64,000 bases of DNA, taken from NCBI RefSeq assembly GCF_009659535.1, contig NZ_VJZZ01000007.1, positions 186,001 through 250,000 of the forward strand. Reading direction: 5' to 3'. Both the position numbers and the translations under genes were made by a program. Shown here piece after piece: positions 1-64,000 of the stretch. The stretch is from Aggregicoccus sp. 17bor-14 (GTDB lineage: Bacteria > Myxococcota > Myxococcia > Myxococcales > Myxococcaceae). The notes beneath the pieces are model-generated. The model was given only the letters and a program-made list of their open reading frames with translations. It searched no databases and was not told where the DNA came from. Within the stretch, counting starts at the first letter, position 1. Every line of letters starts with the position of its first letter.

Positions 1-1
1 G

Positions 2-1963
2 GAGCTGGAGCGGCTGGACGATGCCCTGACGCGTGCCCGCGCAGAGAAGGACGCGTACGAGGCGCAGCTGAAGGCGGTGGCGGGGCTGCAGCCGCAGGCG
101 CCCGAGAGCCCGGTGGACGCGCCGCCGCCGCGCCTCAACGCCACGGGCTGGTCGGCCGCGGTCAGCTTCGTGGTGGAGACCACCGAGCGGCTGCAGGCGC
201 GCGTGCGCGAGGTGGAAGAGCACATCGCGCAGCTCGAGCAGGCCCGCGAGCGGCAGGCGGAGGAGGCCGCACGGCTGGGCAATCCGCAGCGCCAGGGCGG
301 GCTCGCGGTGGTGCCCGTGCTGCGCGGCCACGGCGCCGCCACCTTGCGCCTGAGCTACGCCACGCCTCGCGCGCGCTGGTTCCCCGCCTACGAGCTGCGG
401 CTGCTGCCCGAGGCGAACCGCGTGGAGGTGGCCTTCTCGGGCCTGGTGAGCCAGGAGAGCGGAGAGGACTGGACGAACGCCCAGCTCACCCTGAGCACCG
501 CGCTGCCCTCGGGCGCCACCGCCGTGCCGCGGCTCTCCACCTGGAAGGTGGGGCAGAAGGAGCGCTTCATCCCCACGCCCGAGACGCGCGTGGAGCAGGT
601 GCGCGCGCCCCCACCCGAGCTGCCCCCGCTCCGCGCACAGGTGGACGCGGACCTCCTGCTGCGCCGGCGCCTGCTGGCCCTGGTGGGCAAGGAGCCCGAG
701 GACCTCTCCATCCCCGAGCCGGCACCGCCAGAGGAGCCCCACGACGCCTCCGGCCAGCGTGCCCCGCCTCCGTCCGCGCCACCGCCGCGGCCCACGCAGG
801 GCATCGCCCCGGGGCAGGGACAGAGCTTCATCGTGGGCGTCGTGAGTGATGCCTCGACGAAGCAGCCGGCGGCCGACGTGGTCGTCACTGCCACCAGTCC
901 CAACATCAGCGGCGAGCAGGTGGTGGTCACCGATGCCGACGGCCGCTACCGCATCCCGCAGCTGCCCCCGGGCAACTACAGCCTGCGCTTCGAGAAGGAG
1001 TCCTTCCAGCCGTACAGCCGCTCCGGCGTCCAGCTGCGCGCGGACCGCACCATCCGCGTGAACGTGGAGCTGCTGCCGGCGGGCCTGCAGGAGACGTTGG
1101 TGGTGCAGGGCACCGCGCCGAGCATCGACGTGGGCTCCACCTCCACGGGCGTCAACGTGGGCGCGGACTTCGTGCGCGGCGTCACGGTGACGCGCCCTTC
1201 GGGCAGTGGCGGCGCGGCGCGCTCGTTCGAGGGGCTCACCGGCTCCTCCTCGCAGAGCGAGGCGGTGCTCACCTCGGTGGGGCTCGCTCCGCCCGCGGGC
1301 TGGGTGCGGCCGCAGCTGGATGCGCGCCTGCCGGCGGAGAGCGCAGGGGGCCGCGACCTGGACTTCCGTGCGGCGCGCCCGGAGACGGTGCGCACCGGCG
1401 GCAGCCTGCGCCAGGTGCCGCTGTTCAGCGAGAGCTGGCCGGTGAAGGTGGAGCGCGAGTTGTACCCGGCGCTCGCGCAGGACGCCTTCCTCGTCGCCGA
1501 GCTGAAGAGCCCCGCGCGCCAGGTGCTACCCGGCGGCGACGCGCAGCTCTACGTGGGCGCGGACCCGGCCGGCAGCGCACGGCTGCAGGTGGTGGCGCCC
1601 GGTGAGCCCTTCACGCTGCCGCTCGGGCTCGACCGCGCGGTGCACCCGGCGCGCAACGTGCAGCAGGTCACGGCGGAGCGGGGCTTCATCGGCAAGGACG
1701 AGGTGACGGAGTACCTCACCACCATCGAAGTGGCGAACCCGTACCCCTTCGCGCTGCCCGTGCGCGTCCACGACCAGTGGCCCCTGAGCCGCAGCGAGGA
1801 CGTGCAGGTGCGCCTGCTCAGCACCGAGCCCTATGCCGAGCAGGACGAGGTGAAGGGTGCGCTCACCTGGCGCCTCACCGTGCCCCCTTCCGGCAAGACC
1901 ACCGTCTCCTTCCGCTACTCCGTGCGCCGCCCCAAGGGCTGGCGCCTGCACCAGCAACAGTGA
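2..1963 (+). CDS. MuiA-like DUF4139 protein with inserted carboxypeptidase-regulatory/receptor-type module (5' partial)
   Basis: The reading frame is open from the left edge, so the N-terminus (and any signal peptide or DUF4140 domain) lies outside the window. About 653 residues are visible. A coiled-coil stretch (nt ~150-300) leads into the first half of a DUF4139 beta-rich domain (nt ~330-560, with the family motif SGEDWTNAQLTLSTALPSG). The second half lies at nt ~1290-1960. Between them sits a proline-rich linker, then a carboxypeptidase-regulatory-like beta-sandwich (nt ~824-1070; VVSDASTKQPAADVVVTATS, DADGRYRIPQLPPG). A segment follows that resembles the start of a TonB-receptor plug (LQETLVVQGTAPSIDVGSTS). 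DUF4139 proteins are grouped with MuiA, named for mucoidy inhibition; biochemical role unknown. It ends 8 bp before the related next gene, so the two form a tandem operon. Domain identity is firm; function is not. Confidence 0.85.
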   Translation, partial: ELERLDDALTRARAEKDAYEAQLKAVAGLQPQAPESPVDAPPPRLNATGWSAAVSFVVETTERLQARVREVEEHIAQLEQARERQAEEAARLGNPQRQGGLAVVPVLRGHGAATLRLSYATPRARWFPAYELRLLPEANRVEVAFSGLVSQESGEDWTNAQLTLSTALPSGATAVPRLSTWKVGQKERFIPTPETRVEQVRAPPPELPPLRAQVDADLLLRRRLLALVGKEPEDLSIPEPAPPEEPHDASGQRAPPPSAPPPRPTQGIAPGQGQSFIVGVVSDASTKQPAADVVVTATSPNISGEQVVVTDADGRYRIPQLPPGNYSLRFEKESFQPYSRSGVQLRADRTIRVNVELLPAGLQETLVVQGTAPSIDVGSTSTGVNVGADFVRGVTVTRPSGSGGAARSFEGLTGSSSQSEAVLTSVGLAPPAGWVRPQLDARLPAESAGGRDLDFRAARPETVRTGGSLRQVPLFSESWPVKVERELYPALAQDAFLVAELKSPARQVLPGGDAQLYVGADPAGSARLQVVAPGEPFTLPLGLDRAVHPARNVQQVTAERGFIGKDEVTEYLTTIEVANPYPFALPVRVHDQWPLSRSEDVQVRLLSTEPYAEQDEVKGALTWRLTVPPSGKTTVSFRYSVRRPKGWRLHQQQ

Positions 1964-1971
1964 GGACTCCC

Positions 1972-3570
1972 ATGCGCTCCGTGTCCCCCTTCGTCGCCCT
2001 CGTCCTCTCCGCGCTCGCCGCTCCGGCGGGCGCCTCCCCCTCGCGCATCGCCTCCGTGCTCGTCTACCCGGACCGCGCGCAGGTGACGCGCACCGTGTCC
2101 CTGCCGTGCGAGGGCCGCCCCGTCGCCGTCTTCGAGGGGCTGCCACCCTCCGCGGACCGGCTCTCCCTGCGCGCGCGCGCCGAGGGCGCGCAGGTGGAGA
2201 GCCTCGTGTACGAGCAGCGCGCGAGCGACACCCGCTACGGCGCCGAGGCCGAGGCGCTGGAGCAGCGCCGGCAGGTGCTCACCCGCGAGCTCGCGGCGCT
2301 AGACGATGCGCAGGAGAGCGCCCAGGCGCGCTGGCAGCTGGGCGCGCGCTTCAACGCCGTGGCCGTGGAGCAGGTGCAGCGCGAGCTGGCCGCACCTCGC
2401 CCGGATGCGCGGGCGTGGACGGCCGCCCTCGAGTCTGCGCTGGGCGCGCAGCTGGAGGCGGCCGCACGGAAGGCAGCGACGCTGGCGCGCGAGCGCGAGC
2501 TGCGCGCCGAGGCGCAGGAGGTGGACGCGCGCCTCGCCGCGCTCGCCGCCGCCAGCGAGCGCGGAGAGCGCCGGGCCGAGGTGCGGCTCACCTGCACCGC
2601 GCAGGGGGAGGCCCGCGTGGAGCTGAGCTACCTGGTGGGCGGGGCCGGCTGGGAGCCCACCTACGAGGCGCGCAGCGACGAGGCCCACGGCGCGGTAGAG
2701 CTCACCACGCTGGCCACCGTGCGCCAGCGCACGGGCGAGGACTGGCGCGGCGCGAAGGTGACGCTCTCCACCGCCGTACCGCTGCAGAACGCCACCCCGC
2801 CCGAGCTGCGTTCGCTGCAGCTGCGCGCGAGCGAGCGCCCCGAGGAGCGCAAGGTGCTGGTGCGCCGCGACGAGTACCGCGAGCACGCCCGGGCGGGCAG
2901 CGGCGAGTCGGCCCTGGAGTCGGGCGCGCAGGACCTGCGGGCGAGCGCCCAGGGGCTCTCGGTGCAGCTCCAGGTTCCCGACGCCGCGGACGTGCCGGGC
3001 GACGGCACGGCGGTGCGCCTGCAGGTGGCCCGCACGCGCCTGAGGGCCACCTTCCACTTCCGCGCCGTGCCCAAGCTGCTGCCGGCGGTGTTCCGCGTGG
3101 CGCGCCTGACCAACGCCGCGCCCTTCCCGCTGCTGCCGGGCAGCGTGGAGCTGTTCCGCCCTTCGGGCTTCCTCGGCCGCCAGACGCTGGAGCGCGTGGC
3201 GCAGGGGGCGCCCTTCGAGCTCACCTTCGGCCAGGACGAGGGGCTGCGCGTGGAGCGCGCGGTGGTGGACGAGGTGCGGCGCACCCAGGGGCTCTTCGGC
3301 GGCCGCTACCGCTTCCGCTACGCCTACCGCTTCACGCTGGCCAACCACCACGCCGGCGCCGAGGACGTGGAGCTGGCTGAGCACCTGCCCGTCTCGGAGC
3401 TCGACGACGTGTCGGTGCGGCTGGAGGACACGACGAGCGCCGGCTACCAGCTCGACACGGGCGACGGCATCGCCACCTGGCGCGTGCGGCTCGCGCCGGG
3501 CGAGCGCCGCACGCTGGAGCTCGCCTTCCACGTGGACGTGCCGACCGAGTACGAGCTCGGCGACCTGTAG
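1972..3570 (+). CDS. Exported MuiA family (DUF4140/DUF4139) protein
   Basis: 532 residues from an ATG shortly after the upstream stop codon. Residues 1-23 form a signal peptide ending near PAGASP, so the protein is exported. The DUF4140 segment follows (ASVLVYPDRAQVTRTVSLPC, residues ~27-120). Next is an Ala/Arg/Glu-rich coiled coil (~95-195), then DUF4139 (~205-530) with the signatures ELSYLVGGAGWEPTYEAR and TGEDWRGAKVTLSTAVP. It is a paralogue of the preceding gene but lacks the inserted receptor-type module, giving a clean internal comparison. An upstream in-frame extension exists, but it overlaps the previous gene and has no signal peptide, so the internal ATG is preferred. Likely envelope-associated; molecular function unknown. 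Confidence 0.88.
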   Translation: MRSVSPFVALVLSALAAPAGASPSRIASVLVYPDRAQVTRTVSLPCEGRPVAVFEGLPPSADRLSLRARAEGAQVESLVYEQRASDTRYGAEAEALEQRRQVLTRELAALDDAQESAQARWQLGARFNAVAVEQVQRELAAPRPDARAWTAALESALGAQLEAAARKAATLARERELRAEAQEVDARLAALAAASERGERRAEVRLTCTAQGEARVELSYLVGGAGWEPTYEARSDEAHGAVELTTLATVRQRTGEDWRGAKVTLSTAVPLQNATPPELRSLQLRASERPEERKVLVRRDEYREHARAGSGESALESGAQDLRASAQGLSVQLQVPDAADVPGDGTAVRLQVARTRLRATFHFRAVPKLLPAVFRVARLTNAAPFPLLPGSVELFRPSGFLGRQTLERVAQGAPFELTFGQDEGLRVERAVVDEVRRTQGLFGGRYRFRYAYRFTLANHHAGAEDVELAEHLPVSELDDVSVRLEDTTSAGYQLDTGDGIATWRVRLAPGERRTLELAFHVDVPTEYELGDL

Positions 3571-3595
3571 TTCCGGGCGGCGTGCGCGCGGCGCC

Positions 3596-4636
3596 TCAGG
3601 GCCGCGCGTACGGCGCCACGTTGCTCCGGATGCGCTTCCACTCCGCCTGGGTGAGCGGCAGCAGCGGGTAGATCCGGCCGTAGTAGTCCGCCAGGTCTCC
3701 GGTGAAGGGCCAGTCGGAGGCGGGCAGGAAGTGCGCGGGGCCGATCCGCCGGATGAGCGCGACGAGCGCGTCCCGGTCGCCGGGGGCAGTGTCCTTCGTC
3801 CAGACCCCCGCGAGGTCGAACCAGACGTTGCGAAAGCGCTTCGGCTCCGCCTCGATGGCGTCGGCGAACGCGCCCAGCGCCGCGAGGGTGGCCTTGTCGA
3901 TGCCGCCCCAGCCGCCCGCGTGCGCAATCTGCACGGGCGTGCTCCCGGCAGCCGGCAGCACCTCGGTGAGGAAGCGCTGAACGTCCCGCGCGCCGTAGTC
4001 GCCCGCGCGCGTGCGCAGGTGGATCATGACCGCGAGCTTCGCCTCGGCGGCGGCGCGGAAGGTGGCAGCGAGCGCGGTCACGTCGGCATCGCGCCGCAGG
4101 TCCACCCCCGCGCTGGTGAGGTGCAGCTTGAGCCCCGTGACGGCAGGGTTGCCGCGCCAGCGCGCAATCTCCGGCAGCGCGGTCGGGGTGGTGGGGTCCA
4201 CCGCGATGAAGGCGGAGAGGCGCTTCGGGTACCGGCGGGCCAGCGCCACGGTCCAGTCGTTCGCCGCCCGCAGCAGGGCCGCGCCATCGGGCCGCGCGGG
4301 GGAGATCATCGAGCTCTCGGCGAGGTAGCCCGTGGACATCACCAGCGCGCGCCGGATGCCGGCCCGGTCCAGCTGGGCGAGCAGGTCCTCGGGCGCGAGC
4401 GGCGCCGTGAACGCGGGATCGCACTTGCCGAAGCGGCGCACGCTCTCGCAGTAGTCCGGCAGGAAGGCGAGGATGGTCGGCGAGTGGACGTGGACGTGGT
4501 GGTCCACGCGCACGGGCTCGGTGCGAGCAGCGCCCGCGGCAGGGCTCGCAGCGGCGAGCGCCAGGGAGAGGCACAGCAGCCCCGTGATGCATTCGAAGCG
4601 TGCGCCAGGGCCTCTCGGGTCTCGTGCAGGTCGCAT
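3596..4636 (-). CDS. Exported amidohydrolase-2 family metal-dependent hydrolase
   Basis: 346 residues. The N-terminus has a hydrophobic segment (CITGLLCLSLALAAASPAAGA), suggesting Sec export. The mature part begins with the metal-binding motif DHHVHVH (residues 45-51), typical of COG2159 TIM-barrel amidohydrolases. Later metal/catalytic positions include TGLKLHL, the His in MIHLRTRAG, the His in QIAHAGGWGG and the Asp in ASDWPF. Family members hydrolyse or decarboxylate small aromatic or amide substrates; the substrate here cannot be read. The reading frame continues open upstream into the next gene, so the start is chosen at the ATG just before the signal peptide. It is convergent with the MuiA pair (25 bp gap) and follows the frameshifted hypothetical gene on the same strand. 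Confidence 0.85.
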   Translation of the reverse strand: MRPARDPRGPGARFECITGLLCLSLALAAASPAAGAARTEPVRVDHHVHVHSPTILAFLPDYCESVRRFGKCDPAFTAPLAPEDLLAQLDRAGIRRALVMSTGYLAESSMISPARPDGAALLRAANDWTVALARRYPKRLSAFIAVDPTTPTALPEIARWRGNPAVTGLKLHLTSAGVDLRRDADVTALAATFRAAAEAKLAVMIHLRTRAGDYGARDVQRFLTEVLPAAGSTPVQIAHAGGWGGIDKATLAALGAFADAIEAEPKRFRNVWFDLAGVWTKDTAPGDRDALVALIRRIGPAHFLPASDWPFTGDLADYYGRIYPLLPLTQAEWKRIRSNVAPYARP

Positions 4637-4698
4637 CGGGTGAGGTTGGCGAAATGCCGCGGCTTCGGCAAGGCGCCCCCTGTTCTCCTCAGCGGGGG

Positions 4699-5176
4699 CT
4701 ACGGGCGCAGGTGGGCGAGCAGCCAGCGCGCCCGGTCCCCGGGGCCGTCGTCGCGGGGCGAGCACGCGCAGTTGCTCGCGGAGGCCCGGGGAGTCGACGG
4801 CCCGCGCCAGGGATGGAATCTCACGGAAGGGCAGCCAGAGGCGGAGGCCGACCGCGGCGAGGACGATTGCCCGCATCCTCTCCGCTTGGGCCTTCGTGCG
4901 GGGCGGCCGGCCGAGCCACCGCAACGCCTTGACGAGGATGTACCCGCTCCGGAAGAACTTCGGGCACGCCTCGACGAAGCCCAGGAGCTCGTCGAGGTTG
5001 CAGACCTCGCCGCGCCGGCAACGTTCGAGCTGGTCGAAGAAGCCCGGAGGCCATACCGCTTCGAAGGCCCGGTGGGAGCGGGCGGCCGCCTCCTCGTGTC
5101 CCGCCTCCCAGTGGGGGACGAGACTGCGCCGCGCGCGCTCCACCTCCTCGCCGAGGACTTTCCAGTTCCAGGCCAT
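4699..5176 (-). pseudogene. Hypothetical protein (~158 aa) interrupted by a single-base frameshift
   Basis: From the ATG at 5176 the frame reads a protein-like sequence starting MAWNWKVLGEEVERARRSLV, with NLDELLGFVEACPKFFRSGY in its middle and well-behaved helices. It then loses coherence near nt 4757 and runs on into the amidohydrolase frame. Skipping one base of the C4 run (GGGG on the plus strand, 4755-4758) joins it to a second frame. That frame reads RDDGPGDRARWLLAHLRP and stops at 4699, a natural-looking C-terminus. The total length of 478 bp is one base more than 159 codons. I do not recognise the family. It may be a sequencing error in a homopolymer, a real frameshift mutation, or, less likely, a true fusion to the downstream amidohydrolase. 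Confidence 0.6.
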
Positions 5177-5460
5177 GCGTATCGCGTGGAGCGTAGGCCA
5201 TTTCCAGCGGCCAGGCCCCGCGGCGGACGCGCGGTATCGCACCAACGTCGCGCTCCGGCTGCTCCTCTCCCCAGCAAGCCGCCCCAGCGTGCTGCGCTGG
5301 ACGCACGGCTTGCACCCGCGCGGGCCGGTCGGCAGCGTTGGGGACCGCGTCTGGCCCGTTCGCCCAGGCTCCCGCTCCGCGACGTGCGCCCCGCCCACCG
5401 GAGCGCTGCCGCCGCACCGCAGCCTGGGCACCTCTGGGGGACCGGCGGGAGACGCCACAC

Positions 5461-6516
5461 GTGTATCCCTCCTTCAACATCCTGGTGTCGTCGGCGGGGC
5501 GCCGCGTGGCGCTGCTGGACATCTTCCGGCGCACGCTGCGCGACCTGGGCCTGCGCGGCCAGGTGATGGCCTCGGACATGTCCCGCCGCAGCGCCGCATT
5601 CCACGCCGCGGACCGGGGCTTCGTGGTGCCGCGCTGCTCGAGCCCGGACTTCGTCCCCGCGCTGCTCGCGCTCTGTGAGCGCCAGGCCGTCCGCCTCCTG
5701 GTGCCCACCATCGACTCGGAGCTCGGGGTGCTCGCGGCGCAGCGCGCGCGCTTCGAGGCGGCCGGGGTGACGGTGGCGGTGTCCTCGCCAGAGGTGGTCG
5801 CCATCAGCGAGGACAAGCAGCGCACCCACGCGTGGCTGGTGCAGGAGGGGCTTCCCACCGTGCGGCAGGGCAGCGTGGAGGCGGTGCTCGCGCAGCCCGA
5901 GCAGTGGCGCTTCCCGGTAATCGTGAAGCCGCGGCGGGGCAGCTCCTCGGTGGGCGTGGTGCAGGTGGGGGACGCGCGGCAGCTGGCGGCGACGGGGCGG
6001 CGGGGCGACGACATCGTGCAGGCCGTGGCCCCGGGGCACGAGTACACCGTGGACTTCCTCGCGGACCGCGCGGGCCGCTGCCGCTGCACCGTGCCGCGCC
6101 GCCGGCTCGAGGTGCGCGGCGGGGAGGTGAGCAAGGGCATGACGGTACGCAGCGAGGTGCTCGAGGCGCTCGCCTGGCGCGTCTGCGAGCGACTGCCGGG
6201 CGCGTACGGCACGCTCAACGTGCAGCTGTTCCTCGACGAGGCCTCTGGCACGGTGAACGTCATCGAGATCAACGCACGCTTCGGCGGCGGCTTCCCGCTC
6301 GCGTGGGAGGCAGGCGCGCACCTGCCGCGGTGGATGATCGAAGAGGTGCTCGGGCTGCCGTCCACCGCCTCCCAGGGGGCGTGGCGCGACCGGCTGGTGA
6401 TGCTGCGCTACGACAGCGCCGTCTTCGTCGACGAAGCCCGCGACGAAGCCCGCGACGAAGCCCCGGATGAAGCCCGCCGCGGCGCGGTCCACGACGCGCA
6501 GGCCGCGGGGCCCTGA
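5461..6516 (+). CDS. ATP-grasp domain protein (CarB-like ligase)
   Basis: 351 residues from a GTG start. Residues ~5-120 form a pre-ATP-grasp Rossmann-like domain (NILVSSAGRRVALLD). The ATP-grasp core follows with the nucleotide-binding lysine region FPVIVKPRRGSSSVGV (K156) and the metal/product loop VIEINARFGGGFPL (~268-280). This carbamoyl-phosphate-synthase-like branch joins a carboxylate to an amine at the cost of ATP; its members are common in surface-polysaccharide and peptide-tailoring clusters. Residues ~324-340 form an acidic DEAR repeat encoded by a 12-bp tandem DNA repeat. The stop codon is immediately followed by the start of the HAD gene, so the two are certainly co-translated. 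The substrate is unknown; modification of a sugar or lipid acceptor is inferred from neighbours. Confidence 0.87.
   Translation: MYPSFNILVSSAGRRVALLDIFRRTLRDLGLRGQVMASDMSRRSAAFHAADRGFVVPRCSSPDFVPALLALCERQAVRLLVPTIDSELGVLAAQRARFEAAGVTVAVSSPEVVAISEDKQRTHAWLVQEGLPTVRQGSVEAVLAQPEQWRFPVIVKPRRGSSSVGVVQVGDARQLAATGRRGDDIVQAVAPGHEYTVDFLADRAGRCRCTVPRRRLEVRGGEVSKGMTVRSEVLEALAWRVCERLPGAYGTLNVQLFLDEASGTVNVIEINARFGGGFPLAWEAGAHLPRWMIEEVLGLPSTASQGAWRDRLVMLRYDSAVFVDEARDEARDEAPDEARRGAVHDAQAAGP
6430..6477 (+). repeat. 12-bp tandem repeat, four copies, coding for DEAR units
   Basis: Four consecutive 12-base units of the form GACGAAGCCCGC: two exact, the third and fourth with one or two changes. They lie in frame near the 3' end of the ATP-grasp gene and encode a charged repeat close to the C-terminus. 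Units are a multiple of three, so copy-number change would keep the frame. Confidence 0.85.
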
Positions 6517-7200
6517 GTGGTGCCTCCGCCGGCCAGCATCACCTTCGACGTGGACGACACGCTCTATCTGGAGCGCGACTACGCGCGCAGCGGCTTTCGC
6601 GCGGCCGGAGCGTGGGCCGAGCGTGCGCTCGGGCTGGGGCTGCTCGCCGAGCGTGCCTGGGCGGCCTTCGAGGCCGGCGTGCGGGGCAGGGTCTTCGACG
6701 TCGCGCTGCGCGACTGCGGGTGCACTCCCACGCCGGCGCTGGTGCAGCAGTTGGTGGAGGTGTACCGCGCGCACGTGCCCGACATCGCGCTGCTGCCGGA
6801 TGCACACGCGCTGCTCCCGCGGCTGCACCCGCGGGCGGCGCTCGCCTGCGTGACGGATGGCCCCCTGCGCAGCCAGCAGGCCAAGGCGCAGGCGCTGCAG
6901 CTCGCGCGCTGGCTCTCTCCGCTCGTGCTCACCGCGCAGTGGGGCCCGGGCTTCGAGAAGCCGCACCCGCGCGCGTTCGCGCTCGTGGAGGAGGCGCACG
7001 GGGTGCGTGCGGAGTCCTGCGTGTACGTGGCGGACAACCCGGCGAAGGACTTCGTCGCGCCGCACGCGCGCGGCTGGAGGACGGTGCGGCTGCGGCGGGC
7101 GGGAGGCCTGCACGCTGCGCGTGCGAGCGGCGCGGACGTGGACCACGAGCTCCCGGACCTCGAGGGTCTGCCCGGCCTGCTCGGGCTGCAGCTCGGCTGA
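6517..7200 (+). CDS. HAD superfamily phosphatase
   Basis: 227 residues; the GTG start abuts the ATP-grasp stop codon. The four HAD motifs are visible: DVDDT (residues 11-15, nucleophile Asp and acid/base Asp), CVTDG (~111-115), the lysine in FEKPHP (K148), and VADNPAKDF (~171-179). An alpha-helical C1 cap occupies residues ~20-90. The protein should hydrolyse a phosphomonoester in the cytosol. HAD phosphatases commonly act with ATP-grasp ligases and glycosyltransferases in pathways that make phosphorylated sugar or acid precursors, which fits this operon. Substrate unknown. Confidence 0.88.
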   Translation: MVPPPASITFDVDDTLYLERDYARSGFRAAGAWAERALGLGLLAERAWAAFEAGVRGRVFDVALRDCGCTPTPALVQQLVEVYRAHVPDIALLPDAHALLPRLHPRAALACVTDGPLRSQQAKAQALQLARWLSPLVLTAQWGPGFEKPHPRAFALVEEAHGVRAESCVYVADNPAKDFVAPHARGWRTVRLRRAGGLHAARASGADVDHELPDLEGLPGLLGLQLG

Positions 7201-7301
7201 GCCCGGAGCGGCGGGGACTTGCACGAGCGAACGCCGCGCCGCCCGCTGGCTGCACCGGGGGACAGCACCCGCGCGGCCCCACCCGTGCCACGGCGTGCCC
7301 C

Positions 7302-8423
7302 ATGCCCGCGCCATCCCTGCGCATCGCCTACGTGAGCCTGCACGACCCGGGCAACCTGCGGGCCTTCTCCGGCATCGCGCACTACGCCTTCGAGGCCCTG
7401 AAGGCGCACGTAGGCCGCACCACTGCGCTGACCCCGCCGCCGCTGCCGAGCGCCCTGGTGGCGCGCGCGGGGGGCGCGGCCGCGTACCTCTTCGAGGGCT
7501 GGCGCGCGCTGCGGCCCGAGGACTTCGACGTGGCCTTCGTGCTCCAGGCGCCGGTGGTGGGCGCGTTCATCCCCCGGCGCATCCCGGTGGTCTTCAGCAC
7601 CGACAACACCTGGGCCGCCTACGAGGGCTACTACCCGCAGGTGTACCGCCGCGGCTGGCAGCGCGCGGTGCGCTACGGCGTGGACCGGCGCGCGCTGCGG
7701 CGCGCGGACCTGCTCCTGCTCTCTTCGGACTGGGCCGCGGGCTCCGCCGCGCGCGACTACGGCGTGCCGGCCGAGCGCATCGAGGTGCTGCCCTACGGTG
7801 CGAACCTGGCCGTGACGCCCGCGCCGCGCGCGTCCTCCGCGTGGGCGCTCGAGCGCGAGGTGCAGCTGCTGCTGCTCGGCGTGAGCTGGGAGCGCAAGGG
7901 GGGCGCGCTCGCGCTCGAGGCCGTCACCTGGCTCAACCAGCAGGGCGTGGCCGCGCACCTCACCGTGTGCGGCTGCACGCCGCCCGCGGGCACGCGGCTG
8001 CCCCCGTGCGTGACGCTGCTGCCCTTCCTGGACAAGGGCGCGCCCGCAGATGCCGAGCGCCTGCACCAGCTGATGCTGCGCTCGCACTTCCTGCTGCTGC
8101 CCACGCGTGCGGAGTGCATGGGGCTGGTGTTCTGCGAGGCCGGCGCGTACGGCCTGCCGGTCATCACCACGCACACGGGCGGCGTCCCCTCGGTGGTGGA
8201 GGAGGGGGTCAACGGACACACGCTGCCGCTCGAGGCGACGGGGGAGGACTTCGGCCGCGCCGTGGCCGGGGCGTGGCAGGACCGCGAGGCCTACGTGCGC
8301 TTCTCGCGCCGGGCGCGCGAGCGCTTCGAGGCACGGCTCAACTGGGCGGCCTGGGGCCGGGGCGTGCAGCAGGCGCTGCAGCGCCACTTCCCGCAGCTCG
8401 CCCGCGGCGAGGCCCGCGCCTAG
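7302..8423 (+). CDS. Glycosyltransferase family 4 protein
   Basis: 373 residues with a GT-B fold. The N-terminal half begins LRIAYVSLHDPGNLRAFSGI; the donor-binding C-terminal half contains the E-x7-E motif (ECMGLVFCE, E271/E279) followed by AYGLPVITTHTGGVPSVV, typical of GT4. It should transfer a sugar from a nucleotide donor to a lipid, glycan or small-molecule acceptor. The gene starts 101 bp after the HAD gene on the same strand and probably belongs to the same unit. Its last four bases (CTAG) also contain the stop codon of the convergent GMC oxidoreductase gene. Confidence 0.9.
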   Translation: MPAPSLRIAYVSLHDPGNLRAFSGIAHYAFEALKAHVGRTTALTPPPLPSALVARAGGAAAYLFEGWRALRPEDFDVAFVLQAPVVGAFIPRRIPVVFSTDNTWAAYEGYYPQVYRRGWQRAVRYGVDRRALRRADLLLLSSDWAAGSAARDYGVPAERIEVLPYGANLAVTPAPRASSAWALEREVQLLLLGVSWERKGGALALEAVTWLNQQGVAAHLTVCGCTPPAGTRLPPCVTLLPFLDKGAPADAERLHQLMLRSHFLLLPTRAECMGLVFCEAGAYGLPVITTHTGGVPSVVEEGVNGHTLPLEATGEDFGRAVAGAWQDREAYVRFSRRARERFEARLNWAAWGRGVQQALQRHFPQLARGEARA

Positions 8424-9904
8424 AGCGTCCCCGCGCGCAGCTCGCCCACCAGGTGCGCGCAGGCGCGCACCGTGAGCGCCATCATCGTGAGGGTGGGGTT
8501 GGGCACGCCGCTGGACGGGAAGCAGGCCCCGTCGGTCACGAGGAGGTTGGGCACGTCCCACAGCTGGTTGAAGGGGTTGAGCACGGCCGTGTCCGGGTCG
8601 CGGCCCATGCGGGCGGTGCCCACCTCGTGCAGGGCGCTGCCGGGCGGGGGCAGGGCGCCGCTCGGCTCCGCCACCTCGTAGCCTGCCGCCTGCAGCATCT
8701 CCACGCAGCTGCTCACGGCGTCCGCCGCCATGCGCCGCTCGTTGTCCGAGTGGGCGCAGGCGATGTGCACCGCGGGGATGCCCCAGCGGTCCTTCACCCG
8801 CGGGTCCAGGGTGACGCGGTTGTCCGGGCGCGGGAGCATCTCGCCGAAGGGCAGCATGTTGCAGACGTCCTTCCCCGCGGTGAGCACCTGCACGCCGTAG
8901 CCGCGCGCGAACGCCTCCGTGTGGGCCCCCACGTTGCGGAACTGCGGCACGTAGCACCAGGAGGCTGGCGGCCTGCTGCGGGTGCACGGGTCGCAGCGCG
9001 CCGCGATGTACGGCGGCACGATGTGGTCCATCAGGTTGCGGCCGAGCTGGCCCGAGCGCGCGCCCAGGCCGCCGGAGAGCAGCAGCAGGCGCGTGGACTC
9101 GATGGTGCCCGCCGCGAGCACCACCACGCGCGCATGCACCTCGCGCGCGTGCCCCGTGCGCGCATCCACGTAGGCCACGCCTTTTGCCCGCGCGCTCGCC
9201 GGATCGTGGAGCACGTGGCTCGCCACCGCGTGGGTGAGGAGCGTGAGCCGCCCGGTGCGCAGCGCGGCGGGCACCGTGACGGGGACGCGCGCGGTGCGCC
9301 GCACCACCACGTGACGCCCGGGCCAGCGCGCCTCCACGCTCGCCTTGAGGCGCCTCTCCGCGGCGCTCGGCGGCACGGGCGCGACGCACTCCGAGTCGGG
9401 CAGCCCGGGCAGCCCGTCCGCGTTGCCGCGCAGCCCCATCCAGCGCTCCACGCGCGCGTAGAAGGGCGCGAGCTCGCGCAAGGAGAGCGGCCACTCGGGG
9501 CTCAAGCCGTCCACGCGCCCTGCGTGGAAGTCCGCGTCCGACATCCGGTAGAACTGCCGCCCGTGCCCGTGCACCGCGGTGCGCCCGCCCACCCGCCGCG
9601 CGCGCAGCCAGGTGAAGGGCATGTCCTCGGGCGTGGTGTAGGGGTTGTCCACGTCGTCCACGAAGGCGTGGGGGTGGGCGCGCCACGCCACGGTGCGCGA
9701 CTGGATGGGCTGGCGCGCCTGCGAGGGGATGGGCAGCCCGAGGCGCAGCCGCACCTGCTGCAGCGCGAGCAGCACCGGGTCCGCGCGCGTGCTCCCGCCC
9801 GCCTCGAGCAGCGCCACCCGGAGCCCCGCCTCGGTCAGCTCCTTGGCGGCCCAGCCGCCGCACGCGCCCGCGCCCACCACCACCGCGTCGAAGGTCGCCG
9901 CCAT
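8420..9904 (-). CDS. GMC-family oxidoreductase (FAD-dependent)
   Basis: 494 residues starting at MAATFDAVVV. The FAD-binding GAGACG motif is at residues 11-16. The C-terminal GMC domain has the catalytic His in LHEVGTARMG (H426) and the conserved Asn in GVPNPTLTMM (N469). The sequence resembles the gluconate/cholesterol-type GMC branch, which oxidises sugar or alcohol groups using FAD. An in-frame ATG 48 bp further upstream exists but adds only low-complexity Arg/Ala, so the internal start is preferred. No signal peptide is obvious. It is convergent with the glycosyltransferase gene and downstream of the epimerase gene (109 bp gap), possibly as one leftward unit. Substrate unknown. Confidence 0.88.
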   Translation of the reverse strand: MAATFDAVVVGAGACGGWAAKELTEAGLRVALLEAGGSTRADPVLLALQQVRLRLGLPIPSQARQPIQSRTVAWRAHPHAFVDDVDNPYTTPEDMPFTWLRARRVGGRTAVHGHGRQFYRMSDADFHAGRVDGLSPEWPLSLRELAPFYARVERWMGLRGNADGLPGLPDSECVAPVPPSAAERRLKASVEARWPGRHVVVRRTARVPVTVPAALRTGRLTLLTHAVASHVLHDPASARAKGVAYVDARTGHAREVHARVVVLAAGTIESTRLLLLSGGLGARSGQLGRNLMDHIVPPYIAARCDPCTRSRPPASWCYVPQFRNVGAHTEAFARGYGVQVLTAGKDVCNMLPFGEMLPRPDNRVTLDPRVKDRWGIPAVHIACAHSDNERRMAADAVSSCVEMLQAAGYEVAEPSGALPPPGSALHEVGTARMGRDPDTAVLNPFNQLWDVPNLLVTDGACFPSSGVPNPTLTMMALTVRACAHLVGELRAGTL

Positions 9905-10013
9905 CGTGGCCCGCTCCGCCCGCGCCGCGGCCCCTCGCGCCCGGGCGCGCACGCCCGCACCGTGGGCGCCCGGGCCCCGCGCCGCCCATCGGACTGCGGG
10001 GCAAGGCTTGGGC

Positions 10014-11090
10014 CTACGCCCACTGCACGCCGTGTCCCGCCTCCACCTCGGCCACGCTGAGGCGCGCGCCCTCCTGGCGCGAGCCGCCGCGGAAGGGGTG
10101 GCGCGCGATGAAGAGCGGCGTGTCCAGGTCCACGTAGCTGAAGCCGCCCAGCCCCGCGGCGAGGTGCGCCGAGAGGCTCGCCGCGAGGATGCTCTCGAGC
10201 ATCGCGCCCACCATCAGCTCGAGCCCCGCGGTGCGCGCGAGCGACCAGATGTGCAGCGCCTCCGCCACCCCGTACTTCATCGCCTTGATGTTGACGGCGC
10301 TCGCGGCGCCCGCGCGCACCAGCCGCAGCACGTCCGCGGCCGAGCGGGCGGACTCGTCCGCGCAGATGGGCATCGGGGCCTCGCGGGTGAGCGCCGCCAT
10401 GCCCTCGAGGTCCGAGGGGTGCACCGGCTGCTCGAAGAGCGCGAGCCCCACGCCCTCCCGCGCCACGCCCTTCAGGAAGGCGCGCGCCTGGGCGAGGCTG
10501 TAGCCGCCGTTCGCATCCACGAAGAGCCGCGCGTGCGGCGCGGCAGCGCGGATGGCGACGAGGCGCTCGAGGTCCCCCTCGGGCTCGAGCGCGCCCACCT
10601 TCACCTTCAGGGTGTGGATGCCGCGCGCGAGGATGGCGCGCGTGGAGGCTAGCGCGTGCGCCACGTCCCCCGCGGTCACCGTCATGTCCGTCTCCAGCGC
10701 AGTGCCGGCCCCGCCGAAGAACACCCACAGGGGCGTGCGGTAGTGGCGGGCGAGCGCGTCCAGCAGCGCCGTCTCCAGCGCGCAGCGCGCCGAGGGCGCC
10801 TCGGGGAGCGCCTGCGCGAGCTGCGCGCACAGGGGGCGCCAGCCGCGCGCGTCCGCCCCGAGCCACTGCGCGCTCCCGCGCTCCAATGCGGCCCGCGTGC
10901 TCGCGGCCGTCTCCCCGGTCACCGCGGTGAAGGGCGCCGCCTCGCCGAGACCCACCGTCCCGTCGGCGAGCTGCAGGCGCACGAGCAGGTTGTCCGCCAC
11001 GTCCGGTGCGCCGCCGGCGATGGCGAAGGGCTCGGTGAGGGGCAGGGTGAGGGACTCGAGAGAGATGGCGGTCACGCGCGTGGGCGTCAT
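10014..11090 (-). CDS. Dipeptide epimerase (enolase superfamily, MLE subgroup)
   Basis: 358 residues with the full catalytic set of L-Ala-D/L-Glu-type epimerases: the KxK motif in TLKVKVG (K162/K164), metal ligands D192 (VDANGGY), E220 (LFEQP) and D245 (ADES), and the second base in NIKAMKYG (K269). These positions are nearly identical to the numbering of the characterised Bacillus enzyme, as recalled. Such enzymes epimerise the second residue of dipeptides, often from murein turnover. Specificity across the family is broad, so the exact dipeptide is not predicted. It is divergent from the arylamine N-acetyltransferase gene (84 bp between starts) and upstream of the GMC gene. Confidence 0.9.
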   Translation of the reverse strand: MTPTRVTAISLESLTLPLTEPFAIAGGAPDVADNLLVRLQLADGTVGLGEAAPFTAVTGETAASTRAALERGSAQWLGADARGWRPLCAQLAQALPEAPSARCALETALLDALARHYRTPLWVFFGGAGTALETDMTVTAGDVAHALASTRAILARGIHTLKVKVGALEPEGDLERLVAIRAAAPHARLFVDANGGYSLAQARAFLKGVAREGVGLALFEQPVHPSDLEGMAALTREAPMPICADESARSAADVLRLVRAGAASAVNIKAMKYGVAEALHIWSLARTAGLELMVGAMLESILAASLSAHLAAGLGGFSYVDLDTPLFIARHPFRGGSRQEGARLSVAEVEAGHGVQWA

Positions 11091-11174
11091 GGCCCACAGG
11101 GTAGGGGAGGGCGCACGGACGGGCGAGCGCGGCGCGGCCGCGTTAGGTTGCCCGCTCTCCCCCCGTGAGGCTCC

Positions 11175-11984
11175 ATGGACGCCGCCGCCTACACCCGCCG
11201 CATCGGTTACGAAGGTCCGCTGGAGCCCACGCTCGAGGTGCTCACCGGGCTCTGCGCGGCGCACATCCGGACGGTGCCCTTCGAGAACCTCGCCATCCAC
11301 GAGGGCGCCCGCATCTCGCTCGAGCCCGAGGCCCTGTTCCACAAGGTGGTGCTGCGGCGGCGGGGCGGGTACTGCTTCGAGCTCAACGGCCTCTTCTCCG
11401 CGCTGCTGAAGGCGCTGGGCTTCCAGGTGGAGCACCTGCTCGGCCGCGTGTGGTTCAGCAATCCCACCGCCCCCGTCCCCACCCACCAGGTGAGCCGCGT
11501 TGCCCTGGGCGGCGAGCGCTACCTGGTGGACGTGGGCTTCGGGGCGCGGGTGCTGCGCGCCCCCTTGCCCTGGAGGCTGGATGCGCCGGTGGCGCAAGGG
11601 CCGGACACCTTCCGGCTCGTGCGCACGGACAACGACGAGGTGATGCTCCAGTCCCACGAGCCCGAGGGCTGGCGCAACCTGTACAGCCTGCTGCCCTGCA
11701 CCGTGCGGCCCCAGGACTACGTGCCCGCCAACCACTACACCTCGACCCATCCCGCCTCGAGCTTCGTGCTCAACGCGGTGGCGGCGCTCACCACCCCCGA
11801 GGGGCGCATCACCTTCCGCAACCGCGAGCTGCGGCGCACGACGGCAGCGGGCACCGAGGTGCGCGAGCTGGCCCACCCCGCGGAGCTGGCAGCGCTGCTG
11901 GCCTCAGAGTTCGGGCTCGAGGACTGGACGGACCGCGCCGCCCTGGAGCGCTTCCTCTTTCCGGGTCCGGGCTCAGGGCGGTGA
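11175..11984 (+). CDS. Arylamine N-acetyltransferase
   Basis: 269 residues, the usual length for bacterial NAT enzymes. The Cys-His-Asp triad is clear: C67 in RGGYCFELN, H104 in VPTHQV and D119 in LVDVGFGA. The N-terminal signature TVPFENLAIHEG is also present. NATs acetylate arylamines, arylhydrazines and related compounds from acetyl-CoA, and relatives perform amide-forming steps in natural-product pathways. The ATG is preceded by a GTGAGG ribosome-binding site. Its 3' end overlaps the convergent gamma-glutamyltranspeptidase gene by 12 bp. Confidence 0.93.
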   Translation: MDAAAYTRRIGYEGPLEPTLEVLTGLCAAHIRTVPFENLAIHEGARISLEPEALFHKVVLRRRGGYCFELNGLFSALLKALGFQVEHLLGRVWFSNPTAPVPTHQVSRVALGGERYLVDVGFGARVLRAPLPWRLDAPVAQGPDTFRLVRTDNDEVMLQSHEPEGWRNLYSLLPCTVRPQDYVPANHYTSTHPASSFVLNAVAALTTPEGRITFRNRELRRTTAAGTEVRELAHPAELAALLASEFGLEDWTDRAALERFLFPGPGSGR

Positions 11985-13817
11985 CACGACGCCCGCATTG
12001 CCGCCGCCGCGCCGCACGGGCTCGGCGGCGGCGGTGAGGGTGCCGTCCGCGTTGAAGACGACGGCCGTCACCGCGCCGAGCCCCAGCGGAGGCTCGGTGG
12101 GCACGAGCCGGTGCCCGCGTGCGATGAGGGCCGCCGCCTCGGGCAGCGCGAGGAACCCGGGCTCCGCCTCGGCGCGGCCGCTGGGCAGGTTGCGCTGGGT
12201 GACGCGCGGAGCGGCCACGGCATCCTCCAGAGACATGCCGCGGTCGAGCGCGCGCACCAGCACCAGCGCCACGGTGGTGATGATGGTGGCGCCGCCAGGG
12301 CTGCCCAGGGTGAGCACGGGCCGGCCGTCCTTCAGCACCAGGGTGGGGCTCATGCTGCTGCGCGGCCGCTTGAGGGGCTCGCCCACGTTGGCGAGGGGCA
12401 TGTCGGCCGAGGGCGGCACGTCGAAGTTCGTCAGCTCGTTGTTGAGGAGGAAGCCGCGGCCGGGCACCACCATGCCGTTGCCGCCCTCCTGCTCCAGGCT
12501 GCAGCTGTAGGCCGCGACGTTGCCGTCCGCGTCCACCACGGTGATGTGCGTGGTGCTGCCCTCGTCGGCCAGCTCGGTGCCGTCCGCGGGAGGTGGCGGG
12601 GGCGGCACGGGAGCGGGGGGCATGCCCGGGTTGCCCTCGAAGGGGTAGGGGTTGCCGGGGAGTGCTGCGCCCACCGAGGCGCCTGGCTCGCTCATCTCGC
12701 CGCGGCGCAGCTCCGCGTAGCCCGCGGACAGGAGCCCGCTCACGGGCACGTCGAAGAAGGCCGGGTCGGCGACGTACGCATCGCGGTCCGCGTAGGTCAG
12801 GCGCGAGGCCTCGAGGAAGCGGTGGTAGAGCTCCTCGTCGGAGAGCGCGCCGAGGTCCGAGCCCTCGAGCAGGTGCAGCAGCAGCCCCACCGCGAGGCCG
12901 CCGCCGCTGGGCGGCCCTGCGCCGCGCAGCGTGTAGCCGCGGTACGTCGTCTCGAGCGCGGGCCGCACGTTCGCGGAGTAGGCGGCGAGGTCCGCCTCCG
13001 TCATCACGCCCGCGCGCACGGGCTGCGTGACGCCCGACGCGAGCGGAGGGTGGACGAGCGTGTCCACGATCTCGCCGGCGAGCTCCCCGCGGTAGAAGGC
13101 GTCCGCGCCGCGCTCGGCCAGCAGGCGGTAGGTGCGCGCGAGGTCCGGGTTGCGCAAGTGCGTGCCCACCGGCAGCGGCTCGCCGGTGGGGGTGAGCAGC
13201 AGCGCGCGCGAGGGCGCGAAGAGCTGCAGGCGCGCGAGCCCCTTCGTGGTCTGGTCGACGAAGCCCTGGTCGACGTCGAAGCCCTCCTCGGCGACCCGGA
13301 TGGCGGGCTGGAGCAGCTCGCCGAGCGTCCGCGTGCCGAAGCGACGCAGCGCGAGGTCCCAGCCGGCCACGAGCCCGGGCACGCCCGTGGAGACGCCGCT
13401 GGCCACGCGCTGCTCGAAGGGCAGGGGCCTGCCGTCGTCCGCGTAGAAGAGCTCGCGCCGGAAGGCCGCTGGCGCGGGCTCGCGGTGCTCGATCACGCGC
13501 GTGCTGCCGTCCGCCGCGAGGTGCACGAGCATGAAGCCCCCGCCGCCGACGCCGCAGGACTGCAGGTCGGTGACGCCCAGCACCGCCGAGGCCGCCACGG
13601 CCGCGTCCACCGCGTTGCCGCCGTCGCGCAGCACGTCCAGTGCGGCGCGCGTGGCGCGCGGGTCGATGGTGGACGCCGCGCCGCCGCGGCCCGTGGCGCT
13701 GGGGACCGGGCGCAGCGAGTCCTCGCCGCCGCAGCCGCCGCAGCCCGCGCTCGCGGCCAGCGTCAGCAGGACGAGTGCCGCGGCCATCCGCCTCGGCGTG
13801 CACCGCGCGCTCTGCAT
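11973..13817 (-). CDS. ggt: Gamma-glutamyltranspeptidase, predicted lipoprotein
   Basis: 614 residues. The start at MQSARCTPRR gives a hydrophobic signal ending in a lipobox-like ASAGC, so the enzyme is probably lipid-anchored. A closer ATG (MAAALVLL) is an alternative. The large-subunit region has the family signature LQSCGVGGGGFMLV. Autoprocessing should occur before the Thr of STTHITVVD (T422), creating the N-terminal nucleophile of the small subunit; LTLGSPGG is the oxyanion/substrate loop. A proline-rich insert (PPAPVPPPPPPADG, ~399-412) sits just upstream of the processing site, which is unusual. The enzyme cleaves or transfers gamma-glutamyl groups such as that of glutathione. Confidence 0.93.
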   Translation of the reverse strand: MQSARCTPRRMAAALVLLTLAASAGCGGCGGEDSLRPVPSATGRGGAASTIDPRATRAALDVLRDGGNAVDAAVAASAVLGVTDLQSCGVGGGGFMLVHLAADGSTRVIEHREPAPAAFRRELFYADDGRPLPFEQRVASGVSTGVPGLVAGWDLALRRFGTRTLGELLQPAIRVAEEGFDVDQGFVDQTTKGLARLQLFAPSRALLLTPTGEPLPVGTHLRNPDLARTYRLLAERGADAFYRGELAGEIVDTLVHPPLASGVTQPVRAGVMTEADLAAYSANVRPALETTYRGYTLRGAGPPSGGGLAVGLLLHLLEGSDLGALSDEELYHRFLEASRLTYADRDAYVADPAFFDVPVSGLLSAGYAELRRGEMSEPGASVGAALPGNPYPFEGNPGMPPAPVPPPPPPADGTELADEGSTTHITVVDADGNVAAYSCSLEQEGGNGMVVPGRGFLLNNELTNFDVPPSADMPLANVGEPLKRPRSSMSPTLVLKDGRPVLTLGSPGGATIITTVALVLVRALDRGMSLEDAVAAPRVTQRNLPSGRAEAEPGFLALPEAAALIARGHRLVPTEPPLGLGAVTAVVFNADGTLTAAAEPVRRGGGNAGVVSPP

Positions 13818-14161
13818 GGCCCCCACTCCCCGCCGGCGCGGCGCCCGTGGACACTCGCGCATCCGGGAAGGGTGCGAGGCGGGGCGCACCGGCGGGAGCG
13901 GGCGGCGAGGGCAGGGGGAGTGTCCGGTGCGCGGCGCCTGGGGTCAGGCCTCCTCTCCAGGCAGGCACTCGCGGCATCGACCCAGAGGGCAAGCCGTCTA
14001 TCCACGAGCGGCGTCGCGCGGAGCTGCACTCCGTTCCACCTTTGTCCGACTGCCGTGTGGAGGTCGTCCCGATCGACGCCGGCGAGCAACGAGGGGCGTT
14101 GGGGGGATGCGCAGGCCCAGGGGCTGGGCGCGTCTGCCCGCGCGCGCCCAGAGGAGGGGAC
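13818..14161. other. 344-bp divergent intergenic region
   Basis: This region separates the leftward gamma-glutamyltranspeptidase gene from the rightward DUF4397 gene and must carry the promoters of both. I see no RNA gene, repeat or convincing small coding sequence in it. The only clear element is the ribosome-binding site GAGGAGGGGA directly before the GTG start of the DUF4397 gene. Confidence 0.5.
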
Positions 14162-15706
14162 GTGAGGCTGATCCGGATGCTGATGCTGGGGCTGTGCGTG
14201 GCGCTGTGGGGGACGGGCTGCAGCAACGATGACAACGGAGGTGACGGCGGGGGTGACGGCGGGGGCGGCAATGCACCCTCGGCAGGCACCGCGCGGCTGC
14301 GCGTGGTCCACGCCGCGCCGGACGCGCCCGCGGTGGACATCTACGCCGAGGGGCAGAGCACGCCGCTGTTCAGCAACGCGGCCTACACCCAGACGACCGC
14401 GTACCGCGACGTGAACGCGGGCACGTACACCCTGCAGGTGCGCCCGGCCGGTGCGGCCGCCACGAGCGCGCCGGTGTACACGCTGGGACCGGTGACCCTC
14501 GCCCGCGACACGCAGGTGACGGCGGTGGCCGCGGGGCTGCTCGCCTCGCAGGCCGCGGAGGACCGCTTCCGCATCCTCCTGCTGCAGGAGGGCTTCACCC
14601 AGCCGGGTGCGAGCGAGGTACGCGCGCGCGTCGTCCACGCGGGCGCGGATGCCCCGGACGTGGGCATCGACGTGGGGGACGACGACTCCGTGGAGCTGCC
14701 GAGCCTCGCGCGCTTCGCGGACTCCGGCGCCGCCGGCGTGGCGCTCCCGGCGGGCCAGGCGCTGCAGGTGGGCATCGTCACGACGGGCGCGGGTGCGAAG
14801 CGGGTGACGGGCTTCACCACGCCCGCGCTGCCCGGCGGTGCGAGCCTCTTCGTCATCGCCACGGGGTTGCTCGCCCACGAGGGCGACGCACCGGACGGCT
14901 TCGGCCTGCTCGCGGTGGGCCCGCAGGGGACGGTGGGGCTGCTGCGCCAGAACCCGGTGGTGTACGTGCTGCACGCGGGGCCGGATGCGCCCGCGGTGGA
15001 CGTCTTCTCCGGCACGAAGATCGTCTCCAACCTCGCCTTCGGTGAGCTCTCGGACGGCCTCCAGGTCCCGCCGGACACCTACGGGGTGGAGGTGTTCCCC
15101 GCGCACGCGGGCAGCGACCGGCCCTCCGGCGAGCCCGCCGCCTCGGCCTCGCTCACGCTGGAGGCTGGGGAGAGCTACCTGGTGAGCGCCGCGGGCTTCG
15201 TCACGAACGTGGGAGGCGCGCGCCAGCCGCTCGCCCTCCACACCTTCGCCGCGGACTTCGCCAACCCGGCCGCGGGCACCGCGCGCGTGCGGCTGCTGCA
15301 CCAGTCGCCGGATGCCCCCGCGGTGGACGTGGGCACGGTGACGGGCGGGCAGCTGGACACGCCGCCCGCGTTCGCCAACATCGCCTACCCCAACGCCTCG
15401 GCGCCCGAGGGCGCCGCGCTCCCGGCCACCCCGCTCACCGTGGGGGTGGCGGCGGCGGGCACGCGCACCCCCGTGGCCACCTTCGATGCAACGCCCACGG
15501 CCGGGGCGCGCGTCTTCGCGGTGGCCGCAGGCGCTCTGCAGCCGCAGCGTGGGGAGGAGGGCTTCCGCGCGCTGCTCGTGCTGGCCAATCCCACCCCGGG
15601 TATCGACCCCTGGCAGGTGGGCGAGGCCACGCCGGCGAGCGTGCGGCCGGCGCGGCTGTCGCGCGCGGCGCCTGCGAACGTGCCGCGCTACCTCGCGGCG
15701 CCATAG
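14162..15706 (+). CDS. DUF4397 repeat lipoprotein
   Basis: 514 residues from a GTG preceded by a strong GAGGAGGGGA site. A signal peptide ends at the lipobox GTGC (C20) and a Gly/Asp-rich linker follows. Four copies of the DUF4397 core motif can be seen: VVHAAPDAPAVDIY, VVHAGADAPDVGIDV, VLHAGPDAPAVDVF and LLHQSPDAPAVDVG. They begin roughly at residues 44, 155, 265 and 378. Each copy is a beta-sandwich of ~100 residues; the domain is widespread in secreted bacterial proteins but its role is unknown. Most likely an outer-membrane-anchored extracellular protein. A perfect GC hairpin follows the stop codon. Confidence 0.88.
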   Translation: MRLIRMLMLGLCVALWGTGCSNDDNGGDGGGDGGGGNAPSAGTARLRVVHAAPDAPAVDIYAEGQSTPLFSNAAYTQTTAYRDVNAGTYTLQVRPAGAAATSAPVYTLGPVTLARDTQVTAVAAGLLASQAAEDRFRILLLQEGFTQPGASEVRARVVHAGADAPDVGIDVGDDDSVELPSLARFADSGAAGVALPAGQALQVGIVTTGAGAKRVTGFTTPALPGGASLFVIATGLLAHEGDAPDGFGLLAVGPQGTVGLLRQNPVVYVLHAGPDAPAVDVFSGTKIVSNLAFGELSDGLQVPPDTYGVEVFPAHAGSDRPSGEPAASASLTLEAGESYLVSAAGFVTNVGGARQPLALHTFAADFANPAAGTARVRLLHQSPDAPAVDVGTVTGGQLDTPPAFANIAYPNASAPEGAALPATPLTVGVAAAGTRTPVATFDATPTAGARVFAVAAGALQPQRGEEGFRALLVLANPTPGIDPWQVGEATPASVRPARLSRAAPANVPRYLAAP

Positions 15707-15747
15707 CGCAGGGCCGCAGGAGCGCGAGTGCAACTCCGTTGCAAGAG

Positions 15748-15771
15748 GCCCCCCGGGTTAGCCCGGGGGGC
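15748..15771. terminator. Perfect 10-bp hairpin between convergent genes, with a stop codon in its loop
   Basis: GCCCCCCGGG pairs perfectly with CCCGGGGGGC around a 4-nt loop (TTAG). The loop holds the TAA stop codon of the leftward MshEN gene; the rightward DUF4397 gene ends 41 bp before. No T-tract follows on either side, so termination is probable but unproven. A smaller inverted repeat (TGCAAC-TCC-GTTGCA, 15729-15743) lies just upstream. Confidence 0.6.
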
Positions 15772-16579
15772 GCACCCGGCCGATGGCGCGCAGCAGCAGC
15801 TCCTCGTCCGTGGGGTGGGCGAGGAGCCCCTTCGCGCCGAGCGCCTGGGCCCGCTCGACGGAGGCATCGTCCGGGGGCGCGTGGACGACGATGGAGCCCT
15901 GGATTCGCAGCTCCCCCACCAGGAGCCCCTCCATGGCCTGCAGGGGCGCGAGCACGAGATCCGAGGGCCGGGAGTGGAGCACCTCGAGCGGCGTCGCCAC
16001 CCGCGCCGCGTACCCGTGGCGCGCGAGCTTGCGCGAGATGAGCACCGCGGTGACGGCCGGCCAGCCGTAGAGCAGCACGGGGGCCTCGGAGGCGCGCGCG
16101 AGCTCCGGGGCCGGGGGCTCGGGCTGAGCGTCGAGGCCGTAGAGCTCGCGCAGCGCGTGAGCCAGGCCCACCTCCGACGCGAGGTGGGGCACGACGCGCG
16201 GCTTGCCCGAGGCGGCGCGCACGTCGTCGATGGCCACCACCGACGCGGGGGCCGGCAGGGCCACGTGCAGCACCTCCTTGTCCTCTCGCTCCAGGCGCAG
16301 GGGCACCACGCGGTGCTGGCGCGCGAGCCGGGCCGGGATGAGCCGGGTCAGCGCGGGGTCCAGCGGCTCGCGCTCGAGGTCCACCCACGGCACGCCGAGC
16401 TGCTCGGAGAGGGCCGTGAGCACGTCAGCCTCCGAGCAGACGTGCTCCCGCACGAGCGCCAGGCCCAGCGGGACGCGGGTCTGGTGGTGGTGCACGAGCC
16501 CCAGGTGGAGCTGGGCGCGGCTGAGCACCCCCCGCTCCAGGAGGATCTCCCCGAGCATGCGTCGCGCACCGGTCTCCAT
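15758..16579 (-). CDS. MshEN (GspE N-terminal)-like protein with receiver-like C-terminus
   Basis: 273 residues. The ATG start at METGARRM has a good GAGGGG ribosome-binding site. Residues ~5-135 match the MshEN/GSPII_E N-terminal fold: LGEILLERGVLSRAQLHLGL, then LGVPWVDLEREPLDP and TRLIPARLARQHRVVPLRL. In type II secretion/type IV pilus ATPases this module binds c-di-GMP or partner proteins. No ATPase domain follows. Instead, residues ~165-273 look like a degenerate response-regulator receiver (VLLYGWPAVTAVLISRKLAR, then PSDLVLAPLQAMEGLLV). It probably acts as a stand-alone signalling adaptor. It is the last gene of the leftward cluster, 84 bp after the DUF302 gene. Confidence 0.72.
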   Translation of the reverse strand: METGARRMLGEILLERGVLSRAQLHLGLVHHHQTRVPLGLALVREHVCSEADVLTALSEQLGVPWVDLEREPLDPALTRLIPARLARQHRVVPLRLEREDKEVLHVALPAPASVVAIDDVRAASGKPRVVPHLASEVGLAHALRELYGLDAQPEPPAPELARASEAPVLLYGWPAVTAVLISRKLARHGYAARVATPLEVLHSRPSDLVLAPLQAMEGLLVGELRIQGSIVVHAPPDDASVERAQALGAKGLLAHPTDEELLLRAIGRVRPPG

Positions 16580-16663
16580 GGTCCCCTCGAAGAGTGGCGA
16601 CTGCCGGACGGAGCGGCCACCGTGCACATGCGGCCCGGGCCTGCTCGGTCGGCGTGCGGCCGC

Positions 16664-17170
16664 TCACCGCGCGGCCGCGTCGAGCAACTGCTCGACCTCG
16701 CGGTCCAGGTCCCGGGCGACCGCGAGCGCGGCCTGGCTGCCGTAGGGCGCGAGCAGGCTCTCCATCGAGTCGTAGGACAGGTGCACGCCGTCCGCGCGCT
16801 CGTCCACGAGGAGGGTGACGGGCGCGTAGGCCGCGGCGTCCGGCGCGCTGCGGGCCATCTCCTTCATGATGAGCGGATTGCCCACGAGGAGGCGCAGAAT
16901 GCGCGGCGTCGGCGTGCCCTGCTCCTTGCGCAGGACCGCGCCTGCATCGAAGCGGGCGAACTCCATCAGGTTCGAGGGGCCGACGGCCGCGCCCACCCGC
17001 TGTTCCAGCTCCGCCTCGCTCCCTGCCGCGTGCAGCGCCTCGCTGAAGGCCCGGAAGTCCGGGCGGCCGATGGTGGCCGTGAGCCGCGCCACCACCTCGT
17101 CGAAGGGGCGGGACGAGACGACGCTGAGCCTGCGCACCTGCACGTCGATGGAGGTCATGTGGGGCGTCAC
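16664..17170 (-). CDS. DUF302 domain protein
   Basis: 168 residues from a GTG with a GGAG site ~10 bp upstream; an internal ATG (MTSIDV) four codons later is possible. The central portion matches DUF302: FDEVVARLTATIG near residue 24, MEFARFDAGAVLRKE near 70, RLLVGNPLIMKEMARS near 93, then VTLLVDERADGVHLSYDSM. DUF302 is a small alpha/beta fold of unknown function, often found beside redox or sulfur/mercury-type genes. The C-terminal ~35 residues are a charged helix. It lies 21 bp downstream of the nitrilase gene, almost surely in the same transcript. Confidence 0.75.
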   Translation of the reverse strand: MTPHMTSIDVQVRRLSVVSSRPFDEVVARLTATIGRPDFRAFSEALHAAGSEAELEQRVGAAVGPSNLMEFARFDAGAVLRKEQGTPTPRILRLLVGNPLIMKEMARSAPDAAAYAPVTLLVDERADGVHLSYDSMESLLAPYGSQAALAVARDLDREVEQLLDAAAR

Positions 17171-17191
17171 GGCAACGGCTCCGGGTGGCGC

Positions 17192-18187
17192 TCAGGCCAC
17201 GGTGGAGAGCAGCTCCACGGCGCCCTGCTCGGGGACGTGCCGTCCCTGCTCGGCGCGATCGTGGACGTAGGCGGTGGGGGTGCGGTCGATGAGGAGGCTG
17301 AGCAGCTCGGGCCGGGCGTAGTGGCCGCGCGAGTCCATGATCAGCTTGCGCTTGTCGATGCGCGTGAAGTCGAGCTCCGCGACGACCACGCCCTCGCCCG
17401 AGCGCAGGGGCTCGCCCAGCAGGGTGCTGTCGGGAGCGACGATCGCGGTGAAGCAGCCGCCGGAGATGGGGCCGACGTTGGGGGCGCCGGTGTCCTTCAG
17501 GATCTGCGCCTGCTGGTCCTTGTCGAGCCAGGCCGTGGCGCAGACCACGAAGCAGCCGGACTCCAGCGCGTGCTGGCGGACGTTGACCTCGGTCTGCTGC
17601 GTGAAGAGGTCTCCGAAGATGGAGCCCGGGTACATGGCGGAGTGGATCTGCTCGCCGTCGGCCATCAGGGCATAGCGCGCGAGCGGGTTGTAGTGCTCCC
17701 AGCACGCGAGCTGCCCGATGCGAGCCACCTTGGTGTCCACGGCGCGCAAGCCCGATCCATCGCCCTGACCCCAGATCATCCGCTCGTGGTACGTGGGGGA
17801 GAGCTTGCGGCGCCGCTGCAGCAACGTGCCGTCCGAGTCGAAGAGCAGCTGCGTGTTGTAGAGCGTCCCGCCGTCGCGCTCGTTCACCCCGATGGACACG
17901 ACCATCCGCGCCGCGCGGGCCGCCTCGCCCAGCGCGTTGGTGGCGGCGGACGGCACCGTCACCGACTGCTCGATGAGCCTGCGCTGCTCGGGGCCGGCGA
18001 GGTTCTGCACCGGGGTCTGCACGAAGGAGAAGTACGGGTAGTAGGGGATGATGGTCTCCGGGAAGGTGGCGAACTGCACCCCCTGCTCCCCGAGCTCGTG
18101 GATCTTGCGCACCACCTTCGCCACGGTGCCCTCGCGGCTGTAGAGCACGGGGGAGAGCTGCACGGCGGCGGCTTTGACGACGGTCAC
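17192..18187 (-). CDS. Nitrilase (carbon-nitrogen hydrolase superfamily, aliphatic nitrilase type)
   Basis: 331 residues from a GTG with an AAAGGAG site. The Glu-Lys-Cys triad of true nitrilases is present: E44 in FPETIIPYYPYFSF, K128 in RRRKLSPTYHERM and C162 in GQLACWEHYNPLARYALM. HSAMYPGS follows the Cys region as in branch-1 nitrilases. Length and motifs match enzymes converting aliphatic nitriles to acids and ammonia in the cytosol; the natural substrate is not evident. It lies 11 bp downstream of the disulfide-reductase-like flavoprotein gene, so they are co-transcribed. None of the companion genes of the known Nit1C cluster are near. Confidence 0.92.
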   Translation of the reverse strand: MTVVKAAAVQLSPVLYSREGTVAKVVRKIHELGEQGVQFATFPETIIPYYPYFSFVQTPVQNLAGPEQRRLIEQSVTVPSAATNALGEAARAARMVVSIGVNERDGGTLYNTQLLFDSDGTLLQRRRKLSPTYHERMIWGQGDGSGLRAVDTKVARIGQLACWEHYNPLARYALMADGEQIHSAMYPGSIFGDLFTQQTEVNVRQHALESGCFVVCATAWLDKDQQAQILKDTGAPNVGPISGGCFTAIVAPDSTLLGEPLRSGEGVVVAELDFTRIDKRKLIMDSRGHYARPELLSLLIDRTPTAYVHDRAEQGRHVPEQGAVELLSTVA

Positions 18188-18198
18188 GGGGGCTCCTT

Positions 18199-19569
18199 TC
18201 ACGACAGCGCGTAGCGGGGCAGCGCCATCACCACGGCCTGCACGCCCTCGGCGAACGAGGGGTGCACGGCCTCCATGTCCACGAGCGCGCGTGCGGGAGC
18301 GCGCGCCTGCATCAGCGCGGCGAAGACGTGGATGAGCTCTCCGGCCTCCGCGCCCACGATGGAGGCGCCGAGGATGCGCTCGCTCGCGGGGTCGATCAGC
18401 ACCTTGAGCAGGCCCGCGCGCTCGTCCGTCTCGAGGGCCCTCGCCACGCTCTCGAACGGGGTGCTCGCCGCCTCGTAGGGGACGCCGCGCGCCTTCGCCT
18501 CGCGCTCGGTGAGCCCCACGCCCGCCACCTGTGGATCCGTATACGCGGTGTGCGGGACGAGCCGGTCCTTGCGGCCCCGCTCGCGCCGCCCGGCGAGGAT
18601 CTCGAAGAGCAGCCGGTGGTCGTCCCATGCCGAGTGGGTGAACTGCGGCCCACCCACGCAGTCTCCGACGGCGTACACGCCCGCGGCGCTCGTCGCGTAG
18701 TGGTCGTCCACCTGGACGAAGCCGCGCGCGTCCAGCGCCACGCCCGCGGCCTCGCACCCCAGGTCCGCGGTGTTCGGCCGGCGCCCGGTCGCGACGAGCA
18801 GGTGCGAGCCCTCGACGCTGCGGCCGCCCGAGAGCCGCACGGAGACCCGCTCCGCGCCGCCCGACACCTCCTCGACGCGGGCGCCGAACACGACCGTGAT
18901 GCCCTCCTCGCGGAACACGCCCTCGAGCGCCTGCGATACCTCCACGTCCTCGCGGCCGAGCAGGTGGGGGCCGGGCTCGATGAGCGTCACCGCGGCGCCG
19001 AGCCGGCGGTAGAGCTGCGCGAACTCGCAGCCCACGTAGCCGCCGCCCACCACCACGAGGTGGGAGGGCAGCGCCCGCAGCTCCATCACGCGGTGGTTGT
19101 CCAGCCAGGGCACCTCCCCGAGCCCGCGGATGGGCGGCTCGACGGGACGCGCCCCCACGTTCAGCACCACCACCTGGCCCGTGTGCTGCTCCCCGGCGAC
19201 CTCCACCCCGTGTCCGCCCGTGAGGCGCGCGTGGCCGCGCACGAGCCGCAGGCGTGCGCCCGCAGAGGCGAGGCGGCGGTCGATCCCCTCGTGCCAGCTG
19301 CGCACGATGGCGTCCTTGCGCGCGATGACCGCCGGGAAGTCCACCCGCACGGCCTCCGCGTGGACGCCGAGCCGGCCTGCGCTGCGGGCCACGTGCGCGG
19401 CGCGCGCGCTCGCGACGAGCGTCTTGGTGGGCGTGCAGCCCGTGTTCACGCAGGTGCCGCCGAGCGCGCCGCGCTCCGCGAGCAGCACCTGCTTGCCGCC
19501 GCGCGCCAGCCGGACGGCGAGGGGAATGCCGGCTTGACCGCTCCCGATGACGACCACCTCGAAGTCCAT
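18199..19569 (-). CDS. Pyridine nucleotide-disulfide oxidoreductase (LPD/mercuric-reductase family)
   Basis: 456 residues. FAD-binding GSGQAG is at residues 9-14 and the redox-active pair at C40/C45 (GGTCVNTGCTPTK). A second nucleotide-binding motif lies at HLVVVGGGYVGCEFA (~172), the FAD ribityl motif at GVYAVGDC, and the C-terminal active-site base at HPSFAE (H436/E441). It therefore has the whole dihydrolipoamide-dehydrogenase active-site set. The VNTGCTPTK form is typical of mercuric-reductase-like members of unknown substrate. No MerA N-terminal heavy-metal domain or C-terminal vicinal cysteines are present, so mercury reduction is unlikely. It should pass electrons from NAD(P)H to a disulfide or similar acceptor. 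Confidence 0.88.
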   Translation of the reverse strand: MDFEVVVIGSGQAGIPLAVRLARGGKQVLLAERGALGGTCVNTGCTPTKTLVASARAAHVARSAGRLGVHAEAVRVDFPAVIARKDAIVRSWHEGIDRRLASAGARLRLVRGHARLTGGHGVEVAGEQHTGQVVVLNVGARPVEPPIRGLGEVPWLDNHRVMELRALPSHLVVVGGGYVGCEFAQLYRRLGAAVTLIEPGPHLLGREDVEVSQALEGVFREEGITVVFGARVEEVSGGAERVSVRLSGGRSVEGSHLLVATGRRPNTADLGCEAAGVALDARGFVQVDDHYATSAAGVYAVGDCVGGPQFTHSAWDDHRLLFEILAGRRERGRKDRLVPHTAYTDPQVAGVGLTEREAKARGVPYEAASTPFESVARALETDERAGLLKVLIDPASERILGASIVGAEAGELIHVFAALMQARAPARALVDMEAVHPSFAEGVQAVVMALPRYALS

Positions 19570-19619
19570 GGAGGCTCCTGTCGCGACGCGCGCGCTGCAC
19601 GCGTCCGAACGGCTAACGC

Positions 19620-19653
19620 TGCACCCCGGCGCGGACGATGACCCCGGGGTGCA
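19620..19653. terminator. 10-bp inverted repeat downstream of the MOSC fusion gene
   Basis: TGCACCCCGG pairs perfectly with CCGGGGTGCA around a 14-nt loop. It lies in the 141-bp gap between the leftward MOSC fusion gene and the disulfide-reductase-like gene. There is no clear T-tract. It could terminate, attenuate or separate two transcripts within the cluster. Confidence 0.4.
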
Positions 19654-19710
19654 TGGAGGGCGCGCGGGCCCGCACCGGGCGTGTGGTGCGGCGCGCGCGC
19701 CTTGCGAAGC

Positions 19711-21471
19711 TCAGAGATCGAGCACCACGTCCGCGGTGGGCGTGGCGCAGCAGGGGAGCACGCTCCCGGCCGCGGGAGGGTCGAGCGGCTCGGGCGCGTA
19801 CGAGACTGCCCCCGAGACGAGCCCGCTCTCGCAGGTGTGGCAGACGCCGGTGCGGCAGGACCAGCGCACCGGCACGTCGCAGGCCTCCGCGAGCTCGAGG
19901 AGGCTCGCGAAGCGCGGGCTCCAGGGCACCGCGAGGCCGCTGCGGGTGAACGAGACCGTGGGCCCGGTCCCCGCCGGCCCCACCGGAGCGTGCACGGGGC
20001 GAGCGGCCGTGGGCGCGATGCCCGGCGTGAGCGAGGCGCCGGCTCCGAACACCTCCTCGTGGATGCGCTCGCGCGCGACCCCCCAGGCCGCGAGCCCCGC
20101 GCCGAGCGCCTCGAGGAAGGCCGGCGGACCGCAGAGGTAGAAGTCCGCGGCGCGCGGCACGCCGAGCGCCTGCACGGCGTCCGCCGTCCAGCGGCCGGCC
20201 GCGTCGTAGTCCTGGCCGAGCCGGTCCTGCGCACCGGGCCGACTGTAGCGGACGTGGGCGCGGCCGCGCGCGAGCGCCGCGACGAGCCGCCGCGCCTCGT
20301 CCACGAAGGGGTGGTCGCCGCGGTCGCGCGCGCCGAACAGCCACCACACCTCGCGCGGCGAGCGCTGCTGCACGAGCGCGTGGAGCATGGCGAGCACCGG
20401 CGTCGCGCCGACGCCCGCGCTGAGCAGCGCGACGGGGCCCTCGCCCGCGCGCAGGGTGAAGGCGCCGCGCGGCGCGCTGACCTCGAGCCGCGCGCCCACG
20501 CCGCAGTGCTCGAAGAGGAAGGCGCTGCCCGCGCCGTGGGGCTCGCGCTTCACGCTCACCCGGTAGCGCGGGGCACCGGGCTCGCCCGAGAGGGAGTAGC
20601 TGCGCAGCAGGGGCGGCGCGCCGGGCTGGGGCCACAGCCGCAGCACGACGAACTGGCCCGGCAGCGCCGCGGGCAGGGCGCTGCCGTCCTCCGCCTCGAG
20701 CTCGAAGGAGCTGATGCTGTGGCTCTCCTGCGCGATGCGCGCGATGCGCAGCGGGCGAAAGCCCGTCCACGCGGGGGGCGGCCCCGAGCCCGGCGCGAGC
20801 CCGGTGTTGCCGCCCGTGGCTCCGCTCGCCTCGGCGTCGAGCAGCGCCTGGAAGGAACCCCGCCAGCCGGGACTCAGCGCGCCGATGCGCAGCGCGCGCA
20901 GGAGGTCCTCGCGTGCGTGGCCGGGCAGGTACAGGAGCGCGTCCACCTGTGCCACGCTCATGCGCTCGGGGCCCACGGCCACCTGCTCGATCTCATCGCC
21001 CGCCCCGACCTCGCCCTCCTCGAGCACGCGCAGGTAGAAGCCCGGCCGGTGGTGCGCCACGACCAGGGCGGCCATGCGGGGCTCTCCCATGCGCAGTCCG
21101 AGGCGGAAGCAGGTGACGCGCGGCTGCGAGACCTCGAAGAGCGCCGTTCCGATGCGGTAGCGGTCGCCGATGCACACCTCGTCGTCCGCGAGCCCCTCGA
21201 CGGTGAAGTTCTCGCCGAACTGCCCCGGGGTGAAGGGCGCGCGACCCAGCAGCTGCTCCCAGTACCGGTAGGAGCCGAGCTGGTAGACGAGCACCGCGCG
21301 GTGCTCGCCGCCGTGGCCCCCGAGGTCGCCCTGGCCATCACCCTCGATGTTGAGGCGCCGCACCGTCCTGCGTCCGTTGACGGGCGCCTTCCACACGCCC
21401 GTGTGCACGGTGCGGCCCTCCCAGGGCACGTCCCGGGGCAGCCCCACGTTCACCGAGTGCAGCCGTGCCAT
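19711..21471 (-). CDS. MOSC - ferredoxin-reductase - [2Fe-2S] fusion protein
   Basis: 586 residues. Residues ~1-160 form a MOSC domain of the YiiM type, with the conserved Cys in PRVTCFRLG (C121). A 3-alpha tail follows (ERMSVAQVDALLYLPG). Residues ~240-470 form a ferredoxin-reductase module: FAD motif RSYSLSG, NAD-binding GVGATPVLAML and the YLCGPPAFL signature. A plant-type [2Fe-2S] domain closes the protein, with ligands C539, C544, C547 (C-x4-C-x2-C) and C574 or C575. MOSC proteins bind molybdenum cofactor; YiiM relatives reduce N-hydroxylated compounds using separate reductases. Here the electron chain NAD(P)H-FAD-FeS-Moco is fused in one chain. The ATG has a GGGAGG site; the peroxiredoxin-like gene lies 18 bp upstream. 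Confidence 0.92.
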   Translation of the reverse strand: MARLHSVNVGLPRDVPWEGRTVHTGVWKAPVNGRRTVRRLNIEGDGQGDLGGHGGEHRAVLVYQLGSYRYWEQLLGRAPFTPGQFGENFTVEGLADDEVCIGDRYRIGTALFEVSQPRVTCFRLGLRMGEPRMAALVVAHHRPGFYLRVLEEGEVGAGDEIEQVAVGPERMSVAQVDALLYLPGHAREDLLRALRIGALSPGWRGSFQALLDAEASGATGGNTGLAPGSGPPPAWTGFRPLRIARIAQESHSISSFELEAEDGSALPAALPGQFVVLRLWPQPGAPPLLRSYSLSGEPGAPRYRVSVKREPHGAGSAFLFEHCGVGARLEVSAPRGAFTLRAGEGPVALLSAGVGATPVLAMLHALVQQRSPREVWWLFGARDRGDHPFVDEARRLVAALARGRAHVRYSRPGAQDRLGQDYDAAGRWTADAVQALGVPRAADFYLCGPPAFLEALGAGLAAWGVARERIHEEVFGAGASLTPGIAPTAARPVHAPVGPAGTGPTVSFTRSGLAVPWSPRFASLLELAEACDVPVRWSCRTGVCHTCESGLVSGAVSYAPEPLDPPAAGSVLPCCATPTADVVLDL

Positions 21472-21489
21472 GCTGGACCTCCCCTCCGC

Positions 21490-22089
21490 TCACCCGTCCT
21501 GCTCGCGCAGCGTCTGGACGTACGGCTTGCCGTAAGGATGGAAGAGCTCCTTGCGTCCCGCCTTCCACGCGGCCTGGAGCTCGGGGTCGGCGAGGTCCCA
21601 GTCGCGGCGGCACTTGCGGGTGACCGCGCGCAGGTCCTGGCGCAGCTCCTCGACGGTGGGGCGGCCCAGGTACCAGTAGCCGTTGTAGATCGTGTGGATG
21701 ACGAGGCCCGGCTCGAGCACGAACACGTGCGGGACCATGGGGTTGTGCAGCGGGTCGGTGTACTCCGCGATGTCCAGGTCCTTCTGGATGCTGCGCCCGG
21801 CATCCGAGAGGAAGGGCCAGTGCGCCCCCACGCCGGTGCGGAACTCGTTCGTCTCGGTGAGGTTGTCGGTGCTGATGGTGACGAGCCGGCAGTAGGAGAC
21901 CTCCAGCTCGCGGTGGAGCTGGACGAGCCCCTCGTGCTGCCGGCGGTCCTTCGGGCAGTAGCTGCCGCGGCTGAGGACCAGCACCATGGGGTCCGCTCCC
22001 TGCAGCTCGGAGAGGTGCCTGCGCTTCGCCGTGTGGTCCGAGAGCTGGTAGTCCGGGAAGACGGCACCCGGAACGATGTCAGGTCGCAT
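21490..22089 (-). CDS. Peroxiredoxin-like (AhpC/TSA) protein
   Basis: 199 residues with a thioredoxin fold. The probable peroxidatic cysteine is C45 in SRGSYCPKDRRQ, following the strand DPMVLVLSRGS. The PxxxT/SxxC motif of typical peroxiredoxins is altered (RGSYC), so this is a divergent branch. Residues ~80-140 carry TNEFRTGVGAHWPFLSD and VPHVFVLEPGLVIHTIYNGY. It likely reduces peroxides or another electrophile in the cytosol. The ATG has an AAGGAG site. It is the first gene of the leftward cluster; the ~160 bp upstream, shared with the divergent epoxide hydrolase gene, should hold the promoter. Confidence 0.8.
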   Translation of the reverse strand: MRPDIVPGAVFPDYQLSDHTAKRRHLSELQGADPMVLVLSRGSYCPKDRRQHEGLVQLHRELEVSYCRLVTISTDNLTETNEFRTGVGAHWPFLSDAGRSIQKDLDIAEYTDPLHNPMVPHVFVLEPGLVIHTIYNGYWYLGRPTVEELRQDLRAVTRKCRRDWDLADPELQAAWKAGRKELFHPYGKPYVQTLREQDG

Positions 22090-22250
22090 CGCAGGCTCCT
22101 TCACCGCCGAGGTAAGGGCCGCCGCGCCCCTCCGCCTTGAACATTCTTGTCGTGGTCGCAGCGTCCTGCCCCGCGGTCGTATGTCGCGCGCGCGCCGCGG
22201 CGTTATCGGACGCCCAGCGCGGCGCAGCACGCGCCGAGGAGGACGCGACC

Positions 22251-23564
22251 ATGGGCCGGAGGACGAAGCGGTGGTGGGCACTCGCGCTCGCGGTGGTGCC
22301 GCTCCTGCTCACCCCGCCCGCGGGCGCGCGCGCCGCGCAGGCCTCCGCCGCCCCGGCGCCCGAGGACCGCTCGGTGCGCCCCTTCCGCGCCCACGTCCCG
22401 GAAGCCGCGCTCGCGCAGCTGCGCGAGCGCATCGCCGCCACGCGCTGGCCCGACCGCGAGACGGCGGCCGACGGGTCGCAGGGCGTGCCGCTGGCGAAGC
22501 TGCAGGCGCTCGTCCGCTCCTGGGGGACCGACTACGACTGGCGCAAGGCCGAGGCGAGGCTCGACGCCTACCCGCAGTTCGTCACCACCATCGACGGCGT
22601 GGACATCCACTTCATCCACGTGCGCTCGAAGCAGCCGAACGCGCTCCCGGTGATCCTCACGCACGGCTGGCCCGGCTCGGTGCTCGAGTTCCTCGGGGTC
22701 ATCGGCCCGCTCACCGACCCCACGGCCCATGGCGGCAGCGCCGCGGATGCGTTCGACGTGGTCATCCCGTCGATGCCCGGCTACGGCTTCTCGGGCAAGC
22801 CCCGGGGCACCGGCTGGGACCCGGAGCACATCGCGCGGGCGTGGGCGGAGCTGATGCGGCGCCTGGGCTACACGCGCTACGTGGCGCAGGGCGGAGACTG
22901 GGGCGGCCCCGTCTCCAGCGCCATGGCGCGCCAGGCGCCCCCGGGCCTGCTGGGCATCCACCTCAACCTGCCCGCGGTGGTGCCTCCCGAGGTGGAGGCG
23001 GCGCTCGCGAGCAGCGCGCCCGCGCCGGCGAGCCTCACGCCGCAGGAGCGCGCGGTGTTCGACGCGCTCGCGGCGTACCGCAAGAAGGGCAGCGCCGCGT
23101 ACAACGCGATGATGAGCGCGCGTCCGCAGACCATCGGCTACGGCCTCGCGGACTCCCCCGCCTTCCTCGCGGCCTGGGTGCTGGTGCATCCGGGCTTCGC
23201 GCGGTGGTCCTTCGGCGCGGACCCCGCGCAGGCGCCCACGCGCGACGAGGTGCTGGATGACCTCACCCTCTCCTGGGTGACGAACAGCGGCGCCTCGGCC
23301 GCGCGGCTGTACTGGGAGAACGGCCCCATGGCCGTGACGAGCGCGACCGCGCAGAAGACCGCGGAGATCTCGCTCCCCGTGGCCATCACCGTGTTCCCGG
23401 ACGAGGTCTACCGCCCGCCGGAGTCGTGGGCCCGGCGCGCCTACCGCAACCTGAGCTACTTCCACGAGGCGGAGCGGGGCGGGCACTTCGCCGCCTGGGA
23501 GCAGCCCGAGCTCTTCGCCGCCGAGCTGCGCGCCGCCTTCCGCCCGCTGCGCGCGGCGCGCTGA
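22251..23564 (+). CDS. Exported epoxide hydrolase (alpha/beta hydrolase fold)
   Basis: 437 residues from an ATG preceded by GAGGAGG. Residues 1-29 are a signal peptide ending near ARAAQ. The N-terminal epoxide-hydrolase domain follows (residues ~40-150; RPFRAHVPEAALAQLRERI, ATRWPD). Then come the oxyanion motif HGWPG (H138-G142), the nucleophile D216 in QGGDWGGP and the catalytic His H412 in GGHFAAWEQP. The family opens epoxides to diols through a covalent ester intermediate. Export makes a role against external epoxides plausible. It is divergent from the peroxiredoxin-led cluster and convergent with the alcohol dehydrogenase gene. Confidence 0.9.
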   Translation: MGRRTKRWWALALAVVPLLLTPPAGARAAQASAAPAPEDRSVRPFRAHVPEAALAQLRERIAATRWPDRETAADGSQGVPLAKLQALVRSWGTDYDWRKAEARLDAYPQFVTTIDGVDIHFIHVRSKQPNALPVILTHGWPGSVLEFLGVIGPLTDPTAHGGSAADAFDVVIPSMPGYGFSGKPRGTGWDPEHIARAWAELMRRLGYTRYVAQGGDWGGPVSSAMARQAPPGLLGIHLNLPAVVPPEVEAALASSAPAPASLTPQERAVFDALAAYRKKGSAAYNAMMSARPQTIGYGLADSPAFLAAWVLVHPGFARWSFGADPAQAPTRDEVLDDLTLSWVTNSGASAARLYWENGPMAVTSATAQKTAEISLPVAITVFPDEVYRPPESWARRAYRNLSYFHEAERGGHFAAWEQPELFAAELRAAFRPLRAAR

Positions 23565-23577
23565 GGGCCGCGCTCCC

Positions 23578-24600
23578 TCAGCTGCGGATGCGCAGCACGG
23601 CGCGGAAGCGCACCCGGTTCTCGATCATCCGCGCGTACGCCTCGTTCGCCTGCTCGAGCGGGAAGACCTCGTTGCGCGGGGCAATCCCCTCGAGCGCGCT
23701 GAAGGCGAGCGTCTCCTCGCTGTCCTTCGCCGTGCCGCTGGGCCAGCCCTGCACCCGCCGGCGCCCGAAGATGAGCTGCAGCGGGCTGACCTCGATGGGT
23801 GCGGCGTCCGCGCCCACCACCAGCAGCACGCCGTCGCGGCGCAGCCCGTCCACCAGCGGACCCATCAGCTTGGCGCTGGGCGCCGTGGCGAGGATGGCGC
23901 GCGCCCCGCCCAGCTCCTGCAGCAGTGTGGCCGCCTTGCCCTTCGCCTGGTCCAGGTACACGTGGGCCCCGAGCTCCAGGGCCAGCGCGCGCTTGTCCTC
24001 CCCGCGCGAGAGCGCCACGGTGCGGAAGCCGAGGTGGCGCGCGAACTGGATGCCGAGGTGGCCCAGCCCGCCGATGCCCTGCACCGCGACCGTGTCGCCG
24101 GCGCGGGCCCCGCTGTGGCGCAGGGCGTTGAACGTGGTGACGCCCGCGCACAGCAGCGGCGCGGCGGCCACGGCGTCCAGCGCGTCCGGGATGGCGGCGA
24201 GCGCCTCGTGGGGCGCCACCACGTACTCCGCGTAGCCGCCGTCGTAGCTGATGCCGCAGATCTGCGCGCGCACGCACTGGATGAAGTCTCCTGCGCGGCA
24301 CGGCTCGCACACGAAGCAGTGGCCGCCGTGCCAGCCCACCCCCACGCGCTGCCCCGGCTTCCACTCGCTCACCCCGGCCCCGAGGGCGTCCACCCGGCCC
24401 ACCAGCTCGTGGCCGGGCACGCGCGGGTAGGCGAGGCCGGGGAACCCACCCTCCTTCACCAGCGCATCCGAGTGGCAGAGGCCGCACGCCTCCACCGCGA
24501 TGCGCACCTGCCCCGCGGCGGGCTCGGGCACCGGCAGCTGCACGAGCTCGAAGGCTCCGTGGGGCTTCTTCACCTGCATGGCCTTCATCGTCTGTGGCAT
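23578..24600 (-). CDS. Zinc-dependent alcohol dehydrogenase (MDR superfamily)
   Basis: 340 residues from an ATG with a GAGGAGG site. Catalytic zinc ligands are C42 (GLCHSD) and H64/E65 (PGHE). The structural zinc cluster is C95, C98, C101, C109 (CFVCEPCRAGDFIQC). The Rossmann motif is QGIGGLGHLGIQFA. Overall it matches the AdhA/AdhP-like group of bacterial alcohol dehydrogenases, interconverting alcohols and aldehydes with NAD(P)H. The upstream 200 bp contain a decayed alpha/beta hydrolase whose tail ends 14 bp before this start, suggesting the two were once an operon. Confidence 0.92.
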   Translation of the reverse strand: MPQTMKAMQVKKPHGAFELVQLPVPEPAAGQVRIAVEACGLCHSDALVKEGGFPGLAYPRVPGHELVGRVDALGAGVSEWKPGQRVGVGWHGGHCFVCEPCRAGDFIQCVRAQICGISYDGGYAEYVVAPHEALAAIPDALDAVAAAPLLCAGVTTFNALRHSGARAGDTVAVQGIGGLGHLGIQFARHLGFRTVALSRGEDKRALALELGAHVYLDQAKGKAATLLQELGGARAILATAPSAKLMGPLVDGLRRDGVLLVVGADAAPIEVSPLQLIFGRRRVQGWPSGTAKDSEETLAFSALEGIAPRNEVFPLEQANEAYARMIENRVRFRAVLRIRS

Positions 24601-24614
24601 GTGAGCCTCCTCGT

Positions 24615-24799
24615 TCAGAGCGCGTTCGCCTCGAGCACGGCATCGGCGAAGGCGCGGGGTGCCTCCTGCGGCAGGGTGTGGCCGGCGCCCGCGGCCACGT
24701 GGTGCGTGCGCTTGCCGGAGAACTTCTTCGCGTACGCCGCCCGTCCGACGCGGGCACCCCGCCGTCCGCGTCTCCGTCCAGCGTGTCATCGCTCATGGG
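24615..24799 (-). pseudogene. 3' remnant of an alpha/beta hydrolase
   Basis: The leftward strand reads LDGDADGGVPASDG in one frame, the acid-loop region typical of alpha/beta hydrolases. One base out of frame it then reads AYAKKFSGKRTHHVAAGAGH and continues TLPQEAPRAFADAVLEANAL to a stop at 24615. The GAGH segment carries the expected catalytic His. Only about 60 C-terminal codons survive, with a frameshift near 24740 and no N-terminal two-thirds. This looks like a truncated gene left by a deletion that brought the exported DUF6130 gene next to it. Confidence 0.65.
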
Positions 24800-24821
24800 C
24801 GTTGCCCGCGTGCACGGGCGC

Positions 24822-25322
24822 TCACCGGTGCGAGGCCGACGCGGCCTCCGCGGGCACGGTGAACTTCACCGTCCGGGTCTGGCCGGGGAAGGTCTCGTGG
24901 TTGGGGTTCACCAGCATCACCTGCACCTGGTGCTCGCCGGGGGGCAGCCCGGCCAGGTCGATGGTGTTGATGTCGCTCGTGTGGGCCCACCACCAGGGCA
25001 GGTCGTCCACGATGATGTGCAGGTGGCCCACGCGCGGGGACACCGCCACGGCCTCCTTCCCGAACACCGGGAGGATGCGGAGGTTCTGCACCTGGTACTG
25101 GATCCACACCACGCCCTGGCGCAGGGCCTTGGGGTCCGGCGGGTCCAGGGTCAGCTCGGGCGGCGGCTCCTGGTCCACTGCGGCGTACGGGTTGGCGACG
25201 CGCATCTCCGTCGCCTGCGGCGGAGCTGCGCCCTTGTCTGCGCCCTCGGCGGTGGTGGCGACCGCCGAGACGATGCTGGCCACCGCAGTGGCTGGAACCA
25301 GGAATAGAGCAATCCGCTTCAA
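24822..25322 (-). CDS. Exported DUF6130-like protein
   Basis: About 166 residues if it starts at the TTG (LKRIALFLVPATAVASIVSA), which gives a clean signal peptide and a GAGAGAGA stretch upstream; no closer ATG exists. The mature part has a proline-rich stretch (DQEPPPELTLDPPDPKALRQ) and the family core GHLHIIVDDLPWWWAHT, then IDLAGLPPGEHQVQVMLVNP and a final beta strand. DUF6130/DUF4399-type domains are small beta-sandwich periplasmic proteins of unknown function. The 193 bp upstream is shared with the divergent VOC gene. Confidence 0.7.
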   Translation of the reverse strand: MKRIALFLVPATAVASIVSAVATTAEGADKGAAPPQATEMRVANPYAAVDQEPPPELTLDPPDPKALRQGVVWIQYQVQNLRILPVFGKEAVAVSPRVGHLHIIVDDLPWWWAHTSDINTIDLAGLPPGEHQVQVMLVNPNHETFPGQTRTVKFTVPAEAASASHR

Positions 25323-25515
25323 GGCGTGTCTCTCTCTCGTGCCTGGCGGGTGAACGGCGCGGGTGCCGCGCGCGCCCCGTCGCAAGGAGAACCGCTCGCG
25401 CACGCTCCGCTCGTTCCACACGGACCCGAGTCCAACGCGCCGGTTTTCGCGCGCGGCACACTGGCCCTTTGCCAGGTGCGGGCCCAACGTCATGCGGAAC
25501 CCCAGGAGGCACCCC

Positions 25516-26220
25516 ATGAGCACCCCCAGCACCCCTTCCACCGGTAGCTCCAGCGCGCGGCGCGCGGCGAGCACTGGCAGCTCCAACGCGGGCCCCACCG
25601 CGAGCGTGGCCGGCGTCGACCTGAAGCTCGAGGCCTTCGTCATCCCCGTCTCGGACTTCGACCGCGCAAAGGCGTTCTATACGGGCCTCGGCTGGCGACT
25701 CGACGCGGACTTCAGCAAGGGCAACGCCCGCGTGCTCCAGCTCACGCCGCCCGGCTCGCCCGCCTCGTTTCAGTTCGGCACGAACCTCACCTCCGCCGCG
25801 CCCGGCTCGGCCCAGAACATCTTCCTCGTGGTCTCGGACATCGAGGCCGCGCGCAACGAGCTGATCAAGCGCGGCGCCAAGGTGAGCGAGGTGTTCCACT
25901 TCTCCGAGGGGCCCGCGCCCTTCGGCCAGAAGGTCAACGGCCCCGCGCCCGAGCACCAGAGCTACGGCTCCTACGCCTCGTTCAGCGACCCGGACGGCAA
26001 CACCTGGCTCCTGCAGGAGGTCACCACCCGCTTCCCCGGCCGCGTGGACAAGTCGATGATGTCCTTCAGCTCCGCGAGAGATCTCGCCAGCGCGCTGCGG
26101 CGCGCGGCGGCCGCGCACGGCGAGCACGAGAAGCGCACCGGCCAGCGGGACGAGAACTGGCCGGACTGGTACGCGCAGTACCTCACGGCCGAGGAGTCCG
26201 GCGAGCAGCTGCCCGTGTGA
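25516..26220 (+). CDS. VOC (glyoxalase/bleomycin-resistance fold) protein
   Basis: 234 residues with an AGGAGG ribosome-binding site. A Ser/Thr-rich N-terminal leader (~33 residues) precedes a VOC domain at ~36-170: EAFVIPVSDFDRAKAFYTGL, FLVVSDIEAARNELIKRGAK and YASFSDPDGNTWLLQEV. The C-terminal ~60 residues form a helical extension ending RDENWPDWYAQYLTAEE, seen in a group of VOC proteins of unknown substrate. VOC proteins bind metals or small aromatics. Likely cytosolic; enzyme activity not predictable. Confidence 0.87.
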   Translation: MSTPSTPSTGSSSARRAASTGSSNAGPTASVAGVDLKLEAFVIPVSDFDRAKAFYTGLGWRLDADFSKGNARVLQLTPPGSPASFQFGTNLTSAAPGSAQNIFLVVSDIEAARNELIKRGAKVSEVFHFSEGPAPFGQKVNGPAPEHQSYGSYASFSDPDGNTWLLQEVTTRFPGRVDKSMMSFSSARDLASALRRAAAAHGEHEKRTGQRDENWPDWYAQYLTAEESGEQLPV

Positions 26221-26243
26221 GCGCCGCTGCAGGGCGCGGCGGG

Positions 26244-26573
26244 TCAGGTCCCGCCGCGCACGGGGTCGGACTGGAAGTGCAGGGTGGAGGCCGCGGCCGG
26301 CATCGCCTCCTCGAGCGTGCCGAGGTAGCGCAGCGCACCCGACTCGTCGACGAGCATCACGCGGATGGGACCGTTGGCGCCCGTCTTCATGCCCTCCTTG
26401 CCGGGCGCGAAGGCGCACTGGCGCGTGTCCAGCTTCGCGCCCGCCGCCTTCGCCTCCTTCACCGTCTTGCCCTCCATCTTGCCGGGCTCGTTGGACGCAG
26501 GCGACGGCGAGGCGAGCGCGCCCAGGGGCGCGGCGAGCAGCAGGGCAAGGGGAGCGAGCCTCTTCGTGGACAT
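26244..26573 (-). CDS. Small exported protein of unknown function
   Basis: 109 residues. An AAGGAG site precedes the ATG and the first ~21 residues form a signal peptide (APLALLLAAPLGALAS). The mature part is small and hydrophilic with one Cys (DTRQCAFAPGKEGMKTGANG) and the end segment TLHFQSDPVRGGT. I do not recognise a named family. Upstream, at 26641-26659, lies a 19-bp motif nearly repeated ahead of the next leftward gene, so the two may share regulation. Confidence 0.72.
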   Translation of the reverse strand: MSTKRLAPLALLLAAPLGALASPSPASNEPGKMEGKTVKEAKAAGAKLDTRQCAFAPGKEGMKTGANGPIRVMLVDESGALRYLGTLEEAMPAAASTLHFQSDPVRGGT

Positions 26574-26640
26574 GGGGTCTCCTTCGCAGGGGGCAGCGGG
26601 ACGTGCGCCCCGCCGGAAGCTGTGGGGCGGCGCAGCGGCG

Positions 26641-26659
26641 CGCTTGAACGAAGTTGCGC
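26641..26659 (-). promoter_or_regulatory. 19-bp shared motif, copy 1
   Basis: CGCTTGAACGAAGTTGCGC on the plus strand (GCGCAACTTC... on the coding strand of the leftward gene), starting 68 bp upstream of the small exported protein's ATG. Copy 2 differs by one base and sits at a similar distance from another leftward gene. AACTT recalls ECF-sigma -35 elements, but this is inference. Confidence 0.4.
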
Positions 26660-26693
26660 AGCGGCCCCCGGCTGGGACTTCCGTCCGAGCCCC

Positions 26694-27551
26694 TCACTCC
26701 GACGGGGACAGCGCTGGCGCGTCGGCGCCGAGCACGAAGCGCTCGAGCGCGAGCGCGAAGCCCTCGGCCTCCGAGGAGGCGGTGGTGTGGCTCGCCTGCG
26801 CCTGTACTTCGCTGGGCGCATTGCCCATGGCGATGGAGAGGCCACTCTCGCGGAACATGGACACGTCGTTGGGCTGGTCGCCGAGCGAGGCGAGGCGCTC
26901 GCGTGGCACGCCGAGCCACGCACACAGCCGTCGGGCCACCGCTCCCTTGTTCGCCTCGGCGTGGGTGATGTCCAGGTAGTAGGGCTGCGAGAGCTGCGCG
27001 CTCACGCCCGCCCCGCAGTGCGCCGCCACGTCCGCGCGCGCTGCCTCCATCCGCACGGGGTCGTCCGTCACGCCCGTCAGCTTCACCACGCCCGCCTCCA
27101 GTCCCTGGAAGTGCGCCACGCGCGTGGGGGCGAACTGCACCGTCCACGCCTCGCGCGCCACGTGCGGTGCTCCCACCTCGCGCACCAGCCAGTCGAGCCC
27201 CCGGTACAGCCACGCGTCCAGCCCATGCGCCGCGAGCACCTGCAGCAGCGGGGGCAGCAGCGCGGGCGGGAGGGTGTGCGCCTCGAGGACGGCGAGGTCC
27301 GTGGGCCGGCAGAAGAGCCCGCCGTTGAAGGCAGCGAGCGGCGTGTCGAGCGCGAGAGGCCCCGTCAGCATGCGCAGCCCGCGCGGCGGGCGCCCGCTGG
27401 TGAGGGCGAAGCCGATGCCCCGGGCGCCCAGCGCCTGCACGGCCGCTACCGCGCGGGGGGTGAGCCGCTTGTCGCGGGTGACCAGCGTGCCGTCCACGTC
27501 CGCGAGCACGAGCGCCACGGGGGAGGGAGGGGAGGCTGCGGCGCGGGGCAT
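26694..27551 (-). CDS. Cof-type HAD phosphatase
   Basis: 285 residues; CAAGGAGG precedes the ATG. HAD motif I is DVDGT (D18, D20), motif II lies in ALTSGRPPRG, and motifs III/IV in the AEANKGAVARRL and SLGDQPNDVSMF region. A large C2-type cap lies between, as in the Cof/YbiV sugar-phosphatase group. Predicted to dephosphorylate sugar phosphates or related metabolites in the cytosol. It is divergent from the AraC regulator gene (176 bp), so regulation by that protein is plausible. Copy 2 of the 19-bp motif lies in its upstream region. Confidence 0.9.
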   Translation of the reverse strand: MPRAAASPPSPVALVLADVDGTLVTRDKRLTPRAVAAVQALGARGIGFALTSGRPPRGLRMLTGPLALDTPLAAFNGGLFCRPTDLAVLEAHTLPPALLPPLLQVLAAHGLDAWLYRGLDWLVREVGAPHVAREAWTVQFAPTRVAHFQGLEAGVVKLTGVTDDPVRMEAARADVAAHCGAGVSAQLSQPYYLDITHAEANKGAVARRLCAWLGVPRERLASLGDQPNDVSMFRESGLSIAMGNAPSEVQAQASHTTASSEAEGFALALERFVLGADAPALSPSE

Positions 27552-27626
27552 GGACGCCTCCTTGTGCGAGCGGGCGCACGCGGGAGCGCATGCCCGGGGA
27601 GAAGGTGTGCGCGGCGGGGCGGTGGC

Positions 27627-27645
27627 CGCTTGAAGGAAGTTGCGC
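27627..27645 (-). promoter_or_regulatory. 19-bp shared motif, copy 2
   Basis: CGCTTGAAGGAAGTTGCGC, 18 of 19 bases identical to copy 1. It lies 76 bp upstream of the Cof-type phosphatase start and 83 bp upstream of the divergent AraC gene start. It could serve either gene. Confidence 0.4.
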
Positions 27646-27727
27646 GTGTCCTCGGGTACGAGGCCGCGCAGGCGCGCCGCGCGGTAGGGGTGGGCTGGGC
27701 CCCGCGGGAGACAGAGGTGACGCCGTG

Positions 27728-28624
27728 ATGCAGACAGAGTCGCAGGTCGACGAGGTCGCGGGACTGCACATCTTCCGGGACCCGGCGCTGCGCGACGTGG
27801 AGCTGATGCGCGCGTACGACTTCCCGCTGCAGCTGCAGACGAGCATCCTGGAGGATGCGTACGGGCTGCACCTGGTGGAGCGCGGGCCCGGGCACTTCCG
27901 CTACCGGGGCTTCGGCGGCGACTCGCCCCCGGGGCGCATGCTCGTCGTGGAGCCCGGCGAGCCGCTTTTGAGCAGCATGTCGGCGCCGGGCCTGCTCACC
28001 GGGCGCGTGATCACCGTCTCGGCCGCCCGGATGCGCGAGGCGTGGCTGGCCGTGGGGGGCAGCGCCGCGGCGCACCCCGTCTTCCCCGTTCCCCTCATCA
28101 CCGACCCGGACTTCGTCTCCGCCTTCGTCGCCGCCCACGTGGCCTTCTCGGAGGCCGCGCCCCTGCTCGCGCGCGACGTCGCCCTCGCGCGGCTGCTCGA
28201 GGTGCTGCTCGTGCGCTACGCGGACCGGGAACGGCACACGGTCGTCCGGCGCCAGGAGCGGCTCGCCGTGCGCCGGGCGCGCGCCTTCCTCGAGGCGCAC
28301 GCGTGCGCGGCGGTGCGCCTGGACGAGGTGTCCGAGGCGGTGGGCTTGAGCAAGTTCCACCTCGCGCACGCGTTCCAGAAGGAGGTGGGAATCCCCCTGC
28401 ACCAGTACCAGCTGGCGCTGCGCATCGACCGGGCGAAGCAGTTGCTCGCCCGCGGCACCCACCCGGGACAGGTGGCCGTCACCCTGGGCTTCGCCGACCA
28501 GAGCCACCTCAACCGCCTCTTCAAGCGGATGGTGGGCGTGACGCCGGGCGTCTACCAACGCACGGCGGTCGGCGGGGCAGCGGCCCGGGCGCAGCGCGCT
28601 GCCGTCCCAGGGCAGGTGGCCTGA
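27728..28624 (+). CDS. AraC family transcriptional regulator
   Basis: 298 residues (GTG-ATG tandem start; ATG chosen). Residues ~20-150 form an AraC-type ligand-binding cupin-like domain (ELMRAYDFPLQLQTSILEDA). Residues ~180-280 carry two helix-turn-helix motifs: CAAVRLDEVSEAVGLSKFHL and GQVAVTLGFADQSHLNRLFK, the latter with the AraC consensus ending MVGVTPGVYQRT. It matches the AraC subgroup whose members act on divergent neighbours. The adjacent divergent gene is the HAD phosphatase. The C-terminal ~20 residues are Ala/Arg-rich and probably disordered. Confidence 0.93.
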   Translation: MQTESQVDEVAGLHIFRDPALRDVELMRAYDFPLQLQTSILEDAYGLHLVERGPGHFRYRGFGGDSPPGRMLVVEPGEPLLSSMSAPGLLTGRVITVSAARMREAWLAVGGSAAAHPVFPVPLITDPDFVSAFVAAHVAFSEAAPLLARDVALARLLEVLLVRYADRERHTVVRRQERLAVRRARAFLEAHACAAVRLDEVSEAVGLSKFHLAHAFQKEVGIPLHQYQLALRIDRAKQLLARGTHPGQVAVTLGFADQSHLNRLFKRMVGVTPGVYQRTAVGGAAARAQRAAVPGQVA

Positions 28625-28645
28625 CGGGCCGCCCCGGGACGCAGC

Positions 28646-28954
28646 CTACTGCGGCGTGAAGAAGCTGTCGGTGAACGCGTTCGCGTCCTCGGAGTCCACG
28701 AAGGTGGTGCCGCCGATCTCGCGCGGCTTCGCCGTGTCGCTGGTGTCCTGCTCCACGAGCGTGCGCGCGAAATGGGTCAGCTCCACGGAGGTGGCGCCGC
28801 CGGTGCCCGGCGCGGGGTCCGTGGGCGGAGGCGCGTCCGGGGGCGTCGTGGAGGGCGGAGGCGTGCCACCGCCTCCGCCGCTGCCGCAGCCGGGGGCGAC
28901 GGCGAGGAGCGCTGCGGCGGTGAGGCCCGAGAGCCGAAGAGGTGTCTTTCGCAT
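28646..28954 (-). CDS. Small lipoprotein following the DUF4331 gene
   Basis: 102 residues. The signal peptide ends in the lipobox VAPGC (C23), followed by Gly and a Pro/Thr-rich tether (PPPSTTPPDAPPPTDPAPG), then ~50 residues with no recognised domain (SVELTHFARTLVEQDTSDTA... FVDSEDANAFTDSFF). It lies 14 bp downstream of the DUF4331 gene, so they are co-transcribed and may work together at the envelope. Function unknown. Confidence 0.8.
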   Translation of the reverse strand: MRKTPLRLSGLTAAALLAVAPGCGSGGGGGTPPPSTTPPDAPPPTDPAPGTGGATSVELTHFARTLVEQDTSDTAKPREIGGTTFVDSEDANAFTDSFFTPQ

Positions 28955-28968
28955 GGCAGCCCTCCCCC

Positions 28969-30489
28969 CTAGTTCCGCGTCTGCGGGGCCGGCGTGGCCC
29001 CTGCGCCCGGCAGCGGCGCCTTGAGGTAGGGGAAGCTCGCGTCGAACTGCGCGGCCTCCTGCAGCACGCCGTCGTGCACGACGACGCCCGCCGGCAGCGC
29101 GCCGGGCACCAGGTAGCCCATGGCGACCGTGAGCTCGATGTCCGTCACGTCGTCCCCGGGCCGGCGGCCGTTGGGGAAGCCCGCGGGGTCGCAGCCCTTC
29201 GCCGTGAGGTCCACCTGCTTCGCCGCGTTGAAGCAGCCCACCGCGCCGAGGCTGTTCTGCTGGGCGGCGGGCGTGGGCGGCACCGAGGTGTTGAGGCGCT
29301 GGTACTCCGCGGTGGCGCCGTTCGCGTTGACCCCGGGCACGCCGGTGAGGAAGGCGGCCACCAGGTCGTTGCGCGGCGTGGCCGGGGCGGTGAGCGCGCC
29401 GGCCGTGAGCGTCTGCACCAGCGCGGGCAGGGTGGGGTTCGTCACGTAGTCGAGGAACTGCGCGTCCTCGCGCGGCTCGCTCGAGTTGAAGCGGTTCTTG
29501 TCCTTCAGCCCGATGATGACCTCGTTCACCAGCGGCATGCCGAGGCGCGAGACCTGGGTCCACGCGCCGCCCTCTCGCGCGGGCACGTTGTAGGTGGCGC
29601 GCGGGTTGAGCACCCGTGCCTGGCGCAGGCTCGCGGTCTGCCAGCCGCCGATGATGGGCTTGTCCGCCGAGGCCGTGAGGCAGGCGATGGGCAGCTCCAT
29701 CGCGATGGTGGTGATGTTCTTGTCCGCCAGCGGGTTGGGGAAGGCGCCGCGGTTGGCCGGGTCGAGGATGGCCGTGAAGTCCGGCACGTTGAGCAGGTCG
29801 AAGAGCACGCCCACGTTCACCGCGAAGGACTCCCGCCGCTGGCCGACGAACACCTTGCCCGTGCCCTCGCAGCCCGGAACGGTCACGGTGTGCACGAAGG
29901 TGTTCGCGTAGGCCTCGTAGTTGGGGAAGGTCTTGGTGCCGATGTTGTCGAAGGGCTTGGCGAAGGTGGTGGCGCCGCCGGTGCGCGTGACGTCCTGGGC
30001 CGCGCTGCGCCGGCCCTCCCGCGCCACCTTCACCGTGTACGTCTCGATGACGTGCTGGTTCGCGGCGCGGCTCGCGTCGTCCGTGATGGGGCCCAGCGCC
30101 GGGAAGGCGATGTTCATGTCCTTGCCGCCCACCGGGACGGTGAGCCCGTTGTCGCCGTTGATGCTGTTGCGGAAGCGGAACTGGAAGGTGAGGTCCTCGC
30201 GGGCGTCGCCGTCGTTGTCGATGTGGATCTCGTAGAGCGCGTCCGGATCCATCACGAAGTAGTTCGGTCCCCCGTAGGCGTCCTGGAAGGGCTGGTAGTT
30301 GGCGATGAGGGTGACGTAGCCCTCTCGCCCCTCCTCGTAGCTGCGGAACATGTAGAAGTCCGTGCTGTCCACCTTGGGCAGCTCGGTGATGAAGGGGGCC
30401 TCCCGGTGACTCGAGGCCAGGGCGCTTCCTCCCACCAGCGGAAGCGCGCCCAGGGCTGCCGCTGCGACCATCCTCTGCCATCTCGCCAT
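28969..30489 (-). CDS. Exported DUF4331 protein
   Basis: 506 residues. TCAGGAG precedes the ATG; the signal peptide is ~25 residues (ending GGSALASS). The mature N-terminus SHREAPFITELPKVDSTDFY is the hallmark of DUF4331, followed by MFRSYEEGREGYVTLIANYQ and FVMDPDALYEIHIDNDGDA. DUF4331 proteins are large extracellular beta-rich proteins of unknown role; in many genomes they sit with a lipoprotein/TPR protein and a HupE/UreJ membrane protein, as here. The 196-bp upstream region is shared with the divergent lipoprotein gene. Confidence 0.9.
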   Translation of the reverse strand: MARWQRMVAAAALGALPLVGGSALASSHREAPFITELPKVDSTDFYMFRSYEEGREGYVTLIANYQPFQDAYGGPNYFVMDPDALYEIHIDNDGDAREDLTFQFRFRNSINGDNGLTVPVGGKDMNIAFPALGPITDDASRAANQHVIETYTVKVAREGRRSAAQDVTRTGGATTFAKPFDNIGTKTFPNYEAYANTFVHTVTVPGCEGTGKVFVGQRRESFAVNVGVLFDLLNVPDFTAILDPANRGAFPNPLADKNITTIAMELPIACLTASADKPIIGGWQTASLRQARVLNPRATYNVPAREGGAWTQVSRLGMPLVNEVIIGLKDKNRFNSSEPREDAQFLDYVTNPTLPALVQTLTAGALTAPATPRNDLVAAFLTGVPGVNANGATAEYQRLNTSVPPTPAAQQNSLGAVGCFNAAKQVDLTAKGCDPAGFPNGRRPGDDVTDIELTVAMGYLVPGALPAGVVVHDGVLQEAAQFDASFPYLKAPLPGAGATPAPQTRN

Positions 30490-30685
30490 CGTGGAGCTCC
30501 TGATGCGGGTGTGCGGCCATGGGCCGTCCGCAGACCCTGGAGAGCCCGGGGCGGGCGCGCATCGGACCCGCGTCCCGCCCGTGTGCACGCGACAGCGCGG
30601 ACGGGCAGGCGGTGCAAAGCGGACACGGGCCTCGCACCCGGGGACTGCGTGGCGCCAGCGCGGGAGGGCACATCCTCAGGGCACC

Positions 30686-31192
30686 ATGCGCCTGCCCCTC
30701 GCCTCCCTCCTCGTTCCACTGCTGCTGAGCGCCTGCCAGCGCCCGGCGCCGGCCGAGCCTGCCGCTGCAGCCGAGGCGCCTGCGCCCCGCGCGGCCCCTG
30801 CCGCCGAGCCGCTGCCGCCCCTGCTCGCGCTGCGGCTCGCGCAGGAGGCGGAGGCGCGGCCCACCGGGACGCCGCGCGCCGAGGAGGTGCTCGCGGCGCT
30901 GCAGCGCGCGGGGCTCCACCTGGGCGAGCACCAGCAGTACCTCGCCTCCGCCTCCGGCGCGCGCTACTGCTACGGGGCGCGCAGCCAGCGGGGGCTGCGC
31001 CTCAGCGTGTGCGAGTATGGGGACGTGGCGAGCGCCCGCGCGGCGCGCCAGCGCGTGCTGCGGGCGCTGGGCTCGCCCGAGCGCGCCGTGCTCCTCAACC
31101 GGGCCACCACCCTGCAGCTGCAGCGGCCCGTGGGCAGCCCCGACGCGGAGGCCGAGGCGCGCACCGCCGCCCAGGCCTTCCAGAAGCTCTAG
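30686..31192 (+). CDS. Lipoprotein of unknown function
   Basis: 168 residues. A short signal peptide ends in the lipobox LLSAC (C17), followed by an Ala/Pro-rich tether (~30 residues). A globular part follows: TPRAEEVLAALQRAGLHLGE, then YLASASGARYCYGARSQRGL and LRLSVCEYGDVASARAARQR. The two internal Cys could form a disulfide. No known domain is recognised. It ends 5 bp before the HupE-like gene and is divergent from DUF4331, forming part of the same envelope module. Confidence 0.82.
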   Translation: MRLPLASLLVPLLLSACQRPAPAEPAAAAEAPAPRAAPAAEPLPPLLALRLAQEAEARPTGTPRAEEVLAALQRAGLHLGEHQQYLASASGARYCYGARSQRGLRLSVCEYGDVASARAARQRVLRALGSPERAVLLNRATTLQLQRPVGSPDAEAEARTAAQAFQKL

Positions 31193-31197
31193 CGCCC

Positions 31198-32023
31198 ATG
31201 GCTCCTTCCCCGAAGGTCCTGGGCCTGCTCGCGCTCGCGTGCGCGCGCCCACCGCACGCGCTGGACCTGGAGTACTCGCTCTTCTTCGCCGAGGACCCGC
31301 AGCACCGCGGCCTCGCGCGCATCACGGGCGAGGCGGGCGTGGCTACGCCGGTGGTGTTCAGCGCGCGCGAGCGCACGCGGCACGTGGCGCTCGCGGACGG
31401 CGGGCCCGCGGGCCAGCTCACGGCGATGGTGCGCCAGGGCGCCTTCCACATCTGGCAGGGGCTCGACCACCTGCTCTTCCTCGTCGCGCTGCTGCTGCCC
31501 TGCGTGCTGCGCCGGGACGCGCAGGGCTGGACGCCGCGCGCGGGCTTCGGCCCGGTGCTCCGGGACGTGCTGAAGATCGTCACCGCCTTCACCGTGGCGC
31601 ACTCGCTCACGCTGAGCCTCGCGGCGCTGGACGTGGTGCGCCTGCCGGTGCGCTGGGTGGAGGCCGGCGTCGCGCTCAGCGTGGTGGTGGCGGCACTCAA
31701 CAACGTGCGCCCCTTCCTGCGCGACCTGCGCTGGGTGGCCGGCCTTCGCGCTGGGGCTGCTGCACGGCTTCGCCTTCAGCGAGACGCTGGTGGACCTGGG
31801 GCTCTCGGAGGGGGCGCTCGTGCGCACGCTGCTCGGCTTCAACGTGGGCGTGGAGCTGGGGCAGCTCGCCGTGGTGGCGCTGTTCCTGCCGCTCGCCTAC
31901 GCCCTGCGCGGCTCGGTGGCGTACCGGCGCGGGGTGCTGGTGGGCGGCAGCGCGCTCATCGTGCTGCTCGCCTCCGTGTGGTTCCTCGAGCGCGCCTTCG
32001 TGCTGCGCATCCTCGCCCTCTGA
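31198..32023 (+). pseudogene. HupE/UreJ-family membrane protein with a single-base frameshift
   Basis: The first frame, from the ATG at 31198, encodes an N-terminal extracytoplasmic part, then the family motif FHIWQGLDHLLFLVALLLPC and transmembrane segments (VLKIVTAFTVAHSLTLSLAA). It loses sense after LRDLRWVAG. One base out of frame, ALGLLHGFAFSETLVDLGLS continues with GFNVGVELGQLAVVALFLPL and two more helices to the stop at 32023. One extra base near 31741 (GTGGCCGGCC) accounts for it; without it the protein would be ~274 aa. HupE/UreJ proteins are nickel/cobalt-type permeases or accessory membrane proteins. Either sequence error or recent inactivation. Confidence 0.75.
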
Positions 32024-32059
32024 GGCGCGGCCCTGCTGCAGAGCTGACGCGAGTGGCCT

Positions 32060-34111
32060 TCAGTGCAGCTGGGCCTCGAGCGGGGCGCGCTGCTCGCGGG
32101 GGAGGGTGAAGAGGAAGCGCGCGCCGCCGCCGCCGGGGCTCTCCGCCCAGATGTGTCCGCCGTGGCCCTCGACGATGCCACGCGCGATGGTGAGCCCGAG
32201 CCCGGTGCCCAGCGCGGCCGTCTCGCGCGCCTGCACGAAGCGCTCGAAGACGTGCGGCAGCAGCTCGGCCGAGATGCCGGGCCCGCGGTCGCGCACCTCG
32301 AAGGTGACCACGTCCGCGCGCTCCGCGTCGGCCCGCAGCGTGATGGCGCTCCCCGCGGGCGAGAACTTCACGGCGTTGCCCACCAGGTTGCTGAACACCT
32401 GGAGCAGGCGCTCGTGGTCGGCGAGCACCCGGGCCCCCGTGCCCGCCAGCTCCAGCTCCAGGTGTTGCCCCTTGTCGCTCACCAGCGGCTCCATCTCCTC
32501 GCGCACGGCGGTGAGCAGCGCGTCCGCCTCCTCGGGGGAGCGCTTCAGGGTGAGCGTGCCGGCGCTCATCCGGGCGAAGTCCAGGAGGTCGCGGATGAGC
32601 CGCTTCATCCGCTCGGCGGAGCGCAGGATGATGGTCGCGTTGCGAGCGGTGCGCCGGCCCGCCTCGTCCGCGCCGGCGCCGCGCTGAAGCTGCTCGGCAC
32701 GCATCGCCACCACGCCCAGCGGACTCTTCAGGTCGTGGCTCACCACCGCGAGCACGTCCTCGCGCATCCGCACGGCCTCGCGCGCGTCGCGGTAGAGCTG
32801 CGCGTTGTAGATGGACATGGCCGCCTGGCTCGCGACGCTCTCCACCACCTCCACGTCCTCGGGCGTGAATGGGCGCGAGGCGCCGGCACGGGCGACGCTG
32901 ATCACGCCGAGCACGCGGCCGTGGGCCGTGAGAGGCGCGAAGATGTTGGACGTGGGGCCGAGGATCTCGAGCAGCTCACGGTGCTCCGCGTTGCGCGCGA
33001 TGCGGTCCAGATCGCGTGCGCCGTTCTGTGGGACGAGCCGCGAGCGCCCGTCGCGCAGCACCTGCGCCCCGGGGCTGTCGGAGCCGGGCACGGGCGCGAA
33101 GCCGCGCAGCCGCTCCATCAGCGGCGCGAGCTGGGGCGCGCGCGACGCCACCTGCACCCGCTGCAGCTGACCGTCCTCACGCAGGAGGTCCAGGAGGCAG
33201 AAGTCCGCCAGCAGCTCCACGGCCAGCTGCGCCAGCGCCCGCAGGGTCACGTCCAGGTCCAGCGACTTGGCGAGCTCGCGCGCGGCCCGCACGGAGAAGG
33301 CCTGCATCTGCTGGGCGCGGTGCTGCTCCGAGATGTCGTGCGTCACCTTGGCGTAGCCGCTCAGCCTGCCGTGCGCATCGCGCAGCGCGGTGAGGATGAC
33401 GTGCGACCAGAGGCGGCTGCCATCCTTGCGCACGCGCTCCTCCTCGCACTCGAAGCGGCCCTCGCGGCAGGCCCGCTCCAGCGCGAGCCGTGGCCGTCCG
33501 TCGGCTGCGTCCTGCGGGCCGTAGAGAAGGGCGTGGCTGCGGCCCAGCGCCTCCTCTGCCCGGTAGCCGTAGATGCGCTCGGCGCCCGCGTTCCAGCTCA
33601 GGATGCGCCCCTCGGGGTCCAGCATGATGAGTGCATAGTCACGCACCCCCTCGACGAGCAGGCGCAGCTGCTCGGAGCGGGTCTGCAGCACCTGGCGGTC
33701 GGACTCCACCACCCGGTGCGTCGCGATGGCATTGGCGGCGGCCGTGACGGCGGCAAAGCTGCGCAGCTCGTCGAGCGGCGGCTGCAGCCCTGCGTGCTCC
33801 ATCTCGTCCAGCACGCAGTCGCGCACCAGCATCCACTCGAGCGTGAGGGCGTGCGCCGAGAAGCCCTGCGCCTGGCGCTGGCGGGCGTGTTCCTCGGCCT
33901 CGGGCTGAGCGCGCGCGAGCACGTCCAGGGCGGCAAAGGAGAGCGGCTGCTCGAGCGTCGCGGGGAAGGACGCGAGCAGCGCGGGGAGGTTGCCGAGCAA
34001 CGCATCGTCCCGCAGTCCTACGGCCTGTGGCAGCGAGCGCCGCAGCTGCACGCGCAGGCAGCCGAGGGTTGCCTCGTGGTGGCTGCGAAGGAAGGTGGCG
34101 ATGACGCTCAT
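32060..34111 (-). CDS. PAS-GAF sensor histidine kinase
   Basis: 683 residues. An all-helical N-terminal sensor region (~1-145) resembles RsbR/RsbU N-terminal domains. A PAS domain follows (~155-275: GRILSWNAGAERIYGYRAEE), then GAF (~300-445: NIFAPLTAHGRVLGVISVAR), HisKA with the phospho-acceptor H459 in VVSHDLKSPLG, and HATPase_c (N-box NLVGNAVKFSP; G-boxes DRGPGIS and GTGLGLTIARGI). No transmembrane segment, so it is a cytosolic sensor, possibly of redox or small ligands through PAS/GAF. No response regulator gene is adjacent, making it an orphan kinase. Confidence 0.92.
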   Translation of the reverse strand: MSVIATFLRSHHEATLGCLRVQLRRSLPQAVGLRDDALLGNLPALLASFPATLEQPLSFAALDVLARAQPEAEEHARQRQAQGFSAHALTLEWMLVRDCVLDEMEHAGLQPPLDELRSFAAVTAAANAIATHRVVESDRQVLQTRSEQLRLLVEGVRDYALIMLDPEGRILSWNAGAERIYGYRAEEALGRSHALLYGPQDAADGRPRLALERACREGRFECEEERVRKDGSRLWSHVILTALRDAHGRLSGYAKVTHDISEQHRAQQMQAFSVRAARELAKSLDLDVTLRALAQLAVELLADFCLLDLLREDGQLQRVQVASRAPQLAPLMERLRGFAPVPGSDSPGAQVLRDGRSRLVPQNGARDLDRIARNAEHRELLEILGPTSNIFAPLTAHGRVLGVISVARAGASRPFTPEDVEVVESVASQAAMSIYNAQLYRDAREAVRMREDVLAVVSHDLKSPLGVVAMRAEQLQRGAGADEAGRRTARNATIILRSAERMKRLIRDLLDFARMSAGTLTLKRSPEEADALLTAVREEMEPLVSDKGQHLELELAGTGARVLADHERLLQVFSNLVGNAVKFSPAGSAITLRADAERADVVTFEVRDRGPGISAELLPHVFERFVQARETAALGTGLGLTIARGIVEGHGGHIWAESPGGGGARFLFTLPREQRAPLEAQLH

Positions 34112-34242
34112 CCGAGCGCTCCCGAGCCGCGAAGCATTGCGGCCCCAAGGTAAGAGGCGCAGCCCTGCTGTGCATCGTCCCCGGGGATGAGCGGCGAGGC
34201 GTGCCGGGGTCCGCACCGCGCGGAGGCGGCGGCCGCCGGGGC

Positions 34243-34779
34243 TCACCCCGCCCGGAGCGGGAAGCGGCCGAGCGGCTCCCACGGCCCGCCGAGGTAGCGC
34301 CACAGCAGCAGCGCCTCACCCCGGGTGGCGAGCGGGGCCCAGCTGCGCCCCAGCTCCGCGAGCGCGGCGCGCGCCTCCTCGGGGGTGGCCTTGTTCATCA
34401 GCGTCACGTGGGGCGTGAGCGGCTGGCGGTCCTGGGGCGTGAGCCAGGGCGCGAAGGCGCGGGCGAGCTCGGCATGGAGTGCGCGCAGCGCCGGCGCCTC
34501 CTCGGCCCGCGCCGCCATGCCGCGGCCCAGCGGCACGAGCCGCGTGAAGTGCAGCGCCACGGGCCCGTGGCGCTCGGCGGCCTGCGCGAGCGCGCGCTCC
34601 ACGGCGGGCTGCTCGGCGCCGGGCAGGTGGTGGAAGAGCGAGAGGTGCGCGGGGATGAAGTTTCGCCCGGGAGGGAAGTAGCGCCGGCGCAAGGAGTCGA
34701 GCTGCGCGAACGCGGCCGGCTCCAGGCCGAGCGTGACGAGCAGCGGGGGCCGTGCGGGGGGCTGCGCGGGGTGGCTCAT
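34243..34779 (-). CDS. 2'-5' RNA ligase family (2H phosphoesterase) protein
   Basis: 178 residues with the two HxT/S motifs of the 2H superfamily: HLSLFH (~45) and HVTLMN (~128). The fold begins LLVTLGLEPAAFAQLDSLRR. Members process 2'-5' or cyclic phosphodiester bonds in RNA or nucleotides. Most probably a cyclic phosphodiesterase or RNA ligase of the LigT/ThpR relative type; the motif spacing leaves the exact activity open. Its start region is divergent from the DUF1800 gene (180 bp). Confidence 0.85.
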   Translation of the reverse strand: MSHPAQPPARPPLLVTLGLEPAAFAQLDSLRRRYFPPGRNFIPAHLSLFHHLPGAEQPAVERALAQAAERHGPVALHFTRLVPLGRGMAARAEEAPALRALHAELARAFAPWLTPQDRQPLTPHVTLMNKATPEEARAALAELGRSWAPLATRGEALLLWRYLGGPWEPLGRFPLRAG

Positions 34780-34959
34780 CGGGCGGAGTGGGGTGGGGCG
34801 CCGAAGTCTAGGCGCAGGGCGTTCGGGACGCCCTGCAGGCGCGCGAGCATGTCGGCCTGCGAGCAGACGCCCTCCCGCACGGGCGCGTGCGCTGGCTCGC
34901 CCGGCCATGGCGAGGCCCCCCGCGCTACTTTCCGACCGGGCGCGGGTTCAGGTCTGCGT

Positions 34960-36504
34960 ATGCGCTCCCTGCCCCTGCTGGCCCTGCTCGGCGTGACGGC
35001 CTGCGCCGCCTCCCGGCCCCTGCCGCCCGCCGCCCCACCCCCACCCTTCGATGCGGAGCGCGCGCTGCACGCGCTGGAGCGGCTGGCCTACGGTCCCTCG
35101 GCACGGGACCTGGAAGCGGTGCGCCGGGTGGGCGTGGACGCCTGGGTGGACGGGCAGCTGCGCCCCGGTGGGGCCCCGCCGCCGGCGCTCGCCGCGCGGC
35201 TCGCGGCCTTTCCCACGCTCGCGCAGTCCCCGCAGCAGCTGCTCGAGTCCTTTCCGCCCCGCGGGGCCGCCGCGGAGCGCGACGGGGAAGAGGGCGGGCG
35301 CGCGCGGCTGCCGTGGGAGGAGCGGCCCCGGCGCATCGTGGAGGAGCTCGCGACGGCGAAGCTGGTGCGCGCGGTAGAGAGCGAGCGGCCGCTGGAGGAG
35401 GTGCTGGTCGACTTCTGGTTCAACCACTTCAACGTCTCGGCGGACAAGGGGGCCGTGCGCTGGCTGGTGACGTCCTACGAGCGCGACGCGATCCGTCCCC
35501 ACGTCTACGGCAAGTTCCGCGACCTGCTGGGCGCGGTGGCGCACCACCCCGCGATGCTCTTCTACCTGGACAACTGGCAGAGCACGCGCGAGGGCTTCGC
35601 GCGCGGGGGCGCTCGGGCGCCCACCGGGCTGAACGAGAACTACGCGCGCGAGCTGCTGGAGCTGCACACGCTGGGCGTGGACGGCGGCTACACGCAGCAG
35701 GACGTGCGCGAGGTGGCGCGCTGCTTCACCGGGTGGAGCCTGCGCGCGCCGCGGCGCGAGCCCGCGTTCGTCTTCCGCGCCGCCGCGCACGACCCGGGCG
35801 CCAAGCGGGTGCTGGGCCACGAGATCGACGCCGGCGGAGCGCGCGATGGCGAGGCGGTGCTGGACCTGCTCGCGCGCCAGCCCGCCACCGCGCACCTCGT
35901 GGCGCTGAAGCTCGCGCGCCGCTTCGTCTCGGACGCGCCGCCCGAGGCGCTGGTGGAGCGCGTGGCCCGCGTGTTCCTGGACACGGGCGGAGACCTCCCG
36001 AGCGTGTACCGCGCGCTGTTCCACGCGCCCGAGTTCTGGGCTCCGGAGGCGCGGGGCGCGAAGACGAAGACGCCGCTGGAGTTCGTCGCCTCGGCGCTGC
36101 GCGCCACCGACGCCCGCGTGGAGAGCGCGCGCCCACTGCTCGCGGCGCTGGCGCGCATGGGCCAGCCCCTCTACCGCGCCCCCGCGCCCACGGGCTTCGC
36201 GGACCGCGCGCAGGCCTGGGTGAGCTCGGGGTCGCTCGTGGCGCGGGTCAACTTCGGCCTCGCGCTGGCGAGCGGGCGGCTGCCCGGCGTGCACCTTCCC
36301 GAGGGCGGGCCGCCACCCGCGACGGACCCGGACGCGCTCGCGCTCGCGCTGCTGCACCGGCCGCTCTCGTCCGCCACGCGCGACACGCTGCTCGCCGCGC
36401 TGCAGGCGCCCACCGCCGCGACGGGGGACGCCCTCGGCCCTCCGCCGCCGGCGCCGCTGGTGGCAGGCCTGCTGCTGGGCTCGCCGGAGTTCCAGAAGCG
36501 CTGA
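34960..36504 (+). CDS. Exported DUF1800 lipoprotein-like protein
   Basis: 514 residues. The signal peptide MRSLPLLALLGVTAC ends at a possible lipobox (VTAC, C15). DUF1800 signatures follow: LERLAYGPSARDLEAV, EEVLVDFWFNHFNVSADKG and TGLNENYARELLELHTLGVD. Next come YTQQDVREVARCFTGWSL and LARRFVSDAPPEALVERVAR. DUF1800 almost always precedes DUF1501, as it does here (39 bp gap). Both are exported; their shared role is unknown. Confidence 0.92.
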   Translation: MRSLPLLALLGVTACAASRPLPPAAPPPPFDAERALHALERLAYGPSARDLEAVRRVGVDAWVDGQLRPGGAPPPALAARLAAFPTLAQSPQQLLESFPPRGAAAERDGEEGGRARLPWEERPRRIVEELATAKLVRAVESERPLEEVLVDFWFNHFNVSADKGAVRWLVTSYERDAIRPHVYGKFRDLLGAVAHHPAMLFYLDNWQSTREGFARGGARAPTGLNENYARELLELHTLGVDGGYTQQDVREVARCFTGWSLRAPRREPAFVFRAAAHDPGAKRVLGHEIDAGGARDGEAVLDLLARQPATAHLVALKLARRFVSDAPPEALVERVARVFLDTGGDLPSVYRALFHAPEFWAPEARGAKTKTPLEFVASALRATDARVESARPLLAALARMGQPLYRAPAPTGFADRAQAWVSSGSLVARVNFGLALASGRLPGVHLPEGGPPPATDPDALALALLHRPLSSATRDTLLAALQAPTAATGDALGPPPPAPLVAGLLLGSPEFQKR

Positions 36505-36543
36505 CGCGCGAGCCCCTTCCCCCCACTGCCTCCGGAGCCTGCC

Positions 36544-37776
36544 ATGCCCCTGTCGCGCCGAGACCTCCTGCGCACGCTCGCCCTCGCCGGTGCGGGCGGC
36601 GCGCTGCTGCCTTCCTTCCTGCAGCGTGCGCTCGCCCAGGCGGGCCCCGCGCGGCGCGCGCTCGTCACCGTGTTCCTGCGCGGCGGGGCGGATGGGCTGT
36701 CGCTGGTGCCTCCGGTGGGGGATGCGGCGTACCACCGGGCGCGGCCCTCGCTCGCGCTGCCCGAGCGCGGCGAGGGCGCGGCGCTGCGGCTCGACGGCGT
36801 CTTCGGCCTGCACCCCGGGCTCGCGCCGCTGATGCCGCTGTGGGGCGAGGGGAGGCTCGCGCTGGTGCACGGCGTGGGTCTCCCGGTGCCGGTGCGCTCG
36901 CACTTCGACGCGCAGGACTTCGTGGAGTCCGGCACGCCGGGGCGCAAGGCGACGCCGGATGGCTGGATGAACCGCGCGCTCGCGCTCGCGCCGGCCCCCG
37001 GCGGGAGCCCCCTGCGCGCGGTGGCCCTGCAGCCCACGCTGCCGCGCGCGCTGCTGGGGGAGGTGGACGCGCTCGCGCTGGCGGACCTCGAGGGCTTCCG
37101 GGTCCGGGCCGGGGCACGCTCGGAGCAGGCCGGAGCGGGCTTTGCCGCGCTCTACGCGGGGGCGGTGGACGCCGCGCTGCGCAGCACCGGGGCGGACGCC
37201 GCGCGCGCACTGCAGTCGCTGGGCGCGAGCGCGTTCGCAGAGCGTCCGCCGGAGCACGGGGCCGAGTACCCGCGCAGCGCGCTGGGCCGCAGGCTGCAGG
37301 ACGTGGCGCGGCTGCTGCGCGCGGACGTGGGGCTGGAGGTGGCGGCCACCGAGATGACGGGCTGGGACACGCACGTGCAGCAGGGCGGCGCGCAGGGGGC
37401 CTTCGCACGGCGCTGCGAGGAGCTCGCGGGAGCGCTGGCCGCGTTCGCGCAGGACCTGGGCCCGCTGCTGGAGCGCGTGGTGGTGGTGGTGCTCACGGAG
37501 TTCGGCCGCACGGTGCGCGAGAACGGCAGCCACGGGACGGACCACGGCTTTGGCAGCGCGATGCTCGCGCTGGGCGGCGGGGTGCGCGGGGGCCGCGTGC
37601 ACGGGCGCTTCGAGCCGCTGGAGGAGGCGCGCCTGCAGGACGGGCGCGACGTGCCCGCGTGGACCGACCACCGCACCGTGCTGGGCGAGGCGCTGGCCGC
37701 GAGCCGGCCGGGGGTGGACCTGGCGCGCGTCTTCCCGGGCTTCACCCCCGCCGCGCCGCTGGGGCTCTGGGGCTGA
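36544..37776 (+). CDS. Exported DUF1501 (sulfatase-like) protein
   Basis: 410 residues. The N-terminus SRRDLLRTLALAGAGGALL is a twin-arginine (Tat) signal, so the protein is exported folded, probably with bound metal. The core has ALVTVFLRGGADGLSLV, VPVRSHFDAQDFVESG, AATEMTGWDTHVQQGG and TEFGRTVRENGSHGTDHGFG. The last is the family's conserved metal-binding-like segment, and DUF1501 is grouped with alkaline-phosphatase/sulfatase folds. Substrate and role unknown. Paired with DUF1800 in a two-gene operon. Confidence 0.92.
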   Translation: MPLSRRDLLRTLALAGAGGALLPSFLQRALAQAGPARRALVTVFLRGGADGLSLVPPVGDAAYHRARPSLALPERGEGAALRLDGVFGLHPGLAPLMPLWGEGRLALVHGVGLPVPVRSHFDAQDFVESGTPGRKATPDGWMNRALALAPAPGGSPLRAVALQPTLPRALLGEVDALALADLEGFRVRAGARSEQAGAGFAALYAGAVDAALRSTGADAARALQSLGASAFAERPPEHGAEYPRSALGRRLQDVARLLRADVGLEVAATEMTGWDTHVQQGGAQGAFARRCEELAGALAAFAQDLGPLLERVVVVVLTEFGRTVRENGSHGTDHGFGSAMLALGGGVRGGRVHGRFEPLEEARLQDGRDVPAWTDHRTVLGEALAASRPGVDLARVFPGFTPAAPLGLWG

Positions 37777-37852
37777 CACTTCGATGGCGCTGGGGCGGCA
37801 GGGCCCGGGGCCATGGCCCTGCGGCCGCCTGCGGAGGCAGTATCCTCTGCGC

Positions 37853-38311
37853 ATGACGACCCCGCCCGCCGCCCGCCCGTTCCACTACTCCTTCTACGTG
37901 CGCGACCTGGACGAGGCGCGGCGCTTCTACGGCACGCTGCTCGGCTGCCCGGAGGGGCGCAGCACCGGCACCTGGGTGGACTTCGACTTCTTCGGCAACC
38001 AGATCTCCTGCCACCTCACGGGCGCGATGCCCGTCACGCGAGACACCGGCAAGGTGGACGACGTGCTCGTGCCGATGCCGCACTTCGGCGCCGTGATCGG
38101 CTGGGACGAGTTCGCGCGCCTCGCCGACCGGCTGAGCGCCGCAGGCACCGCCTTCATCATCGCGCCGCGCCTGCGCTATGCGGGCAAGCCCGGCGAGCAG
38201 ATGACGATGTTCTTCCGCGACCCCGCGGGCAACGCGCTCGAGTTCAAGGCCTTCCGCCGCGAGGAGGAGATCTTCCTCGACTGGGTGCAGGCGAAGGCGG
38301 ACCGCGCGTGA
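37853..38311 (+). CDS. VOC family protein
   Basis: 152 residues. The VOC fold is seen in FHYSFYVRDLDEARRFYGTL, then SCHLTGAMPVTRDTGKVDDV and QMTMFFRDPAGNALEFKAFR, with metal-site candidates at the first-strand His and the late Glu. This resembles a group of proteins often annotated as dioxygenase/glyoxalase-like. Its stop codon overlaps the GTG start of the next gene by 4 bp, so it is translationally coupled to the flavoprotein, suggesting a shared substrate. Confidence 0.9.
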   Translation: MTTPPAARPFHYSFYVRDLDEARRFYGTLLGCPEGRSTGTWVDFDFFGNQISCHLTGAMPVTRDTGKVDDVLVPMPHFGAVIGWDEFARLADRLSAAGTAFIIAPRLRYAGKPGEQMTMFFRDPAGNALEFKAFRREEEIFLDWVQAKADRA

Positions 38312-39474
38312 GCGCGCCCGAGGTCGTGGTGGTGGGCGGCGGCGTCGTCGGCGCGAGCGTGGCCCTCCACCTGGCCGAGCGCGGCGTGCGCGTGCGCGTG
38401 CTCGAGCGCGGGGCGGTGCCGGGGGAGGGGAGCACGGGCCGCGCCACCGGGGGCTTTCGCGCGCAGTTCGCCACCGAGGTGAACGTGCGGCTCTCGCTGC
38501 TCGCGCGCGAGACGCTGCGCAGCTTCCGCGAGCGCACCGGCGTGGACCCCGGCTACGAGCCAGTGGGCTACCTGTGGCTCGCGCGCTCGGCGCCGGTGCT
38601 CGAGACCCTGCGCGCCGCGCAGCGCGTGCAGAGGGCGGCGGGGCTCACCGAGGCGGTGGAGCTGGACCGCGAGGGCATCCGCGCCGTGAACCCCGGCGTC
38701 GTCACCGACGACGTGCTCGCCGCCGCCTGGTGCCCCACGGACGGCTACGTCCGGCCGCTCGAGGTGCTGCGCGGCTTCACCGAGGCGGCGCGGCGCCAGG
38801 GCGCGGTCTTCACGTACGGCGCGGAGGTGGTCGCGGTCGAGCGCTCGGGCGAGCGCCTCACGGCGCTGCGCACGCGCGCCGGCGAGACGGTGGCCTGCGG
38901 CGCCGTGGTGAATGCCGCGGGCGCCTGGGCCGGCGCGCTGGGTGCGCTCGCGGGCACCGCGGTGCCCGTGGCGCCGCTGCGCCGTCAGGTCGCGATGACG
39001 GTGCCCACGGACGCGCTGCCGCCGGACGTGCCGATGACCATCGTCGCCGACGACGGCTTCCACCTGCGCGCGCGCGAGGGCCGCGCGCTCTACGCCTGGC
39101 CCACCGCCGGAGACCCGGTGGACCCCTGGAGCTGCGCAGTGGAGCCCGCCTGGGTGGCCGAGGCCGCGCGCAAGGCGGGGGAGCGGGTGCCTGCGCTCGC
39201 GGGCGTGCCGGTGGACCCCGCGCGCTGCTGGGCGGGGCTCTATGAGCTCTCGCCCGACAAGCTCTCCATCCTCGGGCGCGCCCCCGGGCTCACGAACCTC
39301 TGGCTCGCCAACGGCAGCTCGGGGCACGGCGTCATGCACAGCCCCGCGCTGGGGCGCCTGCTCGCGGAGCTGATGGTCGAGGGGCGGGCGACGAGCATCG
39401 ACCCCGCGGTGCTGCGCGCCCTGCGCCCCGAGCGCTTCGACGAGGAGCCGGTCGTGGTGCGAGAAATCCTGTGA
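38308..39474 (+). CDS. FAD-dependent oxidoreductase (glycine/sarcosine oxidase-like, DAO family)
   Basis: 388 residues from a GTG within the 4-bp overlap. The dinucleotide-binding motif VVVVGGGVVGASVALHLAER is at the N-terminus, followed by GEGSTGRATGGFRAQF and FAD-binding segments. The C-terminal LYELSPDKLSILGRAPGLTN and GSSGHGVMHSPALGRLLAEL match DAO-family flavoproteins, which oxidise N-methylated or D-amino acids. Substrate unknown. Expected to be cytosolic and to act with the coupled VOC protein. Confidence 0.9.
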   Translation: MSAPEVVVVGGGVVGASVALHLAERGVRVRVLERGAVPGEGSTGRATGGFRAQFATEVNVRLSLLARETLRSFRERTGVDPGYEPVGYLWLARSAPVLETLRAAQRVQRAAGLTEAVELDREGIRAVNPGVVTDDVLAAAWCPTDGYVRPLEVLRGFTEAARRQGAVFTYGAEVVAVERSGERLTALRTRAGETVACGAVVNAAGAWAGALGALAGTAVPVAPLRRQVAMTVPTDALPPDVPMTIVADDGFHLRAREGRALYAWPTAGDPVDPWSCAVEPAWVAEAARKAGERVPALAGVPVDPARCWAGLYELSPDKLSILGRAPGLTNLWLANGSSGHGVMHSPALGRLLAELMVEGRATSIDPAVLRALRPERFDEEPVVVREIL

Positions 39475-39487
39475 CGGTGCCGGCGCG

Positions 39488-40345
39488 CTACTTCCCGAGC
39501 GGGTCCTTGCCGAGCACCGTCCAGTCGGCGTGCGCGTGGCCCTCGGCGATGACCTCGTCCATGCGGCTCGCGATGGCCGGGAGCACGGCGAGCGGGACGC
39601 CGGCGCGCGCCGCCTCCTCCTGCATGAGGCGTGCGTCCTTGCGGGCCATGGCGAGCTCCCACGAGGGGTCCGAGTAGCTGCCGCTCAGCATCCGCGCCAT
39701 GCGCGCGCCGAGCGTCGCGCCCGGGTTGAAGTACTCGAAGAGCTTCGCGGCGTCCGCGGGCGCCACCTCCAGTGCCTTCGCGAGCGAGAGCATGTCCGCG
39801 AAGCCCGAGGTGAGGAACATGAGGAACATGTTGCCGATGAGCTTCATCGACGCCGCCGCCTCCGGGCGCGGGCCCAGATGCACGAGCTTGCCGGTCATCG
39901 CCTCCAGGGCGGGCCGCACGCGCGCGAGCGGGGCCTCGTCTCCCGAGACGAGCATGGTACCGGTGGACTCGCGCGCGTTCTGCGGCCCCATGAAGACGGG
40001 GGCGTGCACGAAGTCCACCCCGCGCTCCTTCCAGCGCGCGATGCGCTCCTTCGCCCCGGACGCCGTGGTGGTGGTGTGGTCCACCAGGACCACGCCGGTC
40101 GCGAGGCCCGGGCGTGCGCGCTCGAGCACGTCGTCGACGGCTGCATCGTCGGAGAGCGTGAGGTGCACGCGCTCCGCGCCGCGCACGGCCTCCGCGGGGT
40201 CCGTGAAGGCCCTCGCCCCCGTCTCCGCCGCCACCGCCTGCGCCTTTTCGGGCGAGCGGTTCCAGACGTTGAGCTCGTGCCCCTTGAGGCGCAGCGCGCG
40301 GGTGAAGTTCGAGCCGAGCAGTCCCATTCCGAGAAAGGCGATCAT
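39488..40345 (-). CDS. NAD(P)-dependent beta-hydroxyacid dehydrogenase
   Basis: 285 residues. The N-terminal Rossmann motif is MIAFLGMGLLGSNFTRALRL. The substrate-binding signature FVHAPVFMGPQNARESTGTM, the catalytic Lys in ASMKLIGNMFLMF and LARKDARLMQ-type C-terminal helices match 3-hydroxyisobutyrate dehydrogenase/tartronate-semialdehyde reductase relatives. The lineage often includes imine reductases and glyoxylate reductases. Convergent with the flavoprotein gene (13 bp apart). Substrate uncertain. Confidence 0.9.
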   Translation of the reverse strand: MIAFLGMGLLGSNFTRALRLKGHELNVWNRSPEKAQAVAAETGARAFTDPAEAVRGAERVHLTLSDDAAVDDVLERARPGLATGVVLVDHTTTTASGAKERIARWKERGVDFVHAPVFMGPQNARESTGTMLVSGDEAPLARVRPALEAMTGKLVHLGPRPEAAASMKLIGNMFLMFLTSGFADMLSLAKALEVAPADAAKLFEYFNPGATLGARMARMLSGSYSDPSWELAMARKDARLMQEEAARAGVPLAVLPAIASRMDEVIAEGHAHADWTVLGKDPLGK

Positions 40346-40425
40346 GCAGGGGACTGTAGTGAGCGCCCTCCCCGTGGAGAAGCGCGCTCCGCTTCGAGCG
40401 CCGGATGGGCTACCCTCCGGCGCCC

Positions 40426-40890
40426 ATGGTGTTCACGAGACGGATGGCGAGTGCGGCCTTGCTAGCGGTGGTGGCGTCGAGCTCCTTCGGGTGCCGCCCC
40501 GTTCAGCGTTCGGAGTCGGTGACCCACACGGAGGAGAGGTCGAGCATGGGAGTCCACTACCTGGAGATCGTCACCCCCGACGTGGACGCCACGTGCGCGC
40601 TCTACGCGCGCGTGCACGGCCTGAGCTTCGGCCCGCCAGACCCGGAGCTCGGGCAGGCCCGCGTGGCGACGCGCGCGGACGGCTCCCTGGTCGGCATCCG
40701 CAAGCCGCTCGCCGCGCACGAGGCGCCCATCCTGCGCACCTACCTCGAGGTCGCCGACATCGAGAAGGCTGCGAAGGAGGCGGAGGCCGCCGGAGCGCTC
40801 GTCGCCTACGGGCCGACGAAGCAGGGACAGCGCGGGACCTTCGCGATCGTGATCCAGGGCGGCGTGCAGCACGGGCTCTGGCAGCGGTAG
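40426..40890 (+). CDS. VOC family protein with possible lipoprotein leader
   Basis: 154 residues from the ATG at 40426: a hydrophobic leader (MASAALLAVVASSSFGC) ends at a lipobox-like SFGC, followed by a VOC domain. An alternative ATG at 40546 (MGVHYLEIVTPDVDATCALY) is preceded by GGAGGAGAGG and would give a 114-aa cytosolic VOC protein. The domain shows YLEIVTPDVDATCALYARVH and TYLEVADIEKAAKEAEAAGA. It is unresolved which start is used; a lipid-anchored VOC protein would be unusual. Confidence 0.75.
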   Translation: MVFTRRMASAALLAVVASSSFGCRPVQRSESVTHTEERSSMGVHYLEIVTPDVDATCALYARVHGLSFGPPDPELGQARVATRADGSLVGIRKPLAAHEAPILRTYLEVADIEKAAKEAEAAGALVAYGPTKQGQRGTFAIVIQGGVQHGLWQR

Positions 40891-40995
40891 GGAGCTTGCG
40901 CGCGCCGTCTGGAGGCGCTATCGCCAGGGCCCACGTCTGGCGGACGTTACTTGCTCCTTCTCGGCCCAGGTGAGCTGGCCGCTGCGAGCCCTGCC

Positions 40996-41685
40996 ATGCA
41001 CGACCCCCGCATTCCCGTTCCTCCCGCCGAGACCCTCGGCGCCTACGACGTGTGGGCGCAGGCCTACGACGGCTTCGACAACCCGCTCATCGCGATGACG
41101 GAGCACGCGCTCGACGCGGCTCCGCTGCGCGTGGAGGGCCGGCGCGTGGTGGAGCTCGGCTGCGGCACGGGACGCAATGCGCGCCGCATCCTGTCGCTCG
41201 GCGCGTCGGCCTACGTCGGCGTGGATGGCTCCCCCGGGATGCTCGCGCGCGCGCAGGAGCGCCTCACCGGGCCCCGCGTGCGCTGGCTGCAGGCGGAGCT
41301 CTCGAGCCCGGTGCCCTTGCCGGACGGGAGCGCGGACGAGGTGCTGCTCTGCCTCGTGCTGGAGCACGTCGCGGAGCTCGGGCCGCTCTTTCGCGAGGTG
41401 CAGCGGCTGCTCGCCCCCGGGGGCAGCGTGCGCTGCCTGGAGATCCACCCGCGCCTGGTGGAGCGGGGCACGCAGGCGCACTTCTGGCACGAGGGGCGCG
41501 AGTACCGCCTCGCGAGCTACCCCCACGCGGCGGAGGCGTACGTCGCAGCGTTCGACGAGGCCGGGCTCGAGCTGGGCGCCGTGTGCGAGTGGTACGCGAC
41601 GCAGGAGGCCGAGGCGCGCTGCGCGAAGCTGCGCAAGCACCGCGGCCTCCCGGTGCTGCTGGACGTGCGCGCGTCGCGGCCCTGA
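40996..41685 (+). CDS. Class I SAM-dependent methyltransferase
   Basis: 229 residues from MHDPRIPVPP. SAM-binding motif I is VVELGCGTGRNARRI, the acidic loop is YVGVDGSPGM, and a later motif is DEVLLCLVLEHVAELGPLFR. It belongs to the UbiE/methyltransf_11 group with unspecified small-molecule substrate. A longer in-frame start upstream adds only a low-similarity leader, so the internal ATG is preferred. It lies between a VOC gene and a convergent beta-propeller gene. Confidence 0.9.
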   Translation: MHDPRIPVPPAETLGAYDVWAQAYDGFDNPLIAMTEHALDAAPLRVEGRRVVELGCGTGRNARRILSLGASAYVGVDGSPGMLARAQERLTGPRVRWLQAELSSPVPLPDGSADEVLLCLVLEHVAELGPLFREVQRLLAPGGSVRCLEIHPRLVERGTQAHFWHEGREYRLASYPHAAEAYVAAFDEAGLELGAVCEWYATQEAEARCAKLRKHRGLPVLLDVRASRP

Positions 41686-41701
41686 GGCGCGCGCGCGGCC
41701 T

Positions 41702-42358
41702 TCAACCCGGCGCGCTGCCGCGGCGAGCGGAGGCCTTCCGCACCAGCCGCAGCGTGCCGCGCTCTCCGGCGCACCAGAAGCCCCCGGCGCCGTTGCCCTC
41801 CACGCCGGCCACGAACTCCACCGGGAGCGACCACGCCTCCTGCACCGTTCCATCGGGGGCGAGGCGGCGCAGCTCGCACGGCTTGCCGCTCTCGCTCACG
41901 GCGTGCCAGAGCGCACCGTCCACGCAGGACACCCCGGTGACGAAGCGGTCCGACGCGAGCGTCTTCACCACCGCGCCGGTCCGCGCGTCCACCTTGTGGA
42001 TCCTCGCGCTCGCGTACTGGCCTACCCAGAGGTAGCCGTCCGCCCACGCCATCCCGGTGTCCTGTCCCTGCCCGGGAGCAGGCAGCCTCCGGACGACGCG
42101 GCCGTCCGAGGGCTGGAGCACGAGGATCTCTCCGCGCGCGAGCTGGTAGAGGTGCTCTCCGTCGAACGCGGTGCCGGCGTTGGCTCCGGGCACGGCGAAG
42201 CGCCGCACCACCTGCTCCGACTCGGGATCGAACGCGACCAGCTCGTCGTTGCGCGCGAACCAGACGAGCCTCCCATCGAAGGTGACGCCGTGGATCCGCC
42301 CGTCGTCGAGCGGGATGTACTCACGGACGACCTCGGCACTCGCGTCAGGCTTGCTCAT
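41702..42358 (-). CDS. Beta-propeller (SMP-30/glutamine cyclotransferase-like) protein
   Basis: 218 residues with at least four propeller blades. Blade-like units include GVTFDGRLVWFARNDELVAF, AGTAFDGEHLYQLARGEILV, GMAWADGYLWVGQYASARIH and GVSCVDGALWHAVSESGKPC. No signal peptide. Most similar in organisation to SMP-30/quinoprotein-type or glutamine-cyclotransferase-like sugar or ligand-binding propellers; catalytic residues are not evident. The start overlaps the end of the upstream 50-aa membrane protein by 14 bp, so they are coupled. Confidence 0.82.
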   Translation of the reverse strand: MSKPDASAEVVREYIPLDDGRIHGVTFDGRLVWFARNDELVAFDPESEQVVRRFAVPGANAGTAFDGEHLYQLARGEILVLQPSDGRVVRRLPAPGQGQDTGMAWADGYLWVGQYASARIHKVDARTGAVVKTLASDRFVTGVSCVDGALWHAVSESGKPCELRRLAPDGTVQEAWSLPVEFVAGVEGNGAGGFWCAGERGTLRLVRKASARRGSAPG

Positions 42359-42497
42359 GGGACTCCGTCTGGGCAGCGGGCCCGGGGCGCTTCGTCGACC
42401 AGCGCTTCACCCGCAGCGCGAGTGCTACCACGGCTGCACCGGCGCCCGTCGTCGAAGCGGCGGTGAGGGCAAGGGACGTCCAGCAGGCAGGGCACAT
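42345..42497 (-). CDS. 50-residue single-pass membrane protein
   Basis: MCPACWTS at the N-terminus (a CxxC pair) is followed by a hydrophobic helix (LALTAASTTGAGAAVVALAL) and a basic tail. A GGGAGA site precedes the ATG. It ends 14 bp inside the beta-propeller gene, which is a clear sign of an operon. Small CPAC-type membrane proteins of this size occur in many proteobacteria and are unnamed. Function unknown. Confidence 0.65.
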   Translation of the reverse strand: MCPACWTSLALTAASTTGAGAAVVALALRVKRWSTKRPGPAAQTESHEQA

Positions 42498-42630
42498 GGT
42501 CTCTCCCGGAGGGTGGTGGAAGACGTGTACGCGCGCGAGGCCCGCGCTGGCGCGTAACATTCGTGGCGCGCAAGCCGCAGCCCGGCGCCGGCCAGGTGAC
42601 AAGCGGGCCGCGCCGGCCGATCCTCCCGCC

Positions 42631-43848
42631 GTGCTCCTCCTTCCCACAGCGCTCGTCGAGGCCGGACGCGCGCTCTCGCGCGGCGAGCCGCTGAGGGCGC
42701 TGGGGCTCGTGGGGCGCAGCGAGGATGCGCTCGGGCTCACGCTGCGGGGCATCGCCTACGCGCAGCTCGGAGACCTGGAGCTGGCGAGGCGCTCGCTCGA
42801 GCGGGCGCTGGCACTCACGGGAGAGCCGCTCCTTCGCGCCCGGGCGCGCGCGGCGCGGGTGGAGGTCGCGCTGGGCGAGGGCGATGCAGCCACCGCTGCG
42901 CGCGAAGCACGTGCCTCGGCCGACGCGCTGGCGGCGCTCGGCGATGCCCGCAACGCGGCCATGCAGCGGCTCGTGCTCGCGCGCGCCGAGGTGCTGCTCG
43001 GCCGGCTCGACGAGGCGCGCCGCACGGTCCAGGAGGTGCTCGAGGCCGCGCCCACGGCGGACCTGCAGGCGGTCGCGCTGCTCGCCCGGGCGGAGCTCGC
43101 CCTGCGCGCCATCGCCCCGAGCGAGGCGCGCGACGCGCTCCTCTCGGCCCGCCGCAGGCTCCAGGAGGCTCCGAATCCGCTCCTCGAGCGCGAGCTCGCC
43201 GCGCTCCAGCAGGAGCTCTCGCGTCCCGTGGCGCGGCTGCTGCGGGCGGGCGCGCTGCGCGAGGTGGACCTCTTCGCCGTCGAGGCGGCAGCGGGAGGAG
43301 ACCTCGTCCTCGTCGACGCCTGCCGGCGCCTCGTCGTCGCGGGCCCCGCGTCGTGCTCGCTCGCGCGCAGGCCCATCCTGTTCTCGCTGCTGGGCCTCCT
43401 GGCGCGCGCCTGGCCGGCGCCCGTCGCGCGCGACCTCCTCGCCGCGCAGGCCTTCGACACCCGCCTCGTCAACGACTCGTACCGCGCGCGGCTGCGCGTG
43501 GAGGTGGGCCGGCTGCGCAAGGCCCTGGCCTCGCTCGGCGTGGAGCCGGTGGCGACGCGGGAGGGCTACGCGCTCACCGCGGCGCGCGAGGTGGCGCTGC
43601 TCCTGCCGCTCTCGGACGGTGAGGCCGCGAGGCTCTCGCTGCTGCTCGCCAACGGCGCGGCGTGGTCGGCGCGCGGGCTCGCGGAGCACGCGGGCGTCTC
43701 GCCGCGCACCGCGCAGCGCGCGCTCGCCGCACTGGTGTCGAGCGGCGCCGCGCTCCGCACGGGAAGCGGGAAGCAGGTGCGCTACGCGCGGCCCGGCCTG
43801 CCGCTCGCGTCACGGTTGTTACTCCTGGGGCTCGTGCCGCAGCGTTAG
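42631..43848 (+). CDS. TPR-containing regulator with two winged-helix domains
   Basis: About 405 residues from a GTG (start is the least certain part). Residues ~5-200 form helical hairpins of TPR type (LTLRGIAYAQLGDLELARRS, LARAEVLLGRLDEARRTVQE). A winged-helix domain of the BTAD/OmpR-C type follows (~245-315: RPILFSLLGLLARAWPAPVA, YRARLRVEVGRLRKALASLG, then VATREGYAL). At the C-terminus is a second HTH (AWSARGLAEHAGVSPRTAQR, VSSGAALRTGSGKQVRYARP) resembling ArsR/MarR. The unusual order (TPR first, HTH last) suggests a scaffolded transcription factor. It lies 49 bp before the DUF899 gene, which it may control. Confidence 0.75.
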   Translation: MLLLPTALVEAGRALSRGEPLRALGLVGRSEDALGLTLRGIAYAQLGDLELARRSLERALALTGEPLLRARARAARVEVALGEGDAATAAREARASADALAALGDARNAAMQRLVLARAEVLLGRLDEARRTVQEVLEAAPTADLQAVALLARAELALRAIAPSEARDALLSARRRLQEAPNPLLERELAALQQELSRPVARLLRAGALREVDLFAVEAAAGGDLVLVDACRRLVVAGPASCSLARRPILFSLLGLLARAWPAPVARDLLAAQAFDTRLVNDSYRARLRVEVGRLRKALASLGVEPVATREGYALTAAREVALLLPLSDGEAARLSLLLANGAAWSARGLAEHAGVSPRTAQRALAALVSSGAALRTGSGKQVRYARPGLPLASRLLLLGLVPQR

Positions 43849-43897
43849 AGCTCTGCGCGTGGCGGCAATCGCGCCGTCCCGAACACGGAGTGACGAG

Positions 43898-44644
43898 ATG
43901 AGCCAGGTCCAGGCGAGGGTGGGTGAAGTGGAGCAGCGGTTGCGGCCGGCAGAGGTGGGCCGCGAGGCGTGGCTCGAGGCACGCAAGGCCCTGCTCGCGC
44001 GGGAGAAGGCCTTCACCCGCGAGCGCGATGCGCTGAGCGCCGCACGCCGCGCGCTGCCGATGGTGCGGGTGGGCAAGCGCTACGTCTTCGATGGACCCGA
44101 GGGGCCGCGCACGCTCGCGGAGCTCTTCGAGGGGCGGCGCCAGCTCATCGTGTACCACTTCATGTTCGGCCCCGACTGGGAGCAGGGCTGCAGGAGCTGC
44201 TCGTACGTCGCGGACAACTTCGCGGGCGGCCTCGTCCACCTCGCGGCGCGAGACACCGCCTTCGCGGCCATCTCCCGCGCGCCCCTCGCGAAGCTGCGCG
44301 CCTTCCAGCAGCGCATGGGCTGGAGCTTCCGGTGGCTCTCCTCCGCGGGCAGCGACTTCAACTACGACTTCCACGTGTCCTTCCGCCCCGGCGAGCTGGC
44401 GGCGAAGGAGGTGGAGTACAACTACGCGCGGACCTCGTTCCCGCACTCCGAGGCCCCGGGCGTGAGCGTGTTCCTGCGCGAGGGCGATGCGGTCTTCCAC
44501 ACCTACTCGACCTACGCGCGCGGGCTCGACCTGCTGATGAACACGTACAACTACCTGGACCTCACGCCGCTCGGCCGCCAGGAGGACGCGGACGCGGGAG
44601 GGATGGCGTGGGTGCGCCACCACGACCGGTACGAAGGGCCCTGA
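43898..44644 (+). CDS. DUF899 (thioredoxin-like) family protein
   Basis: 248 residues. DUF899 signatures are YHFMFGPDWEQGCRSCSYVA (two Cys in a GCRSC pattern), LAAISRAPLAKLRAFQQRM and FRWLSSAGSDFNYDFHVSFR, then AKEVEYNYARTSFPHSEAPG and VFLREGDAVFHTYSTYARGL. The fold is thioredoxin-like and the Cys pair might be redox-active; function unknown. The gene directly follows the TPR/HTH regulator. A weak GC hairpin (44660-44676) after the stop may end the transcript. Confidence 0.9.
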   Translation: MSQVQARVGEVEQRLRPAEVGREAWLEARKALLAREKAFTRERDALSAARRALPMVRVGKRYVFDGPEGPRTLAELFEGRRQLIVYHFMFGPDWEQGCRSCSYVADNFAGGLVHLAARDTAFAAISRAPLAKLRAFQQRMGWSFRWLSSAGSDFNYDFHVSFRPGELAAKEVEYNYARTSFPHSEAPGVSVFLREGDAVFHTYSTYARGLDLLMNTYNYLDLTPLGRQEDADAGGMAWVRHHDRYEGP

Positions 44645-44659
44645 GCGCGCTCCGCCCGG

Positions 44660-44676
44660 GGGGTGGGGGGCACCCC
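44660..44676. terminator. Weak hairpin after the DUF899 gene
   Basis: GGGGTG pairs with CACCCC around a 5-nt G loop, 15 bp after the stop codon. It is only 6 bp long and no T-tract follows, so it is a weak candidate. Confidence 0.3.
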
Positions 44677-44711
44677 TGAATTGCGCTGATGTCGGAATAG
44701 TTGGGGTAGAT

Positions 44712-44742
44712 TTGACTCGCACACCCTGTGTCACGGTAACTT
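44712..44742 (+). promoter_or_regulatory. Candidate sigma-70-like promoter for the Cys-rich lipoprotein gene
   Basis: TTGACT (44712-44717) with GGTAAC at 17-bp spacing, or TAACTT at 19-bp spacing, inside an unusually AT-rich stretch (44690-44745) for this window. It lies ~75 bp before the ATG of the Cys-rich lipoprotein. The -35 match is good; the -10 is imperfect. Confidence 0.35.
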
Positions 44743-44813
44743 TTCACTTCGAGGCTCGGTGCGCTCTCGCTCCGCCTCCCGGACTCCGCCGGGTGGCGCC
44801 TCGAAGGAACCCC

Positions 44814-45404
44814 ATGATTCTGCGCCGCTTCTGCCTTGCCCTGGCCCCCGCCCTGCTCCTGCTCCTCACCGCGTGTCCTGCCGGACCCTGCCCCCAGGCG
44901 TCGACCTGTGAGGGCTGTGCTGCGATGTACGTGGAGGAGGGCTGCTACTGGTGCCCGACGGACGGCAGCTGCAACGCCTCACTCGACGACTCCGCGTGCG
45001 GCTTCAGCGAGCAGGTGACGTCGGCGAGCGCGTGCGTGGCCACCGGCGGCGGCTCCAACGCCAACGGCTGCACCTCCAGCTACCAGGGCCCCACGGGCGA
45101 CCCGCAGGTGAGCACCCAGTGCATGTCCGTGTGGAACTACCGCTGCGTGCAGCACGACTCCTCGAAGGCGGACCAGAACTGCCTCGTGTACGACTCGCTC
45201 GAGGCCACCGTGGCCTGCCCCTACTGCTCGGGCGGGAGCAGCGGCGGCGGCGGGGGTGGTGGCACCCAGACCCCGGCCAACAACTGCAACACGAGCGGCA
45301 CCGCCCAGGGCTGCAGCTCGGGCTACCCCTACTCCTGCTCGGCGTCGTCCAAGTGCTACGCGAGCCTCAGCGCCTGCGCGGCGGACGTGTCCTGCCAGCG
45401 CTAG
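44814..45404 (+). CDS. Cysteine-rich lipoprotein
   Basis: 196 residues. A signal peptide ends in the lipobox LLTAC (C21). The mature part is very Cys-rich. Residues ~26-63 (ASTCEGCAAMYVEEGCYWCP, then TDGSCNASLDDSACGF) resemble a PSI-type disulfide module. A middle part has TSSYQGPTGDPQVSTQCMSV and TVACPYCSGG. After a Gly-rich linker (GGSSGGGGGGG) the C-terminus has more Cys (NCNTSGTAQGCSSGYPYSCS). The even Cys pattern implies extracellular disulfides. Likely a surface protein; function unknown. An AAGGAA-type site precedes the ATG. Confidence 0.78.
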   Translation: MILRRFCLALAPALLLLLTACPAGPCPQASTCEGCAAMYVEEGCYWCPTDGSCNASLDDSACGFSEQVTSASACVATGGGSNANGCTSSYQGPTGDPQVSTQCMSVWNYRCVQHDSSKADQNCLVYDSLEATVACPYCSGGSSGGGGGGGTQTPANNCNTSGTAQGCSSGYPYSCSASSKCYASLSACAADVSCQR

Positions 45405-45420
45405 CGCACTCCCGCACCGG

Positions 45421-45439
45421 CCCGGGCGCGCGGCCCGGG
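45421..45439. terminator. 7-bp GC hairpin between the Cys-rich lipoprotein and ArsR genes
   Basis: CCCGGGC pairs with GCCCGGG around a 5-nt loop, 17 bp after the lipoprotein stop codon. It could end that transcript before the AT-rich ArsR promoter region. Confidence 0.4.
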
Positions 45440-45456
45440 TAAGGCTTAAGCTTGCA

Positions 45457-45466
45457 CTTAATTAAG
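45457..45466. promoter_or_regulatory. AT-rich palindrome upstream of the ArsR gene
   Basis: CTTAATTAAG is a perfect 10-bp palindrome 22 bp before the ArsR GTG start, in an AT-rich island (45440-45478) that also holds CTTAAG and AAGCTT. In a window this GC-rich it stands out and could be the ArsR operator or a promoter element. Confidence 0.35.
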
Positions 45467-45487
45467 CGAGGGATTAATCATGTCCCC

Positions 45488-45814
45488 GTGCAAGCCCTCA
45501 CTGCCCTCGCCGACCCGACCCGCCGCGCCATCGTGGAGATGCTCGCGCGAGGCGAGCGCTCGGCCGGCGAGGTGGTGGACGCGTTCGAGCTGAGCGCCCC
45601 GGCGGTATCGCAGCACCTCAAGGTGCTGCGGGACGCGGGGCTCGTGCAGGTGCGCGCGGAGGGGCAGCGGCGCATCTACACCCTGGACACGCGCGGGCTC
45701 GAGGAGCTGGACGCCTGGATGGGGCGCATCCGCGGCTTCTGGACGGGCCGGCTGGATGTGCTGGAGCGGAAGCTGCGCGACGCGGACGCGCCGAGGAAGG
45801 GACGGAGCCGATGA
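45488..45814 (+). CDS. ArsR-family transcriptional regulator
   Basis: 108 residues from the GTG at [19 protein letters not shown]. The winged HTH is clear: [20 protein letters not shown], then [20 protein letters not shown] and GQRRIYTLD. No metal-binding Cys motif (CxCxxC) is present, so it is not a metal sensor of the classic type. It overlaps the next gene by 4 bp (ATGA). ArsR/SRPBCC pairs are common and usually autoregulated. Confidence 0.92.
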
Positions 45815-46245
45815 TCGAGATCGTCGAAGACGCCACGGTGGAGCTCGAGCGGCTGCTGCCCGGCCCCGCCGAGCGCGTGTGGGAGCACCTCACGCAGCCC
45901 GAGCTGCTCTCGCAGTGGCTGCCCGTCACCCGGCTCGAGCCGCGCGAGGGCGGCGCCGTCACCCTGCGCCCCGAGGGTCCCCACGGCCCCGAGGTACAGG
46001 GCGTGATCACCCGCTGGGAGCCCTCCCGCGTGCTCGCCTTCACCTGGGACGAGGGCGATGCGCCCCCCTCGGAGGTGACCCTCGAGCTGCACCCGGAGGG
46101 GGAGGACACGCGCCTCGTCCTCACGCACGGGCGCGCCGAGCGCAGGGTCGTCGCGGGGCCTCCGGGACCGCGCGGCCGCGACCTCTCCGTCCTCGCCTTC
46201 CCGGCGCGCATCCCGCCCGTGCGCTGCCTGCGCCGCGCGGCCTGA
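45811..46245 (+). CDS. SRPBCC (AHSA1-like) protein
   Basis: 144 residues. The AHSA1/START-like core is visible: [32 protein letters not shown] and [17 protein letters not shown]. Residues beyond ~115 ([34 protein letters not shown]) do not resemble the usual C-terminal helix with its Trp/His. So the tail may be altered by a frameshift or be lineage-specific. Likely binds a small hydrophobic ligand. Coupled to the ArsR gene. Confidence 0.85.
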
Positions 46246-46328
46246 CCCGCTCCCATCGCCTGAAGGCCGGACGGCCCGCGCGCGCGGGGACGCCCGGCGT
46301 GTGCCCTCGTCCCTGTCTGGAGGCCGCC

Positions 46329-46931
46329 GTGAACATCCCCTATGTGATCGAGAACACCCACCGCGGCGAGCGCAGCTACGACCTCTACAGCCGGCTGCTC
46401 AAGGACCGCATCATCATGCTCGGCACGGCGATCGACGACGACGTGGCGAACGTCATCGTGGCGCAGCTGCTCTTCCTCGAGAGCGAGGACCCGGAGAAGC
46501 CCATCAGCCTGTACATCAACTCGCCGGGCGGCGTGGTGACGGCGGGGCTCGCCATCTACGACACCATGCAGCACGTGCGGCCGCCCGTGGCGACCATCTG
46601 CGTGGGGCAGGCGGCGAGCATGGCCTCCATCCTGCTGCTCGCCGGGGCGAAGGGCCTGCGCCAGGCGCTGCCCCACGCGCGCATCATGCTGCACCAGCCG
46701 CACGGCGGGGCGCAGGGGCAGGCCACGGACATCGCGCTGCAGGCGAAGGAGATCCTCCGGCTCAAGAGCCTGGTGAACGCGCTGGTGCACCGGCACACCG
46801 GACACGCGCTCGAGCGCATCGAGCAGGACACCGAGCGCGACTACTACCTGAGCGCGGAGGAGGCGCGGCAGTACGGCGTCATCGACACCGTGGTGGACCG
46901 GCTCAACGCGTCCACGGCGAGTGGAGGATGA
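46329..46931 (+). CDS. clpP: ATP-dependent Clp protease proteolytic subunit (stand-alone copy)
   Basis: 200 residues from a GTG with GGAGG. The Ser-His-Asp triad matches classical numbering: S97 (GQAASMAS), H122 (MLHQPHGG) and D171 (TERDYYLS). The helix motif [20 protein letters not shown] is typical. There is no neighbouring clpX or tig, so this looks like a secondary ClpP rather than the main tig-clpP-clpX locus. It probably forms tetradecamers that work with ClpX/ClpA. Its 3' end overlaps the convergent HD-domain gene by 29 bp. Confidence 0.95.
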
Positions 46932-47547
46932 GGTGGCAGAGGTCCCCGCGCTGGAAGTGGGGGTCCTTGCACGCGAGGAAGTCGTCGTTGAAGGTGCCGA
47001 AGGTGCTGTCGGGGCGGTGCTTCAGGCCCTCGTAGAACGCGTCGATGAGCTCGCGCTCGAAGTCGCTCCCACGCGGATGCGCCGCGGTCACCGCCGCGCG
47101 CTCCTCGTCCGTGAACTGCTCGTAGGTGCGGCCCGTCACGTCCATGCCCGCGCCGAGCTGCAGCAGCGCGGCCTCCGCGTGCATGAGCTCGGGGATGCCT
47201 GGCGTGGTGTGCAGGGCAATGGCCTCCCACACCTTCGCCACGTCCGCCTCGGCGATGCCGTGGCCGCGCAGGAAGTCGCGCGCCGCGTTCGCCCCGTCCA
47301 CCTCGAAGCGCAGCCGGCTCTGGCGGAAGTGGGACGTGAGCCCGAGGTCGTGGAACATCGCGGCGGCGTAGAGCAGCTCCGGGTCGTACGCGAGCCCCTT
47401 GCGCCTCCCGCTCAGGGCGGCCCAGTAGTAGACGCGGGTGGAGTGGTGGAAGAGCAGGTCGCTCGCGGTGTGGCGCACGAGCTGCGCCACCTCGCGCGCG
47501 AGGCGGCTGTCCGGGACGGTCACGTCGAGCAGGGCGAGCGAGGGCAT
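46903..47547 (-). CDS. HD-domain phosphohydrolase
   Basis: 214 residues. HD superfamily metal ligands: His near [13 protein letters not shown] in MFHDLGL and the following His in [10 protein letters not shown]; the remaining Asp lies further on. The family includes nucleotide phosphohydrolases and small-molecule hydrolases; COG1713/cyanamide-hydratase-like proteins share this pattern. It starts 3 bp after the AhpD-like gene ends, so they form a two-gene operon. Its 3' end overlaps clpP. Confidence 0.85.
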
Positions 47548-47550
47548 GGG

Positions 47551-48000
47551 CTAGCGCGCCGCCTCGGGCGGGGTGCGGAAGCCGATGGCGAGCCGGTTGT
47601 AGACGTTCATCAGCCCGATGGCGATGGTCAGGTCCACCAGCTCCTTCTCGCCGAAGACCGCCGAGGCGGCCCGGAAGTCCGCGTCGGGCACGCCGGTCTG
47701 GGCCACCAGCGTCACCGTCTCGGCCCAGGCGAGCGCTGCCCGCTCGCGCTCGCTGAAGACCTTGCCGCCCTCGCGCCAGGCCTGGACGAGCGCGAGCTTT
47801 TCGTAGGGGACCCCGAGCTTGAGCAGGTCGCGCGTGTGCAGGTCCAGGCAGTAGGCGCACCCGTTGATCTGGCTCACCCGCAGGTAGACCAGGTCGACGA
47901 GCTGGGCCTCGAGGCCGGACTGCATCACGTGGCCGTAGACGCTGCCGATCGCCTTCATGCCGGCGGGGGAGACCTTCTGGTAGTCGATGCGTTGGGACAT
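47551..48000 (-). CDS. AhpD-like carboxymuconolactone decarboxylase family protein
   Basis: 149 residues. The redox CxxC is in NGCAYCLDLHTRD (C48/C51, with H55), the hallmark of AhpD-type proteins. Helices YLRVSQI, SERERAALAWAETVTLV and EKELVDLTIAIGLMNVYNRL fit the alkylhydroperoxidase fold. It probably has peroxidase or reductive activity. Divergent from the MocR regulator gene (116 bp) and upstream of the HD gene. Such MocR-divergent arrangements usually mean local control. Confidence 0.92.
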   Translation of the reverse strand: MSQRIDYQKVSPAGMKAIGSVYGHVMQSGLEAQLVDLVYLRVSQINGCAYCLDLHTRDLLKLGVPYEKLALVQAWREGGKVFSERERAALAWAETVTLVAQTGVPDADFRAASAVFGEKELVDLTIAIGLMNVYNRLAIGFRTPPEAAR

Positions 48001-48083
48001 GGCGGTTCCTCGTGCCTCCGGAGCCAGGGATGGCTCGCTGTGGATGCCGCGATAGTGCGCCCCGAGAGGTGCATCGAAAAGAA

Positions 48084-48102
48084 CCAGAAAGTGCTCATTT
48101 GG
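48084..48102. promoter_or_regulatory. Imperfect palindrome in the MocR/AhpD-like divergent region
   Basis: CCAGAAAGTGCTCATTTGG: CCA/TGG ends and AAA/TTT flanks around a short centre, in the AT-richer part of the 116-bp divergent region 15 bp before the MocR ATG. A candidate MocR operator or promoter element; weakly supported. Confidence 0.3.
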
Positions 48103-48116
48103 CTGTACCATGAGGC

Positions 48117-49547
48117 ATGCCGTCCCCGCTCGACATCCGGCTCGATCGCTCGGCCGGGACCCACCTCTCGGAGCAGATCCGCCTCGGCGTGCTGGCGGCG
48201 ATCCGCAGCGGGGCGCTCGCGCCCGGGGCGAGGCTGCCCTCGTGGCTCGCCCTCGCGGCCCAGCTGGGCGTGGCCCGCGGGACCGTCAAGGCCGCCTACG
48301 AGCGCCTGACCGACGAGCAGGTCATCGTCGCGTCGCGACCGGGGGGCACACGGGTGGCTGACTCCCCGGCGCGCGCGGGGCTGCCGGTGCCCGCCGCGGA
48401 CGCCGAGGCGCCGCCCGCGCTGTACCAGCACCTGCTCGCCGGTCCTGCCGTCTTCCAGATGGGAGTCCCCGCATCGGACGGCTTCCCAGCCCGCCTGCTC
48501 GCCCGGCTGCGCGCGCACGCCGCGCGCGACGAGGTGGCCGCGCCCGCCCTGTACCCGGACCCGCGCGGGGAGCCGGCGCTGCGGCGGGAGATCGCCGCGC
48601 ACCTGGCGCTCGCGCGCGGGCTCGGCTGCCGCCCCTCGCAGGTCTTCGTCACGGCGGGCTTCGCCGGTGGCCTCGCCCTCGCGCTGCGGGTGCTGGGGCA
48701 GGAGGGCAGCACCTGCTGGATGGAGAACCCCGGCTTCTTCCAGAGCCGCCGGGCGCTCGAGCTGGCCCGGGTGACGCCCGTGCCGGTGCCGGTGGACGCG
48801 GAGGGCCTCGACGTCGCCCACGCCACGCTGCACGCGCCCGGGGCGGCGCTCGCGCTGGTGACGCCGGGCCAGCAGGCGCCGCTGGGTGCGACGCTGTCGC
48901 TGCGCCGGCGGGTCGCGCTGCTCGAGTGGGCGCAGCGCACGGGCGCGTGGATCCTCGAGGACGACTACCTGGGGGAGCTGCAGCTCGAGCGGCGCGCCGC
49001 TCCGGCGCTCGCGTCCCTGGATCAGCGCGGCCGCGTCCTCCACCTCGGGTCGTTCAGCAAGACCATCAGCCCCGCGCTGCGGCTCGGCTTCGTCGTCGTG
49101 CCGCAGGCGCTGGAGGCGCGCTTCACCGAGACCGTCATGTGCCTCGGCTCCGCGCCCGGCCCCGCCGTGCAGCACGCCACCGCCGAGTTCATGCGCGCGG
49201 GGCACTACCTGCGGCACCTGCGGCGCATGAAGCGGGTCTACGCCGCGCGGGGCGAGGCGCTGCGGGCCGCGCTGGAGCGCAAGGGGTACTCCGTCCACGT
49301 CGGAGGCCTCGCCGCCGTGCTGCGGCTGCCCGAGGGCGCGCCGGATGCGGCGATCGCGCAGGAGGCGCGTCGCAGCGGGCTCGCGCCGGAGCCGCTCTCG
49401 CGCTTCTTCAGCCCGGGCAGCAGGGCGTCACCGGGCCTCCTGCTGGGCATCGCCACGGCGCCCGATGCGGAGCTCCCGGCGGCCTGCGAGCGCCTGCATC
49501 GGCTGATCCGCAAGCACTGCCGACTCCCAAGTCTCTGGAAGGGATGA
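48117..49547 (+). CDS. MocR/GntR-type PLP-dependent transcriptional regulator
   Basis: 476 residues. The N-terminal GntR winged HTH (HLSEQIRLGVLAAIRSGALA, then LPSWLALAAQLGVARGTVKA) is followed by an aminotransferase-like domain. The PLP-binding lysine is K315 in LGSFSKTISPALR, with LEDDYLGEL preceding. MocR proteins sense PLP or an amino compound and typically act on the divergent gene, here the AhpD-like/HD operon. A short gap (16 bp) separates it from the downstream kinase-like gene. Confidence 0.95.
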   Translation: MPSPLDIRLDRSAGTHLSEQIRLGVLAAIRSGALAPGARLPSWLALAAQLGVARGTVKAAYERLTDEQVIVASRPGGTRVADSPARAGLPVPAADAEAPPALYQHLLAGPAVFQMGVPASDGFPARLLARLRAHAARDEVAAPALYPDPRGEPALRREIAAHLALARGLGCRPSQVFVTAGFAGGLALALRVLGQEGSTCWMENPGFFQSRRALELARVTPVPVPVDAEGLDVAHATLHAPGAALALVTPGQQAPLGATLSLRRRVALLEWAQRTGAWILEDDYLGELQLERRAAPALASLDQRGRVLHLGSFSKTISPALRLGFVVVPQALEARFTETVMCLGSAPGPAVQHATAEFMRAGHYLRHLRRMKRVYAARGEALRAALERKGYSVHVGGLAAVLRLPEGAPDAAIAQEARRSGLAPEPLSRFFSPGSRASPGLLLGIATAPDAELPAACERLHRLIRKHCRLPSLWKG

Positions 49548-49563
49548 CACGCTGGAGCCCGCC

Positions 49564-50502
49564 ATGAACGCCGACGAGTGCCTGCCCCCAGCGCTGCGAG
49601 GACCCACCACCACGCTCACGCCGCTCGTCCGGGGCCTGTCGGGCGCCGCGGTGTACCGCGTCGAGGCCGCGGGCGCGCAGTATGTGCTCAAGATTGCCGG
49701 TGCGTCGGAGCGCGACGCGGACTGGCACCACGCGCTGCAGATGCAGCGGCTCGCCGCGGAGGCGGGGCTCGCGCCGCGCGTCCTCCACGTGGACGAGGCC
49801 CGGCGCGCCGTGCTCACGCCCTTCATCGTCGACCGCTCGTTCGTGGGCTACCTCCGCAACCCGGGCACTCACGAGGCCGCGCTCGCGCAGCTCGGCCGCA
49901 CCGTGCGCCGGCTGCACGAGGTGCCCCTGCCGGCGAACGCCTCCGGGAGGCAGCCGCTCGAGTTCCTCGCCCAGACGTGGGAGCAGCTCGCGGGGTTCGC
50001 GCTGCCGGCCTTCGTGCGCGACGGGATCCAGCGCGCGCTCGCCGAGCCGGCGCCCGCGGAGGAAGGCCCGCCGGTGTTCAGCCACAACGACCTCAACCCC
50101 GGCAACCTCGTCTACGACGGCGAGTCGATCCTCTTCCTCGACTGGGCCACCGCCGGACCGCAGGATGGCTCCTACGATCTCGCGGTGCTCGCCGTCTTCC
50201 TGCGCCTGGACGACGCCACCTGCCTGCGCCTGCTCTCGGCCTACGACGGCGCGCCCTGCACCGCGCTGCCCGCGGGCTTCGTCTACCACCGCCGCCTCGC
50301 GGCGACGCTCGCGGGCGCGGTCGCGCTCCTGCTCGCCCGCCAGGCGAAGCATGCGGGAGCCACGGGCGCGGAGACGCTCGCCTCCACGCCCGCGCTCGGC
50401 GAGTTCTACCAGCGGATGATGAAGGGCGAGCTGAAGCTCGGCACGCCCGAGGGGCAGTGGTGGTTCGGGCTTGCCCTGCTCAAGCACGGCCTCTCGGTGT
50501 GA
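49564..50502 (+). CDS. APH-family phosphotransferase
   Basis: 312 residues. Kinase-like motifs: nucleotide-binding region YVLKIAG, the catalytic loop HNDLNPGN (H174) and the metal-binding Asp in LFLDWATAG. These define the aminoglycoside/choline/homoserine kinase (APH) family. Substrate unknown; no resistance role should be assumed from sequence alone. Downstream of the MocR gene, perhaps co-transcribed. Confidence 0.9.
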   Translation: MNADECLPPALRGPTTTLTPLVRGLSGAAVYRVEAAGAQYVLKIAGASERDADWHHALQMQRLAAEAGLAPRVLHVDEARRAVLTPFIVDRSFVGYLRNPGTHEAALAQLGRTVRRLHEVPLPANASGRQPLEFLAQTWEQLAGFALPAFVRDGIQRALAEPAPAEEGPPVFSHNDLNPGNLVYDGESILFLDWATAGPQDGSYDLAVLAVFLRLDDATCLRLLSAYDGAPCTALPAGFVYHRRLAATLAGAVALLLARQAKHAGATGAETLASTPALGEFYQRMMKGELKLGTPEGQWWFGLALLKHGLSV

Positions 50503-50508
50503 GCGCGC

Positions 50509-51345
50509 TCACGGAGCCAGCAGGTACGCGGGCAGCGGGCGCTCCGGCTCCATCACCACCAGGGCCTGCAGCAGCCCGGCGGACATCTGGGAGAGGCAGG
50601 CGAAGGTGCGCAGCGAGGCACCGAAGGCGCGCATCAGGCTCTCGTCCACGCCCAGCGCGGTCCCCACCATGGGTGCGGCGCCGTACAGGAGCCAGCCCAG
50701 GCTGCCGAAGGCGAGCAGCGACCACGGCCAGCCGAGGTTGCCGCCGCGCAGCGCGAACGCCGTGAGCAGGATGGGCGCGATGAGGGTGAGCGAGACCACG
50801 TCGCCCGTGTTCGAGGCCAGCGAGGGCAGCACGTGCAGGTTCCCACCCGCCAGCGTCTTCAGGTCGTCGAGCGTGAGCTCGCCGACCAGCGCGAGCGCGA
50901 TGGCGAGCGAGATGCTCACGGCGAGCCAGCGCAGCGCGGGGGGAACCTGCAGGTCCAGCCCCGCCACGCGGTACGCGCGTGCGATCTGCACCGTGCCCCA
51001 CACGCTGGCCGCGTTGCCCACGAAGAGCAGCACGCCGCTCAGCGCCACGGAGAGCGCCGAGATGTCCTGCGCCTCGAAGCGGCTCGTCGTGCGGAAGAGC
51101 AGGGCGTTGAGGGCGAGCAGCCCGTAGCAGGTCCCCATCAGCGCCCAGGGCCTGCGCATGTAGTCGCCCGCATCGAGCGTGAGCGCCGCGACGAAGCTGC
51201 CCAGGGCGGCGGACCCCACCGCGAGGATGCCGACGATGAAGTAGATCGTCTCCTCCGCGAGCCCGCCGTGCAGGCCGCGCAGCGCGGCGTACGCGCCCAG
51301 CGCGCCGACGAAGGGGAGCGCCGCGGTGAACCCGGCGCCCTTCAC
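50509..51345 (-). CDS. Multi-pass membrane protein of unknown function
   Basis: 278 residues from a GTG. About seven hydrophobic segments are visible (e.g. FTAALPFVGALGAYAALR, YFIVGILAVGSAALGSFVAA, WALMGTCYGLLALNALLF, ISLAIALALVGEL, LLAFGSLGWLLYGAAP). No transporter or enzyme motif is evident. It overlaps the preceding 80-aa gene by 4 bp (GTGA), so the two are one operon. Function unknown. Confidence 0.78.
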   Translation of the reverse strand: MKGAGFTAALPFVGALGAYAALRGLHGGLAEETIYFIVGILAVGSAALGSFVAALTLDAGDYMRRPWALMGTCYGLLALNALLFRTTSRFEAQDISALSVALSGVLLFVGNAASVWGTVQIARAYRVAGLDLQVPPALRWLAVSISLAIALALVGELTLDDLKTLAGGNLHVLPSLASNTGDVVSLTLIAPILLTAFALRGGNLGWPWSLLAFGSLGWLLYGAAPMVGTALGVDESLMRAFGASLRTFACLSQMSAGLLQALVVMEPERPLPAYLLAP

Positions 51346-51584
51346 CGGGAGAGGTCCTTCACCAGCTGCGAGAGCAGGAGCTCGGTCTTCATGCTGCCCA
51401 GCAGCACCGAGAGCAGGGGCTGCAGCGAGGGCACCACGCGCGCGAGCTGGGCGGGCGAGAGCGCGCCCGGCGCAGCGCTCGCCTCGCGCAGGCAGAGGCT
51501 GTGCACCGTGTTCGCGGCGGCCGCGGGCCCGAGGTACTGGGCGAGGCGGACGGTGAGGATCTCGACGGCTCTGTTCGATTCCAT
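51342..51584 (-). CDS. Small (80 aa) hypothetical protein
   Basis: A compact helical protein (AVEILTVRLAQYLGPAAAAN, then ALSPAQLARVVPSLQPLLSV) with one or two Cys. Coupled by a 4-bp overlap to the multi-pass membrane protein, which is on the same leftward transcript. No family recognised; the sequence looks like a real conserved small protein rather than a shadow. Confidence 0.65.
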   Translation of the reverse strand: MESNRAVEILTVRLAQYLGPAAAANTVHSLCLREASAAPGALSPAQLARVVPSLQPLLSVLLGSMKTELLLSQLVKDLSR

Positions 51585-51698
51585 TCAGTTGCCTAACCTA
51601 GCCTCAGTCCCCCCCCGGAGCGAAAGGTGGGCTGCCCTCGGCCTGGTACCCGGAGGCCATTCAGGGTGGGGCAGTGTGGGTGCAGCGTCGCCCGCACC

Positions 51699-53774
51699 AT
51701 GCGAACTCCGCTCTGGCTGGCCGTGCTCCTCGCTGGTTCCGCCTGCTCCGGGACCCGCGCCTCCGCCCCTCCTCCTGACACCCAGGCTCAGCGCGCGCCC
51801 CCTGCCGCAGCCCCGGCACCTGCAGCGGCCGCCCCGCCTGCGCCCGCGCCCGCAGCGGCGCCTGCGCAGGCCGCACCGGACCCGGCGGGAAAGCAGTCCC
51901 CCGAGCGCGAGGCGGCGCTGGCCCAGGCGGTGGCGCCCTTCTTCGACGCCTTCGTCAACCAGGAGGCCGCCTTCAGCCGCGACGGCCGCCAGGTGCTCTT
52001 CGTGTCCAACCGCGACGGGCTCCCGCAGCTCTACGTGGCGGACGTCGCCCACCCGACCGCACCGGCGCGCCGGCTCACGCGCACCACCGAGCGGGTGACG
52101 GGCGCGCTGCCCCTGCCCGACGGCACGAGCGCCCTCGTGCGCATGGACACGGGCGCGGACGAGAACTGGCGCCTGTACCGGGTGGAGCTCGCCACAGGCG
52201 AGCTCACCGGGCTCACCCCCGGCGAGGTGCTGCAGCGCGACGACCCGCAGCTGCCCGAGCGCGCGCCCGAGGCCGTCTTCTTCTCCGCGCGCAAGATGGC
52301 CGAGAAGGCGAGCGCCCTGTACCGCCTGCCGCTCTCCGGCGGGGCGCCCGGGCGGGTGTACGAGGACACGGAGTCGGGCTTCCTCACCGACGTGAGCGAG
52401 GACGGGCGCGCCGGGCTGTGGCTGCGCATGCACTCCGCGTCCAACTTCGAGCTGATGCGGGTGGACCTGCACACGGGCGAGGCGCGAAGGCTGTACCCGG
52501 CGGGGGACACCCAGGCGGCCGTCAGCGACGCGCGCTTCACCCCGGATGGGCAGCGGGTGCTGCTCGCCACCGACGCGGGCGGCGAGCAGGCGGTGCTGCT
52601 CGCGCTCGACGCGCGCGATGGACACGAGCTCGCGCGCTACGTGGAGACGCAGCCCGCGACGGCGGAGCTGGCGGGCCTGGAGGTCTCTCCGCGCGGCGAC
52701 GCCGTGGCGGTGGACGTCAACGCGGGCAACCGCCACGAGCTGCGCCTGCTCGATGCGCGCACGCTGCGCCCGCGCACCCGGGTGCAGCTGCCCCTGGGCT
52801 TCGGCGCCCTGGGCCGCTTCTCGCAGGATGGCCAGCACCTCTCGGTGACGTGGAGTACGCCCTCGCAGCCCACGGACGTGTATGGCGTGGACGCGCGCTC
52901 GGGCCGGGTGACGCCGCTGCGGCGCGAGCAGCGCCCGGGGCTCGCGAGCCTTCCTCCGGTGGAGGCGAGCATCGTGCAGGTGAGGGCCCACGACGGGCTG
53001 AAGCTCCCGGTCAACGTGTACCTGCCCCGCGGCGGCGCCACGGCCGGCAAGCGCATGCCGGTCATCGTGAGCTACCACGGCGGCCCCGCGAGCTCGTACG
53101 CCGTGCGCTGGTCGCCCGCCATCGGCTTCTTCCTCTCGCAGGGCTACGCGTGGGTGGAGCCCAACGTGCGCGGCTCCAGCGGCTTCGGCCGCGCCTACGA
53201 GATGGGCGACAACGGCCCGAAGCGCTTCGAGGCCTTCAAGGACATCGAGACCACGGCGCGCTGGGCCGCCTCGCAGCCGTGGGCGGACGCGGGCCGCATG
53301 GTGGTGTACGGCGGCAGCTACGGTGGCTACACCACGCTCATCACGCTCGAGCGCAACCCGGACCTCTGGCGCGCAGGCGTGGACCTCTTCGGCGTCGCCA
53401 ACATGCGCACCTTCCTCGCGTCCACCTCGGGCGTCATCCGGGACATCTTCCGCGAGGAGTTCGGCGAGCTGGGCCGCGACGACGCGCTGCTCGAGTCGCT
53501 CTCGCCGCTCGCCCAGGTGGACCGCATCGTGGACCCGCTCTTCGTCTACGCGGGCGCGAACGACCCGCGCGTGCCGCGCAGCGAGAGCGACCAGGTGGTC
53601 GCGGCGCTGCGCCAGCGCGGCGTGCCGGTGGAGTACATGGTCGCCCCCAACGAGGGCCACTCGCTCGCGCGCCGGGAGAACCAGATCGAGGCCCAGGCCC
53701 GCATCGCCCGCTTCCTCGAGCAGTACGTGAAGGCACCGGCCGCAGGGCCTGCCGCCGCACCCGGGCGGCCCTGA
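51699..53774 (+). CDS. S9 family prolyl oligopeptidase-type peptidase, predicted lipoprotein
   Basis: 691 residues. A lipobox (AGSAC, C17) and an Ala/Pro-rich tether (~55 residues) precede a beta-propeller region. The alpha/beta hydrolase catalytic domain has S540 (YGGSYGG), D622 (GANDPRVP) and H654 (NEGHSL). The DPP-IV/acylaminoacyl-peptidase type cleaves small peptides. Lipid anchoring suggests periplasmic or surface peptide degradation, in line with a predatory or scavenging lifestyle. The start ATG is the first Met before a clean signal peptide. Confidence 0.93.
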   Translation: MRTPLWLAVLLAGSACSGTRASAPPPDTQAQRAPPAAAPAPAAAAPPAPAPAAAPAQAAPDPAGKQSPEREAALAQAVAPFFDAFVNQEAAFSRDGRQVLFVSNRDGLPQLYVADVAHPTAPARRLTRTTERVTGALPLPDGTSALVRMDTGADENWRLYRVELATGELTGLTPGEVLQRDDPQLPERAPEAVFFSARKMAEKASALYRLPLSGGAPGRVYEDTESGFLTDVSEDGRAGLWLRMHSASNFELMRVDLHTGEARRLYPAGDTQAAVSDARFTPDGQRVLLATDAGGEQAVLLALDARDGHELARYVETQPATAELAGLEVSPRGDAVAVDVNAGNRHELRLLDARTLRPRTRVQLPLGFGALGRFSQDGQHLSVTWSTPSQPTDVYGVDARSGRVTPLRREQRPGLASLPPVEASIVQVRAHDGLKLPVNVYLPRGGATAGKRMPVIVSYHGGPASSYAVRWSPAIGFFLSQGYAWVEPNVRGSSGFGRAYEMGDNGPKRFEAFKDIETTARWAASQPWADAGRMVVYGGSYGGYTTLITLERNPDLWRAGVDLFGVANMRTFLASTSGVIRDIFREEFGELGRDDALLESLSPLAQVDRIVDPLFVYAGANDPRVPRSESDQVVAALRQRGVPVEYMVAPNEGHSLARRENQIEAQARIARFLEQYVKAPAAGPAAAPGRP

Positions 53775-53919
53775 CGCGGGGGCGCCCCCCGCCGGCTGAC
53801 CCGCCGTGCGAGCATGAGTTGCTCGACTTCAGGGGCCCAGGGAGTGGTATGGCGGCCCTGGCGCCCCGGGATTCCGGGGCCCGCAGAGGCACTTTCCCCC
53901 TCGACCTGGAGTCACACAG

Positions 53920-54255
53920 ATGGCTGCAAAGGCGAAGAAGACGGCCCCCGGGGCCAAGCCCCCCACGAAGTCCGAGCTCTACACCTCCATCGCGGAGGAG
54001 ACCGGCCTGAGCCGCAAGCAGGTCGGCTCGGTGTTCGACGCGTTCGCCGAGGAGCTGAAGAAGAACCTGGGCGGCCGTGGCTCGGGCAAGTTCGTGGTCC
54101 CCGGCCTGATGAAGGTGAAGGTCATCAAGAAGCCGGCCACCAAGGCGCGCAAGGGCATCAACCCCTTCACCAAGGAGGAGACCATCTTCAAGGCGAAGCC
54201 CGCCCGCAAGGTGGTCAAGATCCAGCCGATGAAGGCCCTCAAGTCGATGGTCTGA
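53920..54255 (+). CDS. HU-like DNA-binding protein
   Basis: 111 residues. A Lys-rich N-terminal tail (~16 aa) precedes the HU core: SELYTSIAEETGLSRKQVGS, VFDAFAEELKKNL and GKFVVPGLMKVKVIKKPATK. The beta-arm region (KGINPFTKEETIFKAKPARK) matches histone-like proteins, with RKGINP in the typical position. Myxobacteria carry several HU variants; this one may organise DNA or regulate genes locally. Followed by a strong hairpin terminator. Confidence 0.93.
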   Translation: MAAKAKKTAPGAKPPTKSELYTSIAEETGLSRKQVGSVFDAFAEELKKNLGGRGSGKFVVPGLMKVKVIKKPATKARKGINPFTKEETIFKAKPARKVVKIQPMKALKSMV

Positions 54256-54284
54256 GCGGGGCCTCGCAGCCCCCTGCCGCACCA

Positions 54285-54318
54285 GAGGCCTCTGCTCCCC
54301 ACGGGGAGCAGGGGCCTC
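54285..54318. terminator. Strong 16-bp hairpin, likely bidirectional terminator
   Basis: GAGGCCTCTGCTCCCC pairs with GGGGAGCAGGGGCCTC (one G-T wobble). It lies 29 bp after the HU stop codon and 8 bp beyond the end of the convergent 5'-nucleotidase gene. No clear T-run, but the stem is long and G/C-rich. Confidence 0.65.
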
Positions 54319-54326
54319 GCGCGTCT

Positions 54327-56108
54327 TCAGGGGCTGCAGCCCTCGCGCGGCGCCGGCAGGCGCGTGATGCGGCCGCGGGGCGGCGCGACGAGCGGCTGGC
54401 CCTGCGCCTTCCAGTACTCGACCAGCGCGTCGCGCACGGTGAGCGGCCGCTGCTCGCCCAGGTCGATGCTGCCCGGCGGCAGCGCCCGGGTCACCGCGTC
54501 CAGGCCGGAGCCGCCGCGCGCGAGGAAGTCCGGCATGGCCACGCGCAGCCGGGCGCTCGCGGGCAGCGGGCGGCCGTCCTCGCGCGTCACCGCCTCCACG
54601 TGGGCCTGGCCCGCGCAGCCCGCGAGCGTCACCCGCAGGCCCGAGACCTGGAGGATGCCGCCCTTGTGCCCGTACGCCGCGTCCAGCAGCTGGCGCAGCT
54701 CGGCGGGGGAGAGGGTGAGGGTGGCGAGCGTGTTGTCGAAGGGCAGCACCTCGAACACGTCCCCGTAGCGCAGCTCTCCGGCCGGCAGGTCCGCGCGCAG
54801 GCCTCCGCTGTTGAGCAGCGCCACGTCCACCCCGGCCACCGCGCGCAGCGCGTCCGTCAGCACGTTGCCCAGGTCGCTCTCCGCCTCGTAGGCGCGCTTG
54901 AGCGGCGCCGGCACGCGCACGCCCAGCGGGCGCTGCTGCTCCTGCTGCACCCGCGCGAGCGCCTCGCCGAGCAGCGCCCCCATCGCCGGGTCCGCCTGCA
55001 CCGGGTGGCCGCGGAAGCGCGCCGGGACGAGCTGCGCGCCCGCGCCGGCCTCCTTCAGCGCGCGCTCGTCGCAGGTGCCCAGCCGCGCCTCCACGCGCTC
55101 GCACACCGGCAGCGCCGCCTGCAGGCGCGTGCGCTCGGGCAGCACGCGGTGCGTCTTCGGGTCCAGCTCGAGCTCCACCAGTCCGAAGGCGCGGCCCTGG
55201 CCGGAGGTCTCGATGACCGGCGTGCCGTTCACGAAGTGGCCCACCGGCTGGTGGGTGTGGCCCGCGATGACCGCGTCCAGCGTGCCCGCGGGCAGCGCCT
55301 CCAGCAGCTCGAAGATCTCGCTGTCCCCGCGGTCGCACGAGGAGGTGTCGTGCGGGTCGTCCAGGCGCTTGCACACCGCGCCCGCGTGGGCCACGGCCAC
55401 CACCACCTCGGCGCCCCGCGCGCGCAGGCGCTGGGCCGCGGCGAGCGCCGCGGGCGCCATGGGGCTGAAGCGCAGCCCGGCCACGTTCACCGGGTTGGTC
55501 ACGCTGGGGGTGGTGGGCGTGGCAAGCCCGAGCACGCCGATGCGCACCCCGTTGCGCTCCACCAGCAGGGTGCCGTCGCCCTTGAGCCACGCGGGCGCGG
55601 CGCCGGTGGCGGCCTCCTGCACGTTGGCGGCGAGCACCGCGAAGTGGGCCTCGGCGATGCGGGCCTTGAGCGCCCCCACCGGGTCGTCGCCCGCCTGCGC
55701 CACCGAGCGCGCGCCCACGGGGCCGAAGTCGAACTCGTGGTTGCCGAGCGCTGCGGCCACGTAGCCGAGCTGGTTCATCGCGCGCACCACCACCTCGCCC
55801 TCGGTGAGGTTGGAGGCGAGCGTGCCCTGGAAGAGGTCTCCGCCGTCCAGCAGCAGCACGCCGTCCGGGTTGTCCTGGCGCAGCGCCGCCACGTAGCCCG
55901 CAAAGGTGGCGAGCCCTCCCTGCGTGACGGGCGTGCCGTCCGGCAGCTTGCCCTCGTGCGGCATCACCCAGCCGTGCAGGTCGTTGGTGCCCACCAGCGT
56001 GAGGCGCACGGGCGCCGGGGGCAGGGCGGGGGCGCGCGTGGCCGGCGCGCAGCCACAGAGCGGGGTGAGCAGCAGCGCGGCGAGGAGGGCGGGCGGAGAG
56101 CGGAGCAC
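54327..56108 (-). CDS. 5'-nucleotidase/UshA-type metallophosphatase, lipoprotein
   Basis: 593 residues from a GTG. A lipobox LCGC (C20) marks a lipoprotein. The metallophosphatase domain has LVGTNDLHGW, LLLDGGDLFQG, AAALGNHEFDFG and VIAGHTHQPVGHF. The C-terminal 5'-nucleotidase domain contains ESDLGNVLTDALRA, VALLNSGGLRADLPAG and YGDVFEVLPFDNTL. Such proteins hydrolyse nucleotides, UDP-sugars or cyclic nucleotides outside the cytoplasm, scavenging phosphate or nucleosides. Strong identification of fold; substrate specificity is open. Confidence 0.95.
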   Translation of the reverse strand: MLRSPPALLAALLLTPLCGCAPATRAPALPPAPVRLTLVGTNDLHGWVMPHEGKLPDGTPVTQGGLATFAGYVAALRQDNPDGVLLLDGGDLFQGTLASNLTEGEVVVRAMNQLGYVAAALGNHEFDFGPVGARSVAQAGDDPVGALKARIAEAHFAVLAANVQEAATGAAPAWLKGDGTLLVERNGVRIGVLGLATPTTPSVTNPVNVAGLRFSPMAPAALAAAQRLRARGAEVVVAVAHAGAVCKRLDDPHDTSSCDRGDSEIFELLEALPAGTLDAVIAGHTHQPVGHFVNGTPVIETSGQGRAFGLVELELDPKTHRVLPERTRLQAALPVCERVEARLGTCDERALKEAGAGAQLVPARFRGHPVQADPAMGALLGEALARVQQEQQRPLGVRVPAPLKRAYEAESDLGNVLTDALRAVAGVDVALLNSGGLRADLPAGELRYGDVFEVLPFDNTLATLTLSPAELRQLLDAAYGHKGGILQVSGLRVTLAGCAGQAHVEAVTREDGRPLPASARLRVAMPDFLARGGSGLDAVTRALPPGSIDLGEQRPLTVRDALVEYWKAQGQPLVAPPRGRITRLPAPREGCSP

Positions 56109-56163
56109 GTGTCCGTCTAGAACGGGGGGCCGTCCGCAGACAAGGGCTGCGCGAAAAGCAGCA

Positions 56164-56196
56164 GGGGTGCGCGGGAGGACTCCTCCCGCGCACCCC
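56164..56196 (-). terminator. Intrinsic terminator of the Oar-like receptor gene
   Basis: GGGGTGCGCGGGAGG pairs perfectly (15 bp) with CCTCCCGCGCACCCC around a 3-nt loop, about 60 bp downstream of the receptor stop codon on the leftward strand. On that strand it is followed by TGCTGCTTTTC, a short T-rich tail. This is the best terminator in the window. Confidence 0.75.
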
Positions 56197-56256
56197 CGAG
56201 GTCAAACGAAGCTCACGCGAGCGCCGGGAAGGTGACCCCGGCGCCCGGTGTGGGCG

Positions 56257-59200
56257 CTAGAAGACGTAGCGCGCACCCACCTGCACGCGCCAGCGCGACG
56301 CGGTCGGCGAGTGGACCACCGTGGTGGTCTCGGTGGGCTCGGTGAAGGTGTAGATCGGCCGGTTGTTCGCCGCGTCGTAGCCCACCGCCTTGAGGAACTG
56401 CGCCGCGTGGGTCTCGAAGTTCGCGTCCTGGCGGAACAGGCCCCAGTCCGCGTTGAGCATGTTGGGCAGGTTGAAGAAGTCCGCCTGCAGCTCCAGGTGC
56501 TGGCCCTTGATGAACTCGGGCGAGTTCCAGCCGAGGCGTGCATCGAGCTGGTTCTGCCACGGGTTGCGGCAGGCGCCGCGCTCCGCGAAGCCACCGCGCG
56601 AGTCGGCGAGGCAGGGGTGCTTGTCGATGAAGGCGGCCAGGGCGGCGTACTGCGTCGGGTCCTGCAGGGTGATCTGGCTCTCGTCCTTGGGGACGAACAC
56701 CATGTCGTTGCCGCTGATGCCGTCCGCGTTCACGTCGCCGTTGACGGTCCAGGTGTAGGGCGTGCCGGACTGGCCGATGTAGATGAGGCCCAGGTTGAAG
56801 CCGAGCGGCAGCGACGTGGTGCCGGTGACCGTCAGGCGGTGCGGGCGGTCGAACGCGGAGGCGCGCACGTTGCGATCCTCGAGGTTGCCGTCCACGGGCG
56901 AGAACTGGAAGTTCGAGAGCGCCTGGGAGCTGGTGAGCGAGATGCGGTCCATCGAGCGCGAGTAGGTGTAGGCCACGCGCGCGTCCACGATGTCCGCGAG
57001 CGTCTTGCGCACGCCGAAGGTGGCGCTGGTCACGTAGCCACCGTTCTTGTTGTAGACCTTCACGGCCTGGCGCAGGTTGACGGGGTCGAAGCGCTTGGGC
57101 GCGGCCGAGAAGCCGGTGGCGCCGAAGGTGCCGTACAGCGCGCGGCCCTCGCCGCTCAGGTCGTCCTGGCGGACCAGGTTCGCGTCCGTGGTGTACCAGC
57201 CGTTGATGTCGCGGGTGTAGAGCAGGTCCACGGTGCCCACGAGGCCCAGCGGCAGGCGGCGGTCCATGCCGAGCGCGACGCGGAAGTTCTGCGGGTACTT
57301 GGTCTTCGCGTCGAAGTAGTCGATCTCACCCTGGTTCGTCGGCGCGGTGGGCGTGCTGGTGCCGCCGGCGCAGTCGTAGGGCTGGGCGTTCGGGTCGGTG
57401 GTGAAGGCCGGCACGCCCGCACCCGTGGTGGCGTTGCGGTTACAGGTCAGCTCCACCTGGGACAGGCCGTTCACGCCGTAGGCGTTGGAGACCCAGACGT
57501 AGGGGGGGCGGCCGGAGAAGATGCCGGTGCCGCCGCGCAGCACGGTGTTGCCGCCGTCCACGTCCCAGTTGAAGCCGAGGCGGGGCGACCAGAGCGGGTT
57601 GCCCGAGGGCACCTTGCTGGTGTCGATGGCGAGCGCCGCATTGTCCACCAGGCGCGGGTTCGCGTTCGCCTTGGAGAGGAGCGGGATGTCCACGCGCAGG
57701 CCCGGGGTGATGCTCAGGCCCTCGAAGGGCGTCCAGTTGTCCTGCACGTAGAAGCCGGGCTGGAACACGCTGAAGGCGGCCGTTCCCGGGTCCTGCACGT
57801 CGCTCACGCCGAAGCGGCGCTGGAAGGAGGCCGCGCGACCCGCCTCCAGGTCGTCCAGGCTGTTGAAGGCCCACACGCCGGTGGACGCCTGGAGGAAGGC
57901 GTTGCGGATCTTCAGGTACTCGGTGCTCGTGCCCGCGGTGAGGGCGTGGCTGCCCATCTTGTAGGTGAGGCTGTCCTGCAGCTGGTAGATGTCCTGGTCC
58001 AGCGTGTTGAGCTGGCTGAAGCGCTCGGCGCCCGCGGCGAGCCAGGAGTCGGCCGTGCCGAGCTTGCCGGACTTCACGAGGATGAGCGGCGAGTTGTCGC
58101 TCGGATCGCGCTGGTCGCGCAGGATGGAGAAGCCGGTGAGGAACTCGTTGGAGAGCTTGCCGTCCAGCCAGCTGCTGGTGAGCTTCACGCGCGCCACGTG
58201 GCTCGCGGTGGACTGGGCGTAGCCGGCGTTGGACAGCTGGTAGCCGTCGCGCAGGCGGCCCGGGATGCTCGGCGAGGTGGGCGAGCGGGTCAGGTTGTCC
58301 TGGTCCGCGGTCACCAGGTTGTAGGAGACCTCCGCGTAGCTGTTCGGGATGGCGCTGGTGCTCAGCTTGGCGAACAGGTTGTGGTCCGGGTTGTGGAGCG
58401 AGGTGCCCAGCGCGGTGCCCGGGTTCTGCATCCCGTACTTGTTGGTGAGGATGGACTGGAAGCGCTCGGCCTCCGCGTTGGTGAAGCCGGCGCGGGCCAG
58501 GTCGTCCGTGGGGTCGCCGCTCAGCTGGAAGGCGTTGCCGAAGGCGCTCTTGCGCGACTGCAGGTCCGTGGTGATGAAGAAGTGGAGCTTGTCCTTGATG
58601 ATCGGACCGCCCAGGCTCACGCCGTACTGCAGGACGTTGTAGTCGAGGAAGGTCGGGTCGTCGCGGTCACCGGCCAGCTTCTTGTTCTGCCAGTAGCCGA
58701 AGAGCGAGCCGCGGAACTCGTTGCTGCCGCTCTTGGTGATGGCGTTCACCATGCCGCCGGCGAAGTTGCCGTAGCGCACGTCGAAGGGCGACACCTGCAC
58801 GACGAAGGAGTCGATGGCCTCGATGGACAGCGCCTTGGCGCCGGCCTGGCCGCCCGGCGTGCCGTTGCTGGCGAGGCCGAACATGTCGTTGTACGACGCG
58901 CCGTCGATCTGGATGTTGTTGAACTTGGTGTTCTGGCCGGCCATGGAGCCGTTGGCGGCCTGGGGCGCGGTGGAGATGAGGTCCGAGAAGTTACGGCCCT
59001 GCAGCGGCAGCTCGACCATCTGCTTGCCGGTCACCGTGGTGGAGGGGCCGTTGCGCCCGCGGTCCGAGAAGGCGTCCAGCTCGTGGCCGACCACCGTCAG
59101 CTGCTCGCCCATCTCCTCCTGCTTCTGCAGCTTCGCATCCAGCTTCAGCCGGTTGCCGAGCAGCAGCTGGTAGCCCTTGCCCTGGGTTCCGAAGAAGCCC

Positions 59201-59472
59201 GTGGCGCTGACGCTCACCGTGTACGGCCCACCGGGGGGCACGTTGTCGAGCATGTAGCCGCCCGAGCCGTCCGTGACGGCGACGAAGGTCGCGCCCGTGC
59301 TCTCGTTGCGGATCTCGACGACCGCGTCGGGGATCGGCTGACCGCCCGGCTCGGTGATCTTGCCGAACAGTGCGGAGCCGGTGACGCCTTGGGCCAGCGA
59401 TGTGAATGCGAAGGCCAGGACCGCGGCGAACGCCGCGACCCTGAGCTGCGATGGATGAATGAAGTGACGCAA
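56257..59472 (-). CDS. Oar-like TonB-dependent receptor
   Basis: 1071 residues. The start is a TTG, but GGGAGGGG lies 5 bp upstream and a signal peptide follows (AAFAAVLAFAFTSLAQ). Next come a carboxypeptidase-regulatory-like domain (~33-110; GKITEPGGQPIPDAVVEI, DGSGGYMLDNVPPGG), a plug domain (~130-240; ELPLQGRNFSDLISTAPQAA, NNIQIDGASYNDMF) and a 22-strand-type barrel. The barrel ends in WRVQVGARYVF, the aromatic C-terminus of outer-membrane proteins. Oar proteins in Myxococcus are linked to social behaviour and export of a sporulation-related protease. Likely surface-exposed; substrate unknown. Confidence 0.95.
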   Translation of the reverse strand: MRHFIHPSQLRVAAFAAVLAFAFTSLAQGVTGSALFGKITEPGGQPIPDAVVEIRNESTGATFVAVTDGSGGYMLDNVPPGGPYTVSVSATGFFGTQGKGYQLLLGNRLKLDAKLQKQEEMGEQLTVVGHELDAFSDRGRNGPSTTVTGKQMVELPLQGRNFSDLISTAPQAANGSMAGQNTKFNNIQIDGASYNDMFGLASNGTPGGQAGAKALSIEAIDSFVVQVSPFDVRYGNFAGGMVNAITKSGSNEFRGSLFGYWQNKKLAGDRDDPTFLDYNVLQYGVSLGGPIIKDKLHFFITTDLQSRKSAFGNAFQLSGDPTDDLARAGFTNAEAERFQSILTNKYGMQNPGTALGTSLHNPDHNLFAKLSTSAIPNSYAEVSYNLVTADQDNLTRSPTSPSIPGRLRDGYQLSNAGYAQSTASHVARVKLTSSWLDGKLSNEFLTGFSILRDQRDPSDNSPLILVKSGKLGTADSWLAAGAERFSQLNTLDQDIYQLQDSLTYKMGSHALTAGTSTEYLKIRNAFLQASTGVWAFNSLDDLEAGRAASFQRRFGVSDVQDPGTAAFSVFQPGFYVQDNWTPFEGLSITPGLRVDIPLLSKANANPRLVDNAALAIDTSKVPSGNPLWSPRLGFNWDVDGGNTVLRGGTGIFSGRPPYVWVSNAYGVNGLSQVELTCNRNATTGAGVPAFTTDPNAQPYDCAGGTSTPTAPTNQGEIDYFDAKTKYPQNFRVALGMDRRLPLGLVGTVDLLYTRDINGWYTTDANLVRQDDLSGEGRALYGTFGATGFSAAPKRFDPVNLRQAVKVYNKNGGYVTSATFGVRKTLADIVDARVAYTYSRSMDRISLTSSQALSNFQFSPVDGNLEDRNVRASAFDRPHRLTVTGTTSLPLGFNLGLIYIGQSGTPYTWTVNGDVNADGISGNDMVFVPKDESQITLQDPTQYAALAAFIDKHPCLADSRGGFAERGACRNPWQNQLDARLGWNSPEFIKGQHLELQADFFNLPNMLNADWGLFRQDANFETHAAQFLKAVGYDAANNRPIYTFTEPTETTTVVHSPTASRWRVQVGARYVF

Positions 59473-59690
59473 GAACCCCTCCCGGGTTGCGCGGCTGTGG
59501 GGGGACAGCCGGCGTCGCTCGTCTAGCCCGATCAGGGCCCCGCTGCGAAGATGGGGCCGTCACTTTTTCATCACGCACCCCGTGCGAAGGTCCCACCGGG
59601 GGTGATGTGTGCCAGGCGCCGCGGATGTGGGCCTGGGTCCGACTCCGGCAGATTGTGGCCGGATTGCGGGGGGATGCGCGCGGGCGAACC

Positions 59691-60119
59691 CTAGCCGGCG
59701 CGCGGGGTGATCTCCACGGACGCGGCGCTGCGGTCGGCGGGTCCGTGGAACACCGCCTCCACGTTGTTGCCGTCCGGGTCCAGCACGAAGGCCGCGTAGT
59801 AGCCGGGGTGGTAGCTGCGCTCTCCGGGCGCGCCGTGGTCGCGCCCGCCCGCAGCCAGCGCCGCGGCGTGGAAGCGCTGCACGGCCTCGGGCCCTTCCGC
59901 CTGGAAGGCGAGGTGCACGCGCGAAGGGGCGGCGTCGCCCGCGGCGTCCACCCACAGCTCGTCCGAGTTGAAGTGCCGCGGGCTCTCGGTGGTGAAGGCG
60001 CGGCCGAGCGCCGCCAGCGCTGCGCGGTAGAAGGCGCGGCTCTTCTCGAGGTCCGCGACGCGCAGGTGCACGTGGTCGATGAGGCGTCCGGTGTGAAGGC
60101 GCATGGTGGCGCGCAGCAT
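59691..60119 (-). CDS. VOC family protein
   Basis: About 142 residues (ATG at 60119; alternative ATG at 60104). VOC fold: LIDHVHLRVADLEKSRAFYR, SRVHLAFQAEGPEAVQRFHA and YYAAFVLDPDGNNVEAVFHG, with the metal-ligand candidates His and Glu of the glyoxalase superfamily. Small aromatic or fosfomycin-like compounds are typical ligands, but function is not predictable. It lies ~220 bp upstream (in leftward order, downstream) of the Oar-like gene's promoter region. Confidence 0.9.
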   Translation of the reverse strand: MLRATMRLHTGRLIDHVHLRVADLEKSRAFYRAALAALGRAFTTESPRHFNSDELWVDAAGDAAPSRVHLAFQAEGPEAVQRFHAAALAAGGRDHGAPGERSYHPGYYAAFVLDPDGNNVEAVFHGPADRSAASVEITPRAG

Positions 60120-60192
60120 GCTCCGCCCCGCAGGCCCCCGCGTCGCCCGGAGGGACGCCACTGTTGCGCGCCGGGCGTTGCCCAGGCGCGGC

Positions 60193-60348
60193 TCAGCGCG
60201 GGGCGGGCACGTCGTCCGGATGGCCGGGCACCTCGGGGGGCCGCGGCGGCTCCACCTCCGGGGGCGCAGCAGGAGGCGCCACGTCGGGTGGCCGCTCCGG
60301 CAGGGTGGGTGGGGACGGCGGTGGCAGCTCCTGGGGCGGCTGGGGCAC
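60193..60348 (-). CDS. 51-residue proline-rich protein
   Basis: From a GTG with an excellent AGGAGGAG site 9 bp upstream. The product is dominated by Pro, Glu and Ala (e.g. PPPSPPTLPERPPDVAPPAA) with no hydrophobic segment. No homologue recognised. The strong ribosome-binding site and clean in-frame stop argue for a true gene, though its composition means chance cannot be excluded. Confidence 0.5.
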   Translation of the reverse strand: MPQPPQELPPPSPPTLPERPPDVAPPAAPPEVEPPRPPEVPGHPDDVPAPR

Positions 60349-60416
60349 GCGGGCACTCCTCCTCTCGACTCGTCGTTCGAGGAAGGTGTGCACGCGCGCC
60401 CCGGCCCGCAGCGCCG

Positions 60417-62024
60417 CTACAGCGCGGCCTGGCCCGGCTTCAGGGTCACCGCCTTGAGCGCGTCCACGATCCCCTTGCCGAAGAAGTCCGTGTACCCGGC
60501 GCCGTTGCCCCCACCGCTCGCGCCCGAGCAGGTCGCGGTCGGGATGAGCAGGCCCGGCCCCTGGATGACGGTGCGCGGGTCCGGGCAGGGCTGGTTGTTG
60601 GCGGAGGTCTGCAGGAAGGACTCCACCTGCTGCGGCGACATGTGCGGCTTGTTGGGGTTGTTGCCCGCGAAGTCGCCGTACTGGGAGATGATCAGCGCCG
60701 CCACGCCCGCCGCGTTCGGCGTCGCCATGGACGTGCCCTGCACCCAGGCGTAGTACGCGCACACCACGCCGCTGCCGTCCGGGTCCACGCAGTGCTGGAA
60801 GTAGTTGTCCGGGTTGGAGGGCAGCGCATCCGTGTTCTCCGCCGACCAGGCGCCGAGCACGCGCCCGATGCCAAGGTAGGGCGGCGGCGGCGCGCCGCTG
60901 CCCGGGACGCCGGTGTAGTTGCGCGTGGAGCCGCCGGGCGCGGACACGTCCGTCGCGTCCACGCCGTAGTTCGAATAGAAGGCCTTCTGGTTGTAGTAGC
61001 CGGTGGCGGCCACTCCGACGACGCCCGGCAGCTCCGCCGGCACGTTGAGGAAGCTCTGCACGAAGTTGCCGTCGCTCAGGTTGAAGCCGTCGTTGCCCAG
61101 GGCGGCAATGGGCAGCACGCCGTTGGAGCGCGCGTAGTCCGAGGCGCGCTGCACGATGGTGACCAGCGCCTGGCCGTGCTTCGCGTGCTGCAGGAAGCCG
61201 CTGAGGCTCATGGAGGCCACGTCGTAGTGGTGGTTGCCCGCGTAGACGAGCGCCGCGGCGAGCGCGAAGAAGCTGCCGGAGCCGGTGTCACCGAGCACCT
61301 TCAGCGCCACCAGGGTGACGTTCGGAGCGACGCCCGAGACGCCGATGGCGTTGATCGGCGCGCCCACCGCGCTGAGGCACCAGCTGCCGTGGCCCACCTT
61401 GTCGTCCCAGCTCGCCGGGTTCGGGTCGCCCTCGGCGAGGCCGTTGTAGGCGCCCGAGGGGAGCACGAAGGAGCGGCTCTCGGCGAAGTTCAGGTTGGGC
61501 GCGATGTCCGGGTGCGGCACCGGGAGCACCTCGGCGCCGGTGTCGAGCACGGCGACCCGCACGTCCCGGCGCCCGCGCTGCACGGCGTAGGAGCCGGTGA
61601 GGGTGGAGTTCATCCGCATCTTGTCCCACTGCTGGCTGCCCAGCGAGTCGGGCATGGGCTGTGGATCCGCGCCGGGCGAGGTGATGGTGCCGCCGTTGTT
61701 CTCCGTGGCGGCCGCGTCCCGGTCGAGCGCAGAGAGCCCCCTCTCCGGAATCGTCAGCAGCAGCTCGTCGAGGCTCGCGGCCTTGACGACCGGGTTCGCC
61801 TCGATGTCGGCGATGAAGTTCGGATTGCTCGACTCCACCGCCACCGCGCCCACCGCGTCGAGCCGTCCCTGGATGCTGCCGCCCGCGGCCTGGACGGCGC
61901 GCTCGGCGTTGGACGGCAGGTTGTTGGATTGATTGAAGACCACCACGTAGCGCTGCGTCGCGGCCGAGGCCGCCCCCGCTTGTGCTCCCAGGAGCGCAAG
62001 CAACACCCACCCGATCTGCTTCAT
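60417..62024 (-). CDS. Subtilisin-family (S8) secreted serine protease
   Basis: 535 residues. Signal peptide (IGWVLLALLGAQAGAASA) and an inhibitor-I9-like propeptide (RYVVVFNQSNNLPSNAERAV) precede the catalytic domain: D161 in VRVAVLDTGAEV, H212 in GHGSWCLSAVG, oxyanion Asn in PIAALGNDG and S432 in GTSMATPNAA. The Cys residues suggest disulfides. A secreted protease of this kind fits nutrient scavenging or predation. A 291-bp region separates it from the divergent aldo/keto reductase. Confidence 0.95.
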   Translation of the reverse strand: MKQIGWVLLALLGAQAGAASAATQRYVVVFNQSNNLPSNAERAVQAAGGSIQGRLDAVGAVAVESSNPNFIADIEANPVVKAASLDELLLTIPERGLSALDRDAAATENNGGTITSPGADPQPMPDSLGSQQWDKMRMNSTLTGSYAVQRGRRDVRVAVLDTGAEVLPVPHPDIAPNLNFAESRSFVLPSGAYNGLAEGDPNPASWDDKVGHGSWCLSAVGAPINAIGVSGVAPNVTLVALKVLGDTGSGSFFALAAALVYAGNHHYDVASMSLSGFLQHAKHGQALVTIVQRASDYARSNGVLPIAALGNDGFNLSDGNFVQSFLNVPAELPGVVGVAATGYYNQKAFYSNYGVDATDVSAPGGSTRNYTGVPGSGAPPPPYLGIGRVLGAWSAENTDALPSNPDNYFQHCVDPDGSGVVCAYYAWVQGTSMATPNAAGVAALIISQYGDFAGNNPNKPHMSPQQVESFLQTSANNQPCPDPRTVIQGPGLLIPTATCSGASGGGNGAGYTDFFGKGIVDALKAVTLKPGQAAL

Positions 62025-62315
62025 CGTCCCTCTCCTCTCTCCCGGTGACGCGCCGCACGGGCGCTCCTGGGAGGGCAGAAAGGTGTGGCGACGCGGGAGC
62101 GGGGCAATCCGGACTGCGCGCTGGCGGACGGCGTGGCAGCGAAGTGGCGGTTTCAGCGCAGCCGCTCTGCGCGGACCCGGACGCAGGCGCTGTACCCGGG
62201 TGCAACCCCACGCGGGAGCAGGAGGGCGTGGCGCTCGCCTGCACTCTCGGTGGCGGGGACGGGCGCCATCGTTAGCTTGCCCCGTGCGTCCCCCTCCTCT
62301 CTGCGAGGCACCCCC

Positions 62316-63269
62316 ATGGAGTACAGGCGAGTCGGCAGCAGCGGTCTCAAGGTCTCGGCCCTCAGCCTCGGCGGCTGGACCACCTTCGGCGGCAGCGTCC
62401 AGGACGACCAGGTCGTGCGGCGCATCATTCACACCGCCTTCGAGGGCGGGGTGAACTTCTTCGACCAGGCGGACGTGTACGCCAACGGCAAGAGCGAGCA
62501 GATGATGGGCGCGGTGCTCAAGGAGCTCCCGCGCCACCGGCTCGTCGTCTCCAGCAAGCTGTTCTGGCCGATGAGCGACGACGTGAACGACCGCGGCCTG
62601 CACCGCAAGCACGTGCGCCACAGCATCGAGGGGAGCCTCAAGCGCCTCGGCACCGACTACCTCGACCTCTACTTCTGCCACCGCTACGACCCGGAGACCC
62701 CGCTCGAGGAGACCTTGAGCGCGCTGAGCCAGCTCGTGGACCAGGGGAAGATCCTCTACTGGGGCACCAGCGAGTGGAGCGCCGAGCAGATCACCGAGGC
62801 CGTGGAGCTCGCGCGCGCGAGCGGCCTGCACGCCCCCGTCGTGGAGCAGCCGCAGTACTCCATGCTCTGGCGCGAGCGCGTGGAGCAGGAGATCCTTCCG
62901 GTCACCGAGCCCCTGGGCATGGGCCTCGTCGTCTGGAGCCCGTTGGGCATGGGCGCGCTCACCGGCAAGTACGACGCGGGGCGCCCCGCCGACGCCCGGC
63001 TCTCGCGCGAGGACACCTTCGCCAAGCGCCTGCTCTCCGAGGAGAACCTGCAGAAGGTGCGCCGCCTCAAGCCCATCGCGGACGGGCTCGGCGTGAGCCG
63101 CGGCACGCTCGCGCTCGCGTGGGCGCTGCGCCAGAAGGGCGTGAGCAGCACCATCGTGGGGGCGACACGGCCGGAGCAGATGAAGGAGAACCTCCAGGCC
63201 GCGGACTTCCGCCTCACCCCGGACGCCGTCGCGCAGGTGGACCGCGTGCTGGCGGGCGCGGGGAGCTAG
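62316..63269 (+). CDS. Aldo/keto reductase
   Basis: 317 residues. Catalytic tetrad D50, Y55, K81, H122 (FFDQADVY, SSKLF, FCHRYD). The rest resembles voltage-gated potassium channel beta-subunit/AKR6-like oxidoreductases (LGGWTTFGGS, WGTSEWSAEQITEAVELARA, VWSPLGMGALTGKY). NADPH-dependent reduction of aldehydes/ketones in the cytosol. Followed by the DJ-1-like gene 11 bp later; probably an operon. Confidence 0.94.
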   Translation: MEYRRVGSSGLKVSALSLGGWTTFGGSVQDDQVVRRIIHTAFEGGVNFFDQADVYANGKSEQMMGAVLKELPRHRLVVSSKLFWPMSDDVNDRGLHRKHVRHSIEGSLKRLGTDYLDLYFCHRYDPETPLEETLSALSQLVDQGKILYWGTSEWSAEQITEAVELARASGLHAPVVEQPQYSMLWRERVEQEILPVTEPLGMGLVVWSPLGMGALTGKYDAGRPADARLSREDTFAKRLLSEENLQKVRRLKPIADGLGVSRGTLALAWALRQKGVSSTIVGATRPEQMKENLQAADFRLTPDAVAQVDRVLAGAGS

Positions 63270-63280
63270 GAGACCCATCC

Positions 63281-63949
63281 ATGGCGAAGACACTGAGGGG
63301 CCTGCGGGTGGCGGTGCTCGCCGCCGACGGCTTCGAGCAGGTGGAGCTCACCGTGCCGCTGAAGGCCCTGCGCAACGCGGGCGCGCACGTGGAGGTGGTG
63401 AGCGTGCACGCGGGCTCGCTGCGCGGGATGAACGGGCTCGAGCCCGGCAAGGAGGTGAGGGTGGACCGGCGCGTGAGCGCGGTCGGCGTGCAGGACTACG
63501 ACGCGCTCTTCATCCCGGGCGGCTTCGTCAGCCCGGACCTGCTGCGCCAGAGCGACGCCGTGCGGGAGCTGGTGCGCGCCTTCGACGAGGCGGGCCTGCC
63601 CATCGGCACGCTGTGCCACGGCCCCTGGGTGCTCGCCTCCGCGGGCCTCACGCGCGGCCGGCACCTCACCTCCTGGCCCGGCATCCGCGACGACCTGACG
63701 AACGCCGGCGCCCGCTGGGAGGACCTCTCGGTGGTGCGAGACGGCAACTGGGTGTCCAGCCGCGGCCCGCAGGACCTCACCCACTTCGTGCCCGCGCTGC
63801 TCTCGCTCTACGCCGAGAGCGAGGCCGCGGCGCGCGCCCGGGCCCGGGTGCGTGCGCGCTGGGCGCGCAGGGCCGCGGGGCTCGCCGCGCTGGGGCTCGC
63901 GGGGCTCGCGCTGCGGCAGCGCCGCGCCGGCGCGCTCGCGTGGGGGTAG
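63281..63949 (+). CDS. DJ-1/PfpI family protein with C-terminal membrane tail
   Basis: 222 residues. The class-I glutamine-amidotransferase-like fold has E20 (GFEQVELTVP), the nucleophile elbow C112-H113 (GTLCHGPWVLAS) and RHLTSWPGIRDDLTNAGARW. PfpI/YhbO members repair or deglycate proteins or act as stress chaperones. Unusually, the C-terminus extends into a basic hydrophobic segment (ARRAAGLAALGLAGLALRQR) that looks like a membrane anchor. Coupled to the aldo/keto reductase; both may address carbonyl stress. Confidence 0.9.
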   Translation: MAKTLRGLRVAVLAADGFEQVELTVPLKALRNAGAHVEVVSVHAGSLRGMNGLEPGKEVRVDRRVSAVGVQDYDALFIPGGFVSPDLLRQSDAVRELVRAFDEAGLPIGTLCHGPWVLASAGLTRGRHLTSWPGIRDDLTNAGARWEDLSVVRDGNWVSSRGPQDLTHFVPALLSLYAESEAAARARARVRARWARRAAGLAALGLAGLALRQRRAGALAWG

Positions 63950-63959
63950 GGGCGCGCGC

Positions 63960-64000
63960 TCAGGGCGCCGCGCGCGGCGCGGCGTCCGCAGGAGGGCCGA
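63960..64000 (-). CDS. Possible 3' end of a leftward gene at the right edge
   Basis: The minus strand is open from the edge to a stop at 63960, reading GPPADAAPRAAP at its end. This is only 13 codons of Ala/Pro-rich sequence, so it may be a real C-terminus convergent with the DJ-1-like gene or chance. Confidence 0.25.
   Translation of the reverse strand, partial: GPPADAAPRAAP

Follow-up and report, generated by a model that had tools for sequence, protein, structure and literature searches.

A receptor-derived module with a TonB-box-like sequence inside the DUF4139 domain of a myxobacterial MuiA-family protein

Results

The P0001 gene and its tandem partner

The window, the whole stretch of 64,000 nucleotides of Aggregicoccus sp. 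17bor-14 DNA that was analysed, opens inside a gene, P0001, whose start codon lies upstream at window position -286 (L005:7714). The whole gene (L005:7714-9963) encodes 749 amino acids, and the open frame at 2-1963 is its 3' portion (Table 1); the signal peptide and most of DUF4140 are encoded upstream of the window, the N-terminus being signal-peptide-like as judged by eye. Pfam analysis of the full-length protein placed DUF4140 at residues 27-121, DUF4139 across residues 211-741 (E 2.4e-43) and, within the latter, a CarboxypepD_reg domain at residues 373-453 (PF13620, E 9e-18). The entire body of P0001 belongs to the MuiA family (DUF4140 plus DUF4139): it scored 253.9 bits against TIGR02231, above the curated cut-off of 112.6. 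The DUF4139 domain is nevertheless interrupted, as a sequence-only reading of this DNA had proposed, since the genome profile scan found it in two pieces, split at profile positions 73/74 by about 240 residues. P0001 thus departs from the usual (not formal) architecture of the family, in which DUF4139 is continuous, as in P0002.

P0002 is the conserved tandem partner of P0001 in those orthologous loci that extend far enough. The sequence-only reading had taken this insert-free paralogue as making the gain of the insert visible, an argument that fails: P0002 is an ancient lineage separate from P0001, and both genes are old and have been kept in tandem. No ton, exb or glt genes were recognised adjoining P0001, the neighbours being judged by eye.

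Table 1. Features of P0001 and P0002 in the window
Feature	Position	Strand	Basis or remark
P0001, 3' part of 749-aa MuiA-family (DUF4140-DUF4139) gene	1..1963	+	start codon upstream of window
Helical arm preceding DUF4139 (two long helices, coiled-coil-like)	2..277	+	AF2 model, helices at residues 2-27 and 47-92 of window protein
DUF4139 first half, profile 1-74	344..589	+	genome profile scan
Upstream portion of variable linker: short helix LLLRRRLLALVG at 653-688, proline-rich at 713-826	653..826	+	sequence, ortholog comparison
CarboxypepD_reg (Oar NTE) domain	830..1072	+	Pfam PF13620, E 9e-18; beta sandwich in model
Tract 87% nt identical to receptor gene at C7:141 kb, same genome	842..1231 (390 nt)	+	gene nt 1129-1518 vs L022:3269-3658
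TonB-box-like QETLVVQG (resident receptor: QETVVVQG)	1088..1111	+	alignment to resident receptors
Receptor plug start (APSIDVGSTSTGVNVGADFVRGVTVTRPSGSGGAARSFEGL), ends before Pfam-recognised Plug part	1115..1237	+	receptor homology
Variable linker, downstream part, including family-conserved VGLAPPAGW element	1238..1414	+	ortholog comparison
DUF4139 second half, profile 73-205	1322..1936	+	genome profile scan
P0002, tandem paralogue, DUF4140 and DUF4139, uninterrupted (no insert)	1972..3570	+	ortholog loci, Pfam

Composition and predicted structure of the insert

The DUF4139 halves are separated, in order, by a short helix, a proline-rich stretch, the CarboxypepD_reg domain, a TonB-box-like sequence and 41 residues homologous to the start of an Oar plug. 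This agrees with the earlier description of a proline linker, a carboxypeptidase-regulatory domain and an Oar-type N-terminal piece, the segment after CarboxypepD_reg being ~85% identical in amino acids to a resident Oar-type receptor. Absent from that description was the TonB-box-like sequence, whose core ETLVVQG (1091-1111) aligns with ETVVVQG of the resident receptor and is located between the NTE and the plug start, the same place as the TonB box of likewise-built TonB-dependent transporters. Outer-membrane receptors, along with bacteriocins, are the best-known carriers of TonB boxes.

The receptor signalling or plug-like element that had been suggested was confirmed in part. A plug start is present; an STN domain is not, and up to E 1 Pfam gave P0001 no match to Plug (PF07715). 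The missing Plug score is explained by the resident receptor, in which the Pfam Plug match (residues 184-249) begins just past the copied part. Nor did Pfam detect any beta-barrel family in P0001. In place of a signalling (STN) domain, the insert has an NTE followed by a TonB box and a plug start.

The window part of P0001 was modelled with AlphaFold2, using an alignment whose 11 rows all came from related loci or the window itself. The DUF4139 body was mostly modelled at pLDDT 80-95 and the CarboxypepD_reg strands at ~58-77, and the TonB box, the plug piece and most of the linkers fell below 50; the upstream linker is disordered apart from its short helix. The TonB box and plug piece, being disordered in the model, are probably accessible. 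The sole folded part of the insert is CarboxypepD_reg, a beta sandwich, which is the outcome that the sequence-only reading had staked its claim upon: in a comparison with the PDB, model residues ~271-383 matched transthyretin-like and CnaB-like domains at middling Z scores (6-7.3), the fold expected of this Pfam family. A fold search with the DUF4139 body returned AP2 mu-domain and carbohydrate-binding-like matches, also of middling Z, and no sequence relatives of this body were found in the PDB. Homology together with a folded domain eliminates the possibility that the insert is random disordered filler.

Resident receptors as donors of the insert

The receptor gene at C7:141 kb, 45 kb from P0001, aligns over the entire piece from NTE to plug start, and two further resident receptors are 80-82% identical to the insert in nucleotides. 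In a module tree of 138 columns, short and with several weakly supported branches, the P0001 insert grouped with the receptors of its own genome and not with the inserts of DUF4139 orthologs. Both a single clade of all DUF4139 inserts and a grouping of the P0001 insert with those of genus g8 were rejected by the AU test (p = 0.0001 in each case), and the same test disposes of a single vertical insert in all orthologs without later exchange. In a tree of the body, built without the linker region, the window's genome and genera g8, g11, g17 and g23 formed one clade (14 rows, 94/94), every member of which carries the Oar module or a remnant of it; this tree would allow for just one capture in the main Oar-type clade. 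One genome (G012) sits in the other clade and yet has an Oar remnant of its own, independently. Read together, the body and module trees indicate that capture took place at least twice and that, in the lineage of the window, the insert was additionally overwritten or recaptured.

The synonymous distance between the insert and the resident receptor was 0.38, as against 0.59-0.70 between the DUF4139 halves of P0001 and those of g8; the exchange between insert and receptor therefore probably postdates the split from g8. The dN/dS of the insert was 0.71 and 0.59 in two close pairs and 0.41 in a third, compared to 0.11-0.25 for the DUF4139 halves (two close pairs) and ~0.2 for the corresponding stretch of the receptors. 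Constraint is weaker on the insert than on the DUF4139 body.

The linker in P0001 orthologs

A family search covered 58 genomes, at least 57 of which contained a match to P0001, some matches being receptors, and 28 P0001 orthologs were read. The region between the DUF4139 halves was hypervariable in all 28. The survey of myxobacteria that the sequence-only reading had called for located the full-length architecture in at least five other genomes and pieces of it in others, and an assembly chimera or a recent accident is thereby excluded.

Several orthologs have lost part of the module: L035 is without most of the NTE, L039 retains only a scrap of the plug, L038 lacks the plug start, and the plug piece of L043 is a later one. 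The TonB-box pattern is broken in L034 and absent from L035 and L039; its retention in the other inserts is weak evidence, because the pattern varies among receptors too. Reading frames are open in all copies of the module. A side observation concerns L043 and L077 (both g17), where the linker of the DUF4139 ortholog contains a divergent CarboxypepD_reg and a later, SPKNGYVVDGLS-like piece of the plug, which differs from what was copied elsewhere.

A CglF-homologous segment in the same linker

In 11 orthologs without an Oar module the same linker is filled by a conserved acidic motif. An HMM of this motif was run against ~6,300 frames and, beyond those orthologs, had no matches other than CglF proteins (E 1e-5 to 1e-11) and one YfbK protein; most orthologs without the Oar module carry a CglF-homologous segment, and the same HMM found no such motif in the P0001 linker. 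CglF (GltF) itself differs in being a free-standing small secreted protein; it localises to gliding-machine clusters (PMC4488436). In the window's genome, a small secreted protein encoded on C8 matched the CglF model NF033764 at E 6e-20, with 71.1 bits, below the model cut-off of 90. Its gene, in the gene group L165, adjoins CglE, GltG-like and GltC-like genes, and a second, related CglF-like small gene on C4 (gene group L166) stands beside GltG and GltE genes; in both groups the neighbour of the CglF-like gene is of the GltG type. Oar and CglF segments were never found together in one examined linker, and by phylogeny these exclusive states represent few independent events.

Other carriers of the two segments

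An N-terminal Oar module was also found in YfbK-type vWA proteins from Myxococcus sp. RHSTA-1-4 and from genera g23 and g26 (L116, L117, L119, L061, L181-L184), with a dN/dS of 0.34 in one pair. CglF segments occupy N-terminal linkers of YfbK proteins in four genomes (G009, G005, G002 and G001; loci L167, L172, L174 and L175). YfbK-type proteins of the same bacterial family have thus borrowed the same two segments as P0001 and its orthologs, although their body fold is unrelated. In the force transducers proposed elsewhere (PMC12204202), which are tethered to the inner membrane, vWA is the C-terminal domain. A single protein, the VIT-vWA protein L173:2-2575 (G008), has a CglF segment at 693-740 immediately before a C-terminal TonB_C domain at 792-854. 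Separately, in the YfbK-type proteins L133 and L146 (G052 and G013) the N-terminal linker holds a glycine/valine repeat (VVGGVVGGVLGGVLGG).

A second, distant DUF4139 protein of the window's genome, a lipoprotein with a lipobox-like LSGC (L006:2964-4775, C3, minus strand), contains a TonB-box/plug-start insert without an NTE; this insert was found in none of its orthologs examined. The non-receptor carriers of the motifs read in ~40 genomes were DUF4139 proteins, YfbK-vWA proteins and a few very short secreted proteins; the motif surveys behind this list (22 and 20 genomes) used E cut-offs, so that rarer carriers may be missed. Among the short proteins are two secreted frames of the window's genome, of 154 and 158 residues (L024:1038-1499 on C3 and L026:1008-1481 on C10), made up of just CarboxypepD_reg and a plug-start-like tail, and similar ones occur in L061 (274 residues) and L118 (160 residues). 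These could be truncated receptors or genuine small proteins. The window's genome also encodes nine TonB-like tails scoring above the cut-off.

Discussion

Capture of the receptor module by a MuiA-family linker, and the recurrence of such capture, are well supported. The absence of a match to any described system, suggested from the sequence at the outset, held up in that the arrangement was not found in the literature searched; the DUF4139 literature yielded incidental mentions only. Closest to the insert is the Oar-type TonB-dependent transporter of M. xanthus (PMC6434023), with which it shares the NTE (PF13620), TonB box and plug start. P0001 differs from it in having neither a beta-barrel nor a Pfam-recognisable plug, and in holding the module internally to another periplasmic protein.

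Our preferred explanation, which we consider about evenly poised between right and wrong, is that the insert is an exchangeable cassette, acquired by capture, for docking to TonB-like transducers. The disordered linker of a periplasmic MuiA-family protein captured the N-terminal portion of an Oar-type receptor, which was later overwritten or recaptured from resident receptors. With the NTE positioned outside the DUF4139 body, the exposed TonB box may be bound by a Ton- or Glt-type transducer through its TonB-like C-terminal domain, and the MuiA protein could thereby be recruited to or pulled by a motor-driven transducer, or compete for one. The CglF (GltF) segment would presumably play an equivalent role with the gliding machine in sister genera. 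In M. xanthus, a fragment comprising the NTE and plug (Oar24-248) binds TonB C-terminal domains in a two-hybrid assay, the TonB box lies in the plug domain, and TonB-box substitutions impair Oar function (PMC6434023). GltG and GltJ end in domains of the TonB type, whose presumed targets are outer-membrane proteins with a TonB box (PMC5349195). What the two segments have in common would then be a connection to TonB-like transducers, which is direct in the case of Oar and, in that of CglF, indirect, through gene neighbourhood and one fusion. From these parallels we infer the binding of TonB domains, the equivalence of the Oar and CglF segments and an effect on motility or the envelope.

A different account, to which we give clearly less credence, is that the module is a passenger: a permissive DUF4139 linker repeatedly receives abundant receptor 5' sequence by recombination, which then erodes without function. 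Donors are plentiful, with many receptor copies per genome among the matches listed, and the fast evolution of the insert (dN/dS 0.4-0.7) and the partial deletions in L035, L038, L039 and L043 fit such erosion. This explanation stays alive because the insert is more weakly constrained than the body. It accounts poorly, however, for non-receptor carriers that, among those read, were DUF4139, YfbK-vWA and a few very short secreted proteins rather than random genes, for two recipient families that have each taken up segments from two unrelated donors, for a YfbK module present in two genera (dN/dS 0.34, one pair), and for an open frame in every copy.

It is improbable, in our estimate, that the useful part is the NTE, serving envelope partners as a domain for binding or stability, and that the TonB box and plug start hitchhiked. 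The NTE alone is folded within the insert in the model, L038 and L043 retain it without the plug start, and PopC is still secreted when Oar lacks its NTE, which may therefore have a different role (PMC6434023). Set against this are the C3 DUF4139 lipoprotein, which has the TonB-box/plug part without an NTE, and the plug remnants with little or no NTE in L035, L039 and L052.

Least probable is a decoy, in which the module would bind TonB-like domains to titrate or brake motors and not to draw work: P0001 has no barrel to open, and in Pseudomonas MuiA reportedly inhibits swarming and promotes biofilm (PMC7603352, PMC10418997), but by sequence a decoy is indistinguishable from productive docking. 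By analogy, the Pseudomonas effects would be compatible with an envelope role, and are no proof for P0001.

A tentative extension, which we hold with rather less confidence than the cassette itself, is that TonB-like force transducers of myxobacteria have a class of clients without a barrel, made up of MuiA/DUF4139 and YfbK-vWA proteins, with the linker cassette swapped per motor: Oar NTE and TonB box for Ton-type transducers, the CglF segment for the Glt gliding machine. The repeated movement of a receptor TonB-box region into periplasmic proteins, at the very site where relatives hold a segment of a gliding protein, would suggest that TonB-like motors have partners so far overlooked. Taken together, this offers a concrete lead on the roles of MuiA/DUF4139 and YfbK proteins, and on the binding partner of CglF.
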